Source: Halobacteriales archaeon QS_5_68_33 (lineage in GTDB: Archaea; Halobacteriota; Halobacteria; Halobacteriales; Haloarculaceae). Taken from it: a DNA stretch of 32,426 nt. Below are positions 1-32,426 of this stretch, one piece after another. The notes under the pieces were generated by a model. That model did not search any database and was not told the origin of the DNA. It saw only the letters and a program-made list of their open reading frames with translations. The number at the start of each line of letters is the position of its first letter. The first letter of the stretch is position 1. The stretch is from contig PXRS01000002.1 of NCBI GenBank assembly GCA_003023785.1, positions 1 through 32,426 of the forward strand, read 5' to 3'. The position numbers were made by a program, and so were the translations under genes.

Positions 1-6
1 TTTACT

Positions 7-22
7 GAGTGAGTGCTTACTT
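7..22. promoter_or_regulatory. Operator-like palindrome, left copy
   Basis: The site reads GAGTGAGTGCTTACTT. It matches a second site at 670-685 on the other side of the TetR-family gene; the shared core is GAGTGAGTG(T/C)T(T/C)ACT. Each has a G/T-rich left arm and an A/C-rich right arm, the usual shape of a TetR operator. This copy lies past the 3' end of the regulator, so it would serve a gene starting just left of the window, perhaps a transporter or enzyme under control of the regulator. Binding is inferred from position and repetition only. Confidence 0.5.
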
Positions 23-63
23 ATTCTCCGAAGGTCGAGACCTGAGCGCGTCGGTTGGTCCGT

Positions 64-663
64 TCAGCCGTCGGCGAGCAGGCTGTCGACGTAGGCCGAC
101 CAGCCCCGTCGCAGGTCCGCGCCGACATCCATCTCCAGGGCGACGTGAAACCCGGTCGACCCGTCGGCAGCCGCGAGCAGGAACGCGGCCGTCGCGTCGG
201 GGTCGACCTCCCGGAAGGTGCCGTCTCCGACGCCCTCCCGGATGATGTCGGCGAGCGCGTCCAGCGTCGCCCCCTCCAGTTCCCGAAGCGGGTCGCGCAG
301 CGTCTCGTTGTAGGGGGCGTGGGAGAGCAGTTCCATCACGGCGACGTGCAGCCCCGCTCGCTCGTCGCCAGGCGCGACGAACAGGCGCTCACAGGCCGCC
401 CGCAGTCGCGTCTCGGAGTCCTCGCGGTCGTCGTCGGTCAGTTCCGCCGCCTGTGCAGCGGCGGCCCCGTCGAGAAACGCGGCGATCATCTCGTCCTTGC
501 TATCGTAGTGGTAGTAGAGGCCGGCCTCGCTCTTGTCGTACTCCGCGGCGATCTTCGCGGTCGTCAGCCGCTCGTATCCGTGTTTCGCGAGCGCGGCGCC
601 GATCGCCTCGGCTATTTCGGCCTTCGCGTCCGGCGGCACGCTGTCACCGGTCTCGTCGTCCAT
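64..663 (-). CDS. TetR/AcrR family transcriptional regulator
   Basis: The protein has 199 residues, a normal size for the family. The N-terminal helix-turn-helix is clear at about residues 14-60: a helix ending in HGYERLTT, then KIAAEYDKSEAGLYYHYDSK, the classical Tyr-Tyr-His-Tyr segment of TetR recognition helices. The remainder is an alpha-helical ligand-binding and dimerisation region that does not show which ligand is sensed. Proteins of this family usually repress their own gene and a neighbouring transporter or catabolic gene. Operator-like sites lie in the promoter (670-685) and beyond the 3' end (7-22), consistent with self-repression and control of a gene left of the window. It is a single gene on the minus strand. 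The ligand is unknown. Confidence 0.9.
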   Translation of the reverse strand: MDDETGDSVPPDAKAEIAEAIGAALAKHGYERLTTAKIAAEYDKSEAGLYYHYDSKDEMIAAFLDGAAAAQAAELTDDDREDSETRLRAACERLFVAPGDERAGLHVAVMELLSHAPYNETLRDPLRELEGATLDALADIIREGVGDGTFREVDPDATAAFLLAAADGSTGFHVALEMDVGADLRRGWSAYVDSLLADG

Positions 664-669
664 ACGCGT

Positions 670-685
670 GAGTGAGTGTTCACTC
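670..685. promoter_or_regulatory. Operator-like palindrome in the TetR gene promoter
   Basis: GAGTGAGTGTTCACTC lies 7 bases upstream of the regulator's ATG. It contains the inverted repeat GAGTG-TT-CACTC and shares its 15-base core with the site at 7-22. Its place over the expected transcription start suggests autorepression. Confidence 0.55.
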
Positions 686-723
686 GCTTGGGCGTTTCGG
701 CTCCTCGCGATGGCGAGTGAGAG

Positions 724-837
724 TCATACTGTCGGACACAAGTGATGCCACCGCTCCGGTGACTGTTTCGGGGTCTTCGAGATGCGTGTCCCCGAACGTC
801 GACGAGCACGTTCACGTACTTGTGTCCGACAGTATCA
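724..837. repeat. Inverted-repeat element, family A, copy 1
   Basis: A 114-base element with ends TACTGTCGGACACAAGT and ACTTGTGTCCGACAGTA, an exact 17-base inverted repeat. It is flanked by TCA at 724-726 and TCA at 835-837, which looks like a 3-base target duplication. A second copy with the same ends and a related interior lies at 12970-13084. It sits 64 bases downstream of the rps2 stop, between that operon end and the TetR promoter. It has no coding capacity. A MITE-like element or a mobile terminator are the main readings. Confidence 0.85.
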
Positions 838-901
838 AGAGCCGGCCGGAACCGGCGGCTACCGGGCGAGCGGACGGTCGAAGGACGGTCGGAAAGGCGG
901 C

Positions 902-1687
902 TCAGAGTTCGGTCTCGAAGTCCTCGAGCGCGTAGGCGGGTTCGGCGCCGCGGCGGTCCAGCGTCTCGTTGGCGAGCAGCCAGTAGACCACCGAGAGGGC
1001 CTTGCGCCCCTTGTTGTTGGTCGGGATGACCAGGTCGACGTTGGCGGTCTGGTTGTTGGAGTCACACATCGCGATGACCGGGATGCCGACCGTGATGGCC
1101 TCCTTGACGGCCTGTGCGTCCCCGATGGGGTCGGTGACGACCACCACGTCGGGTTCGATGTAGCCGTCGTAGTCCGGGTTGGTGAGCGTGCCCGGGATGA
1201 ACCGGCCGGTGCGAGCGCGCGCGCCGACGGCCTCGGCGAACTTCTCCGCGGGGAAGCGGCCGTACTGGCGCGAGGAGGCCACGAGGATCTGCTCGGGCTC
1301 GTAGTTCGCGAGAAAGTCGGCCGCCGTCCGGATGCGGCTGTCGGTCGTGCTCACGTCGAGCACGTACAGCCCGTCGGTCCGAACGCGGTGGATGAACCGC
1401 TCCATGTCCTCGGTCTTTTGCTGGGTGCCGATGTGGGCGCCCGCGCCGAGGTAGTCCTCGACCGGGATGAGGAGGTCGGCCTCCTCGTCGGGCATGACGT
1501 CCTCGTCGAACGCCGGCCCCGTCTCCGCCTCCGCCTCGGCGTCGGCCGCCTCGGCCGCGCCGTCGTCTGTCGCGTCGGTCCCAGTGGCCTGTTCTGCTGT
1601 CGTGGGCCCCGCCTCGTCATCGCCGTCGACCTCGGGGTCGACGTCCGATTCCGCGGCGTCGAGGCCTTCTCGTTCGTTTCCGCTCAT
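902..1687 (-). CDS. rps2: Small-subunit ribosomal protein uS2
   Basis: Protein S2 of the 30S subunit, 261 residues. The conserved body starts near residue 75 ([17 protein letters not shown]), continues through [12 protein letters not shown] and ends with IVTDPIGDA-like and [16 protein letters not shown] segments typical of archaeal S2. The first 70 or so residues are an extremely acidic Glu/Asp/Ala extension, as in haloarchaeal homologues adapted to high internal salt. The start ATG overlaps the stop of eno by 4 bases, so this is the last gene of the long minus-strand operon that begins at the tRNA-Ser. A family A inverted-repeat element follows 64 bases after the stop and may mark the transcript end. 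Confidence 0.97.
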
Positions 1688-2889
1688 ACTGCGTTGTTCT
1701 CGATCCTGATGAGTTCGTTCAGCTTCGCCGTGCGCTCGCCGCCGACCGCGCCCGTCTTGACGAACGGCGCGTCCGTGGCGACGGCGAGGTGTGCGATCGT
1801 CGCGTCCTCCGTCTCGCCGCTCCGGTGGGAGACGACGTGACCGTACCTGTTCTCGACCGCGAGCTCGATCGCGTCGAACGCGTCCGAGAGCGTCCCGATC
1901 TGGTTGGGCTTGACCAGGATGCTGTTACCGGCACCCTGCTGAATGCCCGTCCCCAGGCGGTCGACGTTCGTGACGAACAGGTCGTCGCCACAGACCAGCG
2001 TCCGGTCGCCGACCCGCTCGGTGAGGGCGGCAAAGCCCTCGTAGTCGTCCTCGTCCAGCGGGTCCTCGACGTACTTGAGGTCGTACTCGTCGACCAGGTC
2101 CGCGACGTACTCGATCTGCTCCTCGGTAGAGCGAACCCGGTCGCCGTAGACGTAGCCGCCCTCCTCGGCGTCGTACATCTCGGCGGCGGCGACGTCCAGG
2201 CCGAACCGGACCTCGAAGCCGACCTCGTCAGCGACGGCCTTCGTCGCCTCGTCGACGACCTCGAACGCTTCGGCGTCGTCGATGGCGGGGGCCCAGGCGC
2301 CCTCGTCGCCCTTGCCGGCGGGCACGCCGCGGTCGGCCAGGATGTCGTGGACCTTCCGGTGGACCGCCGCGTTGGCGAAGACCGCCTCCGTCACGGAGGG
2401 CGCGCCCACGGGCGCCGAGAGGAACTCCTGGATGTCCGTCGCGTCGGCGGCGTGTTCGCCCCCGCCGACGACGTTCCCCAGCGGGATGGGGAAGTTCTCG
2501 CCCCGGAAGGTGCCCCCGAGATGCTGGTAGAGCGGTGCACCCAGGACGTCGGCGCCGGCCTTGGCTGCGGCCATCGAGATGGCGACGGCGCTGTTGGCGC
2601 CGATCCCCGAGAAGTCATCGGTTCCGTCGGCGGCGTGCAGCGCCCGGTCGACCTCGCGCTGGTTGCCGGCGTGGACCTCCCCCACCAGTCGGGGGACGGC
2701 GTCCTCGCGGGCGGCGGCGATGGCCTCGCTCGCCGGCCGCTCGACGGCCTCGTACTCGCCCGTGGAAGCGCCGGAGGGCGCTGCCGCGCGGCCGAACCCG
2801 CCCGATCCCGTCAGGACGTCGGCCTCGACGGTCGGGTTGCCCCGCGAGTCGAGCACGCGGCGCAGTCGGACGTCGGTGACGAGCGTCAC
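1684..2889 (-). CDS. eno: Enolase (phosphopyruvate hydratase)
   Basis: Interconverts 2-phosphoglycerate and phosphoenolpyruvate in lower glycolysis and gluconeogenesis; Mg-dependent and cytosolic. The protein has 401 residues, close to the usual archaeal length. Visible signatures are the N-terminal [14 protein letters not shown] and [10 protein letters not shown]-like segment, GDDLFVTN at 301-308 (metal ligand Asp), KPNQIGT at 327-333 (catalytic Lys) and SHRSGETED at 354-362 (active-site loop). It lies between rpoK and rps2, the standard haloarchaeal and general archaeal arrangement, so its expression is tied to the transcription/translation operon. It starts 28 bases after the rpoK stop and overlaps rps2 by 4 bases. 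Confidence 0.97.
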
Positions 2890-2917
2890 GCGCGGTCACC
2901 CCGGACGCGCCGGGACA

Positions 2918-3094
2918 TCACGACCCCTCCCGGTTGACCGTGAACGGGAGCACGTCGGCGTCGTACTCCTCGGCGGCGATGAGGATGGGCTGGGTCTGCT
3001 CGGTGTCGACGAGGACGGGCGCCCCGTAGGCGACCTGCAGCGCTCGCGCACCGATGATGCGGGCCCGTTCGTAGCGGTTGTACTGCTGGCTCAT
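2918..3094 (-). CDS. rpoK: DNA-directed RNA polymerase subunit K (Rpo6)
   Basis: Small RNA polymerase subunit corresponding to eukaryotic Rpb6 and bacterial omega; it clamps the largest subunit during assembly. The protein has 58 residues. The core [19 protein letters not shown] followed by [15 protein letters not shown] is diagnostic of the family. The chosen ATG overlaps the rpoN stop by 4 bases (ATGA), which fits translational coupling in this operon; a longer upstream reading frame is the shadow of rpoN. Certain as to family. Confidence 0.96.
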
Positions 3095-3285
3095 TGGTAG
3101 GGTGCGACGATGTCGACCAGGTCCTTGTGCGAGACGAGCATGCGCCGACAGCAGTGGCGCTCGACGCCGAGTTCGTCCAGCACCTGCTCGGGGTCCTCCT
3201 CGCCCTCGCGGGTGCGAGCCCTGAACTCCTCCCAGTGCTCGCCGACCACGTTGCCACAGGTGAAACACCGGACCGGAACCATCAT
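3091..3285 (-). CDS. rpoN: DNA-directed RNA polymerase subunit N (Rpo10)
   Basis: Zinc-binding RNA polymerase subunit equivalent to Rpb10, part of the Rpo3/10/11/12 assembly platform. It has 64 residues beginning [18 protein letters not shown], with zinc ligands C7, C10, C45 and C46 (CxxC then CC in RHCCRRM). The second Met is an equally possible start. It overlaps rpoK by 4 bases and follows rps9 by 7 bases. It partners directly with rpoD, which lies upstream in the same operon. Confidence 0.97.
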
Positions 3286-3292
3286 GGCGAGA

Positions 3293-3691
3293 TCACCTGT
3301 AGGATTTCTGGTAGCGGGCCCGTGCGCCGGGGCCGCCCCACTTCTTGGACTCGCGCTGACGGACGTCGTTGACCAGCAGCGACCGGTCGAACTCCATGTA
3401 GGCGTCCCGCAACTCGGCGTCGTTGGTGTGCTGGACGAGCCCGCGCGCGATGGCCGTGCGTGCGGCGTCGGCCTGGCCCATGACGCCCCCGCCCTCGACG
3501 TCGACGTCGACGTCGACGCCCTCGCGGAGTTCGTCGTCGGCCAGCCGGAACGGTTCGAGCATCTTCAGCTGGGCCAGTTCGGGTTCGACCAGCTCGACCG
3601 GCTGTGCGTTGATGCGAACGCGGCCCTCGCCCTCGCTGATGGTCGCGCGGGCGACGGCCGTCTTCTTCTTGCCTGATGTGTTCGTTACCAT
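3293..3691 (-). CDS. rps9: Small-subunit ribosomal protein uS9
   Basis: S9 of the 30S subunit, 132 residues. The N-terminal [22 protein letters not shown] and the C-terminal basic tail ending in [11 protein letters not shown] are hallmarks; this tail reaches the P-site tRNA in known ribosome structures. A central [19 protein letters not shown] segment is also conserved. The gene overlaps the end of rpl13 by 7 bases, the standard L13-S9 pair. Confidence 0.97.
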
Positions 3692-4122
3692 GTCTGTGTG
3701 GCTCCGAGCGCTTCGCTCACTTCGCCCAGGTGGACGAACTTGATGTTCGAGAGCCGATCCAGCGACGTGCCCTCCAGCACTTCCCCGTCTTCGTCGTAGG
3801 GGTTGCCCACGTAGACGCGGACGTTCGAGAGCGCCTCGCGACCGCGGTCTTTCCTGTGGGGCACCATGCCGCGCACCGAGCGCTTGAAGATGCCGTCCGG
3901 GCGCTTGGGGTAGGCGGGCCCGCGGTCCGAACCGACCCGGCGTCGCTCCCGGTAGGTCTCGACCGTGTCCTCACGAGAACCCGTGATGACCGCCTGTTCG
4001 GCGTTGACGACGGCGACCTTCTCGCCGTCGAGGGCGCGCTCGGCGACCTGGGAGGCGACCCGACCCATGATGCAGTCCCGCGCGTCGACGACCGCGTCGG
4101 CGTCGAACTCGGCGAGGCTCAT
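3685..4122 (-). CDS. rpl13: Large-subunit ribosomal protein uL13
   Basis: L13 of the 50S subunit, 145 residues. Conserved segments are [19 protein letters not shown] near the N-terminus, [31 protein letters not shown]-type RNA-binding region in the middle and VYVGNPYDE towards the end. Its ATG overlaps the rpl18e stop by 4 bases and its stop overlaps the rps9 start, so the three genes are translationally coupled. Confidence 0.97.
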
Positions 4123-4469
4123 CGGATCACCCGCACGTTCGATCCCTCGGGGTTGTTTTCGAGTACCTGTTCGAGCGTGGCAGTCTCGCCGGCCTGGTCG
4201 ATCTTCGTCTCGGCGGTGCCGGAGAAGTCGACCGCGGCGACGGTGACGTCTTTTTGCAGGACGCCGCTGCCGAGCACCTTGCCGGGCACGACCACGGTCT
4301 CGTCCTCCCGGGCGTATCGCTCGATACGACCCAGGTTGACTTCCGCGTGGGTGCGCCGGGGCTTCTCCAGGCGCTCGGCGACGTCGTCCCAGACGTCACT
4401 GCCCGATTCCCGGGCTGTCGCCTTCAGGTCGGCGATGAGACTGTTGAGTCTGGGGTTTGTCTTGCTCAT
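4119..4469 (-). CDS. rpl18e: Large-subunit ribosomal protein eL18
   Basis: Archaeal/eukaryotic ribosomal protein L18e, 116 residues, an assembly protein of the 50S subunit. Recognisable parts are [19 protein letters not shown] at the N-terminus, the basic [15 protein letters not shown] segment and [20 protein letters not shown]. The ATG is only 9 bases downstream of the 3' end of tRNA-Leu, so the message must be released by tRNA processing or be made with the tRNA as its leader. Confidence 0.96.
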
Positions 4470-4478
4470 GAACGAGAG

Positions 4479-4563
4479 TGCAGGGAGCAGGATTTGAACC
4501 TGCGGACCCCTACGGGACAGCGCCCTGAACGCTGCGCCGTTGGCCTGACTTGGCTATCCCTGC
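4479..4563 (-). tRNA. tRNA-Leu (anticodon CAG)
   Basis: An 85-base class II tRNA on the minus strand. The acceptor stem pairs GCAGGGA with TCCCTGC, followed by discriminator A. The anticodon stem CAGCG/CGCTG closes a loop TTCAGGG, giving anticodon CAG. A long variable arm and a GGTTCAAATCC T-loop are present. CCA is not encoded. No intron is seen. It lies 195 bases after rpoD and 9 bases before rpl18e. Confidence 0.96.
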
Positions 4564-4758
4564 GCGCTTTGTTGGTTTTCGCGTGCCCCCTCAAACCGCT
4601 TTCGATCGCCGTCGGGTCGAGTCGACCGACCGCCGGACGGCGAGGTGCCGACCGGCCGGTCGCGACCGCACCCGACGCTCGGCCGGCAACGCGCGGGGTC
4701 CCACGCGGCGCCGGGCGGGCGTCCACAGCGTCGATGCTCGGTCGGGGGCCTGTCATCC
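4564..4758 (-). other. Spacer between rpoD and tRNA-Leu with a possible internal promoter
   Basis: This 195-base stretch has no convincing gene. On the minus strand the rpoD stop region reads CAATTATAAGG, the most AT-rich spot in the operon. It could act as a TATA box giving the tRNA-Leu/rpl18e part its own transcription start about 25 bases further on. A 96-codon reading frame here is rich in Arg and Ala, runs through the tRNA and was not accepted. Confidence 0.35.
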
Positions 4759-5574
4759 TTATAATTGTACCGCGTCGCGGAGTTCGTCCGCGCGGTCGCG
4801 CAGCGAGTCGACCGCCCGGAGCACCAGTTCGTCGACGGACAGCGAGCCGTCGGTCTCGACGTGGAACACGAACGCGTTCTCGACGTCGTGCACTTCGAGT
4901 TCCTTGCCCGGGTAGCGGTCGGTGAGGTCGTTGTCGAACGCCTCGGTCGCGACCAGTTCGCCGTCTCGCGGCTCCTCGCCGCTCGACCCTGCCGAGGCGC
5001 GGGACGCCTCGCGCTCCTCGATGACCCCGCGGAGGATGTCGGACTCCTCGTCCTCGAACTCGCCCCTGTCGCCGACGACCTCCACCGTCTGGAGGTGCCG
5101 GTAGCCGACCGCGACGCCGCCCTGGTGTTTGGCGTGTTCGTGGCCGCGGTCGAGCACGGCGTCGGCATCGAGTTCCAGCCGCTGGCCGGGCTTCAGGTCG
5201 ATGATCGGGATGTTCTCGTCGGCCGGCCGGACGAGGTCGTCGCTCGTGACGATGTCGCCCGAGTAGGCCGTGACCGTCTCCATGGTGCTCTCGCGCTCGG
5301 GGCCCTGGACGTCGAGCGACAGCGTGACCGTGTCGCCGGCCTCGAAGCCGTCGAGCGGCGTCGTCAGCGGCACCAGGCCGAGGCGGAGCGCGATCTGCTC
5401 GTCGAACATCACGCTGGAGTTCTCGACGACGCGGAGTTCGTCGACCGAGAAGGTCGGCACGTCCGCTATCATCGCCCGCCGGATCCCGTTGGCGAACGCG
5501 GGCGTGATGTTCCGCACGAGGAACCGGGCCTCGCGGTCGCCCCGGTCCACGAACTCGACCTCGTAGTCCGACAT
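4759..5574 (-). CDS. rpoD: DNA-directed RNA polymerase subunit D (Rpo3)
   Basis: Equivalent of Rpb3 and of the bacterial alpha subunit N-domain; with Rpo11, Rpo10 and Rpo12 it forms the assembly platform. The protein has 271 residues. The motif [20 protein letters not shown] near residues 17-36 and [20 protein letters not shown] around 52-71 are diagnostic, and the C-terminal dimerisation helix carries [10 protein letters not shown]. Many archaeal homologues have a ferredoxin-like domain 3 with cluster-binding cysteines; this protein contains no cysteine at all, so no Fe-S cluster can form. The start ATG is 2 bases after the rps11 stop. The longer reading frame upstream is a shadow of rps11. 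Confidence 0.97.
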
Positions 5575-5576
5575 CG

Positions 5577-5966
5577 TCAGAATCCCGCGTTCTTGGGCGC
5601 GCGGGTGCCGTCGTGGGGAACGGGCGTGACGTCCTCGATCCGGCCGATCTCCAGGCCCGCGCGGGCCAGCGCCCGGATGCTCGCCTGCGCGCCCGGCCCG
5701 GCGTTGGTCTGCTGGTTGCCGCCGGGACCGCGCACGCGGACGTGGACCCCCTCGATGCCCTGCGCGAGCACCTCCTCGGCGACGACTTCGGCCATCTGCA
5801 TCGCCGCGTAGGCCGAGGCCTCGTCGCGGTTCTGCTTGACGACCGTGCCGCCCGAGGACTTGGCGAGCGTCTCCGCGCCCGTCTCGTCGGTGATCGTGAT
5901 GATCGTGTTGTTGAACGATGCGTGCACGTGGGCGATGCCCCACTTGCCGTCTTCGGATTCGCTCAT
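5577..5966 (-). CDS. rps11: Small-subunit ribosomal protein uS11
   Basis: S11 of the 30S platform, 129 residues. Key segments are [19 protein letters not shown], the [22 protein letters not shown] region, [11 protein letters not shown] and the C-terminal [16 protein letters not shown], which contacts 16S rRNA near the mRNA exit. The ATG overlaps the rps4 stop by 4 bases. Confidence 0.97.
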
Positions 5967-6484
5967 TGGTTGTCCTCCGCGCGTTCGGGATGGAGTTCGT
6001 CTGTCAGCGGGCTGGCCGAGTCGAACGCGACGGCGTCCTCCTCGGCGGCGGCCACCTTCCTCGACGAGCGTGTCACCCGCCGGCCGTCGACGGTGATGTG
6101 GCCGTGAGCGACGAACTGCCGCGCCTGGCTGGTCGTGTTGGCCAGCCCCTTCCGGTAGACCACGGTCTGCAGGCGCCGTTCGAGGATGTCCGTCACGTCC
6201 AGCGACAGGATGTCGTCGAGCGAGTCGTTCTCGCCGAGCACGCCGATACGCTTGAGGCGCGCGAGGAACTCCTCGGTCTCGCGGTCGGCCTCGGCGCTGT
6301 CGACCTGGCCGAGCAGTTTCCGCGCCTCGCGGCGGTAGGCCCGCAGTTCCGAGCGGGCCCGCCAGAGTTCCTCCTTGTTCTTGAGGCCGTACTGGCCGAT
6401 GAGGCCGGCCTCCTCGCTGATGCGTTCGCCCTGGTAGGGATGGTTGGGCGTCTCGTAGAACTTGGTGTTGCTACCGAGCGCCAT
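5963..6484 (-). CDS. rps4: Small-subunit ribosomal protein uS4
   Basis: S4, a primary 16S rRNA-binding protein, 173 residues. The N-terminal [16 protein letters not shown] and [20 protein letters not shown] are archaeal-type, and the S4 RNA-binding domain is visible around residues 105-150 ([17 protein letters not shown], then [17 protein letters not shown]). Its start shares one base with the stop of rps13 and its stop overlaps rps11. Confidence 0.97.
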
Positions 6485-7014
6485 TACTCGTCACCCTCCT
6501 CGGCGGCTTCCTCCTCGGCCTGTTCCTCGCGGATGGCCTCGACGTTGACGCCGATAGTACCTTCGGACCGGCCGGTGGACTTGGTGCGCTGCCCGCGGAC
6601 CTTCTGGCCGCGCTTGTGGCGCACGCCCTTGTAGGAGTCTATCATCTTCATGCGGTTGATGTCCTGCCGGCGGGTCAACTCGAGGTCGTTGCCGGTCTCG
6701 TGGGTGGTCCCACCCTCGAAGAAGTCGTTGCGGTGGTTCGTCAGCCAGTCGGGGGCCTCCTCGGCGAACCCTTCGACGAGTTCCACCACCTCGTCGATGG
6801 TGTCGTCGTCGAGTTTGCCGAAGACCGCCCGGCGGTCGACGTCGGCCTCTGCCGCAATGATGCGGGCCGCGCGGTGGCCGATGCCGTTCAGTTCCGTCAG
6901 CGACCGCTCGACGGACTTCGTGCCGTCGAGGTCGGTCTGGCCGATGCGGACGAAGTATCGGATATCCTCCTCCTCCTCGTCCCCGTCGGCCGTGTCTGGG
7001 TCTTCTGCACTCAT
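6484..7014 (-). CDS. rps13: Small-subunit ribosomal protein uS13
   Basis: S13 of the 30S head, 176 residues. The start at 7014 gives an acidic leader ([19 protein letters not shown]) and then [20 protein letters not shown]. The helix-hairpin-helix part [19 protein letters not shown] and the basic C-terminal region with [18 protein letters not shown] are typical. Frames extending further upstream run through the tRNA-Ser and are not real. It is the first protein gene of the operon, 15 bases after the tRNA. Confidence 0.97.
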
Positions 7015-7029
7015 GTTTCGTGTTGTGAG

Positions 7030-7114
7030 CGTCGTGGCGGGGATTCGAACCCCGGAGGCTGTGCGCCACAGAGTTAGCAACCCTGCGCCTTGGGCCAGGC
7101 TAGGCTACCACGAC
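7030..7114 (-). tRNA. tRNA-Ser (anticodon GCT)
   Basis: An 85-base class II tRNA on the minus strand. The acceptor stem pairs GTCGTGG with CCACGAC and the discriminator is G, as expected for serine. The anticodon loop TTGCTAA gives GCT, reading AGC and AGT codons. A long variable arm and the T-loop GGTTCGAATCC are clear. CCA is not encoded. It opens the ribosomal/RNA polymerase operon, 15 bases before rps13. Confidence 0.96.
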
Positions 7115-7207
7115 TCGCGTTCGGTCGGTTACTGGCGCGCGCCGACGCCGCGTCGGCCACTCGGGGCCGCTCCCCCTGCACGAGCGTGTTCGTGCTACCG
7201 CTCCCGG

Positions 7208-7220
7208 TCTATAAAAACGT
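7208..7220 (-). promoter_or_regulatory. TATA box for the tRNA-Ser/rps13 operon
   Basis: On the minus strand the sequence reads ACGTTTTTATAGA, a strong haloarchaeal TATA-like box in a GC-rich background. It lies about 95 bases before the tRNA 5' end and would start transcription near 7180-7185. It is the only strong box upstream of the operon in this gap. Confidence 0.6.
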
Positions 7221-7344
7221 CACGAAACCCCGTTCCCACCGGGCCGACGGGGACTCCCGCACGACCGACGCGGAACCGCCAGGAGGCGACGATACCCCCG
7301 TCGCGTCGCCACGGCGACAAGACTTATGCTCGCGACGGCGAACA

Positions 7345-7785
7345 GTGTTCGACGTGTTCGCCCTCCGTCACCTCCTGCTCGCGGTCGCGAGCGTCGCCCT
7401 CCTCATCGGCGGCGGGTACGGCGCCGTGACGGGTGCCCAGTCGATGGACACGTGCGGGGGCAGCGTCCTGGTCGCGGAATCAGTCGACGAGGCCGACGCG
7501 AACGAGGCCGAGAACCGCGTCGCGTTCTCGGCTCTCACGGCGACGCGACAGGACCTGGCCGAACGTGCCATCGACGGTGAGCGGCCCGCCGTCGACGCCG
7601 AAACGTGGCCCTGGACCGAGAGTGCAGTCGTCGTCGAGTACCGGGGGGAGTACTACCGGTTCTACGCCGTCACCACCGAGTGTCCGGTGCCGCCGTCGCT
7701 GACCATGGGTGTCGGCGCGCTGGGGATACTGGCGGGAGTCGCCGGGTTTGCCCTCACGGGTCGCGGGTTCGTCCGGGAGCGATAG
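7345..7785 (+). CDS. Small two-pass membrane protein, unknown function
   Basis: I do not recognise this family. From a GTG at 7345 the protein has 146 residues; a second GTG three codons later is equally possible. A TATA-like ACTTATG at 7322-7328 fits a leaderless start here. One hydrophobic helix lies near the N-terminus (HLLLAVASVALLIGGGYGAV) and one near the C-terminus (LTMGVGALGILAGVAGFAL), bracketing an acidic domain of about 90 residues that would face outside. That domain has two cysteines (in DTCGGS and TTECPVP) that could form a disulfide. It includes a VVVEYRGEYYRFYAVTTEC strand-rich segment. Transcription converges on the VapC gene. Confidence 0.7.
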   Translation: MFDVFALRHLLLAVASVALLIGGGYGAVTGAQSMDTCGGSVLVAESVDEADANEAENRVAFSALTATRQDLAERAIDGERPAVDAETWPWTESAVVVEYRGEYYRFYAVTTECPVPPSLTMGVGALGILAGVAGFALTGRGFVRER

Positions 7786-7801
7786 GGCGGTTCGGCGTAG
7801 G

Positions 7802-8230
7802 TCACTCGAAGGGGTTCTCGGCCGTCGCCAGACGCGTGACCGACTCGACCGCGTCGAAGTCGTCGTCGAACGAATAGAGGTAGTCGATTCCCTCCCGCTC
7901 CATGTACGCGACGACCGTCGCGTCGCCGAACGCGAGGCCGTCGTAGGTTTCGAAGAGCTCGACGGCGCGGTGAAAATCTTTCTGTGGCGTGTGAATCACC
8001 TCGAATCCGGCGGACTCGTTCAGTCGGGTGTACGTTTCGACCGCTTTCCCGTGGCGCCGCCGGTCGTGTATCCAGTTCAGCGTCTCCGTCACGACGTAGT
8101 TGGTTACCCGGCCGGTAGGCAGCATCCCGTGGTCGATACCCCCGACGATCTCGGAGGCGACGTCGTGGTACTGGTCCTGGGAGTCCGCTATCCCGACGAG
8201 GACGCTGGTGTCGACGGCCGCGACGGCCAT
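7802..8230 (-). CDS. vapC: PIN-domain ribonuclease toxin, VapC family
   Basis: A 142-residue PIN-domain protein. The acidic metal-binding residues of the fold are present: D7 (AAVDTSVL), E49 (VVTETLNW), D103 (LAFGDATVVAY) and the SFDDDFD cluster at 120-126. VapC proteins cut specific RNAs, often tRNAs or rRNA, and are held inactive by their VapB partner. The gene starts inside the stop of the antitoxin gene (TGATG junction), the classic coupled toxin-antitoxin order with antitoxin first. The RNA target cannot be read from the sequence. Confidence 0.92.
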   Translation of the reverse strand: MAVAAVDTSVLVGIADSQDQYHDVASEIVGGIDHGMLPTGRVTNYVVTETLNWIHDRRRHGKAVETYTRLNESAGFEVIHTPQKDFHRAVELFETYDGLAFGDATVVAYMEREGIDYLYSFDDDFDAVESVTRLATAENPFE

Positions 8231-8496
8231 CAGGTGTCCTCCGAGAACGCTGGATCGTCTTCGTGTCCGGCGAGGTCGTGCGTTTCGAGACCGTCACCGC
8301 CCATCGGGACGGCCTCGAAGTCGTCGAACGCGCCGTAGCGCTGCCGGACGACCTCGACGGTGAGGTCACCGTCTTCAACGTGCCACCGCAGTTTGTCGCC
8401 GGGTTCGATGTCGAGGCGGTCCCGCAACGACGCCGGGATCGTGACCATCCCCCTGTCGCTGACTTTCGTCTCCTGTGGGGGGTCCTCCGTCGCCAT
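8230..8496 (-). CDS. vapB: AbrB/MazE-type antitoxin of the VapBC pair
   Basis: An 88-residue protein with a SpoVT/AbrB DNA-binding domain at about residues 10-50 (VSDRGMVTIPASLRDRLDIE, then PGDKLRW and a VEDGDLTVEVV strand). The acidic C-terminal part, rich in Asp and Glu, would be the segment that wraps the toxin. The ATG at 8496 was chosen because it gives the normal length and leaves an operator-like repeat and promoter upstream. Coupled to vapC by a TGATG overlap. Such antitoxins usually repress their own operon. Confidence 0.9.
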   Translation of the reverse strand: MATEDPPQETKVSDRGMVTIPASLRDRLDIEPGDKLRWHVEDGDLTVEVVRQRYGAFDDFEAVPMGGDGLETHDLAGHEDDPAFSEDT

Positions 8497-8523
8497 ATCC
8501 GACGGTTCTCCCTTCTCGCCTTT

Positions 8524-8541
8524 ACATGTTACCCCACATGT
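8524..8541. promoter_or_regulatory. Paired ACATGT boxes upstream of vapBC
   Basis: Two perfect ACATGT palindromes at 8524-8529 and 8536-8541, centre to centre 12 bases, lie 28-45 bases before the vapB ATG. The minus strand also reads ATGTAAAGG here, a possible TATA box. A 12-base spacing puts both sites close to one face of the helix, so this is a plausible VapB autoregulatory operator. Confidence 0.5.
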
Positions 8542-8620
8542 GCTCACCGTTCGGACCGGCACGAGTCGGGTTCGTGAGCGCCCCCGTCAGGGCTTTGCCG
8601 CTTCGGTCCGGACCGCCGGC

Positions 8621-8908
8621 ATGCACGTGACCGACGGCGGGACGGCAGTCGACCCGACGGACACCGCGGCGGTCCGGGAACACCTCGAACGCTTCGCCGG
8701 CGCCGACAGCGTCTCCGAACGCGACGGCGCCGTGGTCGCCGACTTCCGCGGCGTCACGCACGTCACGGTCCACCCGGACGGCCGGATCGAGACCGGGATG
8801 CCGCTCCACGAGTTCGCGGGCGTGGCCGACAGGCTGGTCTTCGACCACGACGCCGGCGAACTGCGCGTCGAGCGCGACGGGACGGACTACACGTTCCGGC
8901 GACCGTAA
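8621..8908 (+). CDS. Conserved-looking small protein, unknown function
   Basis: A 95-residue acidic protein that I cannot assign. It starts MHVTDGGTAVDPTD, has a predicted helix (AAVREHLERFAG), then a run of alternating hydrophobic strands (GAVVADFRGVTHVTVHPDGR, LRVERDGTDYTF). The order looks like a small alpha/beta domain with a beta-hairpin. There is no signal peptide and no cysteine. Codon use and acidity match real haloarchaeal genes. It lies between the divergently oriented vapBC and the 3' end of the larE-like gene, with 16 bases between the two converging stops. Confidence 0.7.
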   Translation: MHVTDGGTAVDPTDTAAVREHLERFAGADSVSERDGAVVADFRGVTHVTVHPDGRIETGMPLHEFAGVADRLVFDHDAGELRVERDGTDYTFRRP

Positions 8909-8924
8909 CTCGTAGCGTATTCCA

Positions 8925-9824
8925 TCAGATCTCGTCGGCGGTGGGGTAGTCGGTGTCGAAAACGTCCTCGACGAGGGGTTCGTCGTCCTCGCTCGCGTCG
9001 CTCTCTCCGCTTTCGGTTTCGGGACTGACGCTGCCGGTGCGATAGCCGGCCAGGTCGAGCGTGACGTGGTCGAAGCCCAGGTCGCCGATGTGCTGGCGGG
9101 CGGCGGCGGCGAACTCGGGGTCGAGCGCGGCGTCCAGTTCGTCCTCGCCCACCTCGATGCGGGCGACGTCGTCGTGGTCGCGGACGCGGAACTGCTCGAA
9201 CCCCCAGGTTCGGAGCACCTGCTCGGCCTTCTCGATGCGGGTGAGTCGCTTTTCGGTGACTTCAACTCCGGTGGGAATGCGCGAGGAGAGACAGGCCATC
9301 GAGGGCTTGTCGGCGACCGAGAGGCCGTACTCGTCGGCGATCCTGCGCACGTCGGATTTGGCGATGCCGTGCGCCAGAAGCGGCGAGTAGGCGTCGAGTT
9401 CGTCGACGGCCCGGAGCCCGGGGCGGTGGCCCTCGCCGGGGTCCGAGGCGTTGGTGCCGTCACAGACGATGTCGATGCCGAGTTCCTTCGCGCGGTCGAA
9501 CATGGCACCGAGGCGCATCGTCCGGCAGTGATAGCAGCGGTCGCCGTCGTTGGCGACGAACTCGGGGCTGTCCAGTTCGGAGAACTCGACGACCTCGTGA
9601 CGGACGCCGATCTCCTCGGCGACGCGGCGGGCGTCGTCCAGTTCCGCGGCGGGCAGCGTCTCGCTTTTGGCCGTGCAGGCGACCGCGTCCTCGCCCAGTG
9701 CGTCGTGGGCGATGGCGGCGACGACGCTCGAATCCACCCCGCCGGAGAACGCGACCAGGACGCCGTCGCGCTCGGCCAGGTCCGCGCGCGCGGCATCGAG
9801 TTTGTCCGCGACCGGTGTGCTCAT
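8925..9824 (-). CDS. larE: LarE-type ATP-dependent sacrificial sulfur transferase
   Basis: PP-loop ATPase of the LarE family, 299 residues with the ATG at 9824. The family activates pyridinium-dinucleotide carboxylate with ATP and donates sulfur for the nickel-pincer cofactor of lactate racemase and related enzymes. The PP-loop SGGVDSS is at 27-33. Cysteines C97 and C100 (DRCYHC) and C178 (MACLSSRIPTG) occupy the positions linked to sulfur transfer or Fe-S binding in the family. The last 50 residues are an acidic tail. No larA, larB or larC homologue is in the window. An AAAAG box at 9851-9855 fits a nearly leaderless start; longer upstream frames run through a repeat element. Confidence 0.88.
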   Translation of the reverse strand: MSTPVADKLDAARADLAERDGVLVAFSGGVDSSVVAAIAHDALGEDAVACTAKSETLPAAELDDARRVAEEIGVRHEVVEFSELDSPEFVANDGDRCYHCRTMRLGAMFDRAKELGIDIVCDGTNASDPGEGHRPGLRAVDELDAYSPLLAHGIAKSDVRRIADEYGLSVADKPSMACLSSRIPTGVEVTEKRLTRIEKAEQVLRTWGFEQFRVRDHDDVARIEVGEDELDAALDPEFAAAARQHIGDLGFDHVTLDLAGYRTGSVSPETESGESDASEDDEPLVEDVFDTDYPTADEI

Positions 9825-9910
9825 CGCTCTCTCGTTGGCTGTCGCGGGCCAAAAGCCCGTTGTTCGCCCCCGCGTCGTGCCTCGAACCGAGACGACGCGT
9901 TTGCGGCAAC

Positions 9911-9993
9911 TCATACTGCCGGCTGTAAGTCTGTCAAGAATTTCGCCGCCCGGGGCGGCGAATATCTTCACGAAGTTACAGCCGGCGGTATCA
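9911..9993. repeat. Inverted-repeat element, family B, copy 1
   Basis: An 83-base element with ends TACTGCCGGCTGTAA and TTACAGCCGGCGGTA and flanking TCA at 9911-9913 and 9991-9993. Its centre is a perfect hairpin, TTCGCCGCCC / GGGCGGCGAA. It differs from the copy at 24021-24104 by one inserted base and one substitution. It lies in the divergent gap between the larE-like gene and the phosphoesterase. Immediately to its right, TCAGTTCCGGATTTC (9991-10005) matches the interior of family C and is probably a leftover of such an element. Confidence 0.9.
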
Positions 9994-10044
9994 GTTCCGG
10001 ATTTCAGACGGCTTTGTGCCACGACCAAACGTTTTCACACGGGG

Positions 10045-10054
10045 GAAATAAATA
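10045..10054 (+). promoter_or_regulatory. TATA box for the metallophosphoesterase gene
   Basis: GAAATAAATA stands out in this GC-rich region and lies 31-40 bases before the ATG at 10085, the spacing expected for a short-leader haloarchaeal transcript. Confidence 0.6.
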
Positions 10055-10084
10055 GGGGCGTATCGTGGAGACACGACGGAAGCG

Positions 10085-11002
10085 ATGATCGACTTTCGGG
10101 GCGGAGAGGAGACGGAGCTGGACCGGGCGGCACGCGACGGCGTCGACGGGGAGTTGCTCGTCGTCAGCATCAGTGACATCCACGGCTACCTGGAGTCGGC
10201 ACGGAGCGCCCTCCGGACCGTCGGCGACCACGGCGACTACGACCCGGTGGTCGAGACCGACGACGAGGGTCGCCTGCACTGGGCGGGCAACGACTACGTT
10301 CTCGTGTTCAACGGCGACCTGATCGACCGCGGGCCGGACAGCGCCGGAGTGGTGGCCCTCGTCGAGCGTCTGAGCCGCGAGGCGCCCCCGGGTCGGGTCC
10401 GGCTCACGCTGGGCAACCACGAGTGGGGCGTCCTCTTTCCGGCCGTCGTCCGCTGGGACGACTGGTTCTCCGGCCAGCGGACCGACGCGGACCGCCGCCG
10501 GCTCTGTACGGCGGCCGCCAGGGGCGACCTGGTGGCGGCCTACGAGGGGCACAACTTCACCTACGCCCACGCCGGCCAGCCGAGCCGCTACCGGGCACGC
10601 TTTCTCAACGACAAACTCGTCGAGGCGACCGAACAGCTCGCCGACGCCATCGGCACCGACGAGGACGCCGACACGCAACGCCATCTCATCGAGGAGTACC
10701 GCCGCGTGCTGAGCATGGGCCGCCAGGGCGGCCGCGGGTTCGGCGCCGGCATCGTCTGGCTCGATTTCCGGTATCTGCCCGGCGAGTCCCCCCCGCAGGT
10801 CGTCGGCCACACCCGCCAGGAACAGCCCGTCCAGAAGGGCAACGTCGTCAACGAGAACGTCATCCGAACGAACCAGAAGAACGCAGGCGGCGAGGCGGTC
10901 CTCGTCGAGTCGCCCGACGCGCTGGTCTCGCTCGAACGCACCTACGACGGCGGCGTCCACCGCAACGAGTTCGAACTCCCGCGCGAAACGACCGCCGACT
11001 GA
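10085..11002 (+). CDS. Calcineurin-like metallophosphoesterase
   Basis: A 305-residue phosphoesterase of the PPP/Ap4A-hydrolase-like type. The metal-binding motifs appear in order: DIHG at 31-34, GDLIDRG at 77-83, GNHE at 110-113, AHAG at 161-164 and GHT at 241-243. These ligate two metal ions that activate water for hydrolysis of phosphate esters. The Ser/Thr-phosphatase-like spacing (GD.IDRG, GNHE) leaves protein phosphatase, dinucleotide polyphosphatase or a nucleotide phosphatase all possible. It has no signal peptide, so it is probably cytosolic. Its TGA stop (11000-11002) is the first three bases of a family C repeat element. Confidence 0.9.
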   Translation: MIDFRGGEETELDRAARDGVDGELLVVSISDIHGYLESARSALRTVGDHGDYDPVVETDDEGRLHWAGNDYVLVFNGDLIDRGPDSAGVVALVERLSREAPPGRVRLTLGNHEWGVLFPAVVRWDDWFSGQRTDADRRRLCTAAARGDLVAAYEGHNFTYAHAGQPSRYRARFLNDKLVEATEQLADAIGTDEDADTQRHLIEEYRRVLSMGRQGGRGFGAGIVWLDFRYLPGESPPQVVGHTRQEQPVQKGNVVNENVIRTNQKNAGGEAVLVESPDALVSLERTYDGGVHRNEFELPRETTAD

Positions 11003-11082
11003 GGCGGTCGGTTGTGACTCAGTTCCGGATTTCGTCGAACCGGTCGGCGAAATACCGGCAAATCGGTACGACCGACCGTATG
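11000..11082. repeat. Inverted-repeat element, family C, copy 1, filling a convergent gap
   Basis: An 83-base element that starts with the TGA stop of the phosphoesterase and ends one base before the TAA of the histidine kinase, so it fills the whole gap between two convergent genes. Ends are CGGTCGGTTGT and the inverted ACGACCGACCG. The interior CTCAGTTCCGGATTTCGTCG and CCGGTCGGCGAA is shared with the other family C copies. It can fold into a stem with an internal hairpin and could act as a bidirectional transcript end. Confidence 0.85.
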
Positions 11083-12750
11083 TTAGCCCTTCTCACGCGT
11101 CGGCATGGCCGGAACGGTGGCGTCCACGGTCGCGCCCGAGACGAGCAATCGCGTTCCCCCATCGTAATCGTCGTCGAACGAGACGGTCCAGCCGTGGGCA
11201 CGCGCGAACATCCGGGCGTTGGGGAGCGCCACGCCGGTCTCGGCATGGGGGACCTCGCCGCCGTAGTTGAACAGCGTCCCGGGGTCGTCGACGGGCGGCC
11301 GGCGGCCGTCGTCAGCGATCGCGAACCCGTCGGGGCGGAGCGAGACCGTCACCGCGGACCCGCCGTTGTGCGCGGCGAACTGGAAGACGTTGACCAGGAG
11401 TTCGCGAAGGCGGGTCGGGTCGGCCCGGACGGTCCCCTCGCCCTCGATGGTCAGGCGCTGGTCGGGGGCGACTTCCTCCCAGGCGTGCTCGACGGCGGGG
11501 GTGAACGCCACGCCGCGGGTCTCCTCGACGGACTGGCCGTGCTCGGCCAGCGACGAGAGGTCGGCGACCGCCCGTTCCATCCGGTCGGCCGTGCGGGAGG
11601 CCGCCTCGAAGGAATCGCGAGCGCGGCCGACCTCGCCGTCGTCGAGCGCCGTTCCGGCGACCGAAATCCGGCCCCTGACGACCTGGAGCGTGTTGCGTAG
11701 CTCGTGCCGGATGGCGGCCGCCAGCCCCTCGAGTTGCTCGTTCTGGCGCTCGAGTTCGCGGCGCTGGCGCTCGGTCGTGGTCACGTCGGCGAAGACCACG
11801 ACCCGGCCGATGTCCGACTGTCCCAGCGAGAAAACGCTGTCGCTGACGAGGTAGTACCGCGTCTCCCCGTCGCGGGTGCGTTCCAGCACCTCGTCCCCGG
11901 CGAGGGCTGCGACCGCCTCGGGGACCACCCTGTCGAGGAGTTCGCCCTTGGCGCCGGCCAGCGACGGGAACGCCCGGCGAGCGTGCTGGTTGAAATCGCG
12001 GATCCGGTCCTGGTCGTCGAGGAAGACGACGGCGTCGTCGACGTCGCCGGTGACCTGGACCGAGAGAAAGCGGTCCTCGAAGACGAACAGGACGGCGACG
12101 GCGAACGCCGCGACGCCCAGTGACTCGTAGTTGATGTCGATCAGGACGGGCGTGGCGTATCCGACGACGTCCAGGGCGACCGGGAGTGCGGTGAGCGCGG
12201 CCGCGACGACGAGCGGTCGGGTGTCGAAGTCGGCGGCCGCGAACAGTTCCAGGAGCATGAAGAAGCCGACGGCGACCAGCGCGTAGGAGGCGCCGGCGAC
12301 CACCCAGTGGAGGGCGCCGTGATTGATCGACAGGTGGACGAACGGCTCCTGGACGAGTTCGGTACCGAAATAGAACCCGTGGAGGGGGTTCGTGACCTTC
12401 ACCGCGACCACGCCCGAGTATGCCAGGACGCCGGCCGTCCGGACCGTTCCGTCGCGGTGGAAGCTCCGTCCCGTGTAGGCCGAACAGAAGTAGAGCCACG
12501 CGCCGACCGTCGCGAGGCCGACGACGAGACTCACCTCGTAGGCGAGGTACTTCACCGCGGGGCGCTCCACGACGAGAAGCGCGAGCTGGAAGGCCGCCCA
12601 GCCGCCGCTGCTGGCCAGAAGCCCCACGAGTCCCCGCCGCGTGTCCCTGTCTTCGATCCGCCTGGCCCGGGCGAGCGCACCGAAACACCCCAGCGCCGCT
12701 AACCCGAAGGCCAGCACGTAAATATCAAACGGGATAAAATTCACCAACAT
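11083..12750 (-). CDS. Membrane-bound sensor histidine kinase (7TM-PAS-HisKA-ATPase)
   Basis: With the ATG at 12750 the protein has 555 residues. Residues 1-228 form about seven hydrophobic helices, like the 7TM sensor region common in haloarchaeal kinases. A PAS-like domain follows at about 235-328 (VVFLDDQDRIRDFNQHARR ... VVVFADVTTTERQR). The phospho-acceptor His is H349 in AAIRHELRNTLQVV. The ATPase part has an N-box Asn at 454 (LLVNVFQFAAHN) and a G1-like IADDG at 478-482. No HAMP or receiver domain is present and no response regulator gene is adjacent, so it is an orphan kinase. An ATG at 12765 is an alternative start; further upstream the frame passes through a repeat. Confidence 0.9.
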   Translation of the reverse strand: MLVNFIPFDIYVLAFGLAALGCFGALARARRIEDRDTRRGLVGLLASSGGWAAFQLALLVVERPAVKYLAYEVSLVVGLATVGAWLYFCSAYTGRSFHRDGTVRTAGVLAYSGVVAVKVTNPLHGFYFGTELVQEPFVHLSINHGALHWVVAGASYALVAVGFFMLLELFAAADFDTRPLVVAAALTALPVALDVVGYATPVLIDINYESLGVAAFAVAVLFVFEDRFLSVQVTGDVDDAVVFLDDQDRIRDFNQHARRAFPSLAGAKGELLDRVVPEAVAALAGDEVLERTRDGETRYYLVSDSVFSLGQSDIGRVVVFADVTTTERQRRELERQNEQLEGLAAAIRHELRNTLQVVRGRISVAGTALDDGEVGRARDSFEAASRTADRMERAVADLSSLAEHGQSVEETRGVAFTPAVEHAWEEVAPDQRLTIEGEGTVRADPTRLRELLVNVFQFAAHNGGSAVTVSLRPDGFAIADDGRRPPVDDPGTLFNYGGEVPHAETGVALPNARMFARAHGWTVSFDDDYDGGTRLLVSGATVDATVPAMPTREKG

Positions 12751-12907
12751 CGGTCTACAGCCCATATGTGCTGGATCAATATGAGTGCTGCAGACAGTTA
12801 CAGAATATGATACGCACGGCTCGCGGATCGACGCTCCTCCGAAAAGGGAGAGACGGTACGGTCCCGGGCTTCGCTCGCCGGGTCGGAGAAGCAAGACGAG
12901 GACAAAA

Positions 12908-12969
12908 TCAGTTCCGGATTTCGGCGAACCGGTCGGCGAACTACCGGTGAATCGGTACAACCGACCGTC
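12908..12969. repeat. Inverted-repeat element, family C, copy 2, truncated
   Basis: This copy keeps TCAGTTCCGGATTTCGGCG, the CCGGTCGGCGAACTACCGGT interior and the right end GGTACAACCGACCGT. It lacks the left 17 or so bases, including the TGA end. It abuts the family A element that starts at 12970 with no spacer, so the two form a composite. Confidence 0.8.
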
Positions 12970-13084
12970 TCATACTGTCGGACACAAGTAATACCACCGT
13001 TCGATGTCTGTTTCGGTGGTCTTTTCGACCTTCCACCCCCGACAGGCGGAATGCTTGTTCACGAACTTGTGTCCGGCAGTATCA
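12970..13084. repeat. Inverted-repeat element, family A, copy 2
   Basis: A 115-base element with ends TACTGTCGGACACAAGT and ACTTGTGTCCGGCAGTA, flanked by TCA at 12970-12972 and 13082-13084. The right TCA is the reverse complement of the TGA stop of the winged-helix gene. Interior similarity to copy 1 is partial (ACCACCG, CTGTTTCGG), so the copies are older than those of family B. Confidence 0.85.
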
Positions 13085-13330
13085 GTCGTCGCCGTCGATC
13101 ACGGTGTAGAGGCGCTGTCGGGCGTCCTGGGGGTAGACCCGTTCCTCGACGAGGTCGGCGTCGGCGAGGTCGGCCAGGGCCGACCGGACACTCCGCTGTG
13201 AGAGGCGCGTCCGTTCCGCGAGCGCCTTCTGGGTGAGCGCTCCCTCGTAATCGAGGACCGTATAGACGAACTTCGCACTCGGGGTGAGCGATTCCAGTCG
13301 GGTCCCGGGGTCCTGGTAGGCGGTTTCCAT
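13082..13330 (-). CDS. Small winged-helix transcriptional regulator
   Basis: An 82-residue protein from the ATG at 13330; a GTG at 13360 would add ten residues and fits the TATA box better as a leaderless start. Nearly the whole chain is a winged helix: LTPSAKFVYTVLDYEGALTQ, recognition region ALAERTRLSQRSVRSALADL and wing DLVEERVYPQDARQRLYTV. This is the MarR/TrmB-like mini-HTH common in haloarchaea; it has no ligand domain. Its TGA stop is the terminal trinucleotide of a family A repeat. A near-palindrome, AACCGGTATACGGTT at 13394-13408, upstream of a GTATAG box may be its own operator. Confidence 0.85.
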   Translation of the reverse strand: METAYQDPGTRLESLTPSAKFVYTVLDYEGALTQKALAERTRLSQRSVRSALADLADADLVEERVYPQDARQRLYTVIDGDD

Positions 13331-13380
13331 ACAGCACACGGGGTCGATCACTCCGGACACCGCGTTTCCCGCACAGCTAC

Positions 13381-13408
13381 CTATACGTTTGGCAACCGGT
13401 ATACGGTT
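13381..13408 (-). promoter_or_regulatory. Promoter and possible operator of the winged-helix gene
   Basis: On the minus strand CGTATAG (13381-13387) is a good TATA-like box 21-27 bases before the GTG at 13360. Just upstream, AACCGGTATACGGTT (13394-13408, plus strand) is palindromic except for one extra G. Placement near the TATA box suggests regulator binding, unproven. Confidence 0.45.
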
Positions 13409-13435
13409 CCCGTACCGGACGAACAGGGCTTTCGA

Positions 13436-13648
13436 CTAGACGAGCGCAAGCGCCAGACCGAACGTGAGCGCGAGTCCGACGGCGAGGACCACGCAACCGA
13501 CGCCGACGTCGCGCATGGCGTAGTCGCTCTGCGGTGCGGTGCTCCGCAACGGCGGGGCCCGCTCGGGGAGGTCCTTGGACGAAGGGTCGTACGCCGGCCT
13601 GTCCTCGCCGTGCCCGTGCCCGTGTCCGTCGTCATGGTCGTCGGCCAT
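13436..13648 (-). CDS. Small His/Asp-rich single-pass membrane protein (DUF7550-like)
   Basis: A 70-residue protein. The N-terminus is a His/Asp/Gly run (ADDHDDGHGHGHGED), the middle is polar, and the C-terminus is one hydrophobic helix preceded by YAMRDVGVGCVVLAVGL. This matches a widespread haloarchaeal family of small membrane proteins of unknown role. The histidine-rich tail could bind metal, but such tails are frequent in this family and no metal gene is nearby. Confidence 0.8.
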   Translation of the reverse strand: MADDHDDGHGHGHGEDRPAYDPSSKDLPERAPPLRSTAPQSDYAMRDVGVGCVVLAVGLALTFGLALALV

Positions 13649-13773
13649 ACCCGGCGGTTCGACCGGGGATCACCTTAGCGTGTCGGAACCGACCGCGGTG
13701 CGCGCCGGGCAACGACGTGGGCACACCCGAGGTCACCCGGGGAACGGGCGCGGAAACGGTCGAGAAGCGCCAG

Positions 13774-13856
13774 TGATACGGTCAGTTGTAACTCAGTTCC
13801 GGATTCCGTCGGATCGGTCGGCGAAATACCGGTCGATCGGTACAACCGACCGCACG
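13774..13856. repeat. Inverted-repeat element, family C, copy 3
   Basis: An 83-base copy beginning TGATACGGTCAGTTGTAAC and ending GGTACAACCGACCGCACGA. It has the same orientation as copy 1. The interior CTCAGTTCCGGATT and GGTCGGCGAAATACCGG is conserved. Outer trinucleotides are TGA and CGA. It lies in a divergent gap, 44 bases before the small membrane protein at 13900, so here it cannot act as a 3' end for a flanking gene of the window. Confidence 0.85.
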
Positions 13857-13899
13857 AAACGGGAAAAGGACTTTCGGGCGTGGACACGAACCCGCGGGT

Positions 13900-14121
13900 A
13901 TGCCCTGGCTCAACACCCGGTCGAAAATAGCCGTCAGCTTTCTCACCTCGATGGTCGTCGGCGTTGTCACCGCTCGCCGGGCGGACAGCGGAGACCGCGT
14001 CAAGCGCACCGTCCTCGCGAACGCGGCGAGCACCGCCGGCCTCCTCGTCGGCTACCAACTGGTCGAACGTTCCCGGGAGAGCGACATCGAGGCCGAGAGC
14101 GGGGAGCCATCGCGGGTGTGA
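13900..14121 (+). CDS. Small membrane-associated protein, unknown function
   Basis: A 73-residue protein not assigned to a family. It has a mildly hydrophobic helix at about 8-26 (KIAVSFLTSMVVGVVTARR), a basic stretch, a second amphipathic helix (TVLANAASTAGLLVGYQLVE) and an acidic tail. The pattern suggests two short membrane helices with the loop inside. A purine-rich AAACGGGAAAAGG upstream may hold the promoter. It is followed 67 bases later by a second membrane protein gene on the same strand. Confidence 0.65.
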   Translation: MPWLNTRSKIAVSFLTSMVVGVVTARRADSGDRVKRTVLANAASTAGLLVGYQLVERSRESDIEAESGEPSRV

Positions 14122-14188
14122 CCCGGCGGCGGTTCCGTGAGAATCCGCCTTGGATACGTTCAAGTGCCACGCGTCCCCCGGATGGCAC

Positions 14189-14650
14189 ATGTCGCTCGTC
14201 GATACGGCAGTGTACGCCGTCCACCTGCTCTTCGGTGGGGTCTGGACGGGGAGCGTCGTCTTCGTGACGGTGGCCGTCCTGCCGACGGCCAGGGACGGGC
14301 TGGCCAACGCCGAACCGCTCGCGCCCGTGGTCGGCAAACTCCGGAACATCTCCCGGCTGAGTGCCGTCGTCATGCTCCTGACCGGCGGCCACATGGCCGG
14401 CGCGGCCGCCGACTACACCGTCGGATCGCTCACCGGGACGACCCGCGGGCATCTCGTTCTCGGGATGGTGGCGCTGTGGTTCCTGCTCATCGGCCTCGTC
14501 GAGGTCGGCGGCGGCAGGCTCGCCGACGGGTTCGAGGAGATGAAGGTCCGCGAACCCGCCCGCGAGGCGCGCCCGTTCCTCCTCGCTGCCACCGTCGTCT
14601 CCCTCCTGTTGCTCGTCGACGCCGGCCTGCTCGCCGGCGGGATCGCCTGA
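14189..14650 (+). CDS. CopD-like four-helix membrane protein
   Basis: A 153-residue protein with about four membrane helices. The ATG at 14189 was preferred because the extra upstream codons are polar and contain the likely promoter. The N-terminal half (YAVHLLFGGVWTGSVVFVT) with a His and a Trp in the first helix, then LRNISRLSAVVMLLTGGHMAG, is like the CopD/DUF2269 group of small integral membrane proteins with haem- or copper-linked His residues. Function and metal are not certain. The 3' end overlaps a small antisense gene reading. Confidence 0.65.
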   Translation: MSLVDTAVYAVHLLFGGVWTGSVVFVTVAVLPTARDGLANAEPLAPVVGKLRNISRLSAVVMLLTGGHMAGAAADYTVGSLTGTTRGHLVLGMVALWFLLIGLVEVGGGRLADGFEEMKVREPAREARPFLLAATVVSLLLLVDAGLLAGGIA

Positions 14651-14780
14651 CGCTGCGCGGCAGCCGCGTGATGTGTGTCGGATGGGCCGCTTCGTGGTCG
14701 CGGGCCCGGGCGTAGGCGTCGACCCTGTCCGCCGTCTCGCGCTCGAACTCGCAGGCGTTACAGTGCAGACGGAACGGCAC
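14487..14780 (-). CDS. Small CxxC/HxxxH protein with abnormal C-terminal run-on
   Basis: The first 36 residues from a GTG at 14780 look like a haloarchaeal mini zinc-finger: C7-x2-C10, then H29 and H33 (RDHEAAHPTH). Members of this type are usually only about 40-55 residues. Here no stop appears and the frame continues for some 60 Arg-rich residues antisense to the CopD-like gene, overlapping it by 164 bases. The run-on looks like a lost stop or frameshift rather than a real domain. The N-terminal part is likely genuine; the annotated end is doubtful. Confidence 0.5.
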   Translation of the reverse strand: MPFRLHCNACEFERETADRVDAYARARDHEAAHPTHITRLPRSVRRSRRRAGRRRRATGGRRRWQRGGTGAPRGRVRGPSSPRTRRRACRRRPRRGR

Positions 14781-14829
14781 GCTCGCCGGTATGGCCTCGT
14801 GTCACATAGCGTCATGGATGGCGGGCGCC

Positions 14830-16002
14830 CTATCCGTGGTCGGGTTCCCGGGCCGGGACCCCGGCGAGGTCGGACCGTTCGTCCCGGTCGGGATGGACGA
14901 GCGCCTGGCCGGTCGCGGCGTCGAAGAGGTGGACGCCCGCCGGCGCGACGGCCACCCGGACCGGTTCGGTCTCCCGGACCGGCGTCCCCCCCGGTGTCGC
15001 GACGGTCACCTGCGGGCCGGCGTCCAGCGTGACGTAAACGAACGACCGCTCGCCGATGGGTTCGACGACGTCGACCCGGCCGGCGAACGTCGGCGTGTCC
15101 GGGTCAGCTTCGTCGGTCGGCACCGACAGCGTCGGGGCCTCGGGGCGGAAGCCGAGCGTCACTCCCACCCCCTCGGCCTCCCTCGCGGCGGCGGCCAGTC
15201 GGTCGTCCAGCGGGTACGAGACGGGGCCGGTCAGTGCCGACCCCGCCGGGTCGAGTTCGCAGTCCAGGAGGTTCATCGACGGTTCCCCGATGAACGACGC
15301 GACGAACCGGTTGGCGGGTTCGTGGTAGCAGGTCATGGGGCTCCCCATCTGCTGGAGTCGCCCGTCCCGGAGGACGGCGATGCGGTCGCCGATCGTCATC
15401 GCCTCCGTCTGGTCGTGGGTCACGTAGACCGTCGTCACGTCCAGGTCGCGCTGGAGTTGCTGGATCTCGGTCCGCATCCGCCCCCGCAGCGTGGCGTCGA
15501 GGTTCGAGAGCGGCTCGTCGAGCAGAAACACCTCGGGGTCCCGGACGATGGCCCGGCCGAGCGCCACCCGCTGTTGCTGGCCGCCCGAGAGCGACCCCGG
15601 CTTCTTGTCCAGCAGGTCGGTGATCCCCAGCGTCCCCGCGACGTCCTCGACGCGTTCCCGGACCGTCGCGTCGGAGAGGTCGGTCGTCATCCGGAGTCCG
15701 AAGCCGATGTTCTCCCGGGCGGTCTTGTGCGGGTAGAGCGCGTAGTTCTGGAAGACCATCGCGATCGCCCGGTCCTCGGGTCGGCGCCCGGTCACCGATT
15801 CGCCGTCGATCCGGACGTCGCCGTCGGTCGGGTCCTCGAGGCCGGCAATACACCGCAGGGTCGTCGACTTCCCGCACCCGGAGGGGCCGACCAGCACGAG
15901 CAGTTCACCGCGGGACAGCGACAACGACAGCCCCTCGACCGCCGTCAGTCCGCCGGGGTACTCCTTGTGGAGGCCGCGCAGTTCGAGGTGAGCGTCGGTC
16001 AT
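14830..16002 (-). CDS. ABC carbohydrate importer, ATP-binding protein (MalK/UgpC type)
   Basis: A 390-residue ATPase that powers the importer encoded upstream. Walker A GPSGCGKST begins at 39, the Q-loop is Q85 (MVFQNYALYPH), the signature LSGGQQQRVALGRAI is at 138-152, Walker B VFLLDEPLSNLD at 158-169 and the switch His at 196. The C-terminal 150 residues form the TOBE/OB regulatory region of the CUT1 sugar family (LGFRPEAP). The ATG overlaps the permease stop by 4 bases (ATGA). It is the last gene of the four-gene operon. Substrate is not deducible from this subunit. Confidence 0.95.
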   Translation of the reverse strand: MTDAHLELRGLHKEYPGGLTAVEGLSLSLSRGELLVLVGPSGCGKSTTLRCIAGLEDPTDGDVRIDGESVTGRRPEDRAIAMVFQNYALYPHKTARENIGFGLRMTTDLSDATVRERVEDVAGTLGITDLLDKKPGSLSGGQQQRVALGRAIVRDPEVFLLDEPLSNLDATLRGRMRTEIQQLQRDLDVTTVYVTHDQTEAMTIGDRIAVLRDGRLQQMGSPMTCYHEPANRFVASFIGEPSMNLLDCELDPAGSALTGPVSYPLDDRLAAAAREAEGVGVTLGFRPEAPTLSVPTDEADPDTPTFAGRVDVVEPIGERSFVYVTLDAGPQVTVATPGGTPVRETEPVRVAVAPAGVHLFDAATGQALVHPDRDERSDLAGVPAREPDHG

Positions 16003-16913
16003 TGTCCCTTGAGCGACCCCTCGATCAGTCCCTTCACGAAGTACCGCTGGAGGCCGAGGAACACGACCACGAGCGGCACCATCCCGACGACGCTCGCGGC
16101 GGCGATGGCCCGCCAGTCGTTGCCGTACTGTCCCTGGAACTTGTAGACGCCGATGGAGATGGTGTGGAGTCGGCTCTCGGTGCGCAGGACGGTGAACGCG
16201 AGGACGAACTCGGACCACGTCAGCACGGTGTTGAAGATCGCGACCACGGCGATGCCGGGCGCCACCGGCCGCAGGAGGACGTGCCGTAGCGTCTGCAGTC
16301 GGTTGCAGCCGTCGATGCGGGCGGCGTAATCCAGTTCCTTCGGGATGGTGTCGAAGTACCCCTTCAGCAGCCAGATCGAGAACGGCGTCTGGATGCCGAC
16401 GTACAGGAGGATCAGTCCCGTCCGAGTTCGCAACAGCCCCAGCCCCGACATCACCGTATAGAGCGGGACGATGATGATGACCGGCGAGATCATCTGGAAA
16501 AGGAGGACGAGACCGAGCAGCTCGCGTCGGCCGGTGAACTCGAACCGCGAGAAGGCGTACGCCGCGGGCACCGACACCGCGACGATGCTCCCGACGCCGA
16601 GCGCCGTGACGGCCGTCGAGTTGAACAGCCAGGTGACCATCCCGGCGCGGAACACCCGGCGGTACGCCGACAGCGACACCTCGGCCGGGACGAGCCGGAA
16701 GGGGTAACTGAACAGTTCCCCCGGCGGCCGGACGCTCACCGACACCACCCACAGCACGGGGAAGACGAAAAACGCGACCGCCAGCGCGTACAGCGTGTAC
16801 ACCGAGAGATCCACCGCACCGGGTCCGAGCAGCCGGTCCCGGAACCGCTCGACGGGCGTCCCCTCGGTGACCGCCCCGGTCCCGCCGGGCGCGCTCTCGG
16901 CGTCGTCGCTCAT
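15999..16913 (-). CDS. ABC carbohydrate importer, permease 2 (MalG/UgpE type)
   Basis: A 304-residue inner-membrane permease with six predicted helices. The EAA-like loop that docks to the ATPase reads DYAARIDGCNRLQTLRHVLL near residue 200. The first 35 residues are a polar cytoplasmic leader. The TM region (LGLVLLFQMISPVIIIVPLY) and the C-terminal QRYFVKGLIEGSLKG are typical of the MalG branch. Coupled by 4-base overlaps to both neighbours. Confidence 0.94.
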   Translation of the reverse strand: MSDDAESAPGGTGAVTEGTPVERFRDRLLGPGAVDLSVYTLYALAVAFFVFPVLWVVSVSVRPPGELFSYPFRLVPAEVSLSAYRRVFRAGMVTWLFNSTAVTALGVGSIVAVSVPAAYAFSRFEFTGRRELLGLVLLFQMISPVIIIVPLYTVMSGLGLLRTRTGLILLYVGIQTPFSIWLLKGYFDTIPKELDYAARIDGCNRLQTLRHVLLRPVAPGIAVVAIFNTVLTWSEFVLAFTVLRTESRLHTISIGVYKFQGQYGNDWRAIAAASVVGMVPLVVVFLGLQRYFVKGLIEGSLKGQ

Positions 16914-17854
16914 AGCTCGTCACCCACGTCGAAGAGATAGAGGTACACGCCCGTCAGCAGCAGGTTCGTGACCAGCATCACGACGGCGATGGCCGCCCCG
17001 CGCCCGAGGGCGTAGTCCTGGAACGCCTCCTGGTACATGAACAGGGCGAGCACCTGCGTCGCGCGGCCGGGACCGCCGCCGGTCAGCGCGAATATCAGGT
17101 CGAACGTGTTCAGCGCGTAGATGGTCACCAGCACCGTCGTCACGAACAGCACCGGCTTGAGCTGTGGGAGCGTCACGTGGCGAAACCGGTTCCACCGGCC
17201 GGCCCCGTCGACGCGGGCGGCCTCGTAGAGGCGCTGGGGGATCCGCTGGAGACCGCCGTAGAACATGATCATCGAGAAAGCGGTCCCCCGCCAGGTGCCG
17301 GCGACGATCGTCGAGACCAGGGCCAGCGTCGGGTCCGACCGGAACGGGACCGGACCGATGCCGAGGGTGCCCAGGAAGTGATTGACGGCGCCGAACCGGT
17401 TCTCGACCAGCATCACTTTCCAGACGAGGCCGATGATGATCCCGGGGACGATCCAGGCCAGCAACACGGACACCCGCGTGGTGAGGTGACCTCGCAGCCC
17501 CCGCCGGACGCCGTAATCGATCGCCAGCGCCAGCACCAGCCCGAGCAGGACGTGGAGCACGACGCTTGAGAACGCGTAGATCCCGGTCACACGGAGCATC
17601 TCCCGGAACTGGGGGTCGGTCGCGAGCCTGGCGTACTGCCCGAGGCCGACGAACTCCGACTCCGTCCTGACGAGGCTCTCGTTGGTGAAACTCATCAGGA
17701 CCGCCTCGACCATGGGGTACAGCTGGAACACCGCGAGCACGACCAGGGTGGGTGCCAGCCACGGGAGCGGATGGTCGAGGAGGCGCCGAGCGACGCTCCC
17801 CGCGCGTTCGACCAGTCGCTCGGCGGTGGGACCGGCAGTGGCCACGCGTGTCAC
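16910..17854 (-). CDS. ABC carbohydrate importer, permease 1 (MalF/UgpA type)
   Basis: A 314-residue permease. Key features are the first helix with WLAPTLVVLAVFQLYPMVEA, the FTNESL segment and the EAA loop LYEAARVDGAGRWNRFRHVT around residue 208, which binds the ATPase. Later NTFDLIFALTGGGPGRATQVL is the typical MalF/UgpA signature. It starts 28 bases after the binding-protein gene and overlaps permease 2 by 4 bases. Confidence 0.94.
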   Translation of the reverse strand: MTRVATAGPTAERLVERAGSVARRLLDHPLPWLAPTLVVLAVFQLYPMVEAVLMSFTNESLVRTESEFVGLGQYARLATDPQFREMLRVTGIYAFSSVVLHVLLGLVLALAIDYGVRRGLRGHLTTRVSVLLAWIVPGIIIGLVWKVMLVENRFGAVNHFLGTLGIGPVPFRSDPTLALVSTIVAGTWRGTAFSMIMFYGGLQRIPQRLYEAARVDGAGRWNRFRHVTLPQLKPVLFVTTVLVTIYALNTFDLIFALTGGGPGRATQVLALFMYQEAFQDYALGRGAAIAVVMLVTNLLLTGVYLYLFDVGDEL

Positions 17855-17882
17855 CCCGGGTCGGTCGGTCGGTCCGCGGACA

Positions 17883-19274
17883 TCAGGGTGCCTCGTACTC
17901 CTCGTTGACGTTGGCGACCATCGTGTCGGCCGCCGATTCGGGGTCGGACTGCCCGGTCACGACGTCCTGGATCGCGACCACGTACTCCGAGGCGATGGTG
18001 CTGTAGATGGGGCGGGCCGGTCGGGCGACGCCGTCCTGCAGGAACTCCCGGAACCGGTCCTGATACGGCGAGTCGGGGTCGTAGAGGTCGCTGTCGTCGA
18101 ACACCGACTCGCGGGTGGGGAGCAGGGCCGCCGCCTCGCAGTATCGGCCCATCGCCTCGGGTTCGACGAACTTGGCGATGAACTCCTTCATCGCGGCGGC
18201 GCCGTCGCTGTCGCCCTCGCGGAAGGCCCCCTCGGTCCAGCCGCCGACCCCGGTCGTGTGCTCGCCGTCCGCGGGCCGTGGGATCCTCGCGACCCGCCAG
18301 CGCTCCCATCGGTCGTCCGGGATGTCGTCGTCGTCCTCGACCACGTTCTTGAGATTGCGTTCGATCTGGTCGTTGTTCCCGACGAACATCGCGAGGTTGC
18401 CGGCTCGCCCCTCCCGGGGGAGGGCCTCGACCTCCTCGATGCTCGCGACTCGCTGTGGCGTCACGCCCGTCTCGACGAGGTCCTGGATGAACCCGAGCGC
18501 GTCGACCAGCGCCCGGCGGTTGGCGTCCCGGTCGAGCACCGGCGCGCCCTCGTCATCGAGGAGTTCCCCGCCCGAACTCCAGAAGTAGGGCAGGTTGGCC
18601 AGCGCCGTCGAGGACTGGAACATGTACCCGTCCATGTCCTCGCTCTCGACGATGTCCTGCCCGACGGTGAGCAGTTCCTCCCACGTCTCCGGCGGGTCGC
18701 CGTCGTTGTAGGTGTCGAGGACGTCCTGTCGATAGTAGAGACACCGACAGCCCGTGTACTTCCAGGCGGCCAGCAGGTCGCCGTCGCGCATCGTCGTCTC
18801 CCGGACGAACGGGAAAAAGTCGTCGATGTCCTCGACGTAGTCGTTCAGCGGCTGGAGGTACTCGTAGAAGTCCGCCACCCACTGCGAGTCGAGCGTCGAC
18901 CCGTCGGGCGGGTTGCCCTCCGCGGCGCTCGTCAGGAGGTTGTCCTTCCACTGGCCGAACGCCGGGTAACTGACGTCGATCCGGTAGTCGGGGTGGTTCT
19001 CGGCCCACGCCTCGTGCTGTGTCCTCAGGGCCGGTGCCGCTGCCGGTTGGTCGCTCTCCGCCTCGACCGGCGTGTAGAACGTGCTCGTCTGATATGTCAG
19101 TTCGGCATCACCTGTGCCGAACCGCTCGTGGGCCACCAGCGGATCCGACCCGTCGGACTGCCCCGACTCGCCGTCCTCGGTCTCGTCCTGGCATCCCGCC
19201 AGTCCGCCGGCGACCGTCGCTCCCCCTACCAATAGCGCCTTCCGTCGAGTAAGCGACCGCTTACCTTTCGTCAT
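17883..19274 (-). CDS. ABC carbohydrate importer, Tat-exported lipoprotein binding protein
   Basis: A 463-residue extracellular solute-binding protein, first gene of the importer operon. The N-terminus holds a twin-arginine motif (LTRRKALL), a hydrophobic stretch and a lipobox LAGC, so it is exported folded by Tat and lipid-anchored at Cys28. The mature part resembles family 1 sugar-binding proteins (DPPETWEELLTVGQDIVE; LANLPYFWSSGGELLDDEGAPVLD). Ligand could be an oligosaccharide or glycerol phosphate. No regulator or glycosidase adjoins it to narrow this down. Confidence 0.93.
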   Translation of the reverse strand: MTKGKRSLTRRKALLVGGATVAGGLAGCQDETEDGESGQSDGSDPLVAHERFGTGDAELTYQTSTFYTPVEAESDQPAAAPALRTQHEAWAENHPDYRIDVSYPAFGQWKDNLLTSAAEGNPPDGSTLDSQWVADFYEYLQPLNDYVEDIDDFFPFVRETTMRDGDLLAAWKYTGCRCLYYRQDVLDTYNDGDPPETWEELLTVGQDIVESEDMDGYMFQSSTALANLPYFWSSGGELLDDEGAPVLDRDANRRALVDALGFIQDLVETGVTPQRVASIEEVEALPREGRAGNLAMFVGNNDQIERNLKNVVEDDDDIPDDRWERWRVARIPRPADGEHTTGVGGWTEGAFREGDSDGAAAMKEFIAKFVEPEAMGRYCEAAALLPTRESVFDDSDLYDPDSPYQDRFREFLQDGVARPARPIYSTIASEYVVAIQDVVTGQSDPESAADTMVANVNEEYEAP

Positions 19275-19300
19275 TTCAACATTTCTTAGGGTCGAACGGT

Positions 19301-19308
19301 CAAAAAAC
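19301..19308 (-). promoter_or_regulatory. TATA box for the ABC importer operon
   Basis: On the minus strand AGTTTTTTG lies 27-35 bases before the binding-protein ATG at 19274, in the 64-base gap after ftsY. This suggests the importer is transcribed independently of the ftsY operon. Confidence 0.5.
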
Positions 19309-19338
19309 TGTCCACGGACTCGAACGCGAGAGCGACCG

Positions 19339-20466
19339 CTACTCGCCGATCAGGCGGTCGACGACTTCCTCGGGGTCGAACGGTTCGAGGTCGTCGTAGT
19401 CCTGGCCGGTCCCGAGAAAGAGGATGGGCTTGCCAGTGACGTGGGCGATGGAGATGGCGGCCCCGCCCTGCGGGTCGGCGTCGGCCTTCGTGAGGACGGC
19501 GCCGTCGATCTCCGCGGCGTCGTTGAACTCGCGGGCGCGGTTGACCGCGTCCTGGCCGGCGACGGCCTCGTCGACGAACAGCGTCACGTCCGGGTCGATG
19601 ACGCGGTCGATCTTCGCCAGCTGGTCCATCAGGTCGTCGGAGGTGTGCAGGCGGCCGGCGGTGTCGCCGAGGACGACGTCGATGTCGTTGGCCTCCGCGT
19701 ACTCGACGCCGTCGTAGATCACGGCGGCGGGGTCGGACCCCTGCTCGTGGGAGATGATCCGCGTGTCGAGGTTGTCGGCGTGCCGTTCGAGTTGCTCGTT
19801 GGCGCCGGCCCGGTAGGTGTCGCCGTTCGCCAGCACCGACGAGTAGCCCCGGTCCTCGAAGTACCGCGCGAGTTTGGCGATGGTGGTCGTCTTTCCGACG
19901 CCGTTGACGCCCGTGAACACGATGACCAGCGGCTTGTCGGCCGCGGCGACCCGCTCGTCGAAGTCGAACTGACCGACGCTGATGACGTCGTACAGCGACT
20001 CGCGGAGCGCGTCGCGGGCGAGACTCCCCGTCGAGGAGAGCCGCCGGCGCGTCTCGCCGACGAGGTTCTGTTCGACGCCGTCGAGGACCGCTTCGGCGAC
20101 CGCCATCTCCACGTCGCTGCTCAACAGCGCGAGTTCCAGGTCGTCGAGGTGGGACTGGAGGTCGTCCTCGTCGACGACGGTCTTGCCGGTCGCGAGTATC
20201 TTCGCCCGCTGACCGAGGCTCCGACCGTCTTCCGCGTCGTCGCCCGCGCCGGCGTCCGCCTCGCCGTCGGCTTCCGATCCGGCGTCGGCCTCCGGCGTCT
20301 CCGCCGCAGGGTCCGTCCCACCGTCGGCGTCGCCCGCGTCGGAATCGCCTGCATCGGCATCGGGCGCGCCGGCAGCGTCTTCGCCCCCGGCCGCGGCCTC
20401 CGCCTCGACGTCTTCCTCGACCTCGTCACTGAAGCGTCCGAGTTTCTCCTTCAGTCCGTCGAACAT
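19339..20466 (-). CDS. ftsY: Signal recognition particle receptor FtsY
   Basis: SRP receptor GTPase that delivers ribosome-nascent chain complexes to the Sec translocon; 375 residues. Residues 15-80 are an acidic Ala/Asp/Glu/Gly linker characteristic of haloarchaeal FtsY. The NG domain follows: N-domain helices around 85-165, G1 GVNGVGKTTT at 186-195, then DTYRAGANEQL, DTAGRLHTS and TKADADPQGGA. It ends with IGTGQDYDDLEPFDPE-type SRP GTPase segment. It starts 3 bases after pfdA, in the conserved archaeal LX-pfdA-ftsY set. Confidence 0.97.
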   Translation of the reverse strand: MFDGLKEKLGRFSDEVEEDVEAEAAAGGEDAAGAPDADAGDSDAGDADGGTDPAAETPEADAGSEADGEADAGAGDDAEDGRSLGQRAKILATGKTVVDEDDLQSHLDDLELALLSSDVEMAVAEAVLDGVEQNLVGETRRRLSSTGSLARDALRESLYDVISVGQFDFDERVAAADKPLVIVFTGVNGVGKTTTIAKLARYFEDRGYSSVLANGDTYRAGANEQLERHADNLDTRIISHEQGSDPAAVIYDGVEYAEANDIDVVLGDTAGRLHTSDDLMDQLAKIDRVIDPDVTLFVDEAVAGQDAVNRAREFNDAAEIDGAVLTKADADPQGGAAISIAHVTGKPILFLGTGQDYDDLEPFDPEEVVDRLIGE

Positions 20467-20469
20467 CGC

Positions 20470-20925
20470 CTACTCGTCCTGTTGCCGTTGCATCTGCTGC
20501 ATCTGCTGCTGTTGCATCTGCTGGGCCTGCTGTTCGAGTTCCTCGCTCTCGGTCTCCAGCTCGGCGATGTCGGACTGGACGTCCTCGATGCGGTCGTCGA
20601 GGGTATCCTTTTTCGATTCGAGCGTGTCGACCGCGCCGTCCTGCTCGCGCTCGGCCGCGTACCCGCCGCCGAACTCGACGATTATCTCGTCGACGTTCTG
20701 GACCTCGGCGCGGAGGTACGCGCCGCCGCCCAGCGGGACCTGCACCGTCGACCCCGAATCGAGGGTCTCGATGGCCTCGATGGCCTCGTCGACCTCGGTC
20801 TTCCGGGCGCGTAGCCCCTCGATCTCCCCCTGGAGGGCCCTGATCTGCTCTTCGATCTGTTCGATCTCCCGGGCCAGCTGCTGGAGTTGCTGCTGGGCGC
20901 CGTCGCCACCACCACCGAGGCTCAT
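20470..20925 (-). CDS. pfdA: Prefoldin alpha subunit
   Basis: A 151-residue chaperone subunit. Two long coiled coils (about residues 8-50 and 95-140) are joined by the beta-hairpin region with VQVPLGGGAYLRAEV and EIIVEFGGGYAAE, the signature of prefoldin alpha. It assembles with the beta subunit into an alpha2-beta4 jellyfish-shaped holder for unfolded proteins. The C-terminus is a Gln/Met-rich repeat (QQMQQQQMQQMQ) encoded by repetitive CTG/TTG codons. The ATG overlaps the rplX stop by 4 bases. Confidence 0.95.
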   Translation of the reverse strand: MSLGGGGDGAQQQLQQLAREIEQIEEQIRALQGEIEGLRARKTEVDEAIEAIETLDSGSTVQVPLGGGAYLRAEVQNVDEIIVEFGGGYAAEREQDGAVDTLESKKDTLDDRIEDVQSDIAELETESEELEQQAQQMQQQQMQQMQRQQDE

Positions 20926-21140
20926 GCGTCGTTCCCCTCGCCGCCGGACTCCGTCCGGCTCTCCGAGGCGCGTCGCGCCTCACTGATCTCGACCTGGGCG
21001 CGCTCGAGCCCGTGCCTGGACCCGAACTCCGCGAGGGTGTGCTCGCGGGCGACGCCCTCGTTCTCGGCGTCGATGGTCTTCTCGAACGACTGCCAGCCGT
21101 CGCGGGCCTGCCAGCGGCCCGTCACTGTGAACTCGCTCAT
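20922..21140 (-). CDS. rplX: Large-subunit ribosomal protein LX (eL20/L18a)
   Basis: A 72-residue protein. The conserved part is SEFTVTGRWQARDGWQSFEK, then ENEGVAREHTLAEFGSRHGL and RAQVEISE, typical of archaeal LX (N-terminal domain of eukaryotic L18a). The C-terminus is an acidic Ser/Glu tail. The ATG at 21140 is supported by conserved N-terminus and length. It heads the LX-pfdA-ftsY group, and a divergent dehydrogenase gene starts 140 bases upstream. Confidence 0.95.
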   Translation of the reverse strand: MSEFTVTGRWQARDGWQSFEKTIDAENEGVAREHTLAEFGSRHGLERAQVEISEARRASESRTESGGEGNDA

Positions 21141-21280
21141 GTGTTCCGCTGGGAGAGCGAGCGGGAAGTACCTTCCGCAACGGTCGCCCGAGCGTCCACG
21201 TACCGGGCGGCCGCGCCACCCGCCCACCCGGTCGGTCGGAGCGCGAAACCATTTGTCGCTCCGGCCCGTCGCGGCGGGCA

Positions 21281-22372
21281 ATGCCGACAGTCGAGGCCGA
21301 CGCGCTCGAATCGTTCGCCCGGACCGCGCTGGTCGAGGCCGGCGCGCCCGCCGACGCCGCCGGGGCGGTCGCGTCGTCGCTCGTCGACGCCGACCTCGCC
21401 GGTCACACCTCCCACGGCGTCGTCCGGGTGCCCTGGTACGTCGAGGGGGTCGCGACGGGCGACGTCGACCCCGACGCCGAACCGAGCGTCGAGTCCGCGG
21501 GCCCGTTCGCGCAGGTCGTCGGCGGCGCCGCGTTCGGGCAGCTCGTCGGGCGGCGGGCCGTCGAGACGCTCGTCGAGACGACGCGCGACCGGGGCGTCGC
21601 CGCCGTCGGGATCCGCGATTCGGGCCACCTCGGGCGCATCGGCGAGTGGGCCGAGCGGGTCGCGGGCGAGGGGCTGCTGTTCGCCTCGTGGGTCAACCTT
21701 CAGGGCGGCGCCCAGCGGATCGCGCCCCACGGCTCGGCCGACCGCCGCCTCGGGACCAACCCCCTGACCTTCGCGGTCCCCGCGTTCGGCGCGCTCCCGT
21801 TCGACCCGGTCTACGACGGCGCGACCAGCCAGGTCGCCCACGGGAAGGTCATCGAACGCGACGGCTCCGGCGAGCGCCTCCCCGAGGCCTGGACGGTCAC
21901 CGACTCGGGCGCCCCCGTCGAGCACGCGGCAGGCTTCGAGGCGGGCGAGGGGGCGCTCCTGCCGCTCGGAGGCCGGGAGACCGGCTACAAGGGCTTCGGC
22001 CTCGCGACGATGGCCGAACTGTTCGCAGCCGTCGTCGGGGGCGGCCCCGTCGCGACCGAACCCGACCAGGCCTGGCGGGGCAACGGCGCCGCGTTCCTCG
22101 CGGTCGATCCCGCCGCCTTCACCACGCCCGAGGCTGTCGCGGGGAAAGTCGAGGCGCTGGCCGAACACGTCCGCTCGGCCGACCCCATCGACGGCGAGGG
22201 CGGGGGCGCCCTTGGCGACGACCGGATCCTCCTTCCCGGCGAGAAGGAACACGAGACGCGACGGCGCCGCCTCGACGAGGGGATCCCGGTCACCGAGACC
22301 GTGGCCGGCGACCTGCGGGACCTCGCCGCCGAGCAGGGCACGGAGGCGTCGCTCCCGGAGCCGATACGGTAG
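21281..22372 (+). CDS. Ldh2/malate-lactate type NAD(P)-dependent oxidoreductase
   Basis: A 363-residue enzyme of the Ldh2/YlbC/malate dehydrogenase family, which reduces 2-oxo acids or oxidises 2-hydroxy acids. Conserved features are GHTSHGV at 41-47, DSGHLGRIGEWA at 113-124 with the catalytic His at 116, GTNPLTFAVP at 158-167 and DGATSQVAHGK at 179-189. Substrates in the family include malate, lactate, ureidoglycolate and sulfolactate, so the exact reaction is uncertain. It is oriented against the two conserved gene sets on either side and converges on aIF6, with a family C repeat between them. Confidence 0.88.
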   Translation: MPTVEADALESFARTALVEAGAPADAAGAVASSLVDADLAGHTSHGVVRVPWYVEGVATGDVDPDAEPSVESAGPFAQVVGGAAFGQLVGRRAVETLVETTRDRGVAAVGIRDSGHLGRIGEWAERVAGEGLLFASWVNLQGGAQRIAPHGSADRRLGTNPLTFAVPAFGALPFDPVYDGATSQVAHGKVIERDGSGERLPEAWTVTDSGAPVEHAAGFEAGEGALLPLGGRETGYKGFGLATMAELFAAVVGGGPVATEPDQAWRGNGAAFLAVDPAAFTTPEAVAGKVEALAEHVRSADPIDGEGGGALGDDRILLPGEKEHETRRRRLDEGIPVTETVAGDLRDLAAEQGTEASLPEPIR

Positions 22373-22399
22373 CGGAGAACTGACGGGAGAGCGGCGGCC

Positions 22400-22483
22400 T
22401 CATACGGTCGGTTGTACCGATGTACCGGTAGTTCGCCGACCGGTTCGACGAAATCCGGAACTGAGTTACAACCGACTGTATCA
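22400..22483. repeat. Inverted-repeat element, family C, copy 4
   Basis: An 84-base copy in the opposite orientation to copies 1 and 3. Ends are TACGGTCGGTTGTA and TACAACCGACTGTA with perfect TCA at 22400-22402 and 22481-22483. The right TCA is the TGA stop of aIF6 on the minus strand. Apart from outer bases it differs from copy 1 at about eight positions. It fills most of the convergent gap between the dehydrogenase and aIF6. Confidence 0.9.
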
Positions 22484-23146
22484 ATCGACGTAGCCCAGCG
22501 TCGCCTCGATGCGGCCCAGTTCCGGGCCGGTGGTGTCCCGGCCGACGACGTAGCCGGCGCCGTTGGCGACCAGTCCCGACCCGACGAGCGGGCCGCCGTA
22601 GTTGATCGTCCCGATGTCGGCGGGCACGCCCAGCAGGTCCTCGAGGAAGTCCAGTTCCTCGTCGGTGGCGTCGGGATGACAGAGGACGCCCCTGTCGGTG
22701 GCGACGGCCGCCGTGCCCACGGTTCGAACGTCGCCGAGCAGGCCGCGCTCGACGGGGACGCCGAGGCCGTCCTTCACGGCTCGGACCGCCTCGCGGGAGA
22801 GGTCGGGGTGGACGTAGGCGCCGGTGTCGTTCGCGAGGACGACGTTGCCGGCGGCGTTGATGCGGCCGGGGAGTTCGGTGACCGGGAGGCCGGTCGCGTC
22901 GGCGATGGTCTCGCGCTCGCGCTCGCGGACCCGACTGCTGACGAGCAGGCCGTTGCCGTTGCCGGCGGCGAGGGCGCCGACGGTGCCGGACCCGCCGATG
23001 GTCGTGGCGACGGCGGACACGTCGAGTTCGTCGGCGAGGTCGGCCCGCAGGTCGGCGTCGACGTCGGGGCGCACCAGGAGACAGTCGTCGGTGGCGCGGG
23101 CGAAGACACCGACGTACGCCGACCCGGCGAACGCGGCGCGGAGCAA
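22481..23146 (-). CDS. eif6: Translation initiation factor 6 (aIF6)
   Basis: A 221-residue ribosome anti-association factor that binds the 50S subunit. No ATG or GTG fits the start; TTG at 23146 gives a protein beginning (M)[20 protein letters not shown], exactly the conserved family N-terminus, and leaves 2 bases after rpl31e. The pentein repeats are visible as repeated [57 protein letters not shown] and [20 protein letters not shown] blocks. Its TGA stop is the terminal trinucleotide of a family C element. Confidence 0.95.
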
Positions 23147-23148
23147 GT

Positions 23149-23427
23149 CTACTCTGCCGTCTCTGCTTCGACGACGCTCTCGCCTTCCTCCTCGAAGCGG
23201 GCGGCCCGCACCCGGAGCTTCCGGGGCGGGTTCCCCCGCCCGTTCGACCAGACTGTCTCGTTGATTGAGGGGTCGAGGCGGACGGCGTCCCCCTCGACGG
23301 CGAAGCGCTTGGCGAGGTGCTCGCGGACGATAGACATCGCCTTGTCGGCCTGCTCCTGTTTCGGGGCGGCCGCGGCGTCGCGTAGCGGAACGGTGACGAC
23401 CCGCTCCTCGAAGTCGCCGGCGCTCAT
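23149..23427 (-). CDS. rpl31e: Large-subunit ribosomal protein eL31
   Basis: A 92-residue protein near the polypeptide exit tunnel. Conserved segments are [28 protein letters not shown] and [22 protein letters not shown]. The ATG overlaps rpl39e by 4 bases. It is followed by aIF6, the conserved archaeal order. Confidence 0.96.
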
Positions 23428-23576
23428 TCGTCCGTGTCACTGCGCCGCCAATGGCGGCGCTTGGGGTTGCGCTGCACGTTCCGGTCCGTCTTCAGGATGA
23501 CCCACGTGGGCACGCCCGTGTTCTGCCTGTCGAGCTTGCCCAGCCGCTTTTTCTTCGCCTTCGATTTCTTTCCCAT
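23424..23576 (-). CDS. rpl39e: Large-subunit ribosomal protein eL39
   Basis: A 50-residue, strongly basic protein lining the exit tunnel. It starts [19 protein letters not shown] and contains [24 protein letters not shown], diagnostic of L39e. The ATG at 23576 is fixed by this N-terminus. It is the first gene of the L39e-L31e-aIF6 transcript, with a strong TATA box 25-34 bases upstream. Confidence 0.97.
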
Positions 23577-23600
23577 AGTACACGCCAGTTCCGCGCCCCC

Positions 23601-23610
23601 GCTTATATTT
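23601..23610 (-). promoter_or_regulatory. TATA box for the rpl39e operon
   Basis: On the minus strand AAATATAAGC lies 25-34 bases before the rpl39e ATG, with a purine-rich GAACAC just upstream that could serve as the BRE. A nearly leaderless transcript is expected. Confidence 0.65.
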
Positions 23611-23616
23611 GTGTTC

Positions 23617-24020
23617 TTTTCGCCGCCCCCCACCCGACGGGGGCCAGCCCGTTCGCTCGCTGTCGTCGTGACCGGTACTCGCTGAAAGCCCTCGGCCCGT
23701 TCGCTAGCAGTACCTTCGTCCCTTCCAGACAACAGACGCTGAAAGCCCTCGGCTCGCTCGCGGGTTCTGTGCGGGATATCCTCGCTGCGCTCGGATAGTG
23801 GCCCGCGCAGAACCCGCGACCACGCCTCGCCCTTTCATTCCACCAGGAACCGCACCGCAACCGCGGGCCACACACCTCCCCAGCCGATTCGCTCGCTCCG
23901 CTGTCGCTCGCTCATCCCTCGCACGACTCCGCTCGCGGCCTCACTGTCGTTCGACACGCTCACCGGCGCGCGCCACGACTGATGGTCAGCGGCTCCAAGA
24001 ACGGCGACCGTCGCGACTCG
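23617..24020. other. About 400-base intergenic region with internal direct repeats
   Basis: No gene is accepted here. It contains two direct copies of a 23-base sequence starting GCTGAAAGCCCTCGG at 23681-23703 and 23738-23760 (two mismatches). A pair of complementary blocks (CGGGTTCTGTGCGGG at 23761-23775 and CCCGCGCAGAACCCG at 23803-23817) could form a hairpin. The rest holds many short CGCTCGCT-like runs without codon-like composition. It looks like a dispersed, degenerate haloarchaeal repeat or a structured non-coding RNA; I cannot tell which. Confidence 0.5.
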
Positions 24021-24104
24021 TCATACTGCCGGCTGTAAGTCTGTCAAGAATTTCGCCGCCCCGGGGCGGCGAATATCTTCACGAAGTTACAGCCGGCAGT
24101 ATCA
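24021..24104. repeat. Inverted-repeat element, family B, copy 2
   Basis: An 84-base element with ends TACTGCCGGCTGTAA and TTACAGCCGGCAGTA (perfect 15-base inverted repeat) and TCA at 24021-24023 and 24102-24104. The central hairpin is TTCGCCGCCCC / GGGGCGGCGAA. It is almost identical to copy 1, 14 kb away. The right TCA is the TGA stop of hisS. Confidence 0.92.
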
Positions 24105-25412
24105 GGCGAAGTCGTCGCAGGTCGGCCGCTCGAAGTCGCCGGGAAACGCCTCGACGGGGGCGGTCGTCTCGTCGCCCGACGCCATGTCCTTGACGGTGAC
24201 CTCGCCGTTTTCGAGGTCGCGCTCGCCGGCGACCACAACGGTCTCGGCGTCGATGGAGTCGGCGTAACTCAGCTGCGAGCCGAACGAGCGGTCCGAGACG
24301 TCCGTCTCGACGACGTGGCCCCGCTCGCGCAACTCGCGGGCGATGCGGGCCGCCGTCGAGCGGGTGTCACCCACCTGGAGGACGTAATAATCGGTCTCGA
24401 CGCCCTCGCCCGGCCAGGCGTCGTGGACCTGGAGGAGGAGCGGGAGCGTCGAGTTCATCACGCCGATGCCGACCCCGACGGCGGGCGTGGGTTGCCCGCC
24501 GAACTCCTCGATGAGGTGGTCGTAGCGCCCGCCGCCGAAGACCGAGCGGGAGACCTCGCCGGAGGCGTCGAAACACTCGAAGACGACGCCCGTGTAGTAA
24601 TCGAGGCCGCGCGCCGTCGTCAGCGAGACGTCGCAGTGCTCCCGGACGCCGAAGTCCGCCGCCGCGGCGAGCACCGCCTGGAGGTTCTCGACGGCGTCGG
24701 CCAGGGCGGGGCTGTCGGCGAAGGCGGTCAACTCGTCGAGATCCTCGTCGCCCGCCAGCAACACCTCGTCGAACTCCCGGGCCTGGCCGTCGGAGAGGCC
24801 CGCCTCGCGGAGCAGGTCGAGGTATTCGGCCTCCTCGGTCCTGGCGCGCTTGTCGACGGCGCGGATCGCCGCCGGGACGTCGACGTCGGCATCGAACGAC
24901 CGCAGGAGTTCCCCGAGGATGTCACGGTGGGAGACGCGGAACTCGAACGCGGAGCCGTCCAGCCCGAGGTTCACGAGCGCGTCGGCGGCGAAGGCCAGCA
25001 CCTCGGCGTCGGCGTCGGGTTCGCCCGACCCGAAGATGTCGGCGTTTGTCTGGTGGAGTTCGCGAAAGCGGCCCTGCTGGACCTGCTCGTACCGCCAGAA
25101 CGGGCGCGTCGAGAACCACTTGATGGGCTTGGAGAGGGCCTGCTGCTCGGCGACGACCATCCGCGCGACCGTCGGCGTGAGTTCGGGCGTGAGCGTGACG
25201 TGCCGGCCGCCCCTGTCCTCGAAGTCGTAGAGTTCGTCGACGATGTCCTCGCCGCTCTTGTCGGTCCACATCTCCGCCGGTTCCAGGGCGGGCGTGGCCG
25301 TCTCGCGGAAGCCGTACGACCGGGCGGTCGCCTCGATCCCGTCGATGACCGCCCGCCGCGGGGCCAGCTCCGCGGGGTAGAAGTCGGTGAACCCCTTGAG
25401 TCCCTCGTACAT
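24102..25412 (-). CDS. hisS: Histidine--tRNA ligase
   Basis: Class II aminoacyl-tRNA synthetase charging tRNA-His, 436 residues. Motif 2 lies at about 103-128 (STRPFWRYEQVQQGRFREL, then QTNADIFG), the HisRS-specific TTARGLDYYTGVVFE at 265-279, and motif 3 near SVFGGGRYDHLIEEFGG to AVGVGIGV. The C-terminal anticodon-binding domain follows from about 345 (DYYVLQVGDTRSTAARIAREL). Start ATG is conserved (MYEGLKGFTDFYP). A TTTCAAG box on the minus strand near 25437-25443 is a likely promoter. The TGA stop belongs to a family B repeat. Confidence 0.96.
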   Translation of the reverse strand: MYEGLKGFTDFYPAELAPRRAVIDGIEATARSYGFRETATPALEPAEMWTDKSGEDIVDELYDFEDRGGRHVTLTPELTPTVARMVVAEQQALSKPIKWFSTRPFWRYEQVQQGRFRELHQTNADIFGSGEPDADAEVLAFAADALVNLGLDGSAFEFRVSHRDILGELLRSFDADVDVPAAIRAVDKRARTEEAEYLDLLREAGLSDGQAREFDEVLLAGDEDLDELTAFADSPALADAVENLQAVLAAAADFGVREHCDVSLTTARGLDYYTGVVFECFDASGEVSRSVFGGGRYDHLIEEFGGQPTPAVGVGIGVMNSTLPLLLQVHDAWPGEGVETDYYVLQVGDTRSTAARIARELRERGHVVETDVSDRSFGSQLSYADSIDAETVVVAGERDLENGEVTVKDMASGDETTAPVEAFPGDFERPTCDDFA

Positions 25413-25513
25413 GTCCCGTCGTTCGGGAAGGGGTCGCTTGAAACTGTCTGTCCCGACGGGACGCCGTGCCCGTCCGACCCGAGCGGGGTCGCGCCCGCCG
25501 CCCTGCGGGCGAG

Positions 25514-25522
25514 GCTATATCC
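25514..25522 (+). promoter_or_regulatory. TATA box for the galactokinase gene
   Basis: GCTATATCC lies 24-32 bases before the ATG at 25546 in the divergent gap with hisS, consistent with a leaderless transcript. Confidence 0.6.
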
Positions 25523-25545
25523 ACCGCGCGGCCGAATCCGGGGGT

Positions 25546-26721
25546 ATGACAGCGACTGTCGGCGTCGAGCGCGCGAGAGAGACGCTCCGGGAGCGGTTCG
25601 GCGCGGCCGACGCGCCGGCCGCGGTCGCCTCCGCGCCCGGCCGGGTCAACCTCATCGGCGGGCACACCGACTACAACGACGGGTTCGTCCTCCCGGCGGC
25701 CATCGACCGCCGGACGGTTGCCGCGGCCCGTCCCCGCGGCGACCGGACGGTCCGGGTCCACACTACGGACTTCGACGCGACCGCGACGTTCGACCTCGAC
25801 GGGATCGAACCGACCGACGAGGCGACCTGGAGCGACTACCCGAAAGGCGTCGCACAGCACCTCCTCGCGCGCGGCCACGCCGTCGGTGGCGCGGACCTGG
25901 CGCTCGTGGGCGGCGTCCCGATGGGTGCCGGCCTCTCCTCGTCGGCGGCCGTCGAGGTAGCGACCGCCGCGGCGCTGACCGCGGCCCACGGCGTCGACCC
26001 GGGCGACGAACTCGTCGACGTCTGCTGGGAGGCCGAGACGGGCTTTGTCGGCCTGAGTTGCGGGATCATGGACCAGTACACGTCCGTCCACGGCGAACCC
26101 GACAGCGCGCTCTTCCTGGACTGCCGGTCGCGCGACCACGAGGCGGTTCCCCTCCCGGCCGACGAGGCCACGCTGGTCGTGACCGACACGAACGTCCGGC
26201 GGGAACTGGTCAGTTCCACGTACAACGACCGCGTGGCGACCTGCCGGGCGGCCGCCGAGCACTTCGACAGCGTCCTCGACCACCCGGTCGACGCGCTCCG
26301 GGACGTCTCGGTCGCGGAATTCGAGGCCCACGAGTCGACCCTCTCGGACAGCTTCCGCAAGCGCGCCCGGCACGTGGTCACGGAGAACGACCGCGTCCGG
26401 GCGGCCACGTCGGCGCTGCGCGACGGCCGACTCGAACGCGTCGGCGCGCTCCTCGACGCGTCCCACGCGAGCCTGCGGGACGATTACGAGGTGAGCGTCC
26501 CCGAACTGGAGGCGGTCGTCGACGTCGCCGGCGACCTGGCGGGGGTCTACGGGTCGCGACTGATCGGCGCGGGCTTTGGCGGCTGTGTCCTCTCGCTGGT
26601 CCGACCCGACGCGGTCGAGGCGGTCACCGACGCCATCGAGACGGGCTACCGAGAGCGCGCCCACACCGACCCCGACGTCCACGTCTGTGACCCTGCCGCC
26701 GGCGTCCGGCACCACGAGTAG
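25546..26721 (+). CDS. galK: Galactokinase (GHMP kinase family)
   Basis: A 391-residue kinase transferring phosphate from ATP to a sugar C1, most likely galactose. The galactokinase signature GRVNLIGGHTDYNDGFVLP is at 32-50; it has Gly39 where most family members have Glu (GEHTDYN). The ATP-binding GHMP motif PMGAGLSSSAA is at 125-135, and the predicted catalytic base is D176 in CGIMDQYTS. The C-terminal GAGFGGCVLSLV loop is also typical. No galT, galE or other Leloir genes are beside it; a sugar ABC importer lies about 6 kb away. Specificity for galactose is inferred from family. Confidence 0.88.
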   Translation: MTATVGVERARETLRERFGAADAPAAVASAPGRVNLIGGHTDYNDGFVLPAAIDRRTVAAARPRGDRTVRVHTTDFDATATFDLDGIEPTDEATWSDYPKGVAQHLLARGHAVGGADLALVGGVPMGAGLSSSAAVEVATAAALTAAHGVDPGDELVDVCWEAETGFVGLSCGIMDQYTSVHGEPDSALFLDCRSRDHEAVPLPADEATLVVTDTNVRRELVSSTYNDRVATCRAAAEHFDSVLDHPVDALRDVSVAEFEAHESTLSDSFRKRARHVVTENDRVRAATSALRDGRLERVGALLDASHASLRDDYEVSVPELEAVVDVAGDLAGVYGSRLIGAGFGGCVLSLVRPDAVEAVTDAIETGYRERAHTDPDVHVCDPAAGVRHHE

Positions 26722-26743
26722 GGAAAGAGACGGGCGTGTCCGG

Positions 26744-27364
26744 TCACTCCCGCCGCCCGACGACGCGGGACTGGCTGTGCGCCGGGAAGACCTCACGAAC
26801 GGTCTCCGTGTCGCGTTCGGCGGCCAGCAGCGCCCGGAGTTCCGTCTCGTAGTCGGCGGTCGCCAGTTCCTCGCTCGGACCGGTCTCGACGGCGAGCAGT
26901 CGCCCGGCGAACTCGTCGACGGCGCCCCGACCGTAGCCCGCCAGCGGGCGGAGGTAATCGACGCCGTGGCGGTCCTCGAGGCTCCGTGCGAGCGACCGGT
27001 CGACCGCTGGGACGCGGTCGTCCCGGCGGGTGCCGTCGGCGACGGCCGTCACCGTCTCGCCCGCGACCGTCTCCCGGCCGGCGACCGTCTCCAGGGCGTG
27101 TTCGTGGACGCGCTGGACGCCTGCGCGGGGGTAGCCGTCCGCGACCATCCGTTCGACCGCTTCGGCGGCGACCGAGCGCTCGAGGTCGACCGTCGCCAGC
27201 GGCAGGTCCAGCGCCTCGGCGGCGCTCGCGGCCACGCCGGTCGTCGGCGGGTCGGTGGCGATACCGAAGGTACAGTGACAGGCGACGACGTCGGAGAAGG
27301 GGTCGAGGAGACGGGCGGCCAGCGCGGAGTCCTTGCCGGCGCTGAACAGGACCGCGACGGCCAT
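26744..27364 (-). CDS. PP-loop (alpha-hydrolase) ATPase, DUF7411-like
   Basis: A 206-residue member of the adenine-nucleotide alpha-hydrolase superfamily. The PP-loop FSAGKDSALAARLL is at 7-20. Proteins with this fold adenylate a substrate, often a tRNA base or a sulfur/amide acceptor. No CxxC pair for sulfur transfer is present; the two cysteines are in VACHCTFG. The gene starts directly after the PDCD5-family stop with no gap, and follows rps19e in the same direction, so a tRNA- or ribosome-related role is possible but not shown. Confidence 0.8.
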   Translation of the reverse strand: MAVAVLFSAGKDSALAARLLDPFSDVVACHCTFGIATDPPTTGVAASAAEALDLPLATVDLERSVAAEAVERMVADGYPRAGVQRVHEHALETVAGRETVAGETVTAVADGTRRDDRVPAVDRSLARSLEDRHGVDYLRPLAGYGRGAVDEFAGRLLAVETGPSEELATADYETELRALLAAERDTETVREVFPAHSQSRVVGRRE

Positions 27365-27715
27365 CTACCGGCGGCGGATGTCGTAGCTCTGGTCCTCGGG
27401 CTGGAGTTCCTTGAGGATGGCCTTCATCTTCTCGTCGTCGATGCGGCCCTGGATGCGGCCGCTCTGGGCCAGCGCGACCACCTGCTGTTCGACCTGCTCG
27501 CCGAACTGCGGCTTGGACATCTTGACCGTGTTGAGGCGCTTGCGCGCGTCGTCGGTCAGGTGCTGGCGCAGCAGGGCCTTCTTCTGGGCCTCGCGCTGCT
27601 CGCGCTGGGCCTCGCGGGCCTCCTCGGCCTCCTCGCCGCCCTGCTGGTCCTGTAGCTGCTCCATTTTCTCCTCTCGGAGCCGCTCGAGCTCCTCGTCGCT
27701 GGGGTCACCGCTCAT
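27365..27715 (-). CDS. PDCD5/TFAR19 family DNA-binding protein
   Basis: A 116-residue helical protein (ATG at 27715; another ATG two codons upstream is possible). The N-terminal half is a charged helix rich in Glu, Arg and Gln ([14 protein letters not shown] ... [12 protein letters not shown]). The conserved core [20 protein letters not shown], then [27 protein letters not shown], identifies the PDCD5 family, for which archaeal members bind nucleic acid. It lies between rps19e and the PP-loop gene, a stable archaeal neighbourhood. Confidence 0.93.
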
Positions 27716-27755
27716 GGGCATCGATTGGCGATTCCGCGGGAAAACGATTTCGGAG

Positions 27756-28217
27756 CTACGCGTAGCGTTCGAGGTCCGGCCGGTCGAGCTCCTCGATCAC
27801 GTCGCTGGCCACCTCGTCGAGCAGGGCCTGTCCCTCGGGGGTGACGCGGCGGCCCTCGCCCTCGGCGGTCATGACGTAGCCGGCGTCCTCGAGTTGCTGG
27901 AGCGCGGTGCGGACGACCTTCCCGCTGCTGTCGGTCTTGCGGTTCGGTCGGACCCGGTAGCGGTTCGACCCCTGCTTGGAGCCGCCGTAGGCGGTCCGGA
28001 GCGCGCCGACGCCGACCGGGCTGTCGACGGCGACCTTCCGGAGGAGGCTGGCCGCGCGGGTCGCCCAGAAGTCGTCCTGTTCGGGGGGCAGTTCGCGGCC
28101 GACGCCGCTTTTCGCGAACTCGAACCAGTCCGGCTCCGCCACGGCGTCCTCCTCGGCGAGGCGCTCGGCGACCGCCTCGATGAGGGCGTCCGCGGGCACG
28201 TCGTAGAGTGTCGTCAT
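27756..28217 (-). CDS. rps19e: Small-subunit ribosomal protein eS19
   Basis: A 153-residue protein of the 30S head. Conserved parts are [18 protein letters not shown], the [21 protein letters not shown] stretch and [17 protein letters not shown], then [10 protein letters not shown]. The ATG at 28217 is fixed by the family N-terminus; a longer frame upstream is a shadow of the membrane gene. It leads the S19e-PDCD5-PP-loop group. Confidence 0.96.
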
Positions 28218-28265
28218 TGCCACGTCGTTCCCGACGCGGACCACCCGGCGGACTGCCGGGAAACA

Positions 28266-28284
28266 GTTACGGCCGACCGCATCA
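28266..28284. repeat. Degenerate family C end at a stop codon
   Basis: GTTACGGCCGACCGCATCA corresponds to the right end of family C (GTTACAACCGACTGTATCA) with four substitutions. A vague continuation (CCGGGAAACAGTTAC against CCGGAACTGAGTTAC) lies just left. Its terminal TCA (28282-28284) is the TGA stop of the flippase-like gene. The other end is not recognisable, so this is a decayed or partial copy. Confidence 0.5.
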
Positions 28285-29310
28285 CTCCGTTCGCTGGCCC
28301 AGCCCGAGCGAGAACGCGACGAGGCCGCCCAGGACCGTGGGGAAGGCGTAGGTCGCGGCGCGGTGGACGAGGACCGCCGCGCCGATGACGGCACCGCCGA
28401 CCTGCGTGGTCGGCACCAACAGGACGATGAGGACGCTCTCGACGCCGCCCAACCCTCCGGGGAGCGGCGTGATGCCGGCGATGGCGCCCATCGGAACCGC
28501 GAGCAACACCGCGGCGAACGAGACCGAAAAGCCGAGCGCGTACAGCGACAGCCACAGCGAGATACAGAGCAAGAGCCAGCCAAAGGCCGAGAAGCCCATC
28601 GCCTCCAGCAGCGTCGTCCGGCTGCCGGCGACGCGGTCGATGGCCCCGAAGAAGGTCTCGATGCGGCGCTCGATCACCGCGGCGTCGGGCGGGTCCCGCC
28701 GTGGAATCAACCGCCCGATACTGCGGAGGATGGGCGTGAACACCCGGACGACGGCGGCCTCGAGTTTGTAGCGGTAGCGCCATCCCAGGAAGGCCGCCAC
28801 CGGGATCGCGACCACCAGCCCCCCCACGGCCATGCTCGCGTAGACGACGTTCCGGTTGAACCCGATCTCGCCGACGGCGACGAAGACAAGTCCGATGAGC
28901 GCATAGCCCAGCGACGGGACGAAATGCAGCGCGTCGACGGAGGCGATGGCTGCGAGGCCGGTCTCGTACTCGCTGTCGGTCGCCTCGGAGATGAGATACG
29001 CCGTCACCGGCTCCCCGCCCGCCTGACCGAAGGGAGTCACGTTGTTCGAGAAGATGGCCGCCGCGAACACCAGAAGCGCCCGGTGGACGGCGATGGACTC
29101 CCCGAGCGCGCCCAGCACCGTCCGGAGCGCCATCCCCCAGGCGCCCAGCCAGAACACCGCGTTCAGGAAGATGACAGGCACCAGCGCCGGCCGGCCCACC
29201 GACAGGAGGGCGTCGACCATCTCGCGGATGCCGACGAGCCACATGACGATAGCCAGGACGACCGCTCCGCCGAGAAACCCCAGCACGGTCGCCCACCTGT
29301 CGCCGTTCAT
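28282..29310 (-). CDS. Flippase-like integral membrane protein (UPF0104/LPG synthase TM-like)
   Basis: A 342-residue polytopic protein with about eight membrane helices, matching the lysylphosphatidylglycerol synthetase membrane region/UPF0104 family. Conserved parts are FSNNVTPFGQAGGEPVTAYLI near residues 87-107 and the later GAIAGITPLPGGLGGVESVLI with its Pro-Gly-Gly-Leu-Gly motif. Family members without the catalytic synthetase domain, as here, are linked to lipid or dolichol-type glycolipid translocation. The ATG at 29310 gives a start just before the first helix. It ends at a degenerate family C end. Confidence 0.88.
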   Translation of the reverse strand: MNGDRWATVLGFLGGAVVLAIVMWLVGIREMVDALLSVGRPALVPVIFLNAVFWLGAWGMALRTVLGALGESIAVHRALLVFAAAIFSNNVTPFGQAGGEPVTAYLISEATDSEYETGLAAIASVDALHFVPSLGYALIGLVFVAVGEIGFNRNVVYASMAVGGLVVAIPVAAFLGWRYRYKLEAAVVRVFTPILRSIGRLIPRRDPPDAAVIERRIETFFGAIDRVAGSRTTLLEAMGFSAFGWLLLCISLWLSLYALGFSVSFAAVLLAVPMGAIAGITPLPGGLGGVESVLIVLLVPTTQVGGAVIGAAVLVHRAATYAFPTVLGGLVAFSLGLGQRTE

Positions 29311-29404
29311 GTCCCCTTGATAGTCGGAGCCCTGTGTTGAAGCCACCGAACCGGCGTCGCCCGTCGACCGGCGGGGTTTTTCCGGCGGCCGCCGAACGGC
29401 AGGT

Positions 29405-30283
29405 ATGGACGAGCGGACCGCGCTGGGACGGATCGCGGCCCGGCTCCCGGCCGCGGGCGACGACGCCGCCGTCGTCGACGGCCGGGTGCTCACGACCGAC
29501 ATGCTCCACGACCGGACGGACTTCCCCGTCGGGACGACCCGCTACACCGCCGGGTGGCGCGCCGTCGGTGCCTCGCTGTCGGACGTCGCCGCGATGGGTG
29601 CCGACGCCACCGCCGCCGTCGCCGTCTACGCCGCCCCCGCCTTCGAGGAGTCCGAACTCGCCGACTTCCTCGACGGCGCCGTCGACGTCTGCGACGCCGT
29701 GGGCGCGGAATACGTCGGCGGCGACCTCGACGGCCACGAGGAGTTCACCGTCGCGACCACCGCGCTCGGAGAGACGGACGACCCGGTCCGCCGGTCGGGC
29801 GCCGCGCCCGGCGACGCCGTCTGCGTGACGGGCACGCTCGGCCGGAGCGGGGCCGCCCTCCGGCTGTTCGAGTGCGGCGAACGTGAACGCGCGAACGACC
29901 GCTTCCGGTTCGATCCGCGGGTCGCCGCCGGGCGGGCCGTCGCGGCGGATGCGACGGCGATGATGGACTCAAGCGACGGCCTCGCGCGCTCGCTCCACCA
30001 GCTCGCCGAGGCCAGCGACTGCGGGTTCGCCGTCGAGTCGCCGCTGCCCGTCGCCGACGTCGTCGAGGAGGTGGCCGACGACGCCGCCGACCGCCGGGAA
30101 CTGGGCGTCTTCTTCGGCGAGGACTTCGAACTCGTGTTCACGGTCCCGCCCGAGCGCCTGTCCGCGCTCCGCGAGCGGTCGCCCGTCGAAATCACGCGGG
30201 TCGGGACCGCCGTCGAGTCGGGCGTCACGCTCGACGGTAGCCCGTTGCCCGACCGCGGGTTCACGCACGGGGGTAAGGGTTAG
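29405..30283 (+). CDS. thiL: Thiamine-monophosphate kinase
   Basis: Last step of thiamine diphosphate synthesis: ATP-dependent phosphorylation of thiamine monophosphate. The 292-residue protein belongs to the AIR synthase/PurM fold. Motifs are GDDAAVV at 18-24, the TDMLHDRTDF segment at 31-40, SLSDVAAMGA, VGGDLDG, MMDSSDGLARSL and GEDFELVFTVP near the C-terminus, covering the metal, ATP and substrate sites. It is a single gene between divergent and convergent neighbours; GTTTTTCC at 29376-29383 may be the promoter. Confidence 0.94.
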   Translation: MDERTALGRIAARLPAAGDDAAVVDGRVLTTDMLHDRTDFPVGTTRYTAGWRAVGASLSDVAAMGADATAAVAVYAAPAFEESELADFLDGAVDVCDAVGAEYVGGDLDGHEEFTVATTALGETDDPVRRSGAAPGDAVCVTGTLGRSGAALRLFECGERERANDRFRFDPRVAAGRAVAADATAMMDSSDGLARSLHQLAEASDCGFAVESPLPVADVVEEVADDAADRRELGVFFGEDFELVFTVPPERLSALRERSPVEITRVGTAVESGVTLDGSPLPDRGFTHGGKG

Positions 30284-30303
30284 CGGTGTTGTGCCGCGGT
30301 CGG

Positions 30304-31608
30304 TCAGGCCCCGACGATCTGGAACGGGACGGGCGTGAAACAGAGCAACCCGAGGACGAGCGTGAGGGCGGCGACGGTCTTCCGACGGGGGCCGAGCGGT
30401 TCGTCCCGGACGGGCGCGGCGGGGCCGGCGTAGGCGAGGACGATCGCGAGGACGCCCCAGAACCCCCAGAGGACGACCGCGTTCGTGGCCTCCAGGGTGT
30501 AGTAGATGTAGCCCGCCAGCGCGAACAGCACGACGGGGACGGCCGCGGCGAGGGTCTCCTGGCGGGGGCCCAGCGTCGCCCGCGTGATGTGGCCGCCGTC
30601 GAACTGGCCAACGGGGAGGAGGTTCAGAAACGTGACGAACATGCCGACCCAGCCGCCGAAGACGATGGGGTTGACTGCCTTCGCCGGGTCGGCGTAACCC
30701 AGCGGCTGACCGGTCAGCGCGGCCAGCCCCTCTAGTAGGAGGGGGTCGTTGAACCGGATGGACGCCCCGGAGGGCCCTTCGATGACCCGCTCGGGCACCG
30801 TGATCGGGTCGGCGTAGAGCCCGACGACGGTGACGACGACGGTGGCGACCAGCCCCGCGAGCGGGCCGGCGACGCCGATGTCGAACAGCGCCTTCCGGCT
30901 GGGGATCCGCCCGCGCATCCGGATGACCGCGCCCATCGTCCCGATGAGCGATGGAAACGGGACGAAGTAGGGCAGGCTCGCGTCGACGTCGTAACAGCGG
31001 ATCATCACGTAGTGACCCAGTTCGTGGACCGCCAGCGGCCCCAGGATGGCGAGGACGAACGGTACCGCCTCCAGCAACACCAGGGGGTCCGATTCGATCG
31101 CCGACAGGGGGATGTAGTACCAGGTGCTGGCCCCGACGAAAAGCGTCGAGGCGACCGTGAGCACGAAAAAGAACAGGTTCAGCCACGGCATTCCGTCGAT
31201 GTGCGGGGTCCGCGGTTCGGCGACGAGGACGTACTGTGACTCGAGCGGGCCCGCGCGCCGCGCGCCGCCGTCCGGGTCGACCGGCCGGCCCGCAGGCGGC
31301 GTTGTGGGATCGGTGGCCCGCGGCGAGCCGGATAGCGCCGCCGGATCGGTACCCGGCGAGTCGGACCGGGTCGAGGGGTCGGCGCGGGGCCGGAGGTCTG
31401 CCTCGACCCGCTCCCGGGTCGACAGCGACACCGTATAGCCCGCCTCGTGGAACAGCGGCCAGAGTTCGCGCTCCAGCCTGCCGGTCGCGGTCAGGGGCGT
31501 CCCCAGATAGTAGAGCGTGCCGTCGCGCTCCCTGACGTCGACGACGTGAAACGACGACTCGACATCGGCAACCGGCGGCCCATCCGCCGGCGTGCGACTC
31601 TCGACCAT
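30304..31608 (-). CDS. Site-2-protease-like intramembrane metalloprotease (M50)
   Basis: A 434-residue membrane protein. Residues 1-135 are a soluble acidic N-domain with a Pro/Ser/Asp-rich linker at about 75-115. Membrane helices follow; the zinc site HELGH is at 195-199 in a helix and the second motif NLLPVGQFDGGHI carries the third ligand Asp. This is the archaeal S2P group that cleaves transmembrane helices of target proteins, often anti-sigma-like or membrane-bound regulators elsewhere. The substrate here is unknown. The gene converges on thiL with a 20-base gap. Confidence 0.93.
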   Translation of the reverse strand: MVESRTPADGPPVADVESSFHVVDVRERDGTLYYLGTPLTATGRLERELWPLFHEAGYTVSLSTRERVEADLRPRADPSTRSDSPGTDPAALSGSPRATDPTTPPAGRPVDPDGGARRAGPLESQYVLVAEPRTPHIDGMPWLNLFFFVLTVASTLFVGASTWYYIPLSAIESDPLVLLEAVPFVLAILGPLAVHELGHYVMIRCYDVDASLPYFVPFPSLIGTMGAVIRMRGRIPSRKALFDIGVAGPLAGLVATVVVTVVGLYADPITVPERVIEGPSGASIRFNDPLLLEGLAALTGQPLGYADPAKAVNPIVFGGWVGMFVTFLNLLPVGQFDGGHITRATLGPRQETLAAAVPVVLFALAGYIYYTLEATNAVVLWGFWGVLAIVLAYAGPAAPVRDEPLGPRRKTVAALTLVLGLLCFTPVPFQIVGA

Positions 31609-31632
31609 CGGTGCGTAGTAAGTCGGTCCGGG

Positions 31633-31640
31633 ATTTAACT
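31633..31640 (-). promoter_or_regulatory. TATA box for the site-2 protease gene
   Basis: On the minus strand AGTTAAAT lies 25-32 bases before the ATG at 31608, as expected for a leaderless transcript. The TnpB remnant begins only about 15 bases further upstream. Confidence 0.6.
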
Positions 31641-31653
31641 GTTTTCAGGCGCT

Positions 31654-31720
31654 AAGTCCCCTTCCTCAAGGAGCAACGTAGAGAGCGAAGCGACCGAGTA
31701 GCGCAGTAGGGAGGGGATAC
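31654..31720 (+). pseudogene. Remnant 3' end of an IS1341-type TnpB gene with right-end hairpin
   Basis: A short frame ends KSPSSRSNVESEATE then TAG at 31699-31701. This resembles the Ser/Glu-rich C-terminal tails of haloarchaeal TnpB proteins. It is overlapped by an inverted repeat (CCCCTTCCT at 31658-31666 with AGGGAGGGG at 31708-31716), as at the right end of these elements, where the guide-RNA scaffold is encoded. The rest of the gene is missing. The match is from memory of the family pattern, so this is a tentative call. Confidence 0.45.
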
Positions 31721-31873
31721 AGCGTCCCCAGAAATCGGAGATTATCTGGTGTGCGAACGAGACGCGAAGCGCCCAGTCAACGCCGTCATCGTCTCACAAA
31801 CACCCCACGACGACCGGCCCACAGGCCCACGTCAACCACAAACTACTTGTATGCAAATTGTGTAAGTTATGAG
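31721..31873. other. Spacer before the TnpB element, with AT-rich left-end sequence
   Basis: No gene is accepted in this 153-base stretch. From about 31840 the sequence becomes AT-rich (AACTACTTGTATGCAAATTG) and contains imperfect short inverted repeats (AACTAC with GTAAGTT). This is the likely left end and promoter of the IS1341-type element whose genes start at 31874. Confidence 0.4.
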
Positions 31874-31999
31874 GTGGCAACCCGAAAGACCATCTCCATC
31901 CGCGACGACCAAGAGGAGTGGATTCAGGACAATCACCTGAATCTCTCCTCGTTCGTCCAAGAGAAACTGGACGAACTTATCGAGAAACGAGAGTCATAG
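31874..31999 (+). CDS. Small ribbon-helix-helix-like protein of the TnpB element
   Basis: A 41-residue protein from a GTG at 31874: a beta-strand (RKTISIRDDQ), a helix (EEWIQDNHLN) and a second helix (LSSFVQEKLDELIEK). This is a minimal ribbon-helix-helix pattern found just upstream of tnpB in many haloarchaeal IS200/IS605-type elements. Its TAG stop directly abuts the tnpB ATG. It may repress the element's promoter; that role is inferred. A longer frame starting at 31751 is Arg-rich and was not used. Confidence 0.75.
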   Translation: MATRKTISIRDDQEEWIQDNHLNLSSFVQEKLDELIEKRES

Positions 32000-32426
32000 A
32001 TGCACTACAACTACAAGTATCGACTCGACCCGCCGGACGCGATCACTGAGACGCTTTTGCATCACGTCGATACTTGTAGGCAACTCTACAACCACATCCT
32101 CTACAAACTCGACGAGGCGGACGAGATTCCAGCACGCTACAGGATACAGGGAACACTCCCCGACCTCAAATCGTGGTGGGGCGACCTGAACGACGTTCAC
32201 TCGAAAGTGTTGCAGGTGGCCGTCAAGCGCGTCTACGACAACCTCTCCACGCTCAAATCCCAGAAGGAGAACGGACACGCTGTTGGAATGCTCAAGTGGA
32301 AACCGCCTCGGGAGTATCGGTCGCTCACCTACAACCAGTCCGGCTTCAAACTCAAGAATACGAGTGGTCGGCCTGTCCTGTGGTTGAGCAAAATCGGTGA
32401 GATTCCGATTCACCTCCACCGAGATA
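32000..32426 (+). CDS. tnpB: IS1341-type TnpB RNA-guided nuclease, N-terminal part (cut by window end)
   Basis: The visible 142 residues are the N-terminal region of a TnpB: HYNYKYRLDPPDAITETLL, then CRQLYNHILYKLDEA, KVLQVAVKRVYDNLSTL and LKWKPPREYRSLTYNQSGF, the conserved N-terminal helical and wedge-like order of the OrfB family. TnpB proteins are RNA-guided DNA endonucleases that favour retention of IS200/IS605 elements. The RuvC motifs and zinc ribbon lie beyond the window, so activity cannot be judged. No TnpA is visible. Lower GC (about 53 percent) than its surroundings suggests recent transfer. Confidence 0.92.
   Translation, partial: MHYNYKYRLDPPDAITETLLHHVDTCRQLYNHILYKLDEADEIPARYRIQGTLPDLKSWWGDLNDVHSKVLQVAVKRVYDNLSTLKSQKENGHAVGMLKWKPPREYRSLTYNQSGFKLKNTSGRPVLWLSKIGEIPIHLHRD

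Follow-up and report, generated by a model that had tools for sequence, protein, structure and literature searches.

A 78-bp palindrome between convergent haloarchaeal genes is very probably a miniature transposon from families concentrated on stop codons

The palindrome that separates a phosphoesterase gene from a histidine kinase gene in the window is, with high probability, a non-autonomous MITE of haloarchaea; judged from sequence comparison, its ends would be recognised in trans by a transposase of the IS630 type (DDE_3), inserting in TNA and duplicating those three bases. The element and its relatives occur in high copy number, with sharp ends, a 3-bp TNA duplication and exact empty sites, and they are concentrated on in-frame TGA and TAA stop codons. 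The window, meaning the whole stretch of 32,426 nucleotides that was analysed, is one contig from the draft genome of a haloarchaeon (G000), which comprises 2.42 Mb in 84 contigs and is 71% complete.

The core of the element, assigned to family C, has 78 bp on the forward strand (11003-11080) and was delimited through an alignment of 68 copies and then of 107 full copies. On its left stands the target triplet TGA (11000-11002, forward strand). It is the in-frame stop of a gene for a calcineurin-like phosphoesterase (10085-11002, forward strand; Metallophos by Pfam), with which the left end of the mobile unit coincides exactly. The right triplet, TGT (11081-11083, forward strand), is a decayed duplicate of TGA. 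Convergent with the phosphoesterase lies a 7TM histidine kinase gene on the reverse strand (HisKA_7TM/HATPase by Pfam; open reading frame limits 11083-12960, likely start at 12750), whose stop reads TTA at 11083-11085 (TAA on the reverse strand). This TTA starts on the final base of the right triplet; the kinase stop is not itself the target triplet. The first-pass annotation had described an element filling the convergent gap exactly from stop to stop. Direct reading of the sequence confirmed that 11000-11082 fully occupies the space between the phosphoesterase TGA and the kinase TTA, and this geometry stands; the limits of the mobile unit itself were refined to the core at 11003-11080 plus its flanking triplets. 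The terminal inverted repeats of family C are TACGGTCGGTTGT, and the left end of the window copy reads GGCGGTCGG. The palindromic structure proposed earlier was recovered as a near-complete, strong hairpin when folds of 11000-11082 were compared with shuffled sequences, with -43.6 kcal/mol on the forward strand (z -4.5, beating all 200 shuffles) and a less clear result of -33.2 kcal/mol on the reverse strand (z -2.2). An Rfam search of the window returned nothing but a tRNA.

Dozens of near-identical copies had been found in a first search of the same genome. Profile searches over 982 kb of its contiguous pieces (the window with L021-L028 and L099-L138) gave 211 matches, distributed as 134 to family C, 45 to family B and 32 to family D, with 107 of the C matches near full length; extrapolated to the whole assembly, this would correspond to about 500 matches. 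The three families are related. Family C is an imperfect palindrome of 78 bp, families B and C have the same length (78-80 bp), and family D measures about 108 bp. All have the motif TAC(G/T)G(C/T)CGG in common, within an end pattern TAC(G/T)G(C/T)CGG...CCG(A/G)C(C/A)GTA, and every family shows an abrupt limit at TA with T-N-A on both flanks. Their terminal inverted repeats are illustrated by the consensus hairpin of family C, in which 14 outer positions are paired.

Identical flanking triplets were found in the same genome for 28/38 copies of family B, 15/25 of D and 57/100 of C, where shuffling gave on average 11.0, 5.5 and 34.5, respectively. The agreement is closer still in G003, a complete genome from another genus of the same family, where 54 of 57 triplet pairs are identical and TGA, TCA, TTA and TAA are all represented. 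Families C, B and D carry a 3-bp TNA target-site duplication, and the copies are therefore miniature transposons. About 12 in 100 C copies have triplets mismatched as G against C (TGA/TCA in 10, TCA/TGA in 2), a number above what simple decay would lead one to expect and a point against the transposon reading.

The ends and the duplication were also fixed independently of these statistics, because nested insertions reveal the exact empty site. In L079, from G003, a B element lies within a C element, and without the B core and a single one of the two TAA copies the sequence reads as the C consensus for G003. A D element was found within a C element, flanked by TGA/TGA, at L070 of G041, and further B-in-C and D-in-C nestings with TCA and TAA duplications exist in the window's own genome. 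The TNA that follows GGTTG in the end of family C is a repeated target of B and D (L079, L070, L099:14337-14441, L134:12933-13037 and L116:2136-2269), and the elements target one another.

Several other members of these families are present in the window. Family C is represented by a partial copy (12906-12969, forward strand) abutted by a D copy, by a copy flanked by TGA/CGA away from any called stop (13774-13857, forward strand) and by a copy on the reverse strand (22400-22483), both of whose triplets are TCA as read on the forward strand; in this last copy the eIF-6 gene has its stop codon in the right TCA (22481-22483). The two B copies, both on the forward strand and flanked by TCA/TCA, lie at 9911-9993, with ends TACTGCCGGCTGTAA, and at 24021-24104, where the histidyl-tRNA synthetase gene has the right TCA as its stop codon. 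Family D has a copy with ends TACTGTCGGACACAAGT at 724-837 and another at 12970-13084, again on the forward strand with TCA/TCA, and in the second the right TCA provides a MarR-like gene with its stop codon. In the interval 12906-13085 the partial C copy and the adjoining D copy have one TCA triplet in common. Counted together with the phosphoesterase, the MarR-like, eIF-6 and histidyl-tRNA synthetase genes bring to four, out of seven full-length window copies, those that stand on stops.

The families extend well beyond this genome. Copies or ends resembling family C were detected in G003, G023, G027, G041, G087, G115 and G126, on a plasmid from Haloarcula and in a MAG, Halobacteriales archaeon QS_9_67_15. 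Family B was found in Haloarcula, Halomicrobium, Natribaculum and Haloplanus, in each case on plasmids. Searches for family D in plasmids and for family B in phages gave no match. A few exact matches to C or D end motifs were seen in viral contigs (L194:3941-3958, L192 and L193). Two short contigs of G041, which belongs to a different family, hold C copies about 85-89% identical to that of the window (L069, L070); these may reflect lateral transfer, or the contigs may be strays in the draft assembly.

The relation to stop codons is general. Among 163 copies in the own-genome sample, 78 have a flanking triplet that is the in-frame stop of a gene (C 52/100, B 15/38, D 11/25), and the offsets of the triplets from gene stops form a single sharp spike at 0; in G003, 17 of 57 copies are at stops, with a spike at zero only. 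Genes of both genomes were predicted with a purpose-written, simple codon-usage caller whose calls are approximate, and RefSeq annotation was used as a check independent of it. On the Halomicrobium plasmid pLC1Hm-01, a triplet falls on a RefSeq-annotated stop in 6 of 14 family B copies (TGA 12938, TAA 70884, TGA 150400, TCA 129982, TCA 166626 and TCA 159337, the last in a copy whose opposite end is truncated), and on plasmid pHH400 of Haloarcula hispanica the gene HAH_RS18605 stops on a triplet of this kind.

When each element was collapsed to a single target triplet, 63 of 683 TGA stops were found to be occupied, or 92 per 1000 (about 9%). The corresponding values for other TSA sites were 28 per 1000 on the 3' side of genes (within 60 bp), 19 on the 5' side (60 bp), 14 in convergent gaps, 13 elsewhere in non-coding DNA and 0.2 within genes. 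The stop preference is owed in part to sequence context, with GAC favoured before occupied TGA stops (20/87 GAC-TGA stops versus 5/96 non-coding GACTGA sites). With a context model that had non-coding sites as its training set, 17.7 stop insertions were predicted against 56 observed, the odds for being a stop after context adjustment were 2.2-2.8, and stops are about 3-fold over-occupied even in comparison with context-matched non-coding sites. Safety of the site by itself seems insufficient to account for the preference, because convergent gaps, where the weakest selection is expected, are no more occupied than other non-coding DNA and because an excess at stops persists after context adjustment, to which hidden constraint and errors of the caller could contribute. 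A tentative proposal, which we would not yet favour over its negation, is that a transposase lineage of the IS630 type recognises gene ends and inserts in stop codons (best where GAC precedes TNA) beyond what sequence and safety predict; its miniature derivatives would thus have come to stand in about one in ten TGA-ended genes and serve as ready-made spacers between abutting convergent genes. Searches of the open-access literature turned up no account of such elements targeting stop codons.

Concerning the source of the mobility, a search for DDE_3 led to a 1039-bp insertion sequence in the same genome (L203:1406-2444, equivalent to G000:C42:4299-5337), with 12-bp ends TACGGTCGTGCG and TCA/TCA flanks, which encodes a 305-aa HTH_32/HTH_33/DDE_3 protein of the IS630 type. 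In G319 (L213) and G091 (L216), related copies share its ends and its TCA/TCA flanks, and many relatives from other genera are broken into two reading frames. The L203 insertion sequence and family C have only TACGGTCG of their ends in common. A complete insertion sequence of 1114 bp in G012 (L221:699-1812) carries long terminal inverted repeats, a homologous transposase of 340 aa and TCA/TCA; its ends TACTATCGGCTGAAAGTTCG are close to family B, and its ends TACTATCGGCTGAAAGTTCGTGAGCAGTC resemble the family B end of G003, TACTGCCGGCTGTAAGTTCGTAAAGA. It is a good candidate for a working transposase of the group. At L206:210-250, the terminal TACTTGTGTCCG of family D is identical to the codons that close a second transposase fragment and encode its four final residues (YLCP), which suggests that the D terminal repeat overlaps the end of a transposase gene and hints at family D as a deletion derivative.

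Searches for an autonomous element with the exact ends of family C found none, and a paired-end scan for a long element across the other fetched loci produced chance pairings only. Other transposases were considered as the source and rejected: the loci of DDE_Tnp_1 have no matching ends, DDE_Tnp_1_2 was absent on search, and no matching intact pair of ends surrounds the Y1 gene. At L168, one insertion sequence of G003 is inserted into a family B copy. By inference, the source of the transposase that would move family C is most likely an IS630-type (DDE_3) element with TNA duplication.

The first-pass annotation had also suggested that the palindrome could act as a two-way terminator or protect both 3' ends, a role that gains no support here, the element being a transposon copy with no T-run and with a stem that mutates no more slowly than its unpaired bases. 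In its full form this alternative makes the element a host-adapted bidirectional terminator or 3'-end stabiliser, kept where convergent messages meet, and we consider it very improbable. The hairpin is strong, and a hairpin stopped about 59% of transcripts in Haloferax (PMC7237163); however, a G+C-rich hairpin with a T-run behind it, the form of an intrinsic terminator, was found on neither strand of 10800-11300. Compensatory (double) changes in the C stem, 25 against 19.9 expected, give no clear covariation, and private mutations are about as frequent in the stem (1.23 per position) as at unpaired positions (1.32). Tandem and divergent gaps often hold copies, as convergent ones do, and the orientation of copies relative to the gene was unbiased in a first sample (16 sense, 21 antisense) and modestly antisense for family C at stops in a larger one (18 versus 37). 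Insertions are rare between co-directional genes at most 10 bp apart (1 of 138 stops), which would suit a terminator, but the same rarity is expected in tight operons because an insertion would by any route harm the downstream gene, for instance its start. Also favourable to a terminator is the presence of an element in 10 of 23 tight convergent pairs (pre-insertion gap of at most 10) against 35 of 154 wider gaps, with a P of 0.04 that is one among many comparisons.

This enrichment would also fit a mobile element co-opted at a later stage, with many insertions neutral and the copies between abutting convergent genes retained as transcript separators. Such a course is unlikely, though less so than an element evolved as a terminator. 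It could draw on four of the TGA/TCA copies of family C (L116, L121, L136 and L028), in which left TGA and right TCA are the exact stops of both convergent genes and the second triplet looks as if it had been remodelled into a stop, yet the numbers are small, and effects of gene overlap and truncation could contribute. Termination or spacing may arise as a by-product. A third alternative, a palindrome of the REP/REPIN type that a Y1 (tyrosine) transposase would mobilise, would agree with the high copy number, the palindromic form, the intergenic position and the presence of one Y1 transposase gene, accompanied by TnpB. It is nevertheless barely credible: that gene lacks the required pair of ends, the copies have 3-bp target duplications, which Y1 transposases are not known to make, and nested insertions with duplicated TAA, TCA and TGA contradict it. 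A REP/REPIN member would be a palindrome of 20-40 nt with a Y1 partner and no duplication; the present element has 78 bp and 3-bp duplications.

Under the miniature-transposon explanation, the hairpin most plausibly represents the inverted ends of the element and not a host terminator. An IS630-type transposase would act in trans on the miniature ends and insert them at TNA. Wherever a stop codon is hit, the stop would be duplicated and the protein and reading frame would remain unchanged; the gene would still end at the same place because TGA and TAA are TNA words. Stop codons would in this manner constitute a safe harbour, the regenerated stop being the probable reason for the persistence of the copies, and the transposase, the local context (GAC before the triplet) or both would favour stops over and above their safety. 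The window copy would have entered the TGA of the phosphoesterase gene; the right duplicate would later have decayed from TGA to TGT, leaving the kinase gene to end on the overlapping TTA. The four TGA/TCA copies that supply the stops of both convergent genes, few as they are, suggest that an insertion may sometimes be followed by remodelling of the right triplet into the stop of the second gene. A transposon whose 3-bp duplication is a stop codon would possess a built-in route into compact genomes with genes left unbroken, and this would explain how several hundred copies fit into the 2.4-Mb assembly, about 82% of which is coding. The idea of a 3'-end regulator also becomes testable, as about one in ten TGA-ended genes carries the same hairpin directly after its stop and the rest can serve as controls. 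For annotation, palindromes that run from stop to stop may be insertions, not evolved terminators.

Among known systems, IS630 elements are characterized by a TA target duplication. The candidate sources described here are alike in carrying DDE_3 with HTH_32/HTH_33 and in their matching end motifs, whereas the duplication is a 3-bp TNA, and TCA/TCA and TGA/TGA contain no TA; the source was not filed as a plain IS630 member because IS630 is usually described with TA duplication. Members of the IS5/PHIS superfamily, such as NuwaII with its C-TNA-G target, resemble the present families in a 3-bp TNA duplication and in a C that often precedes the target (PMC4482050), but the transposase found here is DDE_3, while DDE_Tnp_1 and DDE_Tnp_1_2 offered no match. 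SMR-A and SMR-B of Haloquadratum are similar in their 80-110 bp, in their terminal inverted repeats and in nesting in other elements; they differ in having no target duplication and in ends that match no known transposon (PMC3119063), and the duplications observed here set families C, B and D apart from them. QMITE2 of Coxiella is a MITE located mainly in 3' untranslated regions, with one copy at the end of enhC, whereas its duplications are of 7-11 nt and variable sequence and the parts of the source consulted describe no general targeting of stop codons (PMC5896051).

Several features of a MITE are found in families C, B and D, which are short, contain no transposase gene, are present in many copies and have terminal inverted repeats and a fixed 3-bp duplication. 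In regard to a parent, the insertion sequences L203, L213 and L216 (through TACGGTCG) and L221 have end motifs and the TCA duplication in common with the families, with no exact parent for C. The closest resemblance is to the MITEs of haloarchaea, for example the Haloquadratum families, which are likewise short, non-coding elements with IS-related terminal inverted repeats and target duplications that nest in mobile elements (PMC3119063). In comparison with these, the present families have 78-80 bp (C and B) or about 108 bp (D), an estimated hundreds of copies and a TNA duplication, and about half of their copies lie exactly on stop codons.
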